A DNA stretch of 53,932 nt from Candidatus Woesearchaeota archaeon (GTDB lineage Archaea; Nanobdellota; Nanobdellia; Woesearchaeales; GCA-2686295): assembly GCA_016784125.1 (NCBI GenBank), contig JADHVI010000005.1, positions 1-53,932 of the forward strand, in the 5' to 3' direction. Positions 1 through 53,932 of this stretch are shown here, one piece after another; positions within the stretch are counted from its first letter, which is position 1, and every line of letters starts with the position of its first letter. A model generated the notes under the pieces. It did not search any database, was not told the DNA's origin, and saw nothing but the letters and a program-made list of their open reading frames with translations. The position numbers and the translations under genes were made by a program.

Positions 1-2
1 AT

Positions 3-3000
3 TCCAGTTTAACAGACGGAAACACATATTACTATAAATTAATGGCTTTAGACACATCAGGGAACCCGTCTGCTAACACTAGTGTAGCAGCAGGCACACC
101 AACCGATACTGAAGCTCCAAGCGTTGTAACAGGTTTAACAGTTGTTGATACTGCAGATACCGAAGATAGTCTAAATATTAGCTGGACAGCCAGCGGAAGC
201 GCCGATGTAGCAGGATATTTCCTACATAGAAACAATGTGCTCATAGCCAATATAACTGATGTTTCATACACAGATACAGCTGTAACAGATGGAACGCAAT
301 ATACTTACACAGTGTCAGCATATGATGAAGTACCAAACTATGCTGCGAATGTCTCACAAGCAGGAACTGCAGTAGATGATTTAGCACCAAAAGTTGTAGC
401 GATAGCTGGAAGTTCAGCTTCAAATCACTCTGTAAATATTACCTGGGCAAATGTAACTCAGAATTCAGATAATTCTGCTATACAAGACTTAACAGGATAC
501 TTAGTGTATATGAATATAACAGGAACCTGGACAGTTGTACAAAATACTAGTGCAGGAACTTTGATGTATTATAATGATACCTTGAATAATACGCAATTAT
601 ACCAGTTTAGAATAACTGCGTATGACGATGCAGGAAATTCAGGAACAGTTGTAAGCGTTGAATTAACACCTTCAGAAATGCCGACAATAACCTTGACTCC
701 GGGAAGTGGATCATTAATTAAATCAAGTGTTGCTGTAAATATATCAATAACATCTGGACAAAGTTTGGATACACTATGGTATAGAATATATAATTCAACA
801 GGTCAACAACTATCTGATAACCAAACAAACGGGTCAGTAGGAGTAAATGATTGGAATTACAGTATAGATGCAAGTGGATGGTTAGAAGATAATTTACATA
901 CAATTGCAGTTTATGCGAATGATACAAACGGACAATACATTCAGCAAAACTATACTTACGAAGTTGATGATACTATTCCAACAGTTACAACACCAACTGT
1001 TGATGATACTAACGATCCAGATGGAGTTAGCAAGAGCACGCAAGCAATTACTTATGACCTTCAAGTAACAGATGCAAATCAAGCTTATGGCTTGACAGTA
1101 ACTTTTGGAGTTGTAGGTACAGAAGTCAGCATGACAAATGTAACTGCGATAGTTTGGCGAGCATCAACAAACGCTTCAGCTCTAGGATGTAGCGAAGGAA
1201 GTTGTACAGTAACATACATCGCTACCGATGCAGCTGGAAATATCAATAACACTGCGAATTATACTTTTACAGTTGATGATACTAAACCAGCAGTTTCTGG
1301 CGCAATTATGACTGGAGGAATAATAAATCTTACAAACAACAAAGTAAGAGAGAATGATTCCATTACTGTAAATGTAACTGTGACAGATGCAAACAATATC
1401 TCCAGTGTGGAAGTTAATAATCAGACAATGACTAATTCAACAGCTACAGTCTATACTTATACAGGAAACGTCTCAGCACTTGGTTGTAGTTCAGATGGGG
1501 GTTGTACATTAACATTCGAAGCAATAGATATTGCAGGAAATCTAAATAGTTCAACAACTCTACAAATAACTGTAGATGATCTGGCACCATTAGTCAATGT
1601 TGTAACAATAGCAGATGATTATGTGCAGAACAACACAGCTGTTTTCATAACAGTTAATGTAACAGACAATCACACATCAATTTACAATGTGACTGCAGAA
1701 GGAACATCGTTAGTATTACAAGGAGATGGTTTATGGAATGGAACTATAAACTTACTTGACTTGGCAACAAATGCAGTAGATGTTGTAGTAACAGATATTG
1801 TTGGAAATGAACGAACAGATTCAACAACGACATATACCGTTGATGATGTAGCACCAAGCATAAATTCAATCACTTTAGCTGATGATTATGCTAATAACGG
1901 AACTGTTGTATTATTAACTGTTAATGTTACAGATGACGCTATTAACACAGTTATTGCAGAAGGATCGGCTTTAACAAGAAGTGGAGATCTTTGGACTGGA
2001 AATGTAACTTTATTATCTGCTGATTTGATTATAAACATAAGTGCTACAGATAATGCAAGTAATTCTGCAGTAAATAATAGTGTAACATATATTATTGATG
2101 ACGCTGCACCAGTAATTAACACTGTAACTTTAGCAGATGATTATGTAAGACCCACGCAAGTTGTTCTAGTTACTGTTAATATAACGGATGGCCAAACAGA
2201 ATCAGCTATCGCATGGGCTGGAGGGGCTAGTTATGCATTGACTAACACTTCTGGTGATATATGGGTTGGAAACGTGACAATGCCTTCAAGCAGTGGAAAT
2301 ATAACTGTTACGGCGGCAGATGCAGCAGAAAACAATGCTACACCACATCTGAGCACAACATTTGTTGTAGATAGTGTTAGACCAACATTTAGTATCTTAA
2401 CACCTGCTGCAGGCGGAGTTTACACTAATTCAACAGGAAGTATAGTGATAAGCTTCAATGTTTCAGATGCTAACACATCATTAGTCAATGTAACATTGGA
2501 TAATGGATCAAGACATAATGGAAGTACTGCAAATGGAACTCATACATGGTTATTTACTGGTTTAAGAGCAGGTAGACACAGCGTTTTATTCTCAGCCACA
2601 GACGAGGCTGGAAATGATGCTGTCTTGGTTACTAGAAGCTTCCAAATAGTTAGACCTCTAAATCTAACAGAAATTATTTCAAATATGACTGATGCTATTG
2701 GTGACTCAGTGCTTAACTTCACTGTTTTGTCAAATACTACCGATGTCAGTAATAATGAAACCTTGGATGCAAATACTACTTTGTCGATTGAAATGAACCT
2801 AAACATATCAGGTTTGAATGTAACTGCAACAATACCAAATTTCAACGGTTTGGATGCAAACTGGGAACAAACATTCACAATTGAGACTAATGAGAGTTCA
2901 ACAAGTGGAACTAGAGCTTCAACCAGAGCAGGTACAACCATAGAAACATTGTTGTTATTCGAAAACTTGGAAGATTTCTTGGGAGAAGATGAGTTTACAA

Positions 3001-4790
3001 TGGCCACAATCGTATTTCGAGAAGCACTAGGTGGAAGAGATGTACTATATTTGGCTGATGACGCAGGATCGGTGATTTACAAGTTAATTTCATGTACCAG
3101 TATACCAACAAGTGTTGCAACAGCAAGTGCGGCTTGTTATAATGTATCTGGAGGTAATGTAACTTTGTACTTACCACATTTCTCAGGAGGAGGACTGGCT
3201 AATGATACTGCAGCACCATTAATCAATATAACAGGTCCTGACAATGGAAGTACAGTAGGTAATAGTTATTTTCAAGTTAATTTTACTGTATACGAATCAA
3301 ACCCTGCAACTGCTTTTTGTAACATCACTTTAACAAGTGGTGCAACAACTCAAGGTACATATGGTATGACTGCTGCAGTGATGGATTCAACAGGAACAGC
3401 ATACGACGCTAATAGAACTTTCAGAGCTGTTGCTGATGGAGCATATAACTTATCAGTTTACTGTATAGATCAAAACAATAAGAATTCAACTGAAACATAT
3501 ACTGTGACTGTAGCTGATAATACTGAACCAACTGTAACTGAGTTTACTACGACCAACAGTGGATCAAGTACAGTAAGTATATTGCTGGAGATGAGAACAG
3601 ATGAAAAAGCGGTTTGTAAATACAGTACTTCTTCAAGCAATGCTTATGCTGCTATGAGTGCATTCAGTACAACTAACTCAACCTATCACTCAAAAACATT
3701 GAGTTACTCATCAGATACAGATGGAACTTACTATGTGCTATGTAATGATACGGCAGGAAATTTGATGTCTACAAAGAATACTACTGCTTTCGATGCAGAT
3801 GTTTCATCATCGCCCGGAAGTAGTGGGGATCCAGGTACTACTTCTACTGTCAGTACTTACACTAAAGCATGGTCGGAGATCCTGGCTGGAGAAACAAAAA
3901 CAGTTACAATTGATTCAGCAGTATATACGGGTGTTCCAATCACAGGACTTGAATTCATGGCTTTAAATGATTTGAATAGTCCTCAGTTGAAAGTAAGAGC
4001 TTTAACAAGTGCGTCATCAAGCACAGGAACAATTGAGTATACTTCGTATAAGTACTTGCAACTTGTAGAAACAAACTTTGACTCAGATGATTTAACTAAT
4101 ACAAAAATTGAGTTTAAAGTTCCAAAATCATGGATTGAAACAGCTGATATAACAAAAGGCAATGTGGCTTTGTTCAGATTCATTAATGAAACCTGGGTTG
4201 CACAAGAAACAACAATTACTTCTGAAGATGCAGATAATGTATATTATGAAGCAATAACGAGTGGTTTTAGCTATTTTGCAATTGGACAATTAGGTGAAGA
4301 AGTTATTCCTCCACCAGTGATTCCACCTGTAATTATTCCACCAATAACGAATGGAAACATTACGCCTCCTCCTACTGGAGCTGTAACTGGCGGATATGAT
4401 GGTTCTGGTGGGAATGACAGTGGAGAAGGTCAAGGAGATACTAGTAAGGGATCCGGTAAACGTGCATGGCTTTGGAGCTTAGTGATAATTATTGTAATTA
4501 TCATATTGTTGTTTGTGTTCTGGAAAGAAGGAAGGTTCCAGAAAATAATAGGAAGAGCTCATGAAAAAGGATTGCATAAGAAGGAACCTAAAGCTGAACA
4601 ACCAGCTGATGATAAAGCTGCGTTCGTTGATGACAAGCCACCTGTTGAAGACAATCCAAAGCTTGATGAGTTCATAAGAAACGAGATCGCACTTGGACAT
4701 ACAAAGTCTGAGATTAAATCTGCGTTGGAACATGTTGGTTGGTCAAAAGAACAGATTGCAGAAGGCTTCAGAGACTACAACAAGAAGTAA
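3..4790 (+). CDS. Giant Ig/FN3-repeat surface protein with PGF-pre-PGF domain, 5' truncated
   Basis: The frame is open from the first bases of the window (TDGNTYYYK, a typical end of a fibronectin type III unit), so the gene starts upstream; 1595 residues are visible. FN3-like units come first, then Ig-like units joined by VDD-x-x-P linkers. Three closely related units contain a T-I/L-ADDY motif and begin near nt 1575, 1845 and 2100, about 85-90 residues apart. Two units carry a Cys pair (LGC...C). Nt 3855-4300 match the PGF-pre-PGF domain of archaeal surface proteins (KAWSEILAGE to SYFAIGQLG). A Pro/Gly-rich linker, one membrane helix (nt 4467-4525) and a basic, then charged, cytoplasmic tail follow. 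The tail ends in a short helical UBA-like segment (LDEFIRNEIALGHTKSEI). N-x-S/T sequons are very frequent, consistent with heavy N-glycosylation. Probable role: cell-surface adhesin or envelope protein. The ligand is unknown. Confidence 0.85.
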   Translation, partial: SSLTDGNTYYYKLMALDTSGNPSANTSVAAGTPTDTEAPSVVTGLTVVDTADTEDSLNISWTASGSADVAGYFLHRNNVLIANITDVSYTDTAVTDGTQYTYTVSAYDEVPNYAANVSQAGTAVDDLAPKVVAIAGSSASNHSVNITWANVTQNSDNSAIQDLTGYLVYMNITGTWTVVQNTSAGTLMYYNDTLNNTQLYQFRITAYDDAGNSGTVVSVELTPSEMPTITLTPGSGSLIKSSVAVNISITSGQSLDTLWYRIYNSTGQQLSDNQTNGSVGVNDWNYSIDASGWLEDNLHTIAVYANDTNGQYIQQNYTYEVDDTIPTVTTPTVDDTNDPDGVSKSTQAITYDLQVTDANQAYGLTVTFGVVGTEVSMTNVTAIVWRASTNASALGCSEGSCTVTYIATDAAGNINNTANYTFTVDDTKPAVSGAIMTGGIINLTNNKVRENDSITVNVTVTDANNISSVEVNNQTMTNSTATVYTYTGNVSALGCSSDGGCTLTFEAIDIAGNLNSSTTLQITVDDLAPLVNVVTIADDYVQNNTAVFITVNVTDNHTSIYNVTAEGTSLVLQGDGLWNGTINLLDLATNAVDVVVTDIVGNERTDSTTTYTVDDVAPSINSITLADDYANNGTVVLLTVNVTDDAINTVIAEGSALTRSGDLWTGNVTLLSADLIINISATDNASNSAVNNSVTYIIDDAAPVINTVTLADDYVRPTQVVLVTVNITDGQTESAIAWAGGASYALTNTSGDIWVGNVTMPSSSGNITVTAADAAENNATPHLSTTFVVDSVRPTFSILTPAAGGVYTNSTGSIVISFNVSDANTSLVNVTLDNGSRHNGSTANGTHTWLFTGLRAGRHSVLFSATDEAGNDAVLVTRSFQIVRPLNLTEIISNMTDAIGDSVLNFTVLSNTTDVSNNETLDANTTLSIEMNLNISGLNVTATIPNFNGLDANWEQTFTIETNESSTSGTRASTRAGTTIETLLLFENLEDFLGEDEFTMATIVFREALGGRDVLYLADDAGSVIYKLISCTSIPTSVATASAACYNVSGGNVTLYLPHFSGGGLANDTAAPLINITGPDNGSTVGNSYFQVNFTVYESNPATAFCNITLTSGATTQGTYGMTAAVMDSTGTAYDANRTFRAVADGAYNLSVYCIDQNNKNSTETYTVTVADNTEPTVTEFTTTNSGSSTVSILLEMRTDEKAVCKYSTSSSNAYAAMSAFSTTNSTYHSKTLSYSSDTDGTYYVLCNDTAGNLMSTKNTTAFDADVSSSPGSSGDPGTTSTVSTYTKAWSEILAGETKTVTIDSAVYTGVPITGLEFMALNDLNSPQLKVRALTSASSSTGTIEYTSYKYLQLVETNFDSDDLTNTKIEFKVPKSWIETADITKGNVALFRFINETWVAQETTITSEDADNVYYEAITSGFSYFAIGQLGEEVIPPPVIPPVIIPPITNGNITPPPTGAVTGGYDGSGGNDSGEGQGDTSKGSGKRAWLWSLVIIIVIIILLFVFWKEGRFQKIIGRAHEKGLHKKEPKAEQPADDKAAFVDDKPPVEDNPKLDEFIRNEIALGHTKSEIKSALEHVGWSKEQIAEGFRDYNKK

Positions 4791-4806
4791 AAATTAATTT
4801 ATTTTT

Positions 4807-5073
4807 TTATTCATTTATTCTATTATTTCTATAATGACTAATTGTTTCTACAACACCCATTCCTATACCAATTCCTACACTTATAGTTATGTTTTTCATG
4901 AATAATCCATTAGAAATCATCTGTTTATATTGTGGGATGTATTGGGAAACGCGTGCGTTCTCAATAGCCTCAATTAATTCTGGTTTAGTGTAAATCGCAT
5001 CTAAAACTTCACCAGTTCCAAAAACTGCCAATCCTGTGGCGACTGCAACTAACACTATTTGTCCGAGTCCCAT
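4807..5073 (-). CDS. Small membrane protein, unknown function
   Basis: This is an 88-residue protein with a hydrophobic segment at residues 1-20 and a second, glycine-rich one at about 62-77, separated by a charged helical stretch. I recognise no family. The gene converges with the surface-protein gene (16 bp between stops) and diverges from grpE. A T/A-rich TATA-like element lies about 25-30 nt upstream of the ATG on the minus strand, consistent with a leaderless transcript. It is short, so it rests on the promoter position and membrane-protein composition alone. Confidence 0.55.
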   Translation of the reverse strand: MGLGQIVLVAVATGLAVFGTGEVLDAIYTKPELIEAIENARVSQYIPQYKQMISNGLFMKNITISVGIGIGMGVVETISHYRNNRINE

Positions 5074-5130
5074 GATGGATAGAAATGATGCGAAATATAA
5101 AAATGTATACGCTTCTTAAAACCAAAAAAT

Positions 5131-5204
5131 ATTTAAATAACCTCTTCTTCGTTGATTTAAAGTCAACTAAACATAACTGATAATCAACAACTGTTATAGA
5201 GGTG
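5131..5204 (+). promoter_or_regulatory. Promoter, candidate operator and RBS of the grpE-dnaK-dnaJ operon
   Basis: A TATA box (ATTTAAATAA, 5131-5140) predicts transcription start near 5161. A perfect inverted repeat GTTGA-N7-TCAAC (5151-5167) spans that point, which is where archaeal repressors commonly bind. A GAGGTG ribosome binding site at 5199-5204 precedes the grpE ATG at 5209, so this transcript has a leader of roughly 48 nt. The operator role is inferred from position and symmetry only. Confidence 0.5.
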
Positions 5205-5208
5205 AAAT

Positions 5209-5676
5209 ATGACGAAGAAAACTAAGACGGTCAAAAAGCAACCAAAACAAGATCTAAAAGCAGATATTACTGAATTAACTCTAACATTGCAAAGAGTGCA
5301 AGCTGAATTCGAGAACTATAAGAAAAGAACAGAAGCTGAATGCACTGAATTCAAGAAATATGCTGAAACAGATCTGATAAAATCATTTTTACCAGTGCTA
5401 GATAATTTTGAATTAGCACTACAAAACAAAAAAGCTCAAGATGAATTCGTAAAAGGAATGGAATTAATCTATTCACAACTATTTGAATCACTTGAACAGC
5501 GAGGGCTAAAAGTTATTAAGGCGGAAGGAGAAAAATTCGATCCTTACAAACATGAAGCTCTATTAACAGAGAAAAGCACCAAAGAACCAAACATGGTATT
5601 GCAAGAATTGCAAAAAGGATATATGGTGTGTGACAAAGTCATAAGACATACAAAAGTCAAGGTTAGTAAGAAATAA
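5209..5676 (+). CDS. grpE: GrpE, nucleotide exchange factor for DnaK
   Basis: The 155-residue protein has the GrpE layout: a lysine-rich N-terminus, a long coiled-coil helix ([19 protein letters not shown]), then the DNFELAL segment and the C-terminal beta domain ([11 protein letters not shown] and [16 protein letters not shown]). GrpE speeds ADP release from DnaK and so resets the Hsp70 cycle in the cytoplasm. It is the first gene of the chaperone operon and is followed after 13 bp by dnaK. The start is fixed by the GAGGTG ribosome binding site 5 nt upstream. The Hsp70 set is patchy in archaea and generally viewed as acquired from bacteria. Confidence 0.95.
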
Positions 5677-5689
5677 GGAGGAAAACAAA

Positions 5690-7615
5690 ATGGCAAAAAT
5701 AATTGGAATTGATTTAGGAACAACATTCTCAGCAGTATCTGTATTGGAGGGGGGGAAACCCGTAATTATACCTAATGCAGAAGGACAAAGAACAACACCG
5801 TCAGTTGTAAGTGTGACAGAGGAAGGGGAAAGACTAGTAGGACAAGTCGCAAGAAACCAAGCGATTAGCAACCCTGAACACACCATTGCAAGCGTAAAAA
5901 GAAAGATGGGCTCAGATTTCAAAGCAAAAATGTGGGATAAAGAATACTCTCCACAGCAAATATCTGCGATGATTCTACAAAAGCTTAAAGCAGATGCAGA
6001 AGCATATCTGGGAACAGAAGTCACACAAGCAGTAATAACGGTGCCTGCATACTTCGAAGACAGTCAAAGACAGGCAACAAAGGACGCAGGTAAGATTGCA
6101 GGATTAGAAGTACTAAGAATTATAAACGAACCAACAGCCGCATCATTGGCATATGGATTGGAAAAAGGACATGACCATACAATACTGGTATTTGACTTTG
6201 GAGGAGGAACATTCGACGTATCAATACTAGAACTAGGAGATGGAGTCTTTGAAGTAAAAGCAACAAATGGAGACAACCAACTAGGTGGAAATGATATTGA
6301 TGATATATTAGTAGCTTGGATGGCTGCAGAATTCAAGAAAAACGAAGGAATCGATTTGATCGAAGACAAAACAGCACATCAAAGACTAAAAGAAGCAGCA
6401 GAAAAAGCAAAAATCGAACTATCAACAAAGATGAAAACAGATATTAATCTGCCATTCATAACTGCAGGTAAAACTGGACCAAAGCATCTAAATATGAGTT
6501 TGTCAAGAGCAGAATTCGAAAAAATGCTGGAGCCAATTCTAGAAAAACTGAAAGTACCAACACAACTAGCATTAAAAGATGCAAAGTTGAAATCAAACAA
6601 CTTCGACAAAGTAATATTTGTAGGGGGGAGTACAAGAATACCATCAGTACAAAAACTGGTTAAAGACTTAACAGACAAGGATGGAGATAAATCAGTTAAT
6701 CCTGACGAAGCAGTTGCATTGGGTGCAGCAATCCAAGGAGGAATCTTAGGTGGAGACGTAAAAGACATTCTATTATTGGATGTAACACCGCTAAGCCTCG
6801 GAATCGAAACACTTGGAGGAGTAATGACTGTACTTATAGAAAGAAACACCACTATTCCAACAAAGAAAAGTCAGATATTCAGTACAGCAGCAGATAGTCA
6901 AACAGCTGTGACAATAAGAGTATTCCAAGGAGAAAGAAGTATGGCAGTAGATAATAAACTATTAGGACAATTTGATCTAGTAGGAATACCGCCAGCACCA
7001 AGAGGAATACCACAAGTAGAAGTAGGATTTGATATCGATGCAAATGGCATAGTACACGTAAATGCAAAGGATCTTGGAACAGGAAAAGAGCAAAGCATCA
7101 AGATAACAGCTTCCTCAAACTTAACAAAAGAAGAAGTTGAACAGATGAGACAAGAAGCAGAAAAACATGCTGAGCAAGACAAAACAATGAGAGAAGAGAT
7201 TGAAATAATAAACCAAGCAGACACACTTGCCTATTCAACTGAAAAGTTAGTGAAAGATATGGAAGGGAAAGTAGACAAGAAAGATCTTGAAGCAATAAAA
7301 AAGAATAACGAAGAACTGAAAAAACTTTTGGAAGCTGAAAAGAAAGATACAAAAGCCTTAAAGAAGAAGGTCGATGAACTAAATGAGATAGTTCAAAAAG
7401 CCAGCATGGAAATGTATAAGAAAGTCGCAGAAGAACAAGCCAAAGCACAGAAAAAAGGTACATCAGGAAAAGAAGATGCAAAAGAAGGCGATGAAAAGGT
7501 AGTGGATGCTGATTTTGAAGAAGTCTCAAAATCGAAAGATTCAGACAAGAAAGATGAGAAAGAAGCTACTGAAGAGAAAGACGCCAGAGACAAGAAAAAA
7601 AGCAAAAAGAAATGA
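5690..7615 (+). CDS. dnaK: DnaK, Hsp70 chaperone
   Basis: The 641-residue protein is full length for DnaK. The ATPase domain starts with the phosphate-binding motif [18 protein letters not shown] and contains [12 protein letters not shown], the [13 protein letters not shown] loop and [12 protein letters not shown]. The [11 protein letters not shown] linker leads into the substrate-binding domain, and the C-terminus is a long charged Lys/Glu/Asp-rich tail. DnaK binds exposed hydrophobic segments of unfolded proteins in an ATP-driven cycle with DnaJ and GrpE. A strong ribosome binding site (AGGAGG) lies about 8 nt upstream of the ATG. Downstream in the same direction come an OLD-family ATPase gene and dnaJ. 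Confidence 0.98.
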
Positions 7616-7686
7616 TGTCTTGAGTTTAAACAATAATTTTATAATTTTTTAAATAATTTTTTAAAGGGGAAAGGCTGGAAGATACT

Positions 7687-9264
7687 ATGAAAATCAACAA
7701 ACTCACAATCAAGAATTATAAAAGTATACGAGACGTTGAAATACAAGACTTCAGAGATCTAAATGTATTCATAGGGAAAAACGATGCAGGAAAGTCCAAC
7801 ATTATAGGTGCAATAGACATACTATTTAATTCAAACCTGCAAAATTATAGTGGAACACTAAAACTAGTGGGTGAAGACCTTGTGGAAAGTATTTATGAAG
7901 GTCCATTAGAACACCAATTCTTCGACGAGAAAAAAAGCAAAGCAGAAATAACTGCATTTATAGACTTGACAAAACACGAATTAGAAACATATGGTATAAA
8001 TGATGCAGATACAGAACTTGTAATCTCCAAAACCATTACTAATGAAGGAAACAAAACGAGTGTAGGAATAAACTTTATCAGAATAGGGCGTGAAATAGTT
8101 GTGAAAACATCTGATGAAAAGAAACGATTTCAGTCAAAAAAAGGAAGTTATACAGAACAAATCTCAGATGGTTCAGCAAAAAAAATTCTAGAAGACCTAG
8201 AAAACCAATTCATACTTATACCTGCTGATAGAATTGTAATAAGAGATCCAGACATTAGATCAGAAAAAAACAGAGTCGAACAATACCTTAAAGAATCACT
8301 TATAAGACTTGCAAACAGCAAAGACAAAGACAGAAATCTTTTGTTCAAACAATTCACAGACTTCATAGGAGAAATATCTGCATTAATAGACTGCGTAGAA
8401 ACAGTTAAACAGAAACAAAAAATTGTTGATATAAAATTCAAAACATACGACGGTGCAGAAATACCATTATCCACTATAGGTGGAGGAAATAATGAACTCT
8501 TATTATTATTACATGACATGATTATTTCGGGGGGTTTAATCCTGGCAATAGAAGAGCCAGAAATACACCTACATCCTGAACCACAAAGAAAACTATACAC
8601 ATTCATGAAAGAATTCTCAAAAAGCACACAAATGTTTGTCGTAACACACTCACCAATATTTGTTCAGCCTGACAATATACGAGGGTTATTCAGAGTTGTA
8701 AAAGAATCATATGGAACAACAACATATGAAATGAACAAAGAAGAGTACATAGACCGTGATAGACTACAACAAGAGCTAAATTCAGAGAACTGCGAAATGT
8801 TCTTTGCAGACAAAGTATTGCTTGTTGAAGGCATATCTGACAAGATATTGATGGAAGGACTAATCAAAAAATACTGTAAATCGACAGACGAAATAAAAGT
8901 AGTGACGAGTTTTTCCAAAGATAATTTCGAAGTTTACGTACAATTGCTGAAAATATTCAAAATATCACATGTTGTAATGACTGACTTAGATTCACTAAAA
9001 GGCCGAATGCAAATAAAAGTAATTTGGCGAGAACTCAAAGGTAAAAGTTTCAAAAACCGGGATGAAAGGATAGAATTCTTAAAGAAGAAGAAAATCCATG
9101 TTTTATCAAAAGGCGATTTGGAAAGAAGTTATCCATCAAGATATAGGAGACATATATCAAAGCCACTTGATGCGCTATATGCAATACACAATCTCACAGA
9201 TGAGGAATATGAATCTAACAGGATGAAAGACTTGCGAGAAGTGATAGAAGCATTGGAGAGGTAA
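7687..9264 (+). CDS. OLD-family ABC-type ATPase with TOPRIM nuclease domain
   Basis: The 525-residue protein begins like OLD/RecF-type ATPases (KLTIKNYKSIRDVEI). It has a Walker A at residues 30-38 (GKNDAGKSN), a short signature region near 262-270 (STIGGGNNE), Walker B with paired Glu at 285-291 (LAIEEPE), and the switch histidine in VTHSP (319-323). A TOPRIM domain follows: VLLVEG with Glu381, and TDLD with Asp433 and Asp435. This is the arrangement of OLD nucleases and of the GajA subunit of the Gabija defence system. No helicase (GajB-like) or other defence partner is next to it. It lies between dnaK and dnaJ, 4 bp before the dnaJ start, so it is probably co-transcribed with the chaperones. 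Family assignment is firm; nuclease activity and role are inferred. Confidence 0.88.
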   Translation: MKINKLTIKNYKSIRDVEIQDFRDLNVFIGKNDAGKSNIIGAIDILFNSNLQNYSGTLKLVGEDLVESIYEGPLEHQFFDEKKSKAEITAFIDLTKHELETYGINDADTELVISKTITNEGNKTSVGINFIRIGREIVVKTSDEKKRFQSKKGSYTEQISDGSAKKILEDLENQFILIPADRIVIRDPDIRSEKNRVEQYLKESLIRLANSKDKDRNLLFKQFTDFIGEISALIDCVETVKQKQKIVDIKFKTYDGAEIPLSTIGGGNNELLLLLHDMIISGGLILAIEEPEIHLHPEPQRKLYTFMKEFSKSTQMFVVTHSPIFVQPDNIRGLFRVVKESYGTTTYEMNKEEYIDRDRLQQELNSENCEMFFADKVLLVEGISDKILMEGLIKKYCKSTDEIKVVTSFSKDNFEVYVQLLKIFKISHVVMTDLDSLKGRMQIKVIWRELKGKSFKNRDERIEFLKKKKIHVLSKGDLERSYPSRYRRHISKPLDALYAIHNLTDEEYESNRMKDLREVIEALER

Positions 9265-9268
9265 GAAC

Positions 9269-10393
9269 ATGGCAGGGAAAGATTATTATGATACATTAGG
9301 AGTCACAAGAGATTCAAGCAAGGAAGAAATAAGAAAAGCATATAAGAAGCTTGCAAAGAAATATCATCCAGACTTGAATAAAGATGACTCTTCCGCTGAA
9401 AAAAAGTTTAAAGAAATAAACGAAGCTGCAGCCATACTTAGTGATGATACTAAGAGACAACAATTCGACCAATATGGATCAGAAAGCTTTAAACAAGGTG
9501 GCAGATCATCGGCAAACTATTCAAATTTTGATTTCTCATCGTTCGGAGGAAACTTTGATGATATATTTGATCACCTAGGGGATATATTTGGAGGTTCTTT
9601 TGGAGGAAGAAGTTCTCAAAAGCGATCACAAAGAAGAGGGCATGATTTACAAGCAGAGATAGAAATAACCTTAGATGAAGTAGCCAAAGGCACAAAGAAA
9701 GTTCTACAAATTAGAAAAAATGAGAAATGCTCTGACTGTGAAGGGAAAGGTGGAACCGGACTCGAAAGCTGCTCAAATTGCCATGGATCAGGATCTATCA
9801 GAGATGCGAGGAGAACGCCATTTGGAATATTTCAAACGACATCCCCATGCAGAACTTGTGCAGGCTCAGGAGAAGTAATTAGAAATGTGTGTGGTGGTTG
9901 TAAAGGAAACGGAATGGTAAAATCTGAAAAGAAATTAGAAGTGGATATACCAGAAGGAATTGAAAACGGATCAAGATTACGATTATCAGATGAAGGAGAG
10001 GCTGGCTATAGAGGTGGACCATCAGGTGATTTATACGTCATTGTGCATGTAAAGCCACACGAAATCTTTGAACGGCATGATGAGGACATATATTTAGAAG
10101 TGCCAATAAGCATTGTGGAAGCATCTTTAGGTGATAAGATAGAAGTTCCAACATTAGACGGAAAAGCAAGTCTGAAAATACCTGCCGGAACACAAAGCGA
10201 AACAATCTTTAAAATGAAAGGCAAAGGCCTACCATACTTGCATAGTTATGGGGAAGGGGACCAACTAGTCAAGGTAATTGTTCAAACGCCTGAAAAGCTA
10301 AGTAAGAAGCAAAAGAAGCTTGTTGAAGAACTAGGCAAAGAACTAGGTGACAAAGTAGAACCTAGCAAGAGTTTCTTTAAGAAATTTTTCTAA
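9269..10393 (+). CDS. dnaJ: DnaJ, Hsp40 co-chaperone
   Basis: The 374-residue protein is a type I DnaJ. The J domain (residues 1-70) carries KKYHPDLN with the essential HPD tripeptide. A Gly/Phe-rich region follows (about 75-115), then four CxxCxGxG zinc motifs (CSDCEGKG, CSNCHGSG, CRTCAGSG, CGGCKGNG), and the C-terminal substrate-binding domains. It delivers clients to DnaK and stimulates its ATPase. It follows the OLD-family gene after 4 bp and is the last gene of the operon; a T-rich run follows the stop codon. Confidence 0.97.
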   Translation: MAGKDYYDTLGVTRDSSKEEIRKAYKKLAKKYHPDLNKDDSSAEKKFKEINEAAAILSDDTKRQQFDQYGSESFKQGGRSSANYSNFDFSSFGGNFDDIFDHLGDIFGGSFGGRSSQKRSQRRGHDLQAEIEITLDEVAKGTKKVLQIRKNEKCSDCEGKGGTGLESCSNCHGSGSIRDARRTPFGIFQTTSPCRTCAGSGEVIRNVCGGCKGNGMVKSEKKLEVDIPEGIENGSRLRLSDEGEAGYRGGPSGDLYVIVHVKPHEIFERHDEDIYLEVPISIVEASLGDKIEVPTLDGKASLKIPAGTQSETIFKMKGKGLPYLHSYGEGDQLVKVIVQTPEKLSKKQKKLVEELGKELGDKVEPSKSFFKKFF

Positions 10394-10441
10394 TTATTTT
10401 ATTTAAAAAAATTTATAAGTGCCCAATTCTGAACATTTTAT

Positions 10442-11059
10442 ATGACAGAAAAAATGAGGGATTTTGTAAAATCAGGATATAATAAAGGAATGTACTCAAA
10501 AGTCTATTCTAGAGATAAAAATGAGTTCGATACTTTCGAAAAGTTCATGTGTGATAATCTAATATCAAGACTAAAAAAAGATTCAAAAATACTGGATTTG
10601 GGCTGTGGTATAGGATTACCTTATGATAAATACTTTTGTAAAAACAAATTTTTAATTGTAGGGGTTGATTCTTCTAAAAAACATATTCTAAAAGCAAGAA
10701 AAAATGTACCTGAAGGTAAATTTTTAGTAGATGATTTTTTTAGCAAAGAAGTAAAAGGAAAATTTGATGCTATAGTCTCATTTTATTCAATTTTTCATAT
10801 TCCAAGAAATGAACATAAAAAGTTATTTGTATATATTAATTCATTATTAAAAAAAGATGGTTGTATTTTAATTACTCTTGGCGTTGATTCCATGAAATAT
10901 GTTGTCAATGAAAATTTTGTTGGTTCACCAATGGCGTGGAGTTCATATAATGTTAAAAAAAATAAACAACTTGTTCAAGATGCTGGTTTTAAAATAATTC
11001 TTTGTGCAGAAGACTACAGAACTGAGAGACATTTATGGATTTTAGCTAGAAAGAAGTAG
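10442..11059 (+). CDS. Class I SAM-dependent methyltransferase
   Basis: The 205-residue protein has motif I of class I methyltransferases (ILDLGCGIGLPYDKYF), the acidic end of strand 2 (IVGVDSSKKHI) and motif IV-like FDAIVSFYSIFHI. It probably transfers a methyl group from S-adenosylmethionine to an unknown small-molecule or protein target. It appears leaderless: a TATA element (AAATTTATAAG, around 10410-10420) lies about 27 nt upstream of the ATG. It is a separate unit from the dnaJ operon. Composition is more AT-rich and lysine-rich than in the chaperone genes. Confidence 0.8.
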   Translation: MTEKMRDFVKSGYNKGMYSKVYSRDKNEFDTFEKFMCDNLISRLKKDSKILDLGCGIGLPYDKYFCKNKFLIVGVDSSKKHILKARKNVPEGKFLVDDFFSKEVKGKFDAIVSFYSIFHIPRNEHKKLFVYINSLLKKDGCILITLGVDSMKYVVNENFVGSPMAWSSYNVKKNKQLVQDAGFKIILCAEDYRTERHLWILARKK

Positions 11060-11071
11060 TGCTGATTTCAA

Positions 11072-11620
11072 TTAGTATTCATTGTTTGTTTGTTGCCAGC
11101 TTTTAGAATACCATTGTCTTATCTGAGGAAGATTATCGCGATTCCATAATGCATAAACAAATGGTCTATCAAATCTTGGTCTAGGCCCCACATTCCATTC
11201 AAATAATTTGGCGTCACGCTTAGGAAACTGAGTGTGGTATCCAATAACCATATCTTCTATTTGAGTAAATTTAACTTCTGTAATCATCTGATACTGTGTA
11301 AGAGTTTTGAAAACAAGTTCAAATAATACTAATCCTTTACCTTCCATTTCTATGGTTTGACAGATATCATAAAAGTCAGCAGTTCCAATTTTTCTTCTAT
11401 ACCATTTCATCCATTTTTCTCCATTATGCACCCTTATTTGATCACTTCCATTAAAACATAGAAATTTTTCGAGAACTCGTTCATAGTCTGTTTCAACCCA
11501 AGGATTTATTATTTCAGCATGACCTTTAGAAATTTTAATAGGTTTAGAATACCACTGTGCATGTATATCTGCAAAATGTTCTGCTGTTGTTTTTTCTAAA
11601 GTCATGTTAAGACGTTGCAT
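11072..11620 (-). CDS. Unknown 182-residue protein
   Basis: I do not recognise the family. The protein is soluble, rich in aromatic residues (many Trp, Tyr, Phe), with WYSK near both ends (HAQWYSKPIKI and IRQWYSKSWQQ) and two further aromatic patches (GEKWMKWYRRK, YHTQFPKRD). The ATG at 11620 sits about 25 nt from a TATA element (AATATAAAAA on the plus strand, near 11641-11650), which supports a leaderless start there rather than at the next Met five codons in. It converges with the methyltransferase gene and diverges from the small membrane-protein gene at 11729. Confidence 0.65.
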   Translation of the reverse strand: MQRLNMTLEKTTAEHFADIHAQWYSKPIKISKGHAEIINPWVETDYERVLEKFLCFNGSDQIRVHNGEKWMKWYRRKIGTADFYDICQTIEMEGKGLVLFELVFKTLTQYQMITEVKFTQIEDMVIGYHTQFPKRDAKLFEWNVGPRPRFDRPFVYALWNRDNLPQIRQWYSKSWQQTNNEY

Positions 11621-11728
11621 CTGACATGATAATCAAACTAAATATAAAAACTTAGTCTAAACATTTTCACCCACCTTAAGTAGTGAAAAAGAAAGATTTA
11701 TATACTTGAGTGCATGTTCTAAATTAAA

Positions 11729-11980
11729 ATGGCTTTAACAGATAGAATGACAAAAACATTGTTAGGAGGACTGGCAGCAGTACTTTTAACTGTTGGAAAC
11801 CCAAATTTTGAAGCAAAAGATATTGTGAATCCATATAATGCAATGACAAAACCAACGCCTCACGGAATTATGCGTGATAGAATTGCATATAAAGCCACAT
11901 ATGCGGCAACAGCAGCATTTGGACTAGGTGCACTGTATTTAACAGTTACAGGCAATGCTCGAAGACGAAGAGAAGATTAA
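11729..11980 (+). CDS. Small two-helix membrane protein, unknown
   Basis: The protein has 83 residues, a hydrophobic segment near residues 9-23 (TKTLLGGLAAVLLTVG) and another near 55-71 (ATYAATAAFGLGALYLTV), and a basic C-terminus (RRRR). A clear TATA box (ATTTATATAC, 11697-11706) lies about 27 nt upstream of the ATG, so it is probably leaderless and real. Its stop overlaps the 3' end of the convergent gene below by 4 bp. No family is recognised. Confidence 0.6.
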   Translation: MALTDRMTKTLLGGLAAVLLTVGNPNFEAKDIVNPYNAMTKPTPHGIMRDRIAYKATYAATAAFGLGALYLTVTGNARRRRED

Positions 11981-12810
11981 TCTTCGTAAGAAAGTTCACT
12001 TAATTCTAAACAGTGTGAAATCATAATTAGCCTTTTGAATTCTGCATCATTACGAGCACGGTATTTACTCTGAAGACCATTAATAACTTCTACAAAACCA
12101 TTGAAATTTTCAACAGCATCATAGTTTGGAATAAACAAAGGCTTTTGTGCAGCAAAAATCATACCCAAATCAAACTCCTTAAAAGGCGAGTTAGGGTCCC
12201 AAAACATGTGGACATCATCTGCTAATTCAATAGCTTTACAAATTTTAGTTAGATATTTTATATTCTGAGAAAACGGTGGATTTGAATCCTCAAAATGCCA
12301 ATAAGCTTTTAACTTAAGTTCTGCTAAAGCAGTTAAATAAGTATTAATGGCATGTTTGTTAGTAGGGTTTAATTCATTCATAGGATAAATTACTGCAACA
12401 TTATTTTTTTTAAGTTTGGAATTATCTTGCATTAAAGCAGGATTGTTACTTAATTCCAACAAAACATCATCCAGCCCTCCTTTATTCACTTTTGAATTGG
12501 GAACAAGATTCAGTTCTTTGCGTAACATAAAAGCCATTCCAAGATCAAATTTTAGTTGAGGATTAATATTGCTATTCCAGTAAATATGAACATTCTTTGC
12601 TCGTTTTATCAAAGAGCGTCTGGCCAGAGAACAGACATAGTGGTTGTCAAAATTAGATAAACTAGGTTGAATAAGCATATAGGGAGTCTCAGATAAAAGG
12701 TTAACACTATGAACATAATTTCCTACTGTGTTTAAACTATCACTACCTAATGTTTCAGAAAAAATCATATAATCATAAGGAGATTTAGTCACTGCTGAAG
12801 ATGTTATCAT
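11977..12810 (-). CDS. Tandem nucleoside 2-deoxyribosyltransferase-like domain protein
   Basis: The 277-residue protein contains the same segment twice: AKNVHIYWNS...LKFDLGM (residues 71-92) and ADDVHMFWDP...KEFDLGM (197-217). Each is followed by a hydrophobic stretch ending in K-x-L. The pattern (a strand with an aspartate, then S/P-x-x-x-E-x-D-L-G-M-x-F) resembles the active-site half of nucleoside 2-deoxyribosyltransferase-like Rossmann folds. The second copy keeps a Glu (Glu212) where the first has Lys87, so only one copy may be catalytic. Function is uncertain; nucleotide or base binding is the best guess. The start is supported by a TATA box centred near 12836, about 26 nt upstream, which may also serve the divergent kae1. 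Confidence 0.6.
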   Translation of the reverse strand: MITSSAVTKSPYDYMIFSETLGSDSLNTVGNYVHSVNLLSETPYMLIQPSLSNFDNHYVCSLARRSLIKRAKNVHIYWNSNINPQLKFDLGMAFMLRKELNLVPNSKVNKGGLDDVLLELSNNPALMQDNSKLKKNNVAVIYPMNELNPTNKHAINTYLTALAELKLKAYWHFEDSNPPFSQNIKYLTKICKAIELADDVHMFWDPNSPFKEFDLGMIFAAQKPLFIPNYDAVENFNGFVEVINGLQSKYRARNDAEFKRLIMISHCLELSELSYED

Positions 12811-12828
12811 TCACGAGTGAAACTAGCC

Positions 12829-12892
12829 ATCATTTATATAGTTGTTTACAGACATGGTCGTAGAATAAAAAATGAATATTTTTATAAAAAGA
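12829..12892. promoter_or_regulatory. Divergent promoter region between the NDT-like gene and kae1
   Basis: CATTTATATAG (12831-12841) is near-symmetric and sits 26 nt from the minus-strand ATG at 12810. A second TATA-like run (TTTTTATAAAA, about 12880-12890) sits 26 nt upstream of the preferred kae1 ATG at 12911. The two genes therefore have closely packed, probably separate promoters. Confidence 0.45.
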
Positions 12893-12910
12893 GAGATTTT
12901 CAACAGAAAA

Positions 12911-13888
12911 ATGATAATTTTAGGAATTGAAAGCACCGCACACACATTTGGAGTTGCAATTTTGGACGATAATAAGGTGTTGAGTAACGAAAAAGACTCA
13001 TATACGACTGAAACTGGTGGTATGATACCAACAAAGACAGCCGACCATCACGTCGAAATATGTGATATAGTGCTAAAACAAGCATTGAAAAAAGCAAATA
13101 AGAAAATAAATGAAGTAGACCTTATAGCATTCTCACAAGGGCCAGGAATAGGCCATTGTTTGCGTATAGGTGCGATATTTGCTAGGAGCCTATCATTATT
13201 GCTGAATAAACCATTAATCGGTGTCAACCACTGTATAGCTCATCTTGAAATTGGACGCTTAGAAGGTGCAAAAAATCCTATATTGTTGTATGCAAGTGGA
13301 GCAAACACACAGATAATAGCATATGACGGTGGAAAATATAGAATATTTGGAGAAACACTTGACACAGGAGTTGGAAATTTCTTAGACAGCTTTGGCAGAG
13401 ACATAGGATTGGGATTTCCAGCAGGACCAGGAATTGATAAACTAGCAGAGAAAGGAAAGAAATACATCCAATTACCATACTCAGTCAAAGGAATGGATGT
13501 AAGCTTTGCAGGCATGCACACATTTCTAAGAAACAAAGTGATAGGGAAACAGAAAGTAGAAGATATTTGTTATTCAGTACAAGAAACAGCCTTTGCAATG
13601 CTACTAGAAGTTGCAGAAAGAGCAATGGCACACTGTGACAAGAAAGAACTCGTTTTAGGAGGAGGAGTAGCATGCAATACTCGACTTAAAGAGATGAGCA
13701 AAATAATGTGCAAAGAAAGAGGAGCAAAATGCTTCATCCCAGAAAACCAATACTTAGTTGACAATGCAGCGATGATTGGATTAACAGGCTATTTAATGTA
13801 TAAAGCGGGTAATGAGACACCAATCAAGAATTCTGAAATCAGATCTTACGAACGGACCGATGATGTCGTAGTGAATTGGCGGAACTGA
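12911..13888 (+). CDS. kae1: Kae1, tRNA N6-threonylcarbamoyladenosine (t6A37) synthase subunit
   Basis: The protein is 325 residues from the preferred ATG, the usual Kae1 length. Features include MIILGIESTAHTFG at the N-terminus, the metal-binding HxxxH (NHCIAHLEIG), the ASGANTQ nucleotide loop, DTGVGNFLDSFGRDIG, GLGFPAGPGIDKL and LGGGVACNTRL. Kae1 (KEOPS complex) transfers the threonylcarbamoyl group from TC-AMP to A37 of ANN-decoding tRNAs. An upstream in-frame ATG at 12872 would add 13 residues that are atypical for the family; the TATA spacing also favours 12911. No Bud32 kinase is fused to it or adjacent. Its last 50 bp overlap the end of the convergent gene. Confidence 0.95.
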   Translation: MIILGIESTAHTFGVAILDDNKVLSNEKDSYTTETGGMIPTKTADHHVEICDIVLKQALKKANKKINEVDLIAFSQGPGIGHCLRIGAIFARSLSLLLNKPLIGVNHCIAHLEIGRLEGAKNPILLYASGANTQIIAYDGGKYRIFGETLDTGVGNFLDSFGRDIGLGFPAGPGIDKLAEKGKKYIQLPYSVKGMDVSFAGMHTFLRNKVIGKQKVEDICYSVQETAFAMLLEVAERAMAHCDKKELVLGGGVACNTRLKEMSKIMCKERGAKCFIPENQYLVDNAAMIGLTGYLMYKAGNETPIKNSEIRSYERTDDVVVNWRN

Positions 13889-14942
13889 ATTTTACAATTT
13901 GTGGTTCAGAATGAGGTGATAAATCTTCAGAGTCAGGTGTAATAATAGTAGATTCTTTTATTTTCGATATTTTTCTGAATTCTTTCCATGAAATACCAAG
14001 ATGTTTTGCAACATCTAAATATTCATATCCAAGTGCCTCGGCTTCTTCATAAGTATCAATATCTCGTGCAAAATCAGGATCATGGTTAATTTCAAGAACA
14101 AAATGTTCTCCTGCACCTTGATATTGCTCTGCTGTTAATGTGACTTTTTCCAATAGACGAGCAGCTTCTTGAATAGAGAGTTCTCTTGCTTTAAATGCCT
14201 CAAGAGCTGGAACTACATTTTTTGAGAATTCCCATTTGTTTACATGATTCCAAGCATTATATAACCAATAAGCCACTTTTGCTGCATCTGGTAATCCTCT
14301 TGCACCATACATTGTACCAATTAGCTTGAAAAGATTTTTTGGCATTCTACCAGTCTGTGTTCCCATACAATGACCGGTGATAATTTCAATTAATTCGTTA
14401 TCTGCTTCTTCATTTCTAACCATGAATCCGTGTTGATCATACGCTTCCTCAAGACCCGCTAAAGCCACCTTATCAGACATTTGTATAGAAAAATCGTAAT
14501 CGCCGCTAAGAATAAGCTCTATTGTAGAACCAATCTTTTCATCATAATCATGTTGTGACGCAGATGGTACTTTGTCTAATGGTATTAGCAAGGCAACTTT
14601 TTCTTTTCCAATAACCTCTTCAAGTACTTTTTCCACATTCCAAATGTTTTTAGTAAAATTATAATTATAATTAACCATATAATCCCAACCTTGCAATTGG
14701 AACACACCATCATATAAGAAAGCCGGACCTTGAACAATGATAGGATCAATATATGGACAGTCAATCGCGTTATTAATATTCTGTTGACCTAGAAATACTC
14801 CATTCTTTGAAAAAGCAACTGCCTTTGGATCTTTAGAACAATAACGATTCCCAGTGAGTTCATCAAAAAGTTTTTCTGTTCTCTTAATCTGTCTTTCATT
14901 AACACTATAACCGCCAATGAAAAACATCGCTGCTTGCCTCAT
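13839..14942 (-). CDS. Unknown 367-residue protein
   Basis: I do not recognise the family. It looks soluble, with a Phe/Tyr/Asp-rich central part, a helical segment around LPDAAKVAYWLYNAW, and a C-terminal part resembling a helix-turn-helix (EYLDVAKHLGISWKEFRKIS), followed by a polar tail. The ATG at 14942 is preferred over the GTG two codons upstream because a TATA box (AAATATATTTAAAG, about 14961-14974) lies 26 nt away. Its 3' end overlaps the 3' end of kae1 by 50 bp in antisense, so the C-terminal tail shares bases with kae1. Confidence 0.65.
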   Translation of the reverse strand: MRQAAMFFIGGYSVNERQIKRTEKLFDELTGNRYCSKDPKAVAFSKNGVFLGQQNINNAIDCPYIDPIIVQGPAFLYDGVFQLQGWDYMVNYNYNFTKNIWNVEKVLEEVIGKEKVALLIPLDKVPSASQHDYDEKIGSTIELILSGDYDFSIQMSDKVALAGLEEAYDQHGFMVRNEEADNELIEIITGHCMGTQTGRMPKNLFKLIGTMYGARGLPDAAKVAYWLYNAWNHVNKWEFSKNVVPALEAFKARELSIQEAARLLEKVTLTAEQYQGAGEHFVLEINHDPDFARDIDTYEEAEALGYEYLDVAKHLGISWKEFRKISKIKESTIITPDSEDLSPHSEPQIVKFSSANSLRHHRSVRKI

Positions 14943-14981
14943 AACCACCGAGAAGTAATCAAATATATTTAAAGATATGCC

Positions 14982-15383
14982 TTATTTAAAGAATTTTTTG
15001 TACAAATCAACTTCTTTATGAAAATATTTGCAGAGCTTAGATTTAGTTTTCACAAGAGGAATCCATTCAAATTCTGAATGTTCATTACTAAGAACAACCT
15101 CTTTGTTTAAAGATTTGCAAACAAAATTTATCATAGTAATCTTTTTACCATCAAATTGTTCGTAGAATTGTACTGAGAGCGCATTTAGAACTTCAATATC
15201 TAAACCGCATTCTTCTTTAACTTCACGCTTCAAACCATCAAATGGGCTCTCATCAACATTTAATCTACCGCCAGGGAGTTCCCATAAACCAGGGTTCTGA
15301 ACATCATCACTACTTCTTTTTACAATGAATAATTCTTCTTTAGAATTGACAATAAATGCTTTAACAGCTAAATTTGACACCAT
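14982..15383 (-). CDS. Nudix hydrolase (MutT-like)
   Basis: The 133-residue protein contains a complete Nudix box, G-x5-E-x7-R-E-V-x-E-E-x-G-L (from GGRLNVDE to REVKEECGL), preceded by the usual strand region (KAFIVNSKEELFIVKRS). Nudix enzymes cleave nucleoside diphosphates linked to another group, using Mg2+ bound by the box glutamates. The substrate cannot be told from sequence; oxidised nucleotides or ADP-ribose are common for this size. A TATA-like run lies just upstream of the ATG. It follows the S10 gene on the same strand after 94 bp, with a hairpin in between. Confidence 0.9.
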   Translation of the reverse strand: MVSNLAVKAFIVNSKEELFIVKRSSDDVQNPGLWELPGGRLNVDESPFDGLKREVKEECGLDIEVLNALSVQFYEQFDGKKITMINFVCKSLNKEVVLSNEHSEFEWIPLVKTKSKLCKYFHKEVDLYKKFFK

Positions 15384-15442
15384 ATAATAAATAAGAAAGA
15401 ATAATAATATAAAAAATTATCTAAGAAATATTTCTAAGCAAT

Positions 15443-15461
15443 CAAAAATTAGAAATTTTTG
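15443..15461 (-). terminator. Hairpin downstream of S10
   Basis: A perfect 8-bp inverted repeat (CAAAAATT, AATTTTTG) with a 3-nt loop lies 17 bp beyond the S10 stop codon. It may be a terminator, a processing site or an mRNA end-stabilising structure. The same arm sequence recurs in other spacers of this window. Confidence 0.4.
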
Positions 15462-15477
15462 GGCTTAACTCAAAGAT

Positions 15478-15789
15478 TTAAGCATCTACCATTTCAATCT
15501 CAATATTGAGACCTTCTGGGATTGGTACTCTCATAACAAGTCTTAAAGCACGCTCATCTAGACCTAAATCTATGAGTCGTTTATGAACTCTCATCTCGTA
15601 TCTATCCCATGTAGCAGTTCCATCGCCACAAGGACTTTTTCGAGTAGTGATTTTAAGCTTCTTAGTAGGTAGTGGAATAGGTCCTTTCATTACAACACCT
15701 GTCTTCTCTGCGACTCCTTTGATATAATCACAAGTCTGATTAATCTTGTAAATATCTGTGCTTGCTAATTTGATTCTTGCTCTCTGCAT
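15478..15789 (-). CDS. rps10: 30S ribosomal protein S10 (uS10)
   Basis: The 103-residue protein is archaeal S10: [20 protein letters not shown] at the start, [20 protein letters not shown] in the middle, and [16 protein letters not shown] with [13 protein letters not shown] at the end. It is part of the 30S head. It follows the EF-1A gene in the usual archaeal order (EF-1A then S10) after a 124-bp spacer that holds a TTTTTG/CAAAAA hairpin. GAGGTC about 9 nt upstream of the ATG can act as ribosome binding site. Confidence 0.97.
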
Positions 15790-15875
15790 TTTTTTTTGAC
15801 CTCTGGTTTTACACTTCGCCTACCACATGATAAAGCTTAACTCACCATGAAACGCACAGAAAAAATCTGGCGTAA

Positions 15876-15892
15876 CAAAAATATGGTTTTTG
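15876..15892 (-). repeat. CAAAAA-N5-TTTTTG hairpin between EF-1A and S10
   Basis: A perfect 6-bp inverted repeat with a 5-nt loop lies in the spacer between the EF-1A stop and the S10 start. It belongs to the recurring hairpin family reported in the findings. Confidence 0.4.
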
Positions 15893-15896
15893 AATG

Positions 15897-15914
15897 TATA
15901 AAAAATAAAAAAAT
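15897..15914 (-). terminator. T-rich run at the end of the EF-1A gene
   Basis: Read on the minus strand, the stop codon runs into two stretches of six or seven T separated by an A. Archaeal RNA polymerase terminates at such oligo-T tracts. Because S10 follows on the same strand, termination here may be partial. Confidence 0.35.
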
Positions 15915-17221
15915 TATGCTTTTTTAACTGAAGCTTCTTTTTTAACTAAATCGATGCACATTCCTGCTGCAACTGTAGCGCCAGAATCCCTAATAGCGAA
16001 TCTGGATAATTGTGGAATATCCCCTTGCTTTTCAATAACCAAAGGTTGTACCGGTTTAATCTTAACAATAGCTGCATCCCCATTCTTAATGAAATCTGGG
16101 TTTTCCTGCAATACTTCTCCTGTAGCAGGGTTTAACTTTTTCTCAATTGCGACGATTTGACATGCAATTTGAGCAGTGTGTATGTGAAATACTGGCGTGT
16201 AACCAACAGTAATAACACTAGGATGATTCAAAACAACAATTTGTGCTGTGAATTCACTAGCAACTGTAGGTACGTTGTCAGCTGGTCCAATAACATCTCC
16301 TCTAGCAATATCCTTTTTGCCGAATCCTCTTACGCTGATTCCAACGTTGTCTCCTGGTCCAGCAGTAGGCATTTGTGAGTGATGCATTTCAATACTTTTA
16401 ACCTCTCCAGGGACTCCTTTACCTTCTCTTCCAGGAACAGCCATAACTTTTTGACCGACTTTCATAATGCCTGTTTCAATTTTACCAACTGGAACAACTC
16501 CAATTCCTGTGATGTTATAAACATCTTGAATAGGCATTCTTAATGGTAGTCCTGTAGGTTTTTCAGGTTCTTTTAGATCGTTAATAGCATCTAGTAGAGT
16601 TCCGCCTTTCCACCATGACAAGTTATCAGTGTTTTTGAAAACATTGTCTCCAGGTAATGAAGCAATAGGTATAAATTTGACATCATCAGCTTTGTATCCA
16701 ACAGATTGAATTAAAGCAGTGACTTCAGTTTTAACTTTATTGTATCTTTCTTCTTTGTAGTCGACACCTGAGATGTCCATTTTGTTAACAGCTACGATCA
16801 ATTGGTTTACACCGAGTGTTCTTGACAAGAATACGTGCTCTTTTGTTTGAGCGTTAACTCCGTCATTTGCTGCAACTACTAGAACAGCTGCGTCAGCTTG
16901 ACTTGCACCAGTAATCATGTTCTTGATGAAGTCCTTGTGACCAGGAGCGTCGATAATAGTGAAGTAATATTTATCTGACTCAAATTTCTTGTGAGCCAAG
17001 TCAATTGTTACTCCTCTTTCTCTCTCTTCCTTCAAGTTGTCCATAACGAATGCAAATTCGAAACCGCCTTTTCCAAGCTCTTGAGCTTTTTCTTTAAGTT
17101 TCCTTAGTGCTTGCTCGTCGATGTTTCCTGAATCATATAATAGTCTTCCAACTGTTGTAGACTTTCCATGGTCTACATGTCCAATAAAGACAAGGTTTAT
17201 GTGTGTTTTTTCCTTTGCCAT
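15914..17221 (-). CDS. tuf: Translation elongation factor 1-alpha (aEF-1A)
   Basis: The 435-residue GTPase carries G1 (GHVDHGKST), the switch I region with RGVTIDL, G3 (DAPGHKDF), G4 (NKMD), and the two beta-barrel domains. It brings aminoacyl-tRNA to the ribosomal A site. It has its own promoter: TTTATAAA at 17278-17287 predicts a leader of about 34 nt, which contains the GAGGAGG ribosome binding site. It lies downstream of EF-2 and upstream of S10, a remnant of the archaeal str cluster. Confidence 0.98.
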
Positions 17222-17277
17222 TGTATTTGCCTCCTCTAATATGTTAAATTAAACGTGTTTTTCAGGAATAATAATCC

Positions 17278-17287
17278 CTTTATAAAT
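17278..17287 (-). promoter_or_regulatory. TATA box of the EF-1A gene
   Basis: TTTATAAA in the 77-bp spacer between EF-2 and EF-1A predicts a transcription start near 17256, upstream of the ribosome binding site. EF-1A can therefore be transcribed independently of EF-2. Confidence 0.55.
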
Positions 17288-17298
17288 CTTCTGATTGA

Positions 17299-19479
17299 TT
17301 ATTCTGAATGGTCCTCGTCCGCCTTTAATCCTTTTCTTTGCCTAATTCTGGTTACTATAGTATGTTGTATTTCATCAGGTAATCTCTCAAAGTTCTGATC
17401 TACCAATGATGAGATTCCTCTTCCGCCTGTTGCGCTTCTCAATTCTGAGCTCATACCAAACATTTCTCCTACTGGGAGTTTACCTAAAACTATAACTGTT
17501 TCTCCTTCTTGCTTCATATCAATGAGTTGTCCTCTCTTATTAGCTATTAATTTGCTAATTTCGCCCATATATGCTATTGGAGCTTCAAATCTCATCGTTT
17601 GAATTGGTTCGTACAATGAAGGTTTGGCTTGAGACATTGCTCCTCTAATACCCATTCTAACTGCAGGATAAAACTGGGCTGGTCCTCTGTGGATTGCATC
17701 TTCGTGAAGCTTCATATCATTGATTGTTACTTTTATGTTTAAGCATGGTTCTCGAGCAATAGCTCCAGCTTTCATAACATCTTCAAACATATCCATAATC
17801 ATTTCAATAACTTCACCAATATGAACAATACCTCTTGTTCCATCGACTAAAATGTTTCCATTGAAGATATCTCTAACTTTTCTTGATTGTTTTGAATCCA
17901 TCCCGGCAGCTTCTAATGATTCCCATAGATCCATGTCTTTTTTCTTAATTCTGCCAGCAGGTATTTTGCCTTCTTTTATAGCTGTTTTAAGCTCTTCAGT
18001 GACAGGTTCTACAGTGAAATATAGTTTGTTATGTTTATTAGGAGATTTTCCTTCAAATGGAGCTCCACTTGGAGCAGTAATTGTCTCTCTATAAACAACA
18101 ATTGGAGCACTTGTTTGAATATCCAAATGTTTTGTATCCTTGATTCTATTTTCAATAATCTCCAAATGTAATTCTCCCATTCCACTCATCAAATACTCGC
18201 CAGTTTCCTGGTTAATGTAGATTTGTAATGATGGATCTTCCTTTGAAACCTGTACTAAGATTTTTGCTAAGTCAGGAAGATCAGCAGGATTCTTGGCCTC
18301 GATAGATTTTGTAATAACAGGCTCAAAAATATGAGTTATCTTCTCGAATGGCTCATCAGCTTCGTCTGTAATTGTTTCTCCAGGATAAGCATCTTTTAAG
18401 CCACCTAATCCAACAATGTTTCCTGATGGTACATTGTCAACGACCTCTCTTTTAGCACCATTATATACATATATTTGTTGTGATCTTAGAGCTGTTTTCC
18501 TAATATTCATATAAATCGGCATTCCTTTTTTCAATGTTCCAGAGAACAATCTTCCGGCTGCAATCTCTCCTGCTTGAGGATCAACAACTACTTTTACAAC
18601 TACAAAAGCCAATTTTCCATTAGGATTACAAGAAAGCAAACTTTTTCCTAAAGCTGATTCTTTGTCACCATGCCAAATCTTTGGAATTCTATATTTCTGT
18701 GCATCAACAGGATTTGGATGATGTTTAATAACGGCATTCAAAAGAACTTCATGTAATGGAGCTTTTTTCTTTAATTCAGTCCATGTTTCATTATCATAAG
18801 CATCAATTATTTCTTTGAAGCTAATGTTTTTCTTCTGCATATAATCTAAGCTCATAGCCCAGTTGTGAAATGCACTTCCGAAACAAACCGATCCATCCTG
18901 AACATTTACGGCCCACTTTGAACCATATTCTTCTTCAGCAATATCCTTAATTAACTTATTAACACTTGCTATGATTTTCATGAATCTCTCTTGCATAACT
19001 TCAGGAGTTAATTGAAGTTCTTTCATGAGTCTATCAACTTTGTTAATGAATAGAATTGGTTTAACTCTTTCTTTTAAAGCCTGTCTTAAAACAGTTTCTG
19101 TTTGTGGCATAATACCTTCAACAGCACAACAAAGAACGACTGCTCCATCAACTGCTCTCATGGCACGTGTAACATCGCCACCAAAGTCAACGTGACCTGG
19201 TGTATCCATTAAGTTGATTAAGAACTCTTTACCCTCACATGTATGAACCATGCTGACAGATGCAGAATCAATTGTGATTCCTCTAGTTTGTTCGTCTTCG
19301 TGAAAATCCAGAGCACATGCTTTTCCAGCAAGATCCTCTGACATCATACCTGCTCCTGCGAGCAAGTTATCCGATAAGGTTGTCTTACCGTGATCTATGT
19401 GTGCGCATATAGCAATATTTCTAATTTGTTCTGGCTTCTTCATGATTCTCATGACCTTATCAACCATCTTTTCTCCCAT
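17299..19479 (-). CDS. fusA: Translation elongation factor 2 (aEF-2)
   Basis: The 726-residue GTPase shows G1 (AHIDHGKTT), RGITIDS, G3 (DTPGHVDFGGD), G4 (NKVDR) and the domain IV loop LHEDAIHRGPAQFYPA, which keeps the histidine that becomes diphthamide. It drives translocation on the ribosome. The ATG at 19479 has a GAGG about 10 nt upstream. An internal ATG at 19467, preceded by GGGAG, is an alternative start that would remove four residues. The spacer upstream of EF-2 is almost pure A/T and probably holds its promoter. Confidence 0.98.
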   Translation of the reverse strand: MGEKMVDKVMRIMKKPEQIRNIAICAHIDHGKTTLSDNLLAGAGMMSEDLAGKACALDFHEDEQTRGITIDSASVSMVHTCEGKEFLINLMDTPGHVDFGGDVTRAMRAVDGAVVLCCAVEGIMPQTETVLRQALKERVKPILFINKVDRLMKELQLTPEVMQERFMKIIASVNKLIKDIAEEEYGSKWAVNVQDGSVCFGSAFHNWAMSLDYMQKKNISFKEIIDAYDNETWTELKKKAPLHEVLLNAVIKHHPNPVDAQKYRIPKIWHGDKESALGKSLLSCNPNGKLAFVVVKVVVDPQAGEIAAGRLFSGTLKKGMPIYMNIRKTALRSQQIYVYNGAKREVVDNVPSGNIVGLGGLKDAYPGETITDEADEPFEKITHIFEPVITKSIEAKNPADLPDLAKILVQVSKEDPSLQIYINQETGEYLMSGMGELHLEIIENRIKDTKHLDIQTSAPIVVYRETITAPSGAPFEGKSPNKHNKLYFTVEPVTEELKTAIKEGKIPAGRIKKKDMDLWESLEAAGMDSKQSRKVRDIFNGNILVDGTRGIVHIGEVIEMIMDMFEDVMKAGAIAREPCLNIKVTINDMKLHEDAIHRGPAQFYPAVRMGIRGAMSQAKPSLYEPIQTMRFEAPIAYMGEISKLIANKRGQLIDMKQEGETVIVLGKLPVGEMFGMSSELRSATGGRGISSLVDQNFERLPDEIQHTIVTRIRQRKGLKADEDHSE

Positions 19480-19533
19480 TTTTTTAATACCTCATATTTT
19501 TTATATTATTATTTTATTTTTTAATTTTGTATT

Positions 19534-19923
19534 TTATCTTTGAACTTTATCTTTGTGATCAATTCCGCCAGCAAGCTTGTTTCCATGTCTGTGTTTTTTG
19601 ACTTCATTAATTGGAAATCTTTTTTCGTATTCATTTAACGTATCTGTTAATGCAACTTCGGAATCAATATCAAGCAAATATGCAATTTTTAAAATTAAGT
19701 ATAATTGATCTCCAACAAAATCTTCAAATTCGTGTTTGTTTTCTTCAATGACTTTTTTCAAAGTTTCTGGATCGTTCACCCATTTAATTATACTCCATGC
19801 TTCTCCAACTTCTTCACACATATTCAGTAGAAAGTCTTTAATGCTCGCATATTCACTGGATCGGTTTTTACCCCAATCTCTTGCTTCATTAAATTCCTTT
19901 ACTTTATCTTGAAACTCTTTCAT
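19534..19923 (-). CDS. MazG-like nucleotide pyrophosphohydrolase
   Basis: The 129-residue all-alpha protein has the MazG/dUTPase-like metal motif: EEVGEAW (EExxE), then, after about 25 residues, FEDFVGDQLYLI with further acidic residues. Such enzymes hydrolyse nucleoside triphosphates to monophosphates and clear non-canonical nucleotides. Its ATG overlaps the adenylate kinase stop by 4 bp (ATGA), which implies translational coupling and a shared role in nucleotide balance. Confidence 0.8.
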   Translation of the reverse strand: MKEFQDKVKEFNEARDWGKNRSSEYASIKDFLLNMCEEVGEAWSIIKWVNDPETLKKVIEENKHEFEDFVGDQLYLILKIAYLLDIDSEVALTDTLNEYEKRFPINEVKKHRHGNKLAGGIDHKDKVQR

Positions 19924-20588
19924 TTGATTTCCTCTATAACATCAATTTTTCCTTCAAGATAGGCTTTGATTTGAGTTATTAGCTTTTCCCTGATTTCAGT
20001 TATGTTCTTATTGATCACAATCTCAACCAATAATCCATCATTTGTATAATGATCAATCAAAGGTTTTGTTTTTTCTCTGTAAACATCCAGTCTATTTTGA
20101 ATTGATTCTGGCTGATCATCTTTTCTTTGGAATAATTCTCCTCCACATTTATCGCAAATTCCTTCTTCTTTTGGAATTATGGATGCTGTGTTGAAGATTT
20201 TACTGCATTTCTTGCAAGTAATTCTGCCTGATAATCTTTGGATGATTACTTCATCATTTGCCTTAAAATTCAAGACATGAGTAATATCCACTAAATTCTT
20301 TAAGTGATTTGCCTGAACAAGATTTCTTGGAAAGCCATCCAAAATAAATCCTTTTTTACAATCGGATTCTGTGATTCTTTGTTCGATTAATTTGAGCATT
20401 AAATCATCGCCGACAAGTTCACCTTTCTCCATTATTTTTGCAAGTTCATTGCCTAAAGAGGTGCCTTTCTTTGTTTCTGCTCTCAATAGATCGCCTGTTG
20501 ATATATGTGGTATATTTAATACATCTGTAAGGACTTGTGCATACGTTCCTTTACCAACTCCGGGTGATCCTAAAAAGAGTAGTTTCAT
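19920..20588 (-). CDS. adk: Adenylate kinase, bacterial-type with zinc LID
   Basis: The 222-residue protein has the P-loop GSPGVGKGT (residues 7-15), the AMP-binding ISTGDLLRAE and GFPRN motifs, and a LID domain with four cysteines (CKKC and CDKC) typical of zinc-binding bacterial adenylate kinases. The family specific to many archaea (AdkA) looks different, so this form suggests an ancient transfer or a DPANN trait. It interconverts ATP, ADP and AMP. A GGTGA ribosome binding site precedes the ATG. It lies between ndk and the MazG-like gene. Confidence 0.95.
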   Translation of the reverse strand: MKLLFLGSPGVGKGTYAQVLTDVLNIPHISTGDLLRAETKKGTSLGNELAKIMEKGELVGDDLMLKLIEQRITESDCKKGFILDGFPRNLVQANHLKNLVDITHVLNFKANDEVIIQRLSGRITCKKCSKIFNTASIIPKEEGICDKCGGELFQRKDDQPESIQNRLDVYREKTKPLIDHYTNDGLLVEIVINKNITEIREKLITQIKAYLEGKIDVIEEIK

Positions 20589-20600
20589 ATCATTTCACCT

Positions 20601-21167
20601 TTACTTATTCTTCCTGTAATGGAGATGTGTTTCAACTCGGTCATATTTGTGAATTTCTTCAGGTTTAAACCAAATCTTTATTTCTTGTTTTGCTTCGTGT
20701 TTTTCTCCACTTGCATGAACAATAGTGATGATAGGTCTATCACTCACATTTGCAAGAGCGTAAGTGTCGTGAGAATAATCTCCTCTGATAGTTCCAGGTT
20801 GTGCTTCTTCAACATTTGTTGGTCCTGCAATTTTTCTAACAACATTAACTGCGTTATGACCTTCAACAACCATGCCAATAACTGGGTATAGCATCATATC
20901 TGACATTAGACCATCAACAATTTCTTGACCTGCTTTTTTCGGATCATAATTATCAGGATAACTCTTATTTTTTATGATTCCTTTTCCTTTTCTAATGAGC
21001 CATTCATCATCTTTTTGGTAATGTTCTTCAAGTTGTTTTTTACTTGCTGCAAGCATTTTCATACCTACAATTTTAAGTCCAACTTTTTCAAATCGCGTTA
21101 TGATTTCGCCTACAATTCCTCTTGCTACAGCGTCTGGTTTTAAAATAACTAGTGTTTGTTCGTTCAT
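20601..21167 (-). CDS. ndk: Nucleoside diphosphate kinase
   Basis: The protein begins NEQTLVILKPDAVARGIVGE and has the family helices (MMLYPVIGMVVEG, IRGDYSHDTYALANVSDRP). The phosphorylated histidine is probably the one in IVHASG. At 188 residues it is longer than the usual 140-150 because of an insertion around KGKGIIKNKSYPDNYDPKKAG and a longer C-terminus. It equilibrates NTP pools. The ATG at 21167 is chosen because GAGGTG at 21174-21179 is then its ribosome binding site; a GTG at 21176 would sit inside that site. It follows L24e as in the common archaeal order L7Ae-S28e-L24e-ndk. Confidence 0.95.
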   Translation of the reverse strand: MNEQTLVILKPDAVARGIVGEIITRFEKVGLKIVGMKMLAASKKQLEEHYQKDDEWLIRKGKGIIKNKSYPDNYDPKKAGQEIVDGLMSDMMLYPVIGMVVEGHNAVNVVRKIAGPTNVEEAQPGTIRGDYSHDTYALANVSDRPIITIVHASGEKHEAKQEIKIWFKPEEIHKYDRVETHLHYRKNK

Positions 21168-21178
21168 TTTATCCACCT

Positions 21179-21370
21179 CTATACCTTTTTACCTTCCTTA
21201 ACTTTATGGAATTCTCCAGTCCATTTGGTTGTTCTGGCTTTTCGACCTAGTTTTAGCATATTTAACTCACATTTATGACTGCAAAAATCTAGTATCTTGC
21301 CATCTTTCTTAATGTATTTTTTTCCGGTTCCTGGTGGAACTTTTTTCTTACAAAAATCGCATTGTGCCAT
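21179..21370 (-). CDS. rpl24e: 50S ribosomal protein L24e (eL24)
   Basis: The 63-residue protein has the zinc-binding layout of L24e: CDFCKKKVPPGTG, later FCSHKC, then a basic tail (KLGRKARTTKWTGEF). An AGGTGA ribosome binding site precedes the ATG. It sits between S28e and ndk in the L7Ae operon. Confidence 0.96.
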   Translation of the reverse strand: MAQCDFCKKKVPPGTGKKYIKKDGKILDFCSHKCELNMLKLGRKARTTKWTGEFHKVKEGKKV

Positions 21371-21380
21371 TCTAATTCAC

Positions 21381-21647
21381 CTATGAATTTCCTCTTCCAG
21401 CTCTATTGAGTGCTTGTGCTTCTATTTCTGTTTCTCTAAGCATCAATATATCGCCGATTTGGACAGGTCCTTTTACGTTTCTTCTGATGGTTTTGTTTTT
21501 ATCTCTGCCATCAAGGATTTTACATCTGACCTGGATAGCTTCTCCTCTTGTTCCGGTTCTGCCAACTATTTCATCGACTCTGCCTGGAACTGCGGATGAA
21601 AAGTTCACCTGTCCTTTTGTTTCTGATTTTGTTTCTTTTTCAGCCAT
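21381..21647 (-). CDS. rps28e: 30S ribosomal protein S28e (eS28)
   Basis: The 88-residue protein contains the S28e core: [38 protein letters not shown] and the conserved end LRETEIEA. A polar N-terminal extension precedes the core. The ATG at 21647 is preferred over the GTG at 21653, which overlaps the AGGTG ribosome binding site. It is 9 bp downstream of the L7Ae gene. Confidence 0.95.
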
Positions 21648-21655
21648 TTTCACAC

Positions 21656-21958
21656 CTATAATTGTTTAACGATGTCTTTTGCTTCTCCTTCTTGGATAAT
21701 AGCAATTGCGGCTGTTCCAACAGGTAGACCTGCTGCAGCACCTAATTGTTCTTTACTGTCTACATCCACGTATTTGATGCCTTTTTCTTTGCATAGCAAA
21801 GGTAAATGCATGATGATTTCTGGTGGTTGAACATCTTTTGCTGCTATTACTAATTTAGGAGTTCCTCTCTCGATTTCCTTTGTAACTTCGTTACATCCTT
21901 TCTTTATTTTGCCTGTTTTAGTGGCAAGTTCTACTGCTTCATATATTTTTTCCGACAT
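21656..21958 (-). CDS. rpl7ae: Ribosomal protein L7Ae (eL8), kink-turn RNA-binding protein
   Basis: The 100-residue protein has the L7Ae core: [20 protein letters not shown] (RNA contact), [21 protein letters not shown], and [16 protein letters not shown]7Ae binds kink-turns in rRNA, box C/D and H/ACA guide RNAs and RNase P RNA. The start is set at the ATG 21958 because GGAGG lies 9 nt upstream; a longer reading to 21982 would run through that site. It is the first gene of the L7Ae-S28e-L24e-ndk-adk-MazG unit and has a long leader of about 135 nt. Confidence 0.95.
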
Positions 21959-22126
21959 TTTGTTTTTCCTCCAGAAAAACAAAGCTCAAAAATCTTCGAT
22001 TTTTGTTGTTTTGCTTTTCTCAATATGTTTTCTAGGAGATACTTAAGAATTAAGCACCTCATTCAGCTCATTTCTGAGCGTCATTAATCACTGGTATGTT
22101 TGTGGAAATCTGAACCGTTTATAAAG
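21959..22126 (-). promoter_or_regulatory. L7Ae promoter and structured 5' leader
   Basis: The TATA box CTTTATAAAC (22117-22126) predicts transcription start near 22095. The leader holds four inverted repeats: GCTCA-GAAA-TGAGC (22066-22079, GNRA tetraloop), CTTAA-TTC-TTAAG further down, CAAAAATC-N3-GATTTTTG (21987-22005), and GTTTTTC-N5-GAAAAAC (21962-21980), whose loop contains the ribosome binding site. The first hairpin is flanked by AATGAC and CTGA, as in box C/D kink-turns. Confidence 0.55.
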
Positions 22127-22170
22127 ATTACGCTATATGTTTTTCACCAACCAGTAACAAAAACCGAAAT

Positions 22171-22198
22171 ATTTATATACTGTAACTACCGTATAGTT
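22171..22198 (+). promoter_or_regulatory. Promoter of the unknown-PBP gene pair
   Basis: TATA box ATTTATATA (22171-22179) lies 29 nt upstream of the ATG at 22204. Between them AACTA-N5-TAGTT (22184-22198) is an inverted repeat near the expected transcription start. The gene is probably leaderless. Confidence 0.55.
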
Positions 22199-22203
22199 AT
22201 AAA

Positions 22204-23238
22204 ATGGTGGCTTTTATTTTTAATAAGAAGAAAAAGTTTCAAAGACAAGTAGAGAATATACTCGCTGATTATGTGTTTTTGACTCAAAAAGGGCCCGACA
22301 CATTCTCAGAATTAAATCAAAGTATAACAGAAGAGACGAGATCACATTTAGAAGCAGTAAAAATAAAGAGAATAAAAAGCCTTATAGACGGCATAAATTG
22401 GGCTGACTATCATCAACCACGAGAAATGACTACTTTTTTAGAAGATGCAGTTGCAAATTTCAGAACAAATGATTCAAATTCATACAAATCTATCGTCGGA
22501 ATGTTATCAATAACTGATAATCCTGTGGAAGTTTATCTATTAACAAAGAAACTTGAAAAAGGAGCATTACCTCATGACCGAACCCTAATGCAAACAAGAA
22601 GTTCAGAAGTTTCTTTCTACAATAGGTTAAGAGAAACATTATCAAAAAGCGGTGCAATATCAGACTTAATCAAAGAAAAAAAGATTTGTGCTCCTGATGA
22701 TCTTTCCTGGATGGAACTAGCACAACTCAATTACAATCAAATGTCTAACGATCAATCGTTTAAACACCTCAAAGACTACATAGGTAGAGAAAGAGGAATC
22801 ATATCAACGCAAGGGGGAGAGACTGCAGTAGGAATGCTGTATAAGAATCTATTCTGGGACAACGACCTTGACGGAGTATTCTTCCAATATATGCCTGAAT
22901 TGAGCCACCAATTCGATCAGGCAATGAAAAATGTTGTATTGGCTTCTTCTAATATTGAAGAAGCTGATGCAAATATTTTCCAAACATACAAATCATTTTT
23001 TCAAAGTATGTTAACTGTGGCAGAACAATCAATCACATATCAAGAAAATAACGCTGATAACATAGCAGAAATACCCTTCAGGCCTGGTTTAACTGAGGTT
23101 GCAAAGGCTGTTGGATTAGAAGATGAATTGAAACGAACATACACACCCCATATTATTCAATTAAAAAAACAAGGAGATGTAGAATTAGCAGAACAATTTG
23201 AATATGCACTTGGAATAAACATATCGCTAGTAGGTTAA
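22204..23238 (+). CDS. Unknown 344-residue protein paired with PBP1A-like gene
   Basis: No family is recognised. It is predicted soluble and mostly helical, with a basic N-terminus (FNKKKKFQRQ) and no signal peptide or membrane helix. Possible repeat-like helices lie around residues 95-130 and 240-300. The stop codon is followed after 1 bp by the ATG of the penicillin-binding protein gene, so the two are almost certainly co-transcribed. A cytoplasmic partner or regulator of the enzyme is the natural guess, but nothing in the sequence proves it. Confidence 0.7.
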   Translation: MVAFIFNKKKKFQRQVENILADYVFLTQKGPDTFSELNQSITEETRSHLEAVKIKRIKSLIDGINWADYHQPREMTTFLEDAVANFRTNDSNSYKSIVGMLSITDNPVEVYLLTKKLEKGALPHDRTLMQTRSSEVSFYNRLRETLSKSGAISDLIKEKKICAPDDLSWMELAQLNYNQMSNDQSFKHLKDYIGRERGIISTQGGETAVGMLYKNLFWDNDLDGVFFQYMPELSHQFDQAMKNVVLASSNIEEADANIFQTYKSFFQSMLTVAEQSITYQENNADNIAEIPFRPGLTEVAKAVGLEDELKRTYTPHIIQLKKQGDVELAEQFEYALGINISLVG

Positions 23239-23239
23239 A

Positions 23240-25804
23240 ATGGAATTCATAAAAAAATCACTAATAACAATTGAGATTATCGCTGCTTTAGGTATGGGTG
23301 GTGCTGTAGCAACTTATAATTGGGGTGGTGATTTAATGCTTGCAGCAGATAAAGCAGGCAAATTCAAGAAAGAGGGATTTTTATGGAACCAAGTTGAAGC
23401 GAAAAATCAATTAGAATCAATTGTTACTAATGGAGGATCTGCAGGTAATGATAATCCTGAAAACGAAGGAAGATGGTTTCCAAGTATATTTGCACTAGAC
23501 AAACTTGCAGAACAAAATTCTGAAAGAAATATTGTTGCATATGATACTAAAGGAAGAGAAATTGGAACTGTAAGATCCAACCATAAATATCATTCATTAC
23601 AAGATTTTTCACCAATGCTCAGAAATGCAGTAATAACTTTTGAAGATCATAAATTCTTAGATCATAGTGGTGTCAGCCCAAAGTCCAAGCTCAGAGCTTT
23701 AATTAAAGACATTAAAGAACGTTCATGGGTAGAGGGTGGAAGCACAATGACAGAACAATTAGCAAAACAATTCTATACAGAAAATGGTGGTGGGGCTGTA
23801 AAGAAAGTATCTAGAAAAATAAAAGAATCACTGACTGCATTAGAACTTGAAGAACATTATTCCAAATCAGAGATATTTGAGATGTACATGAATATTTGTC
23901 CTTTTCCTAACGGAACTAGAGGATATGGAGATGCTGCACAAGATCTTTTTGGAAAGAACGCAAGCGATTTAACCTTGGCCGAAGCAACATACTTGTCAGT
24001 CATACCTAACCAACCTGGAGCCACACCTTATACAGAAAATGGAAGACAAGTTATACAAAGAAAACAGGAAATAGTGCTTAAAAAAATAAGAGATAAAGGT
24101 CAAATATCTCAAAGACAAGTAGATGATGCTATTAGAGAAACACAAGGTTTCAACATTACTAAGAAAACATATGTTGATACAGACTACGAAGATGTTCTTA
24201 ATTTTATTAACAGACAATTCATGGAAGTAACAGGCGAACATGGGTCACTTAATACAAACATGGATTTCTTGAATAATCAATCAGCAATTAGACAAATTGG
24301 AGGTTTTATTAGATTATACACAACTATAGATTTGGATATAGTTAATGATCTGAGAAGAAATGTTAATACTCAAAAAGGTTTTCGTGAAGGGGAACAATTT
24401 GGGTATATTGTTTTAGATGCAAAAGGAAAAATTAGAGGTGTCTACGAACAAGCAGGTATAGGAGATAAAAGCCCAATCGTTGTAGAACGGTATCAAACAG
24501 GTTCATCATTATTCAAACCATTCATATTTGCAACATCATTGGATGAAGAATTAATAACACCTTATACAAAAATAAACGACATGGGAGTGGCACCGGTTGT
24601 GTTTAGGAAAGGTAAGCCCGTAGGTGTTACATTCACAGATCCAGTAGGTGAACCATGGAGTGTTAGTAATGCTATACAAGGTAGCGATTTTCTTAAAACA
24701 CAGAATGCTATTATGTATCATCTTCCCAAATCAAATAATATTATTGCAGCTCACTTAATGATGTCTTTAAACAGCCCTGGTCGTCCATCACCAAGAATAA
24801 TTAAACAATTTTTAGATCATCAAGGCGTAGAAATCCTTGATTATAAAGATAAAGCAGTATCTTCAGTACTAGGAACATTTGTAGAATCTCCAGAAGAAGT
24901 AGCATATGGCTTCATGGTATTTAATGATGGAAATCTGATTAAAGATCCTACAGAACAAGCTTCATTAATTTTTAATAGAATTAACATTAATGGAACAGTC
25001 ACAGATTATGAAAATGATCAAATTGAAGTTGTTCAAATGCTCAAACCTGAAAACTTAAAATATTTGCAGGCTGCATTATGGTTACAACAAAGTAAATTCC
25101 AAACAAATGGACAACAAATATTTGATATGTGGGGAAAATCAGGAACAACACAAACAATCTATGATGGATCAAAGAAAAATATTGGTTGGAAGAATCTATC
25201 AGTTGCAAATGATGAATATGGAAGATTGGTTGTAACGGGATTTGCAAAGGGACATGGTAAGGGATCAAGAGATTCTGGTGGAGGAATGCATGATGGAATC
25301 ATGGGTGCTTGTGTAATATCCTGGGGAGAAACAGGAGATAGAGATTTATATGCTCGTACAGTTGCCGAAGTTAATCCTCAAAGTACAAAGGTTAGACAGT
25401 CTCAACTTGCAGCTCAAACTAAAGATGCCAAGCCTATAATTAAACAAGATTTAGATACAGTCATTAAGAATTATGAAAAATTAAATATGGCACTTGCATC
25501 TGAGACAAAGAAAGATTATGTTTTGTTTGGTGGAACCAAAGTTTCAATCAATAATGAATTCTATGGTATCCTCAGTCAAATATCCTTGAATTTAGCACCT
25601 GAAAGTAGAGATGATTATATTAATGCATTGAACCACTTGCATTCGGGAGTTTCAACAAAGAAGAGAATTTGGACTTATGATATTGGAGATGTACTAAAAG
25701 ATCTTTCTAAAGCAGAAACGACTCAAAGAGCAAATGGTTCGGATACAGCTGCAGACAGTATACAGATAGTTAGAAAATATTTTGCCGAGAATTTTGCTAA
25801 TTAA
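23240..25804 (+). CDS. Class A penicillin-binding protein (GT51 glycosyltransferase plus transpeptidase)
   Basis: The 854-residue protein has a short cytoplasmic N-terminus and one membrane anchor (about residues 7-28). The GT51 domain shows all family motifs: FEDHKFLDHSG with catalytic Glu135, GGSTMTEQLAKQ (167-178), RKIKESLTALELE with Glu196, GYGDAAQDLFGK (229-240), and LTLAEATYLSVIPNQP (244-259). The transpeptidase domain has SxxK at Ser423-Lys426 (GSSLFKP), SxN at 498-500 (KSNN) and KSG-T at 633-636 (WGKSGTT). In bacteria such proteins polymerise lipid II and cross-link peptidoglycan outside the membrane. The C-terminal 200 residues have no recognised match. Flanking genes are archaeal, and a convergent cis-prenyltransferase gene ends 1 bp away. 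Confidence 0.92.
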   Translation: MEFIKKSLITIEIIAALGMGGAVATYNWGGDLMLAADKAGKFKKEGFLWNQVEAKNQLESIVTNGGSAGNDNPENEGRWFPSIFALDKLAEQNSERNIVAYDTKGREIGTVRSNHKYHSLQDFSPMLRNAVITFEDHKFLDHSGVSPKSKLRALIKDIKERSWVEGGSTMTEQLAKQFYTENGGGAVKKVSRKIKESLTALELEEHYSKSEIFEMYMNICPFPNGTRGYGDAAQDLFGKNASDLTLAEATYLSVIPNQPGATPYTENGRQVIQRKQEIVLKKIRDKGQISQRQVDDAIRETQGFNITKKTYVDTDYEDVLNFINRQFMEVTGEHGSLNTNMDFLNNQSAIRQIGGFIRLYTTIDLDIVNDLRRNVNTQKGFREGEQFGYIVLDAKGKIRGVYEQAGIGDKSPIVVERYQTGSSLFKPFIFATSLDEELITPYTKINDMGVAPVVFRKGKPVGVTFTDPVGEPWSVSNAIQGSDFLKTQNAIMYHLPKSNNIIAAHLMMSLNSPGRPSPRIIKQFLDHQGVEILDYKDKAVSSVLGTFVESPEEVAYGFMVFNDGNLIKDPTEQASLIFNRININGTVTDYENDQIEVVQMLKPENLKYLQAALWLQQSKFQTNGQQIFDMWGKSGTTQTIYDGSKKNIGWKNLSVANDEYGRLVVTGFAKGHGKGSRDSGGGMHDGIMGACVISWGETGDRDLYARTVAEVNPQSTKVRQSQLAAQTKDAKPIIKQDLDTVIKNYEKLNMALASETKKDYVLFGGTKVSINNEFYGILSQISLNLAPESRDDYINALNHLHSGVSTKKRIWTYDIGDVLKDLSKAETTQRANGSDTAADSIQIVRKYFAENFAN

Positions 25805-26500
25805 TTATTCTCTATTAGCCCAGGTTATAGCATCATCTATATCTGCAGTAGTTAAATCTAGCCAATGCTTTCTTGTCTGAAAAATCTTAGCACCCTTAGC
25901 ATCCCATAGTAATAAACCAGAGTAAATTTTACTGGGTTCAATGATTATTTCTGGTGGTGTAAAATAAGATGAATAAAGATTTTCTTTAATCATATCTTTG
26001 TTTAATTCATCTAAGTTTATCTTGCCAAGCATTGCTTTTCTCGCGAGAAGGTTAATAACTCCTAAAACTTCTTCCTGACCATCATATTTAACGCAGAAAT
26101 TTAAGAACAGATTATCATATTCAGCAGTATCTTCCATGAGCTTTTTGAAACTTGAAGTTAAACGTTGCTCCATGTCAAACCATCTGCCAATAACAAAAAT
26201 TCTTACTTTATGTTTTTGAATGCTTTCGTTGGTTTCTAATTCTTTAAAGAACTTAACCAACTCTACTATTTCATCTTCTGTTTCAGCAGAAATATTTAAC
26301 GTTATTATTGGAATGTCACTTTTTATTTGATAATTGACAAACCTTGTAAGTTGCTCAACATTCCTAATGGCTGCATCTTTTTCTTCCTTGCCATTTTTCT
26401 TAGTCCATCCTATTAGATTGCTTCCATCAATAGCTACGTGCAAAGGTCTTTTCTTTTGTTTCAAGAAATCCAAATCAATCTTTGGGAGCTTTAATGCCAT
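25805..26500 (-). CDS. Divergent cis-prenyltransferase (UppS/Rer2 family)
   Basis: The 231-residue protein follows the family along its length: HVAIDGSNLIGWTKKNG (normally H-x-x-x-x-M-D-G-N-G-R-W), IITLNISAETEDEI (the L-Y-A-F-S-x-E-N strand), RIFVIGRWFDM, LFLNFCVKYDGQEEVL and YSGLLLWDAKGAKIFQT. Asp25 is kept. The motif R-T-G/S-G-E-x-R-x-S, which binds isopentenyl diphosphate, is replaced by IEPSKIYSG, so the key arginines are missing. Family members make the long polyprenyl (undecaprenyl or dolichyl) carriers of glycan assembly. This copy may be inactive, a partner subunit, or altered in substrate. The leaderless start is supported by CTTTAAATAG about 28 nt upstream. Confidence 0.72.
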   Translation of the reverse strand: MALKLPKIDLDFLKQKKRPLHVAIDGSNLIGWTKKNGKEEKDAAIRNVEQLTRFVNYQIKSDIPIITLNISAETEDEIVELVKFFKELETNESIQKHKVRIFVIGRWFDMEQRLTSSFKKLMEDTAEYDNLFLNFCVKYDGQEEVLGVINLLARKAMLGKINLDELNKDMIKENLYSSYFTPPEIIIEPSKIYSGLLLWDAKGAKIFQTRKHWLDLTTADIDDAITWANRE

Positions 26501-26547
26501 ACAATAGTAGGATTGGGAATGCTATTTAAAGATTGCGCTAGAAATGA

Positions 26548-27294
26548 TTAGAAGTGATAAGTAACATTTATGCCTTTTCGAAAGAGATGATCAATCATTA
26601 TTTCAAGATCTTGCATTCTAATGGCTGCCTTTTTTGAAGCCATCATTGTACTGTGAAGCCTAGCCCTATTTTCTCCATGATGATACTCAGACAGATCCAA
26701 TGGATTAAATTGGACAAAACCCCTTGATGTGGCAATATAACTACAATCATAATCCAGTCCGTGCTTTAGTATAACTGATTCATTATAGTCATGTAATAAT
26801 AAATGTTTTGTGCTGGGTGCTGCAAGAACCCTAAAGAAAATATCTCGTTCGTGAGGATTGGCAGGAATAGAATTAAGTATTGGATAAATTTCTGTATCAG
26901 GTATGAGAAAGTAGCTTGAGACATTAATGTTCATAGGTGCGCCTAGCATTTCATGTTCAAATTTGTAATATTTAATTGTTTCCAAAACATCTGCTGGGAT
27001 TGCAACACCAAATGATTCACCATTATCATGATAATCAAGTTTTATCCACACATCCAATTCATCAAGTGGATAATTAAATAGCATCCATGCCATTCTATGA
27101 TCTGCATGCTTTGCAAGCTCTAATAATGCTAATTCCCCCTTATCTCTTGTAATATAGGGCGAATTATTAGGGGCTAACATCGGACTTTCAAATGGAGGAA
27201 TACTCTCTTTTCCAGAAGCACAACTAACCAACCATGGAAAGGTGGCTAAAGCACCCAAGCCAATTATTCCCTTGACAATATCCCTTCTTTTCAT
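26548..27294 (-). CDS. Putative Tat-exported lipoprotein, unknown function
   Basis: The 248-residue protein starts MKRRDIVKG, a twin-arginine motif, followed by a hydrophobic stretch and LVSC-A, a lipobox-like site. It is probably exported folded by Tat and anchored by a lipid on Cys. The mature part has no recognised domain; it contains many His/Tyr/Asp residues, such as LLLHDYNES and LDLSEYHHGENRARLH. TATA ATTTATATATAA lies just upstream. It is divergent from the gene at 27365. Confidence 0.65.
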   Translation of the reverse strand: MKRRDIVKGIIGLGALATFPWLVSCASGKESIPPFESPMLAPNNSPYITRDKGELALLELAKHADHRMAWMLFNYPLDELDVWIKLDYHDNGESFGVAIPADVLETIKYYKFEHEMLGAPMNINVSSYFLIPDTEIYPILNSIPANPHERDIFFRVLAAPSTKHLLLHDYNESVILKHGLDYDCSYIATSRGFVQFNPLDLSEYHHGENRARLHSTMMASKKAAIRMQDLEIMIDHLFRKGINVTYHF

Positions 27295-27364
27295 TCTGCT
27301 CGGAATAAAGAATTATATATAAATCTGACTAAGATTTATAAAAACAACAGCACTCCTGGCCTGG

Positions 27365-27949
27365 ATGGGCGAATATTTAACATCATTAGAACAACAAGTT
27401 AGAAATGGCATGATGAGAAATCAAGTACTGCCAAATAATCAAGATGGGAATGTTTATTTGAGGCAACTTCTTGGAGACATGCATCACATTAATCTTAATT
27501 TTTCTTCAACAGAGATTGCTAAACGCATAGGAATGTCTAATGAAGGATATGCATATTTCAAAAAGGAATTCTTGACGAGCAATGTAAAAAAGGGAAATAA
27601 TTTTGGTCTTCCTAGCAAAACAGTGGGAATTGAAGACCCTGATTCAATAGTGATTGGAAAACAAGTTACATCTATAGAATATGAATTTGTTGGATATGAG
27701 GTTGTATCCTTGGGCGAGATTCAAACTCGTGTATTAGTCATGAGCCAAGTAGAGTTTGCTGATCAAGGTAATGGACTGTATGGTTTCATACAGAAAAATA
27801 TCATATTTAGGATGGAAAATATGCTTCCTCAGATTTTAACTCCTATTGGTTTAAATCAATTCAAACATTTTGCAATTGATGGTGTTAGAGCTTTTTTAGA
27901 CCAGGCAATTTATCTTTGTATGCGTCAAGCAAATCCAGAAATGGAATAA
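27365..27949 (+). CDS. Unknown 194-residue protein
   Basis: No family is recognised. The N-terminal half is helical (EYLTSLEQQVRNGMMRN, then a possible helix-turn-helix around FSSTEIAKRIGMSNEGY), and the rest mixes strands and helices. A TATA box (ATTTATAAAAA, about 27332-27342) lies 28 nt upstream of the ATG, so it is probably leaderless. The prepilin peptidase gene follows on the same strand 36 bp after its stop codon. Confidence 0.6.
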   Translation: MGEYLTSLEQQVRNGMMRNQVLPNNQDGNVYLRQLLGDMHHINLNFSSTEIAKRIGMSNEGYAYFKKEFLTSNVKKGNNFGLPSKTVGIEDPDSIVIGKQVTSIEYEFVGYEVVSLGEIQTRVLVMSQVEFADQGNGLYGFIQKNIIFRMENMLPQILTPIGLNQFKHFAIDGVRAFLDQAIYLCMRQANPEME

Positions 27950-27984
27950 TAAATTATTTAAAACATCTATTTAATAATCCTTCT

Positions 27985-28842
27985 ATGATTACAATTGCTT
28001 ATATCATTGCTTTGATAGGTTTATCTATTGCATCTTTTTGCGACATAAGGACTCGTGAGATACCTGATTGGATCAATTATACTTTAATCGCGATTGGTTT
28101 TGCAATTGCAGGAATGTTATCCATTATGTTTAAGGATTATTGGTTTATTTTAGGTTCAGTGATTGGCTTTGCAATTGGCTTTGCTTTGTCATACATATTC
28201 TATAAAGCAGGACAATGGGGTGGTGGAGATGCAAAGATGCTGATGGCATTGGGTGCATTAGTGGGTGTAACTTTCACCGGAGAAATACCAATTTTCTTCA
28301 TTTTAATATTTAATATCTTCATTGTTGGTGCTATTTACGGAATGTTGTGGAGTATTTTCTTAGCAGTAAAGCACAGGAAAGAATTTAAGAAATCATTCAA
28401 AGAACTCATTTACAGCAAAGAAATTTTGACAACGAGAAAATTAATGCTAGCAGTAATTGCGTTATTAATTGTATTTGCATTCATAGCACCCTCACATCTG
28501 AGAAATTATATTATAGGTGTTGCTGCATTCATATTCTTCATATTCTATTTCTATGTATACAGCAAATCAGTGGAGAAATCCTGCATGGAAAAAATGATTC
28601 CTATAAACAAACTGACAGAGGGTGACTGGGTATTACAAGACATTTTTGCTGGTACTAAAAAAATAGTTTCAATTAAAAATTATGGTATCACAAGGGAACA
28701 AATTGAAAAAATTCTTAAGACAAAGAATCTACATAAACTCACAAAAGTTAAGGTCAAAGAAGGAATTCCTTTCTTGCCAAGCTTCTTAATCGCATTTATT
28801 ATTACTTGGATAATCGGAAATTGGTTAATATTTTTTGCTTAA
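27985..28842 (+). CDS. Archaeal prepilin/preflagellin peptidase (A24 family)
   Basis: The 285-residue integral membrane aspartic peptidase has its two catalytic sites at Asp20 (CDIRTREIPDW) and Asp82 in GGGD (QWGGGDAKMLM). Several membrane helices surround them. A C-terminal cytoplasmic part (EGDWVLQDI, ITREQIEKIL) and the final KEGIPFLPSFLIAF helix match archaeal preflagellin peptidases. It removes class III signal peptides from pilins and archaellins. The ATG at 27985 fits a TATA element (ATTATTTAAA, 27953-27962) 28 nt upstream; a longer reading from 27916 would overlap the preceding gene. No pilin gene is nearby. Confidence 0.9.
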   Translation: MITIAYIIALIGLSIASFCDIRTREIPDWINYTLIAIGFAIAGMLSIMFKDYWFILGSVIGFAIGFALSYIFYKAGQWGGGDAKMLMALGALVGVTFTGEIPIFFILIFNIFIVGAIYGMLWSIFLAVKHRKEFKKSFKELIYSKEILTTRKLMLAVIALLIVFAFIAPSHLRNYIIGVAAFIFFIFYFYVYSKSVEKSCMEKMIPINKLTEGDWVLQDIFAGTKKIVSIKNYGITREQIEKILKTKNLHKLTKVKVKEGIPFLPSFLIAFIITWIIGNWLIFFA

Positions 28843-28843
28843 A

Positions 28844-29440
28844 ATGAAAATCGCTATAGATATCGCATTGCTATTGCCAGATGAAATAAACAGTTTGTGT
28901 ATTGGTCTTAATCAACAAGATAAAAACGCTTTTTTTGATCTTACAAAAAAAGATAATCATCCCCATATCACTTTAACAATGGCTGTCATTGATGAGGCAG
29001 ATATTCACAAAATAGAAGTTATATTAAGAAACGTTGCAGAAAAATTTTCAGGATTACAATTAGAACTCACAGAACTCAACTACACTATTACACCAGAAGA
29101 CAAAAAATCATATCAGTTTGTAATTGGGAGTTCAAAGGAAATAAAAGAATTACGACAAAAAATAGTGAAAGAATTATCACCTTATTTTTCTTATGAAGTT
29201 GAAGATAGCATGTTTTTTGTTGATAATGATGAAGAGTTTCGCCCTGTTAGTAAATATTGGGTTGCAAATCATGAAAAACGAAATCTCTCCTTAGATAAAT
29301 TCAAGCCTCATATTAGTTTAAAAAACACTGCTGCAACCTTTGATGAATTTCCAATTAAATTTACAACAAATAAACTTGTAATGGCTCAGTTAGGCAATTA
29401 TTGTACTTGTAGAAAAATTCTTATTGACATAGATCTTTAA
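28844..29440 (+). CDS. 2H phosphoesterase superfamily protein (2'-5' RNA ligase/CPDase-like)
   Basis: The 198-residue protein has both histidine motifs of the 2H family: HPHITLTM near residue 40 and FKPHISLKN near residue 162. It probably acts on 2',3'-cyclic phosphates or 2'-5' linkages in RNA ends. The ATG at 28844 is 1 bp after the stop of the prepilin peptidase gene, so the two may be co-transcribed, although no functional link is obvious. A TTG three codons upstream lies inside the previous gene and is less likely. Confidence 0.8.
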   Translation: MKIAIDIALLLPDEINSLCIGLNQQDKNAFFDLTKKDNHPHITLTMAVIDEADIHKIEVILRNVAEKFSGLQLELTELNYTITPEDKKSYQFVIGSSKEIKELRQKIVKELSPYFSYEVEDSMFFVDNDEEFRPVSKYWVANHEKRNLSLDKFKPHISLKNTAATFDEFPIKFTTNKLVMAQLGNYCTCRKILIDIDL

Positions 29441-29949
29441 GGGATTCTGTCTAATTGTTTCAATAAATAATTCTCTTCTTCATCACTCATAACATCGCTG
29501 GGTTGCTCTTTAATCTTGGGCGGATGTTGAGGTTCAGACATAGAAGGTTCTTTAGAAGGTTTTGAGTCCTGATCTATGACTATCTTGTTAGAAATTGAGC
29601 TCATAACAGAATCCATCTCAGGAGTGTGTAGTTGTTTTGGTTGCCATTGAAAGTTTAATCCATCATCTTGCTTTCTTGCGACAACATCAATGTAGAATTC
29701 TTCACCTTCATTAGTGATTATGTTTGTTCCTTGTGCGCCTAATGATTCAAAGAGAACAGTGGCTGCATAGCTTGATACATAGAAAATGTGTTCTGATTCT
29801 TCTTCGGATAATTCTTCGATGTATTTTACCTTTCTTTTTGGAAGTATGATTATATGTCCTTTTGCAGCGGCATTTGCAGGTAATACTGCTGCAGCTATAT
29901 CATCTTCATACAATACAACATTTTTATCTTCTATTAATTTTCGCTTCAT
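29437..29949 (-). CDS. HIT-like protein with degenerate triad (second of pair)
   Basis: The 170-residue protein starts like HIT proteins (VVLYEDDIAAAVLPANAAAKGHI, IILPKRKV), and NIITNEG continues the fold. The histidine triad H-x-H-x-H-x-x-P-R is replaced by E84-F-Y86-I-D88-V-V-A-R, so no catalytic histidine remains. A disordered Pro/Ser/Glu-rich linker leads to a short C-terminal helix (SDEEENYLLKQLDRI). Its ATG overlaps the stop of the upstream HIT gene by 4 bp, so they are translated together and probably form a heterodimer. Confidence 0.8.
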   Translation of the reverse strand: MKRKLIEDKNVVLYEDDIAAAVLPANAAAKGHIIILPKRKVKYIEELSEEESEHIFYVSSYAATVLFESLGAQGTNIITNEGEEFYIDVVARKQDDGLNFQWQPKQLHTPEMDSVMSSISNKIVIDQDSKPSKEPSMSEPQHPPKIKEQPSDVMSDEEENYLLKQLDRIP

Positions 29950-30824
29950 TTTGAAAACATGTGTGTGACTTTATCTAATAGTGAGTGATGGTCTTCTTTT
30001 TTGTCTTGTTTTGGTTTTTCTTCTTTCTTACTTTCTTCTTTAGTTTCTTCTTCTTTATTATCTACAGGTGATGCTTCGCCACCCTCTGTGGGTGCCGGCT
30101 CAGCAGACACTTGTTCTAGCTCACTCGAATGTCCTGTCTTAAGTTTTACTGACAACTTATCTATGTCAATGCCATTGAACAATACTTTCAATTGTGGATT
30201 GGTTTCCATAGCTGCTTTTACTTGGTCAGGATTATTAATGATCATATCTCTGAGTTGCTGATTTTGATCTAATACTTCCGCAAGTTGATCTTTTGATGGT
30301 GTCTGAATCGCAATCTTGCCTTCTCTTTGTAAGTGCGATTGCATCATCTTTGTCAGATTCATTTTTAGAGTGGGAAAAATATCTTCTTGAGAAATACCTT
30401 TTTTTGGAACATCAAAATTTGTTAAACCATCATCAGAATTTCGAGGTACAACATGAACTAAGAAATGTGGGCTTTGTTGACCGGCCACTCCTCCATTGGC
30501 GATAAATATGGTGCTTCTTTCAGACGGCAATGCATCTTTAACACCTTTAGCCAAATATTTAATTTTACTAAACAAGTGTTTAAACACATCTGGCGGTATT
30601 AGTGGCATTATTGGTGCGTGTTCTTTTGGTAATAGAATTACATGTCCTTTAGTTGATGGATAGATGTCTAAAATCCCAATCATTGTGCTGTCTTCATACA
30701 CTTTATGAGTTGGAACTTCTCCTTTTATGATTCTGCAGAACACACAGTTTTTTTTCTGTAGTTCTGCTAGTTCTTCAGGACTCATGTTCTTGAGTTCTTC
30801 TTCTGTAGGTTGTGTTTCACTCAT
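29946..30824 (-). CDS. HIT-family protein with altered triad (first of pair)
   Basis: The 292-residue protein has a clear HIT domain: CVFCRIIKGEVPTHKVYED, KGHVILLPKEH and FIANGGVAGQQSP. The triad reads H120-F-L122-V-H124-V-V-P-R, so the middle histidine, the usual nucleophile, is Leu (codon TTA). A long Glu/Lys-rich low-complexity C-terminus ends in a short helix (LLDKVTHMF). HIT proteins normally hydrolyse nucleotide phosphoramidates or dinucleotides; here binding without catalysis is more likely. TATA AATTTATATAAAC and a GAGG site precede the ATG. Confidence 0.85.
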   Translation of the reverse strand: MSETQPTEEELKNMSPEELAELQKKNCVFCRIIKGEVPTHKVYEDSTMIGILDIYPSTKGHVILLPKEHAPIMPLIPPDVFKHLFSKIKYLAKGVKDALPSERSTIFIANGGVAGQQSPHFLVHVVPRNSDDGLTNFDVPKKGISQEDIFPTLKMNLTKMMQSHLQREGKIAIQTPSKDQLAEVLDQNQQLRDMIINNPDQVKAAMETNPQLKVLFNGIDIDKLSVKLKTGHSSELEQVSAEPAPTEGGEASPVDNKEEETKEESKKEEKPKQDKKEDHHSLLDKVTHMFSK

Positions 30825-31124
30825 AATCTTCCTCTAACTTCAGTTTATATAAATTTTTTCAAAAGGTGTATAGAATGAGATAGATATATGTATACAATAA
30901 GGATGTAAGAGGATTTAACCTATTCTTCGTCCTCTTCTTCATACATAAATCCGTAGTTGTCGATTTGCCATGCCATTTTATTAGTTTTGTGGGATTACTA
31001 ACTCCACAATTATATTTATGGATTAAGTTAAATATATACTTTGCGTGTATATGAAGTATATGAGTGTATATTTTAATAATAAACTATATAAATAACTAAT
31101 TGTTTATGATGTTCGGGTGAAATC
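30825..31124. other. 300-bp intergenic region between the HIT pair and the PhoU-like gene
   Basis: It holds the divergent promoters of the two flanking units (TATA near 30843-30855 on the minus strand and ACTATATAAATA at about 31083-31094 on the plus strand) and a possible 18-codon reading frame on the minus strand (30920-30976). The remainder is A/T-rich with no clear structure. Confidence 0.5.
30920..30976 (-). CDS. Possible 18-residue acidic microprotein
   Basis: The minus strand encodes MAWQIDNYGFMYEEEDEE followed by TAG. An aromatic half is joined to a run of seven Asp/Glu residues. A TATA-like CATAAATATAATT lies upstream (about 31009-31022), slightly farther than usual. There is no ribosome binding site. 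The sequence is unlike random A/T-rich translation, but such a short frame could be chance. Confidence 0.25.
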   Translation of the reverse strand: MAWQIDNYGFMYEEEDEE

Positions 31125-32054
31125 ATGAGACGAAAAGTCATACAACATAGTCCAACATCTCTCGCTATAACTTTACCTGCAGAATGGGCAAAGAAAAACA
31201 GCATAATAAAAGGTGCAGAAGTAGATGTTTTAGACCAAGGAAATAAACTTACTGTAACAAATTCTGAACAAAAAAAGAGTTTAAAAGAAATTGAAATAGA
31301 TGTTTCTAACTTAGATAGAACTTCTATAATGTTGTCGTTAAGAAATCTTTATAGAGCAGGTTATGATAAAATTCATGTTGTATACAAAAGAGCAGCATTC
31401 GTCCATCATAAAACAGGTAAAATAGTTCATGTAAGTGAAATGATTCACACAAAGCTTCGAAAATTAATGGGGTTTGAGATAATAAGAGAAAAAATGGATT
31501 CTTGCACAATTGCTAATATTAGTGAGGGCTTAAGCGAAGAAATTCCAACTGTTATAAAAAGAATTCATCTCTCATTAGTTGATGTTGCAGAAAGCATATA
31601 TCAGTGTGCAAAAGATAAAGAATTAGAAGATCTTAAAACAATAAGTGATAAAATAGATACTATAATCAGATTCATAAACTATTGCTTACGAACTGCGAAT
31701 AAGGAGCGAGATGAAAAAACACTTAGTTTTACCGAATATCATTCATTAGCCACGTTAGATAGAATAGTATATAATCTTGATTCTTCAGCAAAACAATTAT
31801 TCAGACTTAAAAAAGACGTAAACCTCAAGACATTACTGTCGATTCAAATTACTCTTGAAGCATTGAGAATTTTTAATAAATTCTATAATACTAAAAATTC
31901 TTCATTAATTGTAGAACTAAATAATACACGTTATAAATTAGCAAAAGTAATTGAGTCAAAGTTTAAAGAATTCCCAAAAGAAGAGAAAATCGTATTATTT
32001 AACATGATGCAAACTCATCATCTTTTAGTTGACATAGTTGAAGTTAGAGGGTAA
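31125..32054 (+). CDS. AbrB-PhoU family phosphate-uptake-type regulator
   Basis: The 309-residue protein begins with a SpoVT/AbrB DNA-binding domain (RRKVIQHSPTSLAITLPAEW, KGAEVDVLDQGNKLTV) and continues with all-alpha PhoU-like repeats (residues about 130-300, IKRIHLSLVDVAESIYQCA). In archaea this fusion is annotated as a phosphate uptake regulator; target genes are not evident here. TATA ACTATATAAATA and a GGGTGA ribosome binding site precede the ATG. It is followed by elp3 in the same direction, which has its own TATA box. Confidence 0.85.
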   Translation: MRRKVIQHSPTSLAITLPAEWAKKNSIIKGAEVDVLDQGNKLTVTNSEQKKSLKEIEIDVSNLDRTSIMLSLRNLYRAGYDKIHVVYKRAAFVHHKTGKIVHVSEMIHTKLRKLMGFEIIREKMDSCTIANISEGLSEEIPTVIKRIHLSLVDVAESIYQCAKDKELEDLKTISDKIDTIIRFINYCLRTANKERDEKTLSFTEYHSLATLDRIVYNLDSSAKQLFRLKKDVNLKTLLSIQITLEALRIFNKFYNTKNSSLIVELNNTRYKLAKVIESKFKEFPKEEKIVLFNMMQTHHLLVDIVEVRG

Positions 32055-32100
32055 TATTTCTTGAAAAACATTTTTAAAACAGACCTTAGTTCGAGAAAGT

Positions 32101-33780
32101 ATGAACTATTTTGAAGAACTGATAGAATACATCAAAAAAGAGAAGCCAACTAAGAAGAAGTTGAACAATAAAAAGATGGAACTCTGTGGTCTGCTTAAGA
32201 TAAAAAATATTCCTACAGATATAGAAGTTTTCTGTCATGCAAAACAGAAAGATTTAGAAATTTTAAAGAAATATTTGGTTACAAAGCCTACCAGAACAAT
32301 TAGTGGTGTTGCAGTAATTGCTGTAATGAGTGAGCCTAGACCATGTCCACACGGAAGATGTACATACTGCCCTGGAGGCCCTGATAGTGAGTTTGGTAAT
32401 GTTCCACAATCATATACTGGTAATGAACCTTCTACTATGAGAGGAATTAGAAATAATTATGATGCGTACAGAATTGTATTCAACCGTCTTGAGCAATACA
32501 TAGTACTGGGACAAAATCCAGAGAAAGCAGAAGTTATTGTTATGGGTGGAACATTTCTATCTTTTGACAAAGAATACAAAGAAAATTTCATTAGAAATGT
32601 GTTCAAAGCAATGAATGATTTTTCCAAGGAATTCTATGTTTCTGGTCAGATTGATATTGAAAAATTTAAAGAATACTTTGGTTTACCCGGAAAAGTTCAT
32701 GATAAAAAACGCGCAGATATGATAAAAAAGAAAGTTTTGGAATTAAAAGAAAATAACATTAAAACTTTGCAAGAAGAACAAAGAATCAATGAAACAGCTC
32801 AAATCAGATGTGTCGGATTAACATTAGAAACAAAGCCTGATTGGGGGTTATTAGAACAAGGAAATGAAATGCTCAACTATGGTGTTACTAGAGTTGAACT
32901 CGGCATACAAACAACATATGACTCAGTATTGAAAAGCGTAAATAGAGGTCATGGAAACAAAGAAGCCATTGAATCGATAAAAACCTTGAAAGATCTCGGA
33001 TTTAAACTCAATTTTCATATGATGCCTGGACTTCCAGGTGTTGATAAAGACAAAGACATTCATTCATTAAAAGAACTCTTCAAAAACCCTGATTATATGC
33101 CTGATATGCTCAAAGTATACCCGACCCTTGTAATGCCTGGAACACCATTATATTCTGATTATAAAAAAGGATTATATACTCCTATGTCAACTAATGAAGC
33201 AGCAGAAATAATCGTTGAAATGAAGAAAATAGTACCTAAATACTGCAGAATAATGCGAATACAACGAGATATTCCAACAAAATTCACTAGTGCAGGCGTA
33301 GATAGAACTAATTTTAGACAATACATTGAGAAATTACAAGCAAAAAAAGGTGTTAAATGTCATTGTATACGTTGTAGAGAAATAAAAAACGATGAGATTA
33401 CAGGAGAGCCGTTACTTGAAATTATAGAATATGACTCGTCACATGGCAAAGAGTTCTTTATATCAATAAGAGATGAAGCAGATAAATTACTTGGATTTTG
33501 TAGGCTAAGATTTGTTGGAAAGAGTTTAAGATCCGAAATCACTACGAACAGTGCCATAATCCGTGAATTACATGTCTATGGAACTGCTGTTGCTTTGAAA
33601 GCAAAAGGCGATGTACAACACAAAGGCTTTGGACGACAATTAATGGAAAAAGCAGAAGAAATATGCAAAGAGAATAATAAAGAAAAACTCTTGGTTATAA
33701 GCGGCATTGGCGTAAAAGAATACTATAAAAAACTGGGTTATTCTAATGATGGACCATATGTAAGTAAGAGATTAAATTAA
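32101..33780 (+). CDS. elp3: Elp3, tRNA U34 carboxymethylation enzyme (radical SAM/acetyltransferase)
   Basis: The 559-residue protein has the Elp3 radical SAM core with the cluster cysteines in PCPHGRCTYCPGG, then VIVMGGTFLSF, CVGLTLETKPDW, ELGIQTTYDSVL and HMMPGLPG. A C-terminal GNAT acetyltransferase domain follows (IRELHVYGTAVAL, QHKGFGRQLMEKAE). It uses acetyl-CoA and S-adenosylmethionine to start cm5U34 formation on tRNA anticodons. ATTTTTAAAAC about 27 nt upstream of the ATG suggests a leaderless transcript. Confidence 0.96.
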   Translation: MNYFEELIEYIKKEKPTKKKLNNKKMELCGLLKIKNIPTDIEVFCHAKQKDLEILKKYLVTKPTRTISGVAVIAVMSEPRPCPHGRCTYCPGGPDSEFGNVPQSYTGNEPSTMRGIRNNYDAYRIVFNRLEQYIVLGQNPEKAEVIVMGGTFLSFDKEYKENFIRNVFKAMNDFSKEFYVSGQIDIEKFKEYFGLPGKVHDKKRADMIKKKVLELKENNIKTLQEEQRINETAQIRCVGLTLETKPDWGLLEQGNEMLNYGVTRVELGIQTTYDSVLKSVNRGHGNKEAIESIKTLKDLGFKLNFHMMPGLPGVDKDKDIHSLKELFKNPDYMPDMLKVYPTLVMPGTPLYSDYKKGLYTPMSTNEAAEIIVEMKKIVPKYCRIMRIQRDIPTKFTSAGVDRTNFRQYIEKLQAKKGVKCHCIRCREIKNDEITGEPLLEIIEYDSSHGKEFFISIRDEADKLLGFCRLRFVGKSLRSEITTNSAIIRELHVYGTAVALKAKGDVQHKGFGRQLMEKAEEICKENNKEKLLVISGIGVKEYYKKLGYSNDGPYVSKRLN

Positions 33781-33790
33781 AATTAAAAAA

Positions 33791-34129
33791 TTATTTCAAT
33801 TGTTTTACAACAAAAGTTAATATCTCAATTCTGTGCTTGTCTTTTGTCTTCGCTTTTCTGATTTTCTTCGCGAGTGGTTTCTCATCAAAAACATGTTCTA
33901 TCCAATCTGCAAAGTGGTTAAAATCACTTGAGACATGGTGTTCAAACACTTCATCCGCCATCATGTCAATTGCATCTGATAGTTGAAGAATATCATCACA
34001 AGAAGTGCCATCTGAAAAGAAAAACGCGAGTTCCGGATTAACTTTTTTCAGACCTTTCTTTTTTGTAGAAGTTTTCTTAGTTGGAGCTTTGTTAATTAGT
34101 TTTTTTTGAGAAGATATTTTTTTTGACAA
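33791..34129 (-). CDS. DUF5752-like protein with basic N-terminus
   Basis: A Lys-rich N-terminus (about 30 residues) precedes a conserved-looking helical domain: LAFFFSDGTSCDDILQLSDAI, DEVFEHHVSSDFNHFADWIE and EKPLAKKIRKAKTKDKHR. It resembles the small archaeal domain known as DUF5752; function unknown. I place the start at TTG 34129 because GAGGTGAG lies just upstream and a TATA box (GTATAAATAC, about 34163-34172) predicts transcription from near 34142. The upstream ATG at 34180 would fall before the transcription start. It is divergent from the methyltransferase gene. Confidence 0.65.
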   Translation of the reverse strand: MSKKISSQKKLINKAPTKKTSTKKKGLKKVNPELAFFFSDGTSCDDILQLSDAIDMMADEVFEHHVSSDFNHFADWIEHVFDEKPLAKKIRKAKTKDKHRIEILTFVVKQLK

Positions 34130-34220
34130 TAACCTCACCTCAAGAAGATAATAGTGCTTGTTGTATTTATACTTTATCATTTTGAGAATATTTTTAAAAC
34201 AACTTCATTTCATATTCTCT

Positions 34221-35174
34221 ATGCTCGAAACAATCCCCCGATCAGCGGATATAATAATAAAAGATAAATTTGTAGAACGATACAAAGCTTTACTCGGTAA
34301 GGATTATGATACTTTCATGAAATATTCTTTCGCATATATTAGAAAGACAATAAGAGTCAATACATTGAAAGCAAAAGTTTCTGATGTAAAAAAAAGTCTT
34401 TCAAAGGATTGGGAATTAGAACAAGTGCCTTGGTGTAAGGAAGGATTCTGGATAAAGTATAGAGTTGGCAAGAGGTTTGATATTGGAAATACGCCTGAAC
34501 ATCAATTAGGAAGAATATATGTACAAGACGCCGCTAGCATGATTCCAGCAATAGTTCTTAATCCAAAATCCGGAGATATGGTTTTAGATATGTGTGCCGC
34601 TCCAGGCAGTAAAACAACACAATTAGCACAATATATGAAAAATAAAGGTTTACTTATAGCAAACGATTCCAGCGGAAAGAGATTAAGCGCGTTAGGAATT
34701 AATCTTACAAGGTGTGGAGTTCACAATACTATAATTACTCTGCAACAAGGGAACTATTATAGAAAAATACAGCAATTTGATAAGGTTTTAGTTGATGCAC
34801 CATGCTCGGCATCTGGAACTATAAGAAGAAGCCTAAAAGCCTTATCAATGTGGAGTCCTGGTCTGGTTAGAAAAATGGCCTCGATTCAAAAACAGCTCAT
34901 CCAGGCAGGTTTTATGGCTCTAAAACCAGGTGGAACAATGGTTTATAGTACCTGCACTCAGGAACTTGAAGAAAACGAAGCAATGGTGTCCTATTTATTG
35001 TCAAAGTATGAAGATGCTAAACTAGAAGAAATCAAACTAGATATTAAACGAAGCAAACCAATAACAAAATTTGAAAACCTTGAAATAAGCCCTGAAGTTA
35101 AAAAATGTTTAAGAATCTATCCTCAAGACAATGACACAGAAGGTTTCTTTATTGCCAAGATAAAAAAACTTTGA
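34221..35174 (+). CDS. RsmB/NSUN family RNA (cytosine-5) methyltransferase
   Basis: The 317-residue protein has the SAM-binding DMCAAPGSKTTQLAQYM, the catalytic LVDAPCSASGTIRR and the second cysteine in VYSTCTQELEENE. An N-terminal extension (residues 1-80) fits the RNA-binding part of archaeal family members. It methylates cytosine at C5 in tRNA or rRNA. The start at 34221 is supported by a TATA element (TTTTTAAA, 34191-34198) 26 nt upstream; the upstream in-frame ATG at 34158 precedes that promoter. Confidence 0.92.
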   Translation: MLETIPRSADIIIKDKFVERYKALLGKDYDTFMKYSFAYIRKTIRVNTLKAKVSDVKKSLSKDWELEQVPWCKEGFWIKYRVGKRFDIGNTPEHQLGRIYVQDAASMIPAIVLNPKSGDMVLDMCAAPGSKTTQLAQYMKNKGLLIANDSSGKRLSALGINLTRCGVHNTIITLQQGNYYRKIQQFDKVLVDAPCSASGTIRRSLKALSMWSPGLVRKMASIQKQLIQAGFMALKPGGTMVYSTCTQELEENEAMVSYLLSKYEDAKLEEIKLDIKRSKPITKFENLEISPEVKKCLRIYPQDNDTEGFFIAKIKKL

Positions 35175-35230
35175 AAATAAGGAAACCAAAGTAAAACTTT
35201 TTAAAATACTTTTATTTCTTTCTCAAAACA

Positions 35231-36088
35231 ATGAGTACAGAAGCTGCCATGGGCGAACAAACAACTTTAGATTTTGTAACTACACAAAGTGGACAGAGTT
35301 ATAATGATGTAAGACATAATTGGTCACAATTATTTGAAGATATGAATGATATAGTAACAAACCACGTGAGCCATAGATGGGAAACTCTCCAATCAAGATT
35401 TCAGAAGGGTCTAAATATGCTTCATCATATAAAAACTTATGATGGTACCACAACCCTTCACATATTGCAAAATTTAGACGAAACTTTTGAATATATTTCT
35501 ATTAGAGATTTAAAACCACACGTAAGAACAATTATGAATAAAAAAGAAGGTGGTTTAGAAGAAAATCTTCTTCATACTTTTAAACAAGAATTGTTAGAAT
35601 ATAGAGATCAATGTTTCAAAGGCTGTTACCAGTTAAATGATAAATTAGTATCAGGAATGGCTTCTGAAACTAGTGATTTACAAAAAATAATTGATGATCC
35701 TCATATCAGAATTATACAAGGAGAACAAAAAAGCGAATCAATGTGGTATTGGAACCATAGAATGAATACAATAACTTCTTTAGTTGATTCACTTCAAGCA
35801 AAAGTAGAGCATAATGGTGTTGAAATGCTATCTTTACATGATTTAGATACTATTAGATATGCTGCTGAATACTTAGTGCAAAATAGATCTTTAAACAACC
35901 ATGCTGAACTACGAGAGCAGAGAGCTGAGAACATCACTAAATTAAGCAATATGTATCATGCAGCAGTTAAGTATAGAGATTTGCCTGAAGCATTAAAACC
36001 TGTGCCACCTGCAAAACAAGTCTCAAAACCAAAATTTACAAAGAATCCAATTAAATACATAAAAAGTTTAGTTGCAACTTATAATTAA
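35231..36088 (+). CDS. Unknown 285-residue helical protein
   Basis: No family is recognised. It is soluble and predicted almost entirely helical (LFEDMNDIVTNHVSHRW, LLEYRDQCFKGCYQLN, NTITSLVDSLQAKVE), ending in a basic tail (KPKFTKNPIKYIKS). A TATA-like ACTTTTATTT lies about 22 nt upstream of the ATG. The gene converges with the hybrid histidine kinase gene, 2 bp between stops. Confidence 0.6.
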   Translation: MSTEAAMGEQTTLDFVTTQSGQSYNDVRHNWSQLFEDMNDIVTNHVSHRWETLQSRFQKGLNMLHHIKTYDGTTTLHILQNLDETFEYISIRDLKPHVRTIMNKKEGGLEENLLHTFKQELLEYRDQCFKGCYQLNDKLVSGMASETSDLQKIIDDPHIRIIQGEQKSESMWYWNHRMNTITSLVDSLQAKVEHNGVEMLSLHDLDTIRYAAEYLVQNRSLNNHAELREQRAENITKLSNMYHAAVKYRDLPEALKPVPPAKQVSKPKFTKNPIKYIKSLVATYN

Positions 36089-36090
36089 TT

Positions 36091-38934
36091 CTAAGAATCA
36101 GATTGTTCTAATAAATACTTGTCAATCATTTGAATAGTTAATCCATGACTTTGTGTTTTCTGTAAATAGTTATCTAAAGGATTACCGGGATTATTGGAAA
36201 AGACATCTTCTTTTGCATCACCACCTAATCCTATTACAGGTGTATGCTCATAACCCCTCTCTTGTTCAACGCTTCGTAAAATATCTGCAAGCATAAAACC
36301 AGTATCAATTTTTCCATGTAAGCCAATATCTGTGATTACTACACTAGGCTGTTCTTTTTTGAATAATTTTACTGCTTCTTCCCCAGATTCAACTCCTATT
36401 GCATTATAACCTGCCATATTTAGAATTCTTGGCACCAATCTGACCATGCCAGGATCGTCATCTACAAATAAAACTATATGTTTGCTTCTTAGATTAGAAT
36501 CATACATTTCTATTGCTTCCGCAGCAGTTATAATTCGCTCTGCTTCTAAAACACCCTCTCTTAAAGGCAACGTAAATCCAAAGGTTGAACCCTTTCCAAG
36601 CTCAGATGTTACGTATGCTTCTCCACCCCATTGTTCAGCATATCCTTTAACTATGGACAATCCTTTACCAACACCTGCAGACACACCTAACTGTTTACCT
36701 GCATCTAGTTGTTTAAAAGGTTCGAAAATCCCATCTAAATCTTCTTGTCTAATTCCACAACCAGTATCTTTAACATAAAAATCGAGTGTTTTATCATCTT
36801 TCAATCTTACACCAAGTTCAATAGAACCTTCATCAGTAAATTTAACTGCATTAGTCCCTAAATTATCAAATAATTCAACAACTTTTACATAATCAGCAAT
36901 GACATCTGTTGGTAAATTTTCTGGCAGATTTAATTTAATATCTATGGGCTTTTCTTGATTTCTAACAAGCGCTTTCACACCCATAACCACATCCAATAAA
37001 ATCTCTTGTAAATTCAAATTATTTTCTCTTAATTCAATAATTCCTGACCCTATGGAAGTTGATTTTAAGATATCGTTATTTAAAGCTAATAAGTATTCTG
37101 ATCTCCTTGTAATGGTTTCTAACATCATATCTCTTTTTTTAGCAGGCATATCAGGCTTTGATTTTAATTCTGCAGCATAAGAAGTCATTATTGTTAAAGG
37201 AGTTCTAACATCATGTGCCAAAGTTGATAAATATTTAGTTTTATAACTATCTGCTCTTTCAGCCGATTTTTTTGCCTGAAGCAAAGCTTCTACGGCTTTT
37301 GCTCGATCAGATATATCTAAAATTGTACCTTGAACAGTTTGACCATCATCTAGAAGCAACGATGATTCCAGAACAGAAATAGAAGTTCCATCTTTTTTTC
37401 TCAAAATTAGTTCTTGACTGATGAAAGGACCTTTTTTTATTGCATCTACAAACTCAGATCTATCCGAATCTGAATCATATAGATTTTTTGCATCAAAACC
37501 CACTAACTCATCTTTTGAACTATAACCAAATAAATCGACAAGAGCCTGATTACAATCTAAAATTTTACCTGTTTTCAAATCGCTTCTAAAGACTGCGGCA
37601 ATATTATTCTGAAACAATGATTTGTATTTTTCTTCGCTTTCCTTTAAAGCTCTGTTCGTTTCATTTTGTGCGGTTATATCCATCGCACTACCAACAGCAC
37701 CAATCATATTGCCATCTCTATCATTGATTGGTGCCGTTGACAAATGAATATCAATTTTTCTACCGTCCTTGGTAACATTCTGTAAATCACCTCTCCAACC
37801 TTCACCCCCATCTACAGTTTTTGGATGTATACTGTTTACTTCGGATAAATCATTATCAACAATATCTTGGGGTCTAACTATGTTTATGTTTTTTCCAATC
37901 ATTTCATCCAGAGAACTATATCCATACATCTCTAAAAAAGCCAGATTTACATAAGTTATATTGTTGTTCATATCAGTAAATGATATTGCATTTTGATTAT
38001 TTTCTACAGCTGAAAGTGCTTGATACATTCTTTCTTCCAAAAGCCTTCTTTCAGTTACATCCCGAATAGTACCAATCATTCGTGTAGGTTGTTCTTCAAC
38101 AAAATCTTTTAAAGTTCCATCGCCATGAACCCACCTAGTTTGTTGATCTTCTGGTCTTAAAATTCTATATTCCTTATTAAAATGTTCATGGTTTGTTAAT
38201 ATATTCTGTGTTAAATACTCTCGCATCATTTCTCTATCATCAGGATGCACTATATTCAACCATCCTTCAGAAGTTCTAACATAATTTTTATCAATACCAA
38301 AGATTTTGTCCAAAACAGGCGTACTTTCCCAGAAATTATTAGTGATAAGGAATTCATAACTTCCAAGACCGGCAACTTCTTGTGCTTCTCTAAGTAAAGT
38401 TTCACTTTTCAATAATGTGGCATCCTGCTCTATGCGTTCAGAAATATCTCTAACAGCCCCTAAAATATACCAGTTCCAACCAATTCTTAGTAATAAATTC
38501 ACAATTTCAACTGTTTTAGGACCATTAGGAGTTATTACTGTGTACTCGTCAGGTCCTATCTGTCCATCTTTAATTAACTTACCAATGTTATTTTTTGCAA
38601 ATCGTGCATCTTCTTCTGATAAAAAACCGTCTGTAAGAAAATTTTTCCCAACTGCATCTTCTAAAGGAATTCCGATAATCTTTGTCGCTGCAGGGTTGCC
38701 ATATAAAAATTTGGCTGTAATACTAGCAAGATAATAACCATCAGGTAATATATCAAGAATCGAAGTAAGTCTCTTAAAACCTTTTTTAGGCCACATAAAT
38801 GATGAAACAGAATTAGCAATTGTTGCTAATGTTTCAGGAACTGCAATACTTTCTTCCCAGACTTTCAAATCTCTAAACAATTCTGGGTTTTCAATCCCAT
38901 GTCTTTCTAAAATTTGATCTAAACCTGTTTTCAT
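36091..38934 (-). CDS. Multi-PAS hybrid sensor histidine kinase with receiver domain
   Basis: The 947-residue soluble protein has about four PAS domains (residues about 55-170, 180-300, 305-425, 435-545), several with PAC ends (GTIRDVTERR, GSAMDITAQN, GTILDISDRA). HisKA carries His574 (STLAHDVRTPLT), and the ATPase has DNLGTNAVKFT, DTGCGI and GVGKGLSIVKG. A C-terminal receiver has the acidic pocket at 825-827 (VDDDP), phospho-acceptor Asp869 (VVITDIG) and the Lys in NYLQK. There are no membrane helices, so it senses an internal signal such as redox state, light or a ligand. No output partner is adjacent. Confidence 0.95.
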   Translation of the reverse strand: MKTGLDQILERHGIENPELFRDLKVWEESIAVPETLATIANSVSSFMWPKKGFKRLTSILDILPDGYYLASITAKFLYGNPAATKIIGIPLEDAVGKNFLTDGFLSEEDARFAKNNIGKLIKDGQIGPDEYTVITPNGPKTVEIVNLLLRIGWNWYILGAVRDISERIEQDATLLKSETLLREAQEVAGLGSYEFLITNNFWESTPVLDKIFGIDKNYVRTSEGWLNIVHPDDREMMREYLTQNILTNHEHFNKEYRILRPEDQQTRWVHGDGTLKDFVEEQPTRMIGTIRDVTERRLLEERMYQALSAVENNQNAISFTDMNNNITYVNLAFLEMYGYSSLDEMIGKNINIVRPQDIVDNDLSEVNSIHPKTVDGGEGWRGDLQNVTKDGRKIDIHLSTAPINDRDGNMIGAVGSAMDITAQNETNRALKESEEKYKSLFQNNIAAVFRSDLKTGKILDCNQALVDLFGYSSKDELVGFDAKNLYDSDSDRSEFVDAIKKGPFISQELILRKKDGTSISVLESSLLLDDGQTVQGTILDISDRAKAVEALLQAKKSAERADSYKTKYLSTLAHDVRTPLTIMTSYAAELKSKPDMPAKKRDMMLETITRRSEYLLALNNDILKSTSIGSGIIELRENNLNLQEILLDVVMGVKALVRNQEKPIDIKLNLPENLPTDVIADYVKVVELFDNLGTNAVKFTDEGSIELGVRLKDDKTLDFYVKDTGCGIRQEDLDGIFEPFKQLDAGKQLGVSAGVGKGLSIVKGYAEQWGGEAYVTSELGKGSTFGFTLPLREGVLEAERIITAAEAIEMYDSNLRSKHIVLFVDDDPGMVRLVPRILNMAGYNAIGVESGEEAVKLFKKEQPSVVITDIGLHGKIDTGFMLADILRSVEQERGYEHTPVIGLGGDAKEDVFSNNPGNPLDNYLQKTQSHGLTIQMIDKYLLEQSDS

Positions 38935-39016
38935 ATATTACACCAACACATAAAACTATTACTGTTGGATAGTAAAAACTAGCTTTATATATAAACATTT
39001 CTAAAAAAAGAACGAA

Positions 39017-39454
39017 TTACTTCCTTGCTTTTTCTAATTTACCGTGAAGAAGTCCTTTAAGTGACTGATCATTAACTTTGATAACTTGCCATCTAACACC
39101 AGGCATATCTCCTTTAGAACGACCCATTGTACCACCAATGCACTCAATGAAAACTTCATCGTGTTCATCAATAAGCTTAGATGCACCGTCACCAGGACAG
39201 AAAGCAGTAACATGTTTACCATTCTTAATCAATTGAACTCTAACACATTTTCTCATAGCAGAGTTTGGCTGTTTAGCTTCTAATTGAACTTTTTCTAGAA
39301 CTATTCCTGAAGCTTGTGAAGTACCTCCTAGAGGATCTGATTTCTTTTTCAAGCCAAAAGTCTTCTTAACAAACCACTTATCTGAGTACCTTGAAGTCTT
39401 TCTTCTCTTCTGCAACTTCTTTCCAGCGTTTATACCTTGTGATTTACTAGCCAT
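39017..39454 (-). CDS. rps12: 30S ribosomal protein S12 (uS12)
   Basis: The 145-residue protein is archaeal S12, with a basic N-terminus ([16 protein letters not shown]), the decoding-site loop [19 protein letters not shown], and [16 protein letters not shown] near the end. It helps monitor codon-anticodon pairing. TTTATAAATA (39480-39489) lies 30 nt upstream of the ATG, so it has its own promoter. Normally S7 and the EF-2/EF-1A genes follow; here they do not. Confidence 0.97.
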
Positions 39455-39489
39455 TCTTATCCTCAGAAACAGCCGCCCCTTTATAAATA

Positions 39490-40215
39490 TTACTCTTTAT
39501 CATTATGTTGCTGATGACGTGGGTTTGCATTCATAAAATCTGACCCATATTCGTTTATCAATCCTTCTCGAACTCGCCCTAATTCCTCTGATTTTGACTC
39601 AATAGTAAGTTTATCTGTAAATAGCTCTTTAGGAAAAGTTATATCTGCACTTTCAGAATAAAGGTGAAGTCCAAGGTTGCAACCTTCAATATATTCATAT
39701 ACAATAATTCCTTTTAATTTTAAAATGTATAAGGATTTGTAAGAAGAAGTTCTATTTCCACTTCGTGGCGCTCCAGGACTATAGGAGTGTACTTCATTTT
39801 TGTGTTCTACATAACTAAAATCACTTAATTTAACTTTATAAAATTTAAAATGTGCTTCATTAATTTTTTTCTTTAAGAAGTCTTTTTTTCGTTGAAGTAG
39901 ACTTCTTTTTTGGCGATTTTCTAGCCAAGTACGTCTGAGTGCATATACCCTATCTTCAATTATATCCATTTGTAGTTTGTCATATTCATAAAAGAATGTA
40001 AATGCATCCTTTCCAGGATATATTTTGTATTCCTTTGTCTTTAAAGTATCTTGCAACTCTTTAAAATTTTGTTCCAAAGAACTGTATTCAGCAATCTGTT
40101 CTTTCCATGCATCTTCAAGCCTTTGCAGTTCACTTTCTCTAGCTTGCTGCTCATTTAAAGCAATATTTCTTGCATGTCTTGCTTGACTATTATTTATATG
40201 TTCCTCTAAACCCAT
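39490..40215 (-). CDS. Unknown coiled-coil protein inserted between nusA and S12
   Basis: No family is recognised. The 241-residue protein has a long N-terminal coiled coil (residues about 10-60 and 78-118, rich in Glu, Gln, Arg and Lys, such as [20 protein letters not shown]), followed by a strand-rich domain ([19 protein letters not shown]) and a polar His/Gln tail. The ATG is preceded by an AAATATAGTTTAA element at about 24 nt. It interrupts the nusA-S12 order found in many archaea. Confidence 0.65.
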
Positions 40216-40256
40216 AAGAACTAGTAATTAAACTATATTTAAATATCTTAGTAGAA

Positions 40257-40670
40257 CTAAATAACTTTTATCTCATTTAGTGCAGGGAAGTATTTCTTAA
40301 CAATCTCTTCTGTTTCTCTTAGATTCTTTGCTTTTGAACCAATCATTAAACCCTTTGTTTTAGTATCTGGCCCAACAATAGTTACTATGTCTTCTTCGTC
40401 TGTAATCTTAACTACCTTTAAAGGTGCAATTAAGTTTATGATGAAATTCAACATATCTTCGTTAAATTCAATAATTCTAATTGGTCTTTGGAACAATTTC
40501 TCTAATTTAAGCAAATTCGCCTTATTTTTACCTAATGCCTTAGTAAGTTGTCCAGGCTGAACCATATAAGTGGGTTTATCTTTAAATGTAAAGAATTCTT
40601 TTACTTGAGTGCCTGTAATTTTCTCAAAGAGATTGATTTGTCTGATTAGATCTGTATCGTATTTAATCAT
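40257..40670 (-). CDS. nusA: NusA-like KH-domain transcription factor
   Basis: The 137-residue protein consists of two KH-type units, as in archaeal NusA: FKDKPTYMVQPGQLTKALGKNKANLLKLEKLF, then VTIVGPDTKTKGLMIGSKAKNLRE with the GxxG loop. It lacks the N-terminal and S1 domains of bacterial NusA, as usual in archaea, and binds nascent RNA. Its ATG overlaps the L30e stop by 4 bp, which indicates coupling. The order rpoA''-L30e-nusA is the classical archaeal one. Confidence 0.92.
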   Translation of the reverse strand: MIKYDTDLIRQINLFEKITGTQVKEFFTFKDKPTYMVQPGQLTKALGKNKANLLKLEKLFQRPIRIIEFNEDMLNFIINLIAPLKVVKITDEEDIVTIVGPDTKTKGLMIGSKAKNLRETEEIVKKYFPALNEIKVI

Positions 40671-40921
40671 TTTAGAATTCCAACAACAGCTACTGAAAAT
40701 GGTTTTTTACATACAGTTCCTAATTCATCATTAGGAATATCTAGTTTTTCAATTTTTACTTCTGAGAAGTTTGCGAAATGTTCTATTTCTCCAAATACAT
40801 CTTTGTTGCAGTTTGATGCCAGGATAACCTTTTCAATTTTTCCCGCTTTCAAATACTTCAATACTCTATCAGCTCCAATGATGAGCTTCTCGCTTCCTAT
40901 TAATTTCTTTATTTCTATCAA
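40667..40921 (-). CDS. rpl30e: 50S ribosomal protein L30e (eL30)
   Basis: The protein belongs to the L7Ae/L30e fold: EIKKLIGSEKLIIGADRVLK, KVILASNCNKDVFGEIEHFA, and ELGTVCKKPFSVAVVGI. I place the start at TTG 40921 because AAGGTGG precedes it by about 6 nt and the family usually begins with this helix; the product is then 84 residues. A longer reading to TTG 40954 would run through a perfect palindrome (40939-40956) and the ribosome binding site. It lies 57 bp downstream of rpoA''. Confidence 0.88.
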   Translation of the reverse strand: MIEIKKLIGSEKLIIGADRVLKYLKAGKIEKVILASNCNKDVFGEIEHFANFSEVKIEKLDIPNDELGTVCKKPFSVAVVGILK

Positions 40922-40938
40922 AATTTCCACCTTATAAA

Positions 40939-40971
40939 TTTTGGGAGATCCCAAAAATCTTCATATTTTTG
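40939..40971 (-). promoter_or_regulatory. Two overlapping hairpins in the L30e leader
   Basis: TTTTGGGA-GA-TCCCAAAA (40939-40956) and CAAAAAT-N6-ATTTTTG (40952-40971) are perfect inverted repeats that share bases 40952-40956, so only one can form fully at a time. They lie between the rpoA'' stop and the L30e ribosome binding site. Confidence 0.45.
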
Positions 40972-40978
40972 TTATCTT

Positions 40979-42121
40979 TCATTTTGTCTTCGTTGTTTTA
41001 GTTATTAAACCTGGTAACCCTGTTCCTACAGGAACTGGTTGGTTAATCATGACATTTTCAATAACACTGTTCAAATAATCAACTTCTCCTGTTAAAGCAG
41101 CGTTAATTATGTGCTTGATAGGTGTTTCAAAAGATGCTCTAGCAAGAACGCTAGGTTTTTCTTTAACAATACCGTATCGGTTAATACCCATTACTTTCCC
41201 CGACATAGTCATAGCATCAGAGACAAGCATTATGTGTCTAATATCAATATTAATACCTTGAGTATCTAGAACCTTCATTGATTCATTGATGATGGCCTGT
41301 CTTGCAGCTTCAACTCCAAACAAGCCTTGAATCTCAAATATATCATTGCTAAAAATCCTTGTTGAATCGACATAATCTTTTTTCAGTAATTCTTTAATGT
41401 TTGACCCTGCAGTTACAATCAAGAATTCTTCTCCTCTTTTGACTGGAAGAACTTGTGTTATTCCTTTAATGCCTGAAATATATGTGTCTTTAACCTTTTC
41501 TTTTAGTTTATATATTTCATTTAAAGCAGCATCTTTAGAACTAGGTGTAACTAATAATGATTGATCTTTTTGTATTTTGAATTTGAACCCTTTGAATCCT
41601 TTGTCTAATATTTTAGCAACAGCATCTTCGGTCAAAAGAGCAACTTTTAATTTAGACTTATTTAAAATAATAACCATTTGCATATTAGCAATATTAATAG
41701 ATATCTCATCGACAAACTCCTTAAGAGTTGTCTCTTTAATCGTTTCTGCAATCTTCTTTATGTCTTTTCCTGTAGAATAAGGTTTTTTTAAATAAACTTC
41801 CATCATAGTTGTAGTAATTTTCTTTCGCCCATCTAAAATTTCTATTATTCTTGGCAAACCTGTAGTTACGTTAAGTTCTGATACACCAGCAAAGTGAAAT
41901 GTGTTCAAAGTCATCTGTGTACCTGGTTCTCCAATTGATTCAGCAGTCACTAAACCTACACTCTCTCCAGGTTGAGCTCTTGAATCTGAATATTCTTTGT
42001 ATACAGCTACCAAAATCTTCTTTAGTTTTGCATCCGAACATTTTGGAGGTAGGTATTCCTTTACTTCAGTTAATATCTTTCGTGGAAGCAAGTTTTCATA
42101 TTCTTTAAATAAGTCAGCCAT
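40979..42121 (-). CDS. rpoA2: RNA polymerase subunit A'' (C-terminal part of the largest subunit)
   Basis: The 380-residue protein matches the C-terminal third of the largest subunit: [20 protein letters not shown] (trigger-loop region with LNTFHFAG), [12 protein letters not shown], and near the end [15 protein letters not shown] and [10 protein letters not shown]. It follows rpoA' closely; the ATG at 42121 lies just after the rpoA' stop, with GAGTGA as ribosome binding site overlapping that stop. Confidence 0.96.
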
Positions 42122-42126
42122 TATAA

Positions 42127-44718
42127 TCACTCAATTGAATTTATTATTTGTTTAACATTAATCTTTCCGCCTTCGCTTTTTGAAACATCTATACCATCTT
42201 CACCGTAAGCGAATTGAACTATTTTACCTGATGCATCTCTTACAGTAAAATCATATTCTACTTTAAAATCTTGAAGTGCATTTGCCAATCTTCTGTATAA
42301 ATAACCTGATTTTGGCGTTCTTAGAGCGGTATCCATCAGACTATCTCTTCCAGTCATTGCCATGAAAAACATCTCGTGCGGTCTCAATCCTTTTTTGAAT
42401 CCGTTCTTAATAAAACCACGAGCTTCTGGTCCAAGATCATTTTTTCTAAAGCATGATAGTGTTCTACCATTATATCCTTTACCAATTCTTCCGCCTCTCA
42501 AAGCTTGCTGTCCTACACAGGCAGCAATTTGAGCAAGATTAATCAAGTTTCCTCTTGCGCCTGATTTAACCATTGCCATAGTGTTACTTGTTTGATCTGA
42601 AGTATCTGCCACTATTTGACCTGTATCATTTCTTGCTTTGTTGAGCCTTTCAAGAATTCTTAATTCAAGAGTTTCAGATATTAATCTTCCTGGTAATAAT
42701 TCGAGCGTTCCATTCTTGAATTGTTCAATTAGTTTTTGAACATGTACATATGAATCATCAATAATTGCGTCGATTTGAATTGTTGCATCGCTACTTAAAT
42801 CAGCATCAGATAATCTTGTAGTAAAACCATACTTCAATAGAACTTCATTTCCTAATCTATAAATTCTACCAAGAATTTCTACCATTTCATCTCGCCCATA
42901 TCTCTTATGAATATTTCTAAGTAGTAATCCTGAACCTTCACCAAGAGTACTCTTGTCCATTACACCAGATAAAAGCTTTCCTTTTCTGATTTTAACAATG
43001 TGATCAGGATGATCAGGAGGCATAGACTTTGAATTTCCATCAAAGTTATAATCATCAGGCAACATCGCAGAGAATATCTCTTTTCCAGTTACTTGAGCCT
43101 TATTTGGTAAGCTTGAGAATTCCTCAATACCAACTGAAGCCATCAAGTCAATTGCTTCTTCTCTTGGAACAGTCATATCTTTAGTTAACAAGTAATTTCC
43201 ACAAATCGCGTCCTGATTACATCCTATAATACTAAGACCATATCTCGGACTGATTAATTGTGTTTGTACTTCCATTAACACTTCTGCCTCTGCTCTTGCT
43301 TCTTCTGTTTGAGGAATATGTAAGTTCATCTCATCTCCATCAAAATCTGCGTTATAAGGTGCACATACAGCAGGATTAAGTCTCAATGTCAATCCTGGTA
43401 ATACTCTTACCCTATGACACATCATACTCATTCTGTGTAGTGATGGTTGTCTATTAAATAATGATATATCTCCATCGCAAAGATGTCTTTCAACTGTGAA
43501 ACCAGGTTGTAATTCTTCAAGAAGTTGCTCCTTTGTTTCATCAGTAATTTTTTTCCTTTTTCCATCAGGTCGAATAATATAATTTGCGCCAGGATATTTA
43601 TCAGGTCCATTTTCGAGAAATGTTTTCAAGAATTTCATGTTCCATTCTGTGACTCTCTCAGGGACAGAAAGTTTCATAGCAATAACAAAAGGTACTCCTA
43701 CTTCATTGATATTCAACTTTGGATCTGGACTAATAACTGTTCTAGCTGAAAAATTAGTTCTTTTTCCTGCCAAGTTATGCCTAATTCTTCCCTCCTTACT
43801 TTTAATCCTTGCAGTGAGAGTTTTCAGAGGCTCACCACTTCTATGTCTTGCAGGAGGAATCTGCGATATTTCATTATCGAAGAATGTAGTAACATGGTAT
43901 TGCAGGAGATCCCAAAGGTCTTCTATAATTATTTCTGGCGCTCCCGCATTTATATTTTCAAATAATCTCTGATTAATCCTAACAATATCGCCTAATTTAT
44001 GTGTCAAATCGTCTTCACTTCTTTCTCCACTTTCCAAGGTTATCGAAGGTCTCATTGTAACCGGTGGTATTGGTAGTATAGTCAGAATCATCCATTCAGG
44101 TCTTACAGCTTTTGGATTCATACCAAAAACTTCCAGATCATCGTCATTAACTCTTTCTAATCGAGTTCTTATTTCAATAGGTGAGACTCTCCTAACATCT
44201 TCTATAAAAGTTGTAGGTTTGTCAAGTGATATTTTTAATTGTTTTTCCTTACAATGAGGACATTTATTGATAGTTTTTAAGCCAGCAATTATCTCTGATA
44301 CTTTTTTTCTTCTGGCAGATAAACCTAATTCCTGACCGACATCTTCCAATATGCCTAAATTCTTCTTGATTTTATCTTGAGGAATAAGTATTCTTCCACA
44401 TGATTTACAAGTGCATCTCATCAAATCTAGGATTTCTTTTGTGAACTTAATATGAACAATTGGTCTGGCTAATTCAATATAACCAAAGTGACCAGGGCAT
44501 TCTTTTAATTTATGACCACAAGACTTACATTTTAAACCAGGATCAATAACGCCCATTCTTACATCCATTAAACCACCATCTACAGGGTATCCTTCTTTAT
44601 CATAAAGTTCTGGAGTAACAACCTTAGCAGACGCCATATCCTTAAGGAACTTTGGTCCCATGATTCCAAATGTTATTGATTTAATCCTCTTATAAACCAA
44701 CTTATCGTCTGTGCTCAA
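42127..44718 (-). CDS. rpoA1: RNA polymerase subunit A' (N-terminal part of the largest subunit)
   Basis: The 863-residue protein contains the zinc-binding start ([20 protein letters not shown], then CTCKSCGR), the bridge and clamp regions, and the catalytic Mg2+ loop [21 protein letters not shown]-type helices ([20 protein letters not shown]) near the end correspond to the bridge helix region. The gene ends 6 bp before the A'' ATG. It overlaps the rpoB' stop by 4 bp, consistent with translational coupling. Confidence 0.98.
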
Positions 44719-46517
44719 TATTTCCCCTCCAATTCGAGTTTTGGGTATACGGTCATCGCTTTTAATTCATCGAGCAATAACTTGAATGCATAACTCATTT
44801 CAATATGTGAAATCTCAGTGTTCTCTCCAAAGTTTGGACAGAATGATTTACCTGTTCTGGCGTCATCAATGGCCATCATACCTGAAGCTTCAGATATAGG
44901 AACAATAGTATTATCTGCATTGAATCTTTCTTTTAATAATAGAGATGTACCGTGTGCAATGAATGTGTCTTTCTCCATTTCTCCCAGTCTCAATCCACCT
45001 TCGTTAGCTCTTCCTTCAGTAGGTTGTCTAGTTAATAGTTGTATAGGTCCTCTCGCTCTGGAATGAACCTTGTTTGCAACCATGTGTTTAAGCTTTAAGT
45101 AGTACATGTTTCCAACGTAAATTTTTCCTTGGTATCTTTCGCCTGTAATTCCATTGTACATGGTTTCTGAACCATTCTCAACAAAACCCATTCCAAGTAA
45201 TTCTTTTCTCAAATCAACTTCAGATTCAGAATCAAAAATTGTTGAGTTAATTCTTCTAGCTGAAAGAGCACCTGTTTTTCCAGCCAATAACTCAATCATA
45301 TGAGCAACAGTCATCCTGGACGGGATACCTTGTGGACTGAAAATGATATCTGGTTTTGTACCAGAAGCTGTAAATGGAACGTCCTCTTCAGGAACAATAA
45401 TACTAATAACTCCTTTCTGACCATGTCTACTTGTAAATTTATCACCAATCTCAGGTATTCTTTGACTTCTGAGTCTTACTTGGATTAATTTATTACCTTC
45501 TGAATTTTCAGTTATGGTAACAAAGTCAACAACTCCTCTTTCTCCATGTTTTAGGGCCATTGAAGATTCTCTTCTTGAACTGCTTGTTAAATTGTATTCG
45601 TCTAATGAACTTAAGAATCTTGGTGGACTTGATTTTCCAATAATTACATCTCCTTCCTTAACGACTGCTTCAGGATAAATGATTCCATCATCTTCTAAGA
45701 ATCGGTAATCTCTCTCTGATCTGTATCCTTTAACTTCTTTGTCAGGAAGACCAACTTCATCTATTAAACCACCAGCATATCTAAGTTCTTCTGAAACTAC
45801 GGGTCTATAATAAGTGCTTCGACCCATTCCTCTGTCAACAGATCCTTTATTGATTACAACAGCGTCTTCCATGTTATATCCTTGATATGACATAACTGCA
45901 ACGACGACGTTTTGTCCTGATGGATGCTTATCAAAATTAAGTGTTCTGTGCATTAATGTTTCAACAACTGGTCTTTGTGCATAATTCAATATGTTTACAT
46001 CCATATCCATTCTATTGAAAAAGTTTGCAATATAGAAACCTATGGCTTGCTTCTGGTTCTTTGAACCCTGACTCAATCTTACACCATGGTTGAAATTTCC
46101 AAATGGAACTAAAGCGGTTGTTAGCCCTACGATATCTAACGGACTAATTTCCAAATGAGTATGATCTTCTGTTAAATCTTCTTGAGTAAAAGCAACCAAT
46201 GCGCTTTCTTCTTCTAATGCATCTAAATAATCAACAAATCCTTGTTTAACAAGATCTGTCCAAGTGATTTCGTTCTTTACTAGCTGATCAAGATGTTTTT
46301 CTGTCAATAATGATTTTCCATCTTTTACTACGAGAAGAGGTCTTACAGATCTACCACCACATATATCAATTCTAATTTCTTTTAGATCTTCTCTATGCAA
46401 TATATTTACTGTAATAGGAAGTTTCCCCATTCTCCTTTCTGAAATTACTTTTTCAACAAAATCTTTTGGATTCTTCACAATACCTACAAATTTGTTATCT
46501 ATGTAAACATCAGTCAT
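44715..46517 (-). CDS. rpoB1: RNA polymerase subunit B' (C-terminal half of subunit B)
   Basis: The 600-residue protein carries the C-terminal half of the second-largest subunit: GYNMEDAVVINKGSVDRG, GDKFTSRHGQKGVISIIVP, PDIIFSPQGIPSRMTVAHMI and RARGPIQLLTRQPTEGRA. It contributes substrate-binding and hybrid-binding residues. The split from B'' occurs at the usual archaeal position. The ribosome binding site GAGGTGA lies inside a perfect 8-bp hairpin just upstream of the ATG. Confidence 0.97.
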   Translation of the reverse strand: MTDVYIDNKFVGIVKNPKDFVEKVISERRMGKLPITVNILHREDLKEIRIDICGGRSVRPLLVVKDGKSLLTEKHLDQLVKNEITWTDLVKQGFVDYLDALEEESALVAFTQEDLTEDHTHLEISPLDIVGLTTALVPFGNFNHGVRLSQGSKNQKQAIGFYIANFFNRMDMDVNILNYAQRPVVETLMHRTLNFDKHPSGQNVVVAVMSYQGYNMEDAVVINKGSVDRGMGRSTYYRPVVSEELRYAGGLIDEVGLPDKEVKGYRSERDYRFLEDDGIIYPEAVVKEGDVIIGKSSPPRFLSSLDEYNLTSSSRRESSMALKHGERGVVDFVTITENSEGNKLIQVRLRSQRIPEIGDKFTSRHGQKGVISIIVPEEDVPFTASGTKPDIIFSPQGIPSRMTVAHMIELLAGKTGALSARRINSTIFDSESEVDLRKELLGMGFVENGSETMYNGITGERYQGKIYVGNMYYLKLKHMVANKVHSRARGPIQLLTRQPTEGRANEGGLRLGEMEKDTFIAHGTSLLLKERFNADNTIVPISEASGMMAIDDARTGKSFCPNFGENTEISHIEMSYAFKLLLDELKAMTVYPKLELEGKY

Positions 46518-46520
46518 TAT

Positions 46521-46539
46521 AAAATCACCTCGTGATTTT
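46521..46539 (-). promoter_or_regulatory. Hairpin enclosing the rpoB' ribosome binding site
   Basis: AAAATCAC-CTC-GTGATTTT is a perfect 8-bp inverted repeat with a 3-nt loop. On the mRNA the loop is GAG and the following stem begins GTGA, so the GAGGTGA ribosome binding site is partly base-paired. The structure ends 3 nt before the rpoB' ATG. Confidence 0.5.
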
Positions 46540-46545
46540 GTAATT

Positions 46546-46563
46546 CAAAAATGATTATTTTTG
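46546..46563 (-). repeat. CAAAAAT-N4-ATTTTTG hairpin after rpoB''
   Basis: A perfect 7-bp inverted repeat begins at the first base after the rpoB'' stop codon. It belongs to the recurring hairpin family of this window and may mark an mRNA processing or pause site. Confidence 0.45.
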
Positions 46564-48048
46564 TCATTTTGCCAACTGCAATCCCATGCCTTTCAATATG
46601 GTTGTGATTTTTTCTTCATTTTCCACTTGTGTAACATTTGCTAGTAATGCGAGATTCTTTCTTAAACCAATATTTGTTCCTTCTGGAGTCTCACTTGGGC
46701 AAAGTCTTCCAAGATGTGTAGGATGAAGCGCTCTAGCTTCAAAGTTTTCTTGACTTGAAGATAATGGGCTAACAACCCTTTGAAGATGTGATTGTGCTTG
46801 TAAGAAATTCAATCTCTCTATTCTCTGTGAAATACCTTTTCTTCCACCAACCCAGTTACCAGTTGCTAAAGAACTGTATATTCTTTGGGTTAATAATTTT
46901 TCTCTGATAATAACTTTGATACTTGGAAATTTTCCTCTTTTTACAATCCTTTGGAAATTGTAAAGGAAATCTCCAATTAAAACCTTAAGATTAACTCTGA
47001 ATAAATCCGCTAACAAATCTCCTGGTAACTTGATTCTTTTATTCATGTAATGATCTTTATCATCAGTTGGCAATAAATCGTTTGAAACAAGTATATATTT
47101 TTTTAACATTTTGCAGATGTTATTTGCTTTTTTACCTCTGAACTCTGTTTCGCTTCCCAGATGAGGTAGTAAGTATTTATCAAGAATCTCAGTCATCCTT
47201 GTAAGTCTAATATCTCTTGCTTGTGTAATACCCATCTTTTTTGCCAAGAAATCAACTGCATCTTCATCGTTTTTAATATCAACATACTCATAAAGATTAA
47301 TTATGACTTCAGAATTATCTTCTAAATCGATTAGTTTCATAATATCTTCATCCTTTGTTATTCCTAAAGCCTTAATAACTACTATTAGAGGCACTCTTTT
47401 GACTCTTGTAAATGTTAAATAGAAAATACCATCTTTCATCTTCTCAATTTGATGAGGAATCTTGTAAGAACCTTTTTCTGAGAAAATTTTCCCTACAAAT
47501 TTGCTTACACCAACCGATGCTTTTTCAACTAAAAATTTATTTGCTGCGAGATCTTCAATGTTAACAATGGCCTTTTCAGTTCCATTGACAATAAAGTAGC
47601 CACCATCATCATCAGGGTCTTCACCTTTTTCTATTAGTTCTTTTCTATTAAGTTCTGATAAATGACAGTATTTAGATTTAAGCATGATTGGCAAATTACC
47701 AATTTGGGTCTTGAATGATTCTCTTTGCACACCATTAATGTGTGAACTGACTTCTAAGAAAATTGGCGCTGAATATGAAAGTTTTCTAAGTCTTGCTTCA
47801 ACAGGAAAGATAGGTCTTTTTGAACCGTCAGCTTCCGTGATTTCTGGTTTTGTAACCCAAACTCGATCTAATCTAATTTTGAAATCTTCGACGTTTGGTG
47901 GAATAATTGTCGGTTCGATTTCTCTGTTTTCATCAATGATTATTTGTAATTCTTTATCAACAAATCTATTGAAAGAATCAATTGAAGACTTAACAATAGA
48001 ATTTTCTTCAAAATATTTTTGAATTAGAACTTCTGAGAATCTATTCAT
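46564..48048 (-). CDS. rpoB2: RNA polymerase subunit B'' (N-terminal half of subunit B)
   Basis: The 494-residue protein is the N-terminal half of subunit B: DRVWVTKPEITEADGSKRPI, the protrusion and lobe regions (YFIVNGTEKAIVNIEDLAAN), and fork-loop sequences (RRVVSPLSSSQENFEARALH is replaced here by LQRVVSPLSSSQENFEARAL) ending with HPTHLGRLCPSETPEGTNIG. It overlaps the rpoH stop by 8 bp at its start. The C-terminal half is the next gene. Confidence 0.96.
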   Translation of the reverse strand: MNRFSEVLIQKYFEENSIVKSSIDSFNRFVDKELQIIIDENREIEPTIIPPNVEDFKIRLDRVWVTKPEITEADGSKRPIFPVEARLRKLSYSAPIFLEVSSHINGVQRESFKTQIGNLPIMLKSKYCHLSELNRKELIEKGEDPDDDGGYFIVNGTEKAIVNIEDLAANKFLVEKASVGVSKFVGKIFSEKGSYKIPHQIEKMKDGIFYLTFTRVKRVPLIVVIKALGITKDEDIMKLIDLEDNSEVIINLYEYVDIKNDEDAVDFLAKKMGITQARDIRLTRMTEILDKYLLPHLGSETEFRGKKANNICKMLKKYILVSNDLLPTDDKDHYMNKRIKLPGDLLADLFRVNLKVLIGDFLYNFQRIVKRGKFPSIKVIIREKLLTQRIYSSLATGNWVGGRKGISQRIERLNFLQAQSHLQRVVSPLSSSQENFEARALHPTHLGRLCPSETPEGTNIGLRKNLALLANVTQVENEEKITTILKGMGLQLAK

Positions 48049-48283
48049 TGACTACACCTCGATAAAAAATAGTTGTTTCGGCAGTTGAACTTTTTCTAAT
48101 GATTTTAATAACATCTTTTTCTTTAGGATCAAGATGTTGAATTGCGGCATCTGTTAGAGCAATCTTAGGTAGTTCTTTTGTCGTTAGATGAAATTTCTCC
48201 ATTAGTTCCTTTTTCTCCTTGTCATTCAACTTTGAATGTTCTGGAACCAGGAAGTGGTTGATTTTCTCTTTCTTAGCTGCCAT
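48041..48283 (-). CDS. rpoH: RNA polymerase subunit H (Rpb5 C-terminal domain)
   Basis: The 80-residue protein matches archaeal subunit H: NHFLVPEHSKLNDKEKKEL, LPKIALTDAAIQHLDPKEKD and VIKIIRKSSTAETTIFYRGV. It sits at the downstream jaw of the enzyme. It is the first gene of the RNA polymerase operon, 20 bp downstream of the tRNA-Lys gene on the same strand. Confidence 0.96.
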   Translation of the reverse strand: MAAKKEKINHFLVPEHSKLNDKEKKELMEKFHLTTKELPKIALTDAAIQHLDPKEKDVIKIIRKSSTAETTIFYRGVVNE

Positions 48284-48303
48284 TTTGATTTGTGGTTATC
48301 GTA

Positions 48304-48421
48304 TGGGCCGGACGAGATTTGAACTCGCGACCCCTTGATTGCTTCATGCATAGCTTGAAGTTTCAAGACCTCAAGTTTTGCTTAAAAGTCAAGTGCTCTA
48401 GCCAGGCTGAGCTACCGGCCC
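48304..48421 (-). tRNA. tRNA-Lys(UUU) with a 43-nt anticodon-loop intron
   Basis: On the minus strand the acceptor stem is GGGCCGG/CCGGCCC with discriminator A at 48304; CCA is not encoded. D-arm GCTC...GAGC, T-arm with GAGTTCAAATCTC. The anticodon stem CTTGA/TCAAG closes the loop CTTTTAA once the intron at 48340-48382 is removed (between positions 37 and 38). The BHB motif fits: central helix CTTT/GAAG, bulges TA|A and CA|A. The mature tRNA would be 75 nt. It lies just upstream of rpoH. Confidence 0.92.
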
Positions 48422-48444
48422 AAACGAACCTCCATGAGGATAAA

Positions 48445-48550
48445 CGCCCTGGCCGGGATTCGAACCCGGGTCGAAGCCTCGACAGGGCTTCATGATAGTT
48501 ATCGCGTGAAATCGTTTGATTGTCAACGTGCCGAACTACACTACCAGGGC
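48445..48550 (-). tRNA. tRNA-Asp(GUC) with a D-loop intron of about 31 nt
   Basis: The acceptor stem is GCCCTGG/CCAGGGC with discriminator G at 48445; CCA is not encoded. The anticodon arm AAGCC-CTGTCGA-GGCTT gives anticodon GTC, and the T-arm is CCGGG-TTCGAAT-CCCGG. The D-loop is too long by about 31 nt: after AGTTCGGC comes an insert (about 48499-48529) before CTATCAT. Removing it gives a 75-nt tRNA with a normal archaeal tRNA-Asp D-arm. The junction is near position 20/20a; a bulge-helix-bulge with three of four central pairs (TCG/CGA) can be drawn. Confidence 0.88.
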
Positions 48551-48796
48551 ACATATTAATGTCTATATCTCATGTTTTTACTTACTTTTTTAGATGAGAA
48601 ATGACCATGGTTTTTTTTATTTCCTGAGCTCTCGGGCGTGTATTGATGGGAAAAAGATTCCCTTTATAAACCTTACGTTTTATTATAGCAAATCGTCATA
48701 CTATTTGAAAAAAAATTAAAAAATCCATTTTTTTACAGAAAAAAAAATTCTTTCTAATCCAAAAACTTTTTATAATACTTATCTATAAACCAAGCT
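48551..48796. other. Intergenic region between tRNA-Asp and the response regulator gene
   Basis: No gene is seen. It holds TATA-like elements for the minus-strand tRNAs (GTTTATAAAGGG near 48658-48669 and GATATAGAC near 48562-48572) and, on the plus strand, TTTTATAAT (48768-48776), 25 nt upstream of the response regulator ATG. Long A and T runs occupy 48707-48760. Confidence 0.5.
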
Positions 48797-49159
48797 ATGA
48801 AGAGGCTGCTAATTATAGAGGATGAAGAACACATTGCCGAAGCGGAAAAATTAATTCTTAAAGATAAATATAGGGTGTTTGTAGCTCGCACTGGAAGCGA
48901 AGGTTTAGAAATGGCTAAGAAAATTCGGCCAGATGTTATTGTTCTTGACATTATGTTGCCTCACATATCAGGTTATGAAATCTGCCAACGTTTAAGAGAT
49001 GAAAAAAACCTTTCAAATGTTAAAATTGTAATGGTAACAGCCAAGAGTGAACAAGCAGATGAAGACATTGGTATGGATCTTGGTGCAGATGATTATATTA
49101 TGAAACCATTTGAACCTGAGGAATTGCTACATGTTGTAAGTCAAGTCTTGAAGAAATAA
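48797..49159 (+). CDS. Stand-alone response regulator (CheY-like receiver)
   Basis: The 120-residue protein is a single receiver domain: acidic pocket in LLIIEDEEH, phospho-acceptor Asp51 (VIVLDIMLP), the Thr in VMVTAKSE and Lys103 (YIMKPFEPEEL). It has no output domain, so it acts through protein contacts. It appears leaderless (TATA 25 nt upstream). The membrane histidine kinase gene follows after 50 bp and is the likely partner. Confidence 0.95.
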   Translation: MKRLLIIEDEEHIAEAEKLILKDKYRVFVARTGSEGLEMAKKIRPDVIVLDIMLPHISGYEICQRLRDEKNLSNVKIVMVTAKSEQADEDIGMDLGADDYIMKPFEPEELLHVVSQVLKK

Positions 49160-49209
49160 TTTTTTTGTGATTCTGAAAAAAAAGAGGTGTAGCTTATAGA
49201 GGGGAATAC

Positions 49210-50682
49210 ATGAATATTGAATTATTATTTTGGGTTTACCATTCAATAAATAGATTTATGGCCACTGATGATGGTGAACTTTTCAAAAAATTTGTAGAAC
49301 TTTTTCTTTTCGCAATTGTTACTTATATGATTGCCAGCGAATATGGTAGAACAAAAGAAAGTCATTTGAAATATTTGTTGATTGGTTTTGGTGCTTTGGC
49401 AATTGATAAATTGATTATGACGCTAGTTTATAGCTTCATAGTGTTTGGAGAGGTACAAACTCTGATGTTCAATCCATTCCTCCCGGTTTTAGATTTGTTT
49501 TTAGAAATATTTGCCCTCGTCTTACTAACCAATGCATTCATTTTCCCTATATTCGCTGATAAAATTGGCAAACTTCGAAAGAAAATTGGACGAGAGATAA
49601 TCGTAGTTATCATTGTAGTGTTAGCTATAGAAGTTTTTTGGTACGTTGTTATCTCTTTGAATCCGACAGCCGCTTTTAGAACTGAATTGAGCTATCTGAT
49701 ACTTGAGCTTATCAAAATACTGATACTTTTTGGTCCTATATACTATATACTATGCAATTATAACAAATTAGGGAAATATGGTCCTCATATAATCATCGCT
49801 TTTGCAGTATACATGATTGCACCAATTGCTAATGTGATAAACGTTGTCTTCTATGGTGGTTTGAGTAATGATCTGAGAGTCTTTGCAAATCCTTTTCCAT
49901 TTATAGCTGTTTTATTATTTACAAGGGTTATTTATCTGAAATTAGTAGATAAAGCAACTATAAAACGCGAATTAGCCGACACAAAAGAAAAATATATACA
50001 TGAACAAGAAGTTAGCAAGTTAAAAGATGAATTTGTAAGTACTGTTAGTCATGAATTAAGAACTCCATTGACATCAATGGGACTTTACTTATCATTATTA
50101 AAGAATCATAAATTTGGGAAACTAAATTCTAAACAAAGTGGAGCTGTAGATATTATTAAAAAAGAAAGCAAACGATTAGCAAATTTGATCAACGATGTAT
50201 TAAGTTTGTCTAAATTGGAAGCTAAGAAAACAAAGTTGAGAATTGAAAAAGTAGACTTAAAAAAATTAATAGATAACAATTTGTATTATAATTATGCTGA
50301 ACAAAAAGGCATAGTGATAAATAATAAAATTCCAAAGAACTTTCATGTCAAGATTGACTCTGAAAAGTTTAAACAAGTTTTCATTAATTTATTTAGTAAT
50401 GCTACTAAGTATGCTAAAAGCAAAATTCATATTTCTGCGAGCAAACATAAGGATCACTGGTTATTCTGCGTTGAAGACGATGGACCTGGCGTTCCCAAAG
50501 AGAAAATTAAGAAACTATTCGATAAATTCTATCGAGTTGGAGACTATTTAACAAAAGAACAGCAAGGAACAGGTCTTGGGTTGAGTATTGTAAAAAATCT
50601 CGTTGAATTACATGGTGGAACAGTTTGGGCTGAATCAGAAGAGAATGTTGGCACGAAGTTTATGATTAAGATACCTCATTAG
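49210..50682 (+). CDS. Membrane sensor histidine kinase
   Basis: The 490-residue protein has about seven hydrophobic segments in residues 25-245, a short coiled coil, HisKA with His281 (FVSTVSHELRTPLTSM), and a HATPase domain with VFINLFSNATKYA, VEDDGPGVP and GTGLGLSIVKNL. The multi-helix N-terminus resembles the seven-helix sensor type of some bacterial and archaeal kinases; the stimulus is unknown. A GAGGGG ribosome binding site precedes the ATG. Its last 17 bp overlap the 3' end of the convergent glycosyltransferase gene. Confidence 0.93.
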   Translation: MNIELLFWVYHSINRFMATDDGELFKKFVELFLFAIVTYMIASEYGRTKESHLKYLLIGFGALAIDKLIMTLVYSFIVFGEVQTLMFNPFLPVLDLFLEIFALVLLTNAFIFPIFADKIGKLRKKIGREIIVVIIVVLAIEVFWYVVISLNPTAAFRTELSYLILELIKILILFGPIYYILCNYNKLGKYGPHIIIAFAVYMIAPIANVINVVFYGGLSNDLRVFANPFPFIAVLLFTRVIYLKLVDKATIKRELADTKEKYIHEQEVSKLKDEFVSTVSHELRTPLTSMGLYLSLLKNHKFGKLNSKQSGAVDIIKKESKRLANLINDVLSLSKLEAKKTKLRIEKVDLKKLIDNNLYYNYAEQKGIVINNKIPKNFHVKIDSEKFKQVFINLFSNATKYAKSKIHISASKHKDHWLFCVEDDGPGVPKEKIKKLFDKFYRVGDYLTKEQQGTGLGLSIVKNLVELHGGTVWAESEENVGTKFMIKIPH

Positions 50683-52041
50683 TATCGTTACATCGGAGTT
50701 TTAGATAAACCCATTTCTCTTCTTGTTTACACATTTCTAAATCTACTAAGTTAGTTTCATGCAGAGAGGTATTACGAAATTCAGACATTCGCACAGACCA
50801 AACATCTGTTGAAGAATGATCCTTAACCAAATAATGAACTTGTTGTAGATCATTGACTGAAGTTAAAAAATTGAGAATTAAAAAAACTATTATGAAAATA
50901 ATTGTAATCAAAATTTTCTTCTGGTTTAGTTTTGATATGTAAATTGAAGATTTTGAAATCATGTATGAGACTAAAATAATGAATATTGCTCCTGGTATAA
51001 TGAATGAAAATCTGGCGTTTTGCCATTGAGGAAGAATTAAGATCATGATTATATATGAACAAAACCATTTTGCAATATGTCTATCTTTAAAACTCATGTA
51101 AATAAACAATACTAATGCAATTCCTGCGACATAGTATGCGTTAAAAAAACCTAATCCTTCTACGACTTCTAGAATTGATAATAATAAAAAAATAATTATT
51201 AGCTTTGTGTATGATAATTTCCAGAGATGCTTCCTAAAAATTAGACTTCCCAAACCAATGAAGATTAGGGATATTGGTAAATAGTGCATTAATATTGCGA
51301 ATCTATTAAAGAGAAAGAATAATTCGCTGGCAGGTTTTATGAACTCTGAAAATGATAGCGTCAAACTCCAAGATGGTATAGATGATATTATCTGACTATC
51401 TACAATTAGAAATATTATGGCAATCAACGCAAATATTAAGATAAAAACGAATAATTTCAAAGAAAAAGGTTTTCTAAGTAATACATAAAAAAAGAGTATA
51501 GGAATCAACAGAAAAAATACATTTGCAGTCAAACAACCTAACAAAAAAATAATTATGAACATAATTACTTGATGAGGGTTTCGAAATCCTATTTTTTCAA
51601 AATTCAAAAAATAATAGAATGCTGCAAGAACAAAAAATAGCGACATGAAATAAACCATGTTGAAGCGCTGGATAAAAATCATTAAGAAGGGAGCTAATGT
51701 TATGAGAGTCAAGTAAGCTATAAATGCTGAAAAAGAGCCATACAGTTTTTCAGACACTTTGTAAAACATTATTAATGTCAGAAAAAAAATAGGAAAGGTG
51801 CAATTGTGACTGTAAGCATAGACTCTCCAAAGGAGTTATAGGACGCAGTCCATACTAGACTCACTAGAGGTCTAAAATATGACCCCATATATGGATTTAT
51901 AACACTTTCAAAACCTTGAGAAGCATAGTGAATCATCGAATCTTCTTCAAAGTAATAATCGAAAGTAAATGTAAGAGAGGCAGGAATAATTGCTAATAAA
52001 ACCACCAATACAAGCATTAACTTCTTATTTTCAAAAAGCAT
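50666..52041 (-). pseudogene. Membrane glycosyltransferase (GT-C fold), broken by a 1-nt frameshift
   Basis: Two consecutive frames form one protein of about 458 residues. The first (52041-51778) has a membrane helix, then DYYFEEDSMIHYASQGFE and GSYFRPLVSLVW, the acidic extracytoplasmic loop of GT-C glycosyltransferases. It stops right after a run of eight T (51782-51789 in plus-strand A). One more T would join it to the second frame (LTLIMFYKVSEK onward), which supplies eight or more membrane helices and a C-terminal soluble part. Such enzymes move sugars from polyprenyl-phosphate donors to outer acceptors. The lesion is either real, a slippage site, or an assembly error in the homopolymer. 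Confidence 0.75.
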
Positions 52042-52128
52042 AACGTTAATTTAGAGAATGGGAATATAAATTTTTCCTCAAAAAAATTACAAATGTATAA
52101 AAACAAATCTTATTTCCTGTTTTGAGCC

Positions 52129-52995
52129 TTGACAGAATTAAACATTTTTCCACATTCATTAAAACACCAAATTGACTTAAAGGTATCTGATCTTGATGGA
52201 ACAATGGGACATGGTAATATTTCTCCTGCGAGCGCCCGGTCAATCCACGAATTTTTAATGGCTGATTATAATAACCGATTCATTGGAGCTTCTGGTAGAG
52301 CTGCTTTTTCTACAAGAGATGAACTTATTAGAGTTGGTTTAGGAGAGTTTCTAGACACTAGAATTGATATTATTGGCTTTAACGGCGGTTATGCAACTCA
52401 TAATGGTGAAGTCATTCTTGACAGACCCTTAAATCCTGAACTTGTAAGCAGAATTAGAGAAAATTGTTTGAAACATAATAAAAATGCTTTGTTTTACGGA
52501 ACATCTGTGATGTATGTAACAGAAGCAACTAAGCAATTTCGTCTTGTAGCTGATATGATGGGTTATGAATTAGTTGAAGGAATTCCAGAAAATGAAACTT
52601 GTTATGTTATTGATCTATTAAAATGGCCTGATGAAGATTTTGAGACATTAGAACAAATATGGGGTACAGCTGATTTGAGAGCCAATCAAGGAAGAAAAAT
52701 GTTCTTTGGACATTCTTCAGTAGGCGATCCAAATATGCAATGGCTTGAAATAGTACCTCCAAACGTTGATAAGGTTTATCCAATGATAGAAATAATGGAA
52801 CAATTAGGAATTTCTCCTCAAAGGACATTTGTCATTGGAGATCATGTAAATGATAAAGGAATGGTTAGTCTTGATGGGGTTGTAGGTGTGGCGATGGGTA
52901 ATGCACCTGTACAATTAAAAGAAGTCGCAAAGTTTGTCACCAAACCTGTAAGAGAAGAAGGCTTCAGTTATGCTTCTAAATATTTAATTCTATGA
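52129..52995 (+). CDS. HAD-superfamily phosphatase (Cof-like)
   Basis: The 288-residue protein has HAD motif I at VSDLDGTMGHG (Asp21, Asp23), motif II-like FIGASGRAAF, and motif III/IV as VIGDHVNDKGM followed by VGVAMGNAPVQLKEVAKFV, typical of Cof-type sugar or nucleotide phosphatases. No ATG lies upstream in frame without a stop; the TTG at 52129 fits a TATA box (ATGTATAAAAA, about 52093-52103) 31 nt upstream and a leaderless transcript. The substrate is unknown. Confidence 0.88.
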   Translation: MTELNIFPHSLKHQIDLKVSDLDGTMGHGNISPASARSIHEFLMADYNNRFIGASGRAAFSTRDELIRVGLGEFLDTRIDIIGFNGGYATHNGEVILDRPLNPELVSRIRENCLKHNKNALFYGTSVMYVTEATKQFRLVADMMGYELVEGIPENETCYVIDLLKWPDEDFETLEQIWGTADLRANQGRKMFFGHSSVGDPNMQWLEIVPPNVDKVYPMIEIMEQLGISPQRTFVIGDHVNDKGMVSLDGVVGVAMGNAPVQLKEVAKFVTKPVREEGFSYASKYLIL

Positions 52996-53084
52996 TAGAT
53001 GAAAATATCTAAATAATATTATTTTCTATACCAGCCACCATTGTTAATTCTAAACCTAACATCTTCAAACCTCTCAATATTGAA

Positions 53085-53438
53085 CTATATTTGCCAATTA
53101 TCATGAAAACTTACAAAAATAACAAAAACCTTTATCCCTAAGGCCAATGCATTTTTATAACAATAATAGCTTTTTCTAGTAATATCAGGAATTCTTTTGA
53201 TACTGTCTGTAACAGTTTTCACTTCAAATAATTCTAATTCATTATTAGGATTCACTCTAAATAAATCAATTGAATTCCAATGAATTTTTAAAAACTCAGA
53301 ATATTTTTTGGTCAACCAATTATATTTAGAGAAATACTTACTTCTAGTACAAAAAGCTTTGACATGAAAAGATGCAAGAAGCTCAGCTACAGCCCCTCTC
53401 CGATTATAATCTGTCTTTAGGGAATATTTTCTATTCAT
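53085..53438 (-). CDS. PD-(D/E)XK nuclease-like protein
   Basis: The 117-residue basic protein has the layout of small archaeal restriction-fold nucleases: an N-terminal helix with Glu19 (RRGAVAELLASFHV), Asp58 (NSIDLFRV), and Glu72-Val-Lys74 (LELFEVKTVT), followed by a helix and strand (ALALGIKVFVIFVSFH). It could be a resolvase-like or repair nuclease, or a mobile-element remnant. The assignment rests on the D-x(n)-E-x-K pattern only. Confidence 0.6.
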   Translation of the reverse strand: MNRKYSLKTDYNRRGAVAELLASFHVKAFCTRSKYFSKYNWLTKKYSEFLKIHWNSIDLFRVNPNNELELFEVKTVTDSIKRIPDITRKSYYCYKNALALGIKVFVIFVSFHDNWQI

Positions 53439-53514
53439 AAACTAAAAATAAGAGAATGTATTTTTAACTATGTCCGAGATAATTCCGGAATATTTTTTGA
53501 ATGAATAGAAAATA

Positions 53515-53752
53515 TCCCCCCGCCCAGACTTTCATCCCGATTTTGCATGCTTGAGCATTACAGAAACTTGTTTCTGAACCTCAAAAACCCAGGGTTTTTG
53601 TAGGAAGCGAAACATACTTTGTCTTCAATGGGCAAAACCGTTGTTTTGAACCGGGGACCTTTCGGTCTCGACTGGCTACATTTCATTCATACCCTTCGGG
53701 TTAGTCATATAGCATCTACAGCCGAACGCTCTAGCCGCTGAGCTACGGGGGG
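53515..53752 (-). tRNA. tRNA-Tyr(GUA) with two introns
   Basis: The acceptor stem is CCCCCCG/CGGGGGG with discriminator A at 53515; CCA is not encoded. D-arm GCTC-AGCGGCTA-GAGC. The anticodon stem TTCGG/CCGAA closes CTGTAGA after removal of a 49-nt intron (about 53667-53715). The T-stem CCCGG/CTGGG is split by a second, 116-nt intron (53529-53644) in the T-loop, between positions 59 and 60. The three exons (37, 22 and 14 nt) add up to 73 nt, the expected length. TATA ATTTTATAAAC lies about 31 nt upstream. Confidence 0.9.
53529..53644 (-). other. T-loop intron of tRNA-Tyr
   Basis: The exon T-loop bases TTCA pair with TGAA near the intron's end to give the 4-bp central helix of a bulge-helix-bulge. 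The 3-nt bulges AA|A and AG|T place both cuts exactly. Inside, CGGTTTTGC pairs with GCAAAATCG (9 bp, one wobble), and two perfect hairpins follow: AAAAACCC/GGGTTTTT and CAGAAAC/GTTTCTG. There is no reading frame. Confidence 0.82.
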
Positions 53753-53810
53753 AATAGAGGAGAAAAATTTGTGTTCGTTTATAAAATTTGTTATAGAAAG
53801 AACAATTTGT

Positions 53811-53932
53811 TTACATGTAACTTGCAAATACTCTTCTGAAATGATATCCATGTATTGCAAATGTTATTGCTACAGGAAACTGCGAAGGCCTTTTGAATAG
53901 TGTCCAGAAAAAGAGTTGCCAGTATTGAGCTC
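53811..53932 (-). CDS. C-terminal end of a radical SAM (B12-binding, DUF4070-like) protein, partial
   Basis: The last 39 codons of a minus-strand frame run off the window's right edge and stop at TAA (53811-53813). The sequence WQLFFWTLFKRPSQFPVAIT and AIHGYHFRRVFASYM resembles the C-terminal tail of B12-binding radical SAM proteins with a DUF4070 end. The rest lies outside the window, so the family call is tentative. The tRNA-Tyr gene is downstream on the same strand. Confidence 0.5.
   Translation of the reverse strand, partial: AQYWQLFFWTLFKRPSQFPVAITFAIHGYHFRRVFASYM

Follow-up and report, generated by a model that had tools for sequence, protein, structure and literature searches.

What does a gene for a class A penicillin-binding protein (PBP)-like protein do on a contig of a Candidatus Woesearchaeota archaeon (JADHVI010000005.1), and does it belong to the archaeon at all? 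To our knowledge, bacterial-type peptidoglycan polymerases are regarded as absent from archaea. The stretch of DNA analyzed here (the window; 53,932 nucleotides) forms contig 22 of the 32 in genome G000, which measures 953 kb and is 83.6% complete. Its gene content is archaeal, including aEF-1A, aEF-2, split RNA polymerase subunits, and archaeal-type translation genes; the PBP gene lies 3.8 kb from the aEF-2/aEF-1A/uS10 block. The codon usage of the PBP gene is no odder than that of its neighbors, and both codon usage and GC content fit the window. Elsewhere, the window harbors a 1582-aa surface protein with Ig-like repeats and a C-terminal membrane segment (positions 42–4790), a candidate adhesin, and two tRNA genes on the minus strand (48304–48421 and 48445–48550) that were matched by Rfam and by none of the ARAGORN predictions, and which, at 118 and 106 bases, are long enough to suggest introns.

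The predicted protein contains a GT51 domain with both catalytic glutamates, followed by the SxxK, SxN, and K(T/S)G motifs of a transpeptidase in the usual order and spacing (Table 1). All residues listed in an earlier note on this DNA, namely E135, E196, S423–K426, S498–N500, and K633–T636, were confirmed. The N-terminal membrane anchor that it described corresponds to the only clear hydrophobic segment of the protein, and this single stretch implies that both domains would lie outside the membrane. The Pfam Transpeptidase match is weak yet above the cut-off and is confined to residues 583–647. When profiles of the archaeal clade and of eight bacterial class A PBPs were compared, the alignment extended across residues 96–694 (E = 2.2e-59) and paired SLFK with GS-FK, SNN with SRN, and KSGT with KTGT, with all motifs in register. 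The best NCBIfam match was TIGR02074 (PBP1a family; E = 1.7e-61), but its score of 208.7 bits does not reach the curated cut-off of 508.75 bits, so that by this model the protein is a diverged relative rather than a member. The AlphaFold model was poor (mean pLDDT 38), since only four sequences could be used to build it.

Table 1 Features of the PBP gene and its surroundings in the window
Feature	Position	Strand	Evidence
Archaeal block near PBP: uS10, aEF-1A, aEF-2, adenylate kinase, NDK, L7Ae/L30e-type genes	15478..21982	-	Gene order comparison
344-aa gene stopping one base before PBP start	22204..23238	+	Without family match
Class A PBP-like gene, 854 aa	23240..25804	+	Open from ATG 23240 to stop 25804
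Putative membrane anchor, residues 7-25, lysines ahead of segment (N-in, C-out)	23258..23314	+	Hydropathy maximum 1.68
GT51 glycosyltransferase domain, residues 106-282	23555..24085	+	Pfam Transgly E=1.6e-47
Catalytic Glu135 (motif 1, ED..F)	23642..23644	+	Invariant in clade; near-universal among 34 aligned GT51s
Catalytic Glu196 (motif 3, RKxKE)	23825..23827	+	Invariant in clade
Transpeptidase domain, about residues 386-694	24395..25321	+	hhalign vs bacterial PBPs 2.2e-59; Pfam Transpeptidase 2.5e-5
SxxK motif S423-L-F-K426, nucleophile Ser423	24506..24517	+	Invariant in clade
SxN motif S498-N-N500	24731..24739	+	Invariant in clade
KSGT motif K633-T636 (relatives: KTGT)	25136..25147	+	Motif comparison
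C-terminal extension, residues 701-854	25340..25801	+	Common to clade, 23-35% identity
Cis-prenyltransferase (polyprenyl diphosphate synthase), convergent with PBP	25805..26500	-	Pfam 2.9e-22

Of the 193 genomes sampled from the order, 15 carry GT51 (one of them under the Pfam cut-off), representing 12 of 149 genera, as do four of the eight genomes of the window's family (f1); a search of four archaeal control genomes gave no match. Named relatives include DPANN archaeon NIOZ-UU113, Woesearchaeota archaeon isolate bin.69 (G168), and a Nanoarchaeota archaeon from marine biofilm. In the congeners G109 and G168, the PBP gene occupies the same gene order, with L7Ae/L30e-type genes on one side, joined in G168 by NDK, adenylate kinase, aEF-2, and aEF-1A, and the cis-prenyltransferase on the other. 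The upstream side is the same as in the window on a contig of G488, and the cis-prenyltransferase side is kept in G117, which belongs to a second family; the cis-prenyltransferase thus adjoins PBP in G109, G168, and G117 as it does in the window, at 69–75% identity. The 344-aa gene has no homolog beside PBP in the congeners. These conserved neighbors confirm that the gene resides on a real archaeal chromosome, as the earlier note proposed, and the synteny shared by independent genomes speaks against the chimeric assembly that it had considered; contamination was rejected on the same grounds. In G048, L024:3736–7350 encodes an archaeal PBP of 1204 aa that carries a fused M23-type peptidase domain. 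Another PBP gene of the order, L019 (contig C43 of G113), is next to a bacterial-type EF-G gene, which implies that this contig is probably bacterial contamination of the genome bin.

Neighboring genes are mostly 72–89% identical between relatives (NDK, 53%), whereas the PBPs are only 30–36% identical (GT51, 42–46%; transpeptidase, 30–37%; C-terminal extension, 23–35%). Long PBP reading frames are present in all close relatives, two of them interrupted by contig ends. Nine of nine catalytic positions nevertheless belong to the 117 columns (of 854 residues) that are invariant across the four members of the clade, a coincidence with a chance of ~1e-8, and the loss of catalytic residues that would have counted against the enzyme was seen in none of the close archaeal relatives. 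Retention of both domains and of these nine residues at such low identity makes selection on activity likely. The PBP looks intact, with the residues of both presumed activities retained. Two other peculiarities had been attributed to it earlier, and neither proved distinctive: the Q-to-E change is also found in a related archaeal clade (SGITEQ, GLTEQ), and the C-terminus said to be unique is an extension shared by the clade.

When 378 genomes of the class were searched with a profile, five further genomes with PBPs emerged, all from one family of another order. Their PBPs are 26–32% identical (pairs with a detected BLAST match only), yet they occupy fixed places: four of the five adjoin an archease gene pair, two of these also lying directly upstream of aEF-1A and uS10, and the fifth adjoins aEF-2 and the rpo cluster. 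GT51 motifs are retained in the aligned members, and four of the five genomes also show SxxK, SxN, and KTG. In a GT51 tree of 204 columns and 34 rows, with long branches and with bacterial rows that are mostly plasmid-borne genes and include no Patescibacteria, the window clade joins the second-order archaeal PBPs with support of 94/89. The f90 member L057, on a long branch, was placed elsewhere, and the remaining archaeal PBPs were scattered among bacteria, suggesting that several transfers of PBP genes probably occurred. With so few columns, long branches, and limited bacterial rows, the tree identifies the archaeal grouping but not the bacterial donor. We read the shared old aEF-2/aEF-1A/uS10 neighborhood, together with the 94/89 grouping, as evidence that the PBP predates the split of the two orders. 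The fixed neighborhoods in two orders, the contrast in identity between PBPs and neighbors, and the invariant catalytic residues indicate that the gene is old, archaeal, vertically inherited, and fast-evolving. On the basis of synteny, the tree, and codon usage, a recent transfer was rejected, and the long divergence proposed in the earlier note is borne out.

An enzyme of this type requires a substrate, and the earlier note had suggested that the archaeon may build a peptidoglycan-like polymer of its own. Family searches of the 84% complete genome for the corresponding genes revealed no precursor pathway. MurA, MurB, Ddl, MurJ, SEDS, the MraY/WecA family (PF00953), and PglC/WbaP-type transferases (PF02397) gave no match by these searches; PF02397 is missing from all eight members of the window's family and PF00953 from the six tested. 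MurC–F were likewise not found, and the single Mur ligase match was rejected as a wall enzyme: it is FolC-like and lies beside dihydrofolate reductase-type genes. In G109 and G168, a block of MurA, MurB, a TylF-type methyltransferase, glycosyltransferases, and a GDSL protein is flanked by a 150-aa gene (83–85% conserved, by the exosome–proteasome cluster) and a gene for a 560-aa membrane protein. The window's genome carries these two flanking genes adjacent to each other on a contiguous contig, and the block is therefore truly absent from this locus. Given its completeness, the assembly may lack some precursor genes. Within that limit, the set expected for autonomous peptidoglycan biosynthesis (MurA, MurB, Mur ligases, MraY, flippase, and Ddl) was not recovered, and a murein of the archaeon's own was rejected for the genes found, which leaves the earlier suggestion unsupported for this genome.

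The reading that we tentatively prefer, at somewhat less than even probability, is that the PBP acts on the lipid II or wall of a bacterial partner. Bacterial GT51 enzymes use polyprenyl-diphosphate-linked muramyl disaccharides. By analogy with its fold family, the membrane-anchored protein would face outwards, its GT51 domain would polymerize lipid-linked disaccharides, and Ser423 would acylate or cross-link D-Ala-D-Ala-type peptides. By elimination, the substrate would be made by another cell rather than by the archaeon, and at a contact site the PBP might patch, remodel, or tether to the partner's wall; alternatively, partner-derived lipid II might be used on the archaeon's own surface. As no tested member of the family has a known enzyme that initiates polyprenyl-diphosphate-linked lipids or glycans, supply by a partner bacterium is the simplest option left for the substrate. 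For the same reason, of the two other ideas in the earlier note, action on a partner's wall fits better than action on another lipid-linked glycan. MurA and SEDS are also missing from most other PBP-bearing relatives. Fast divergence would be expected at a partner interface, but it can equally reflect relaxed constraint, and lipid II would need to reach the archaeal membrane. Action on a partner is made plausible by published woesearchaeotes that encode lytic murein transglycosylases and for which a life on bacteria was proposed (PMC8204110, PMC9723730).

A rather unlikely alternative is that the PBP was repurposed, with the glycosyltransferase serving a different lipid-linked surface glycan (for example, a dolichol-linked one) and the transpeptidase another acyl transfer. 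The convergent cis-prenyltransferase is a neighbor retained in two families, the transpeptidase domain departs from its Pfam model much more than GT51 does, and the PBP occurs across many genomes without mur genes, all of which would suit such a change of function. However, cis-prenyltransferases are expected in archaea regardless and the two genes are convergent rather than an operon, all catalytic motifs keep the bacterial form, and repurposing likewise meets the lack of a known initiating enzyme in the family.

An unlikely alternative is that the lineage makes its own murein-like polymer and that the window species lost part of the pathway or the assembly misses part of it. MurA and MurB would then yield UDP-MurNAc, Mur ligases and Ddl the peptides, and the cis-prenyltransferase the lipid carrier, and the PBP would polymerize and cross-link the product. 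MurA or MurB is present in five genomes of the window's family, on archaeal contigs of the PBP-bearing G109 and G168 and also of G144, G041, and G187. MurB–MurA pairs lie in polysaccharide-type loci (L074:9321–11410 in G109, L090:10149–12232 in G168, L077:5862–7857 in G041, and L091:7543–9650 in G187), which suggests an archaeal surface glycan with muramic acid, and the contigs of G109 and G168 also hold exosome and proteasome genes. Muramic acid is probably made in the window's genus, since these two congeners encode both enzymes. On contig C32 of the congener G144 (L076:2212–5851, L075:8537–11489), a glycosyltransferase–MurB fusion, MurA, a relative of the D-Ala-D-Ala ligase Ddl, a FemAB-like (FemX-like) protein, and a MurF–M23 peptidase fusion are encoded. 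A Ddl-like ligase gene of G168 lies by a LysA-like decarboxylase gene in a region rich in apparent radical SAM genes (L107:7695–10075).

A nearly complete set was found in G005, a woesearchaeote of another family. Its contig C2 (L066, L020, L067) encodes MurA, MurB, MurG, MraY, MurF–M23, a FemAB-like protein, and MurC, as well as a monofunctional GT51 and a Wzx/MATE-type flippase, alongside an archaeal YchF-type GTPase and TruD. MurE is located on contig C7 (L068) with DNA topoisomerase VI subunits and a universal archaeal KH protein; for the MurD step the searches gave no additional Mur ligase in this genome, and Ddl was likewise not detected. Ahead of read-level checks, both contigs are archaeal as judged from their gene content, and G005 possibly possesses an archaeal peptidoglycan pathway with a nearly whole Mur set.

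Within f1, however, the PBP-bearing genomes tested (G000, G109, and G168) contain neither MraY nor a Mur ligase beyond the FolC-sized one, the sole genome with Ddl and MurF (G144) has no detected GT51, and MurA and MurB are absent from their expected contiguous locus in the window's genome. That PBP and MurA–MurB form one functional unit was not supported, since each occurs without the other (PBP in G000; MurA–MurB without GT51 in G144, G041, and G187). In its broadest form, this alternative would place a true murein system in some Woesearchaeales, with UDP-MurNAc and in some cases D-Ala-D-Ala-capped muramyl peptides (G144) or a near-whole lipid II pathway (G005) being made, and a class A PBP-type polymerase in the ancestor of the two orders, which the window species kept after losing its precursor genes or outsourcing them to a partner; this scenario, too, we consider improbable, at about one chance in five.

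That the PBP is a decaying, inactive relic of an ancient bacterial transfer is very unlikely. Its patchy distribution and fast sequence change would suit decay, but reading frames stay long in all close relatives, the catalytic residues are invariant, and both the fixed place and the kept GT51 motifs recur in the second order, as do the transpeptidase motifs in four of five genomes there. An assembly chimera or bacterial contamination is hardly credible: the G113 gene beside EF-G offers one such case in the order, but the window's PBP matches its contig in codon usage and GC content, and independent genomes share its flanks of L7Ae-type genes (in some with NDK, adenylate kinase, and aEF-2) and cis-prenyltransferase.

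Inheritance in two orders, with catalytic residues kept amid rapid change, suggests that the enzyme has a use for these cells that is independent of any lipid II synthesis of their own. Should its target be a bacterial partner, the enzyme would offer an entry point for studying how DPANN archaea gain attachment to bacteria or feed on them, and beta-lactams or moenomycin might affect these archaea. The own-polymer interpretation fails for the window's genome but may hold for its cousins, and if some relatives make muramyl peptides, peptidoglycan would in practice not be solely a bacterial invention. Either way, muramic acid or D-alanine in sediments could no longer be taken as purely bacterial markers.

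A search of the open-access literature revealed no previous account of class A PBPs, GT51, or mur genes from DPANN archaea. The nearest archaeal wall polymer, the pseudomurein of Methanobacteriales, is made by relatives of Mur ligases and MraY (PMC11915815, a paper that does not use the terms GT51, penicillin, or transpeptidase), whereas the MraY family is missing from the window's genome. The closest likeness in domain structure is to the bacterial class A PBPs of the PBP1a family (TIGR02074), whose solved relatives include Aquifex PBP1a (2oqo) and S. aureus PBP2 (2olu): the order of anchor, GT51, and transpeptidase is the same, with both glutamates and typically spaced SxxK, SxN, and K(S/T)G motifs. 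The window PBP differs from them in one extra residue before SxxK (GSSLFK versus GSSFK), in its own C-terminal extension, in its score (209 bits against a cut-off of 509), and in an archaeal host in which a lipid II pathway was not found. The GH23 murein lytic transglycosylases of Woesearchaeota and Pacearchaeota (PMC8204110, PMC9723730) are likewise of a bacterial peptidoglycan enzyme type, occur in the same archaeal groups, and were proposed to act on bacterial hosts; the main texts of both papers make no mention of penicillin-binding proteins, nor that of PMC9723730 of GT51. The GH23 enzymes cut peptidoglycan, whereas the window PBP has a peptidoglycan-making fold.
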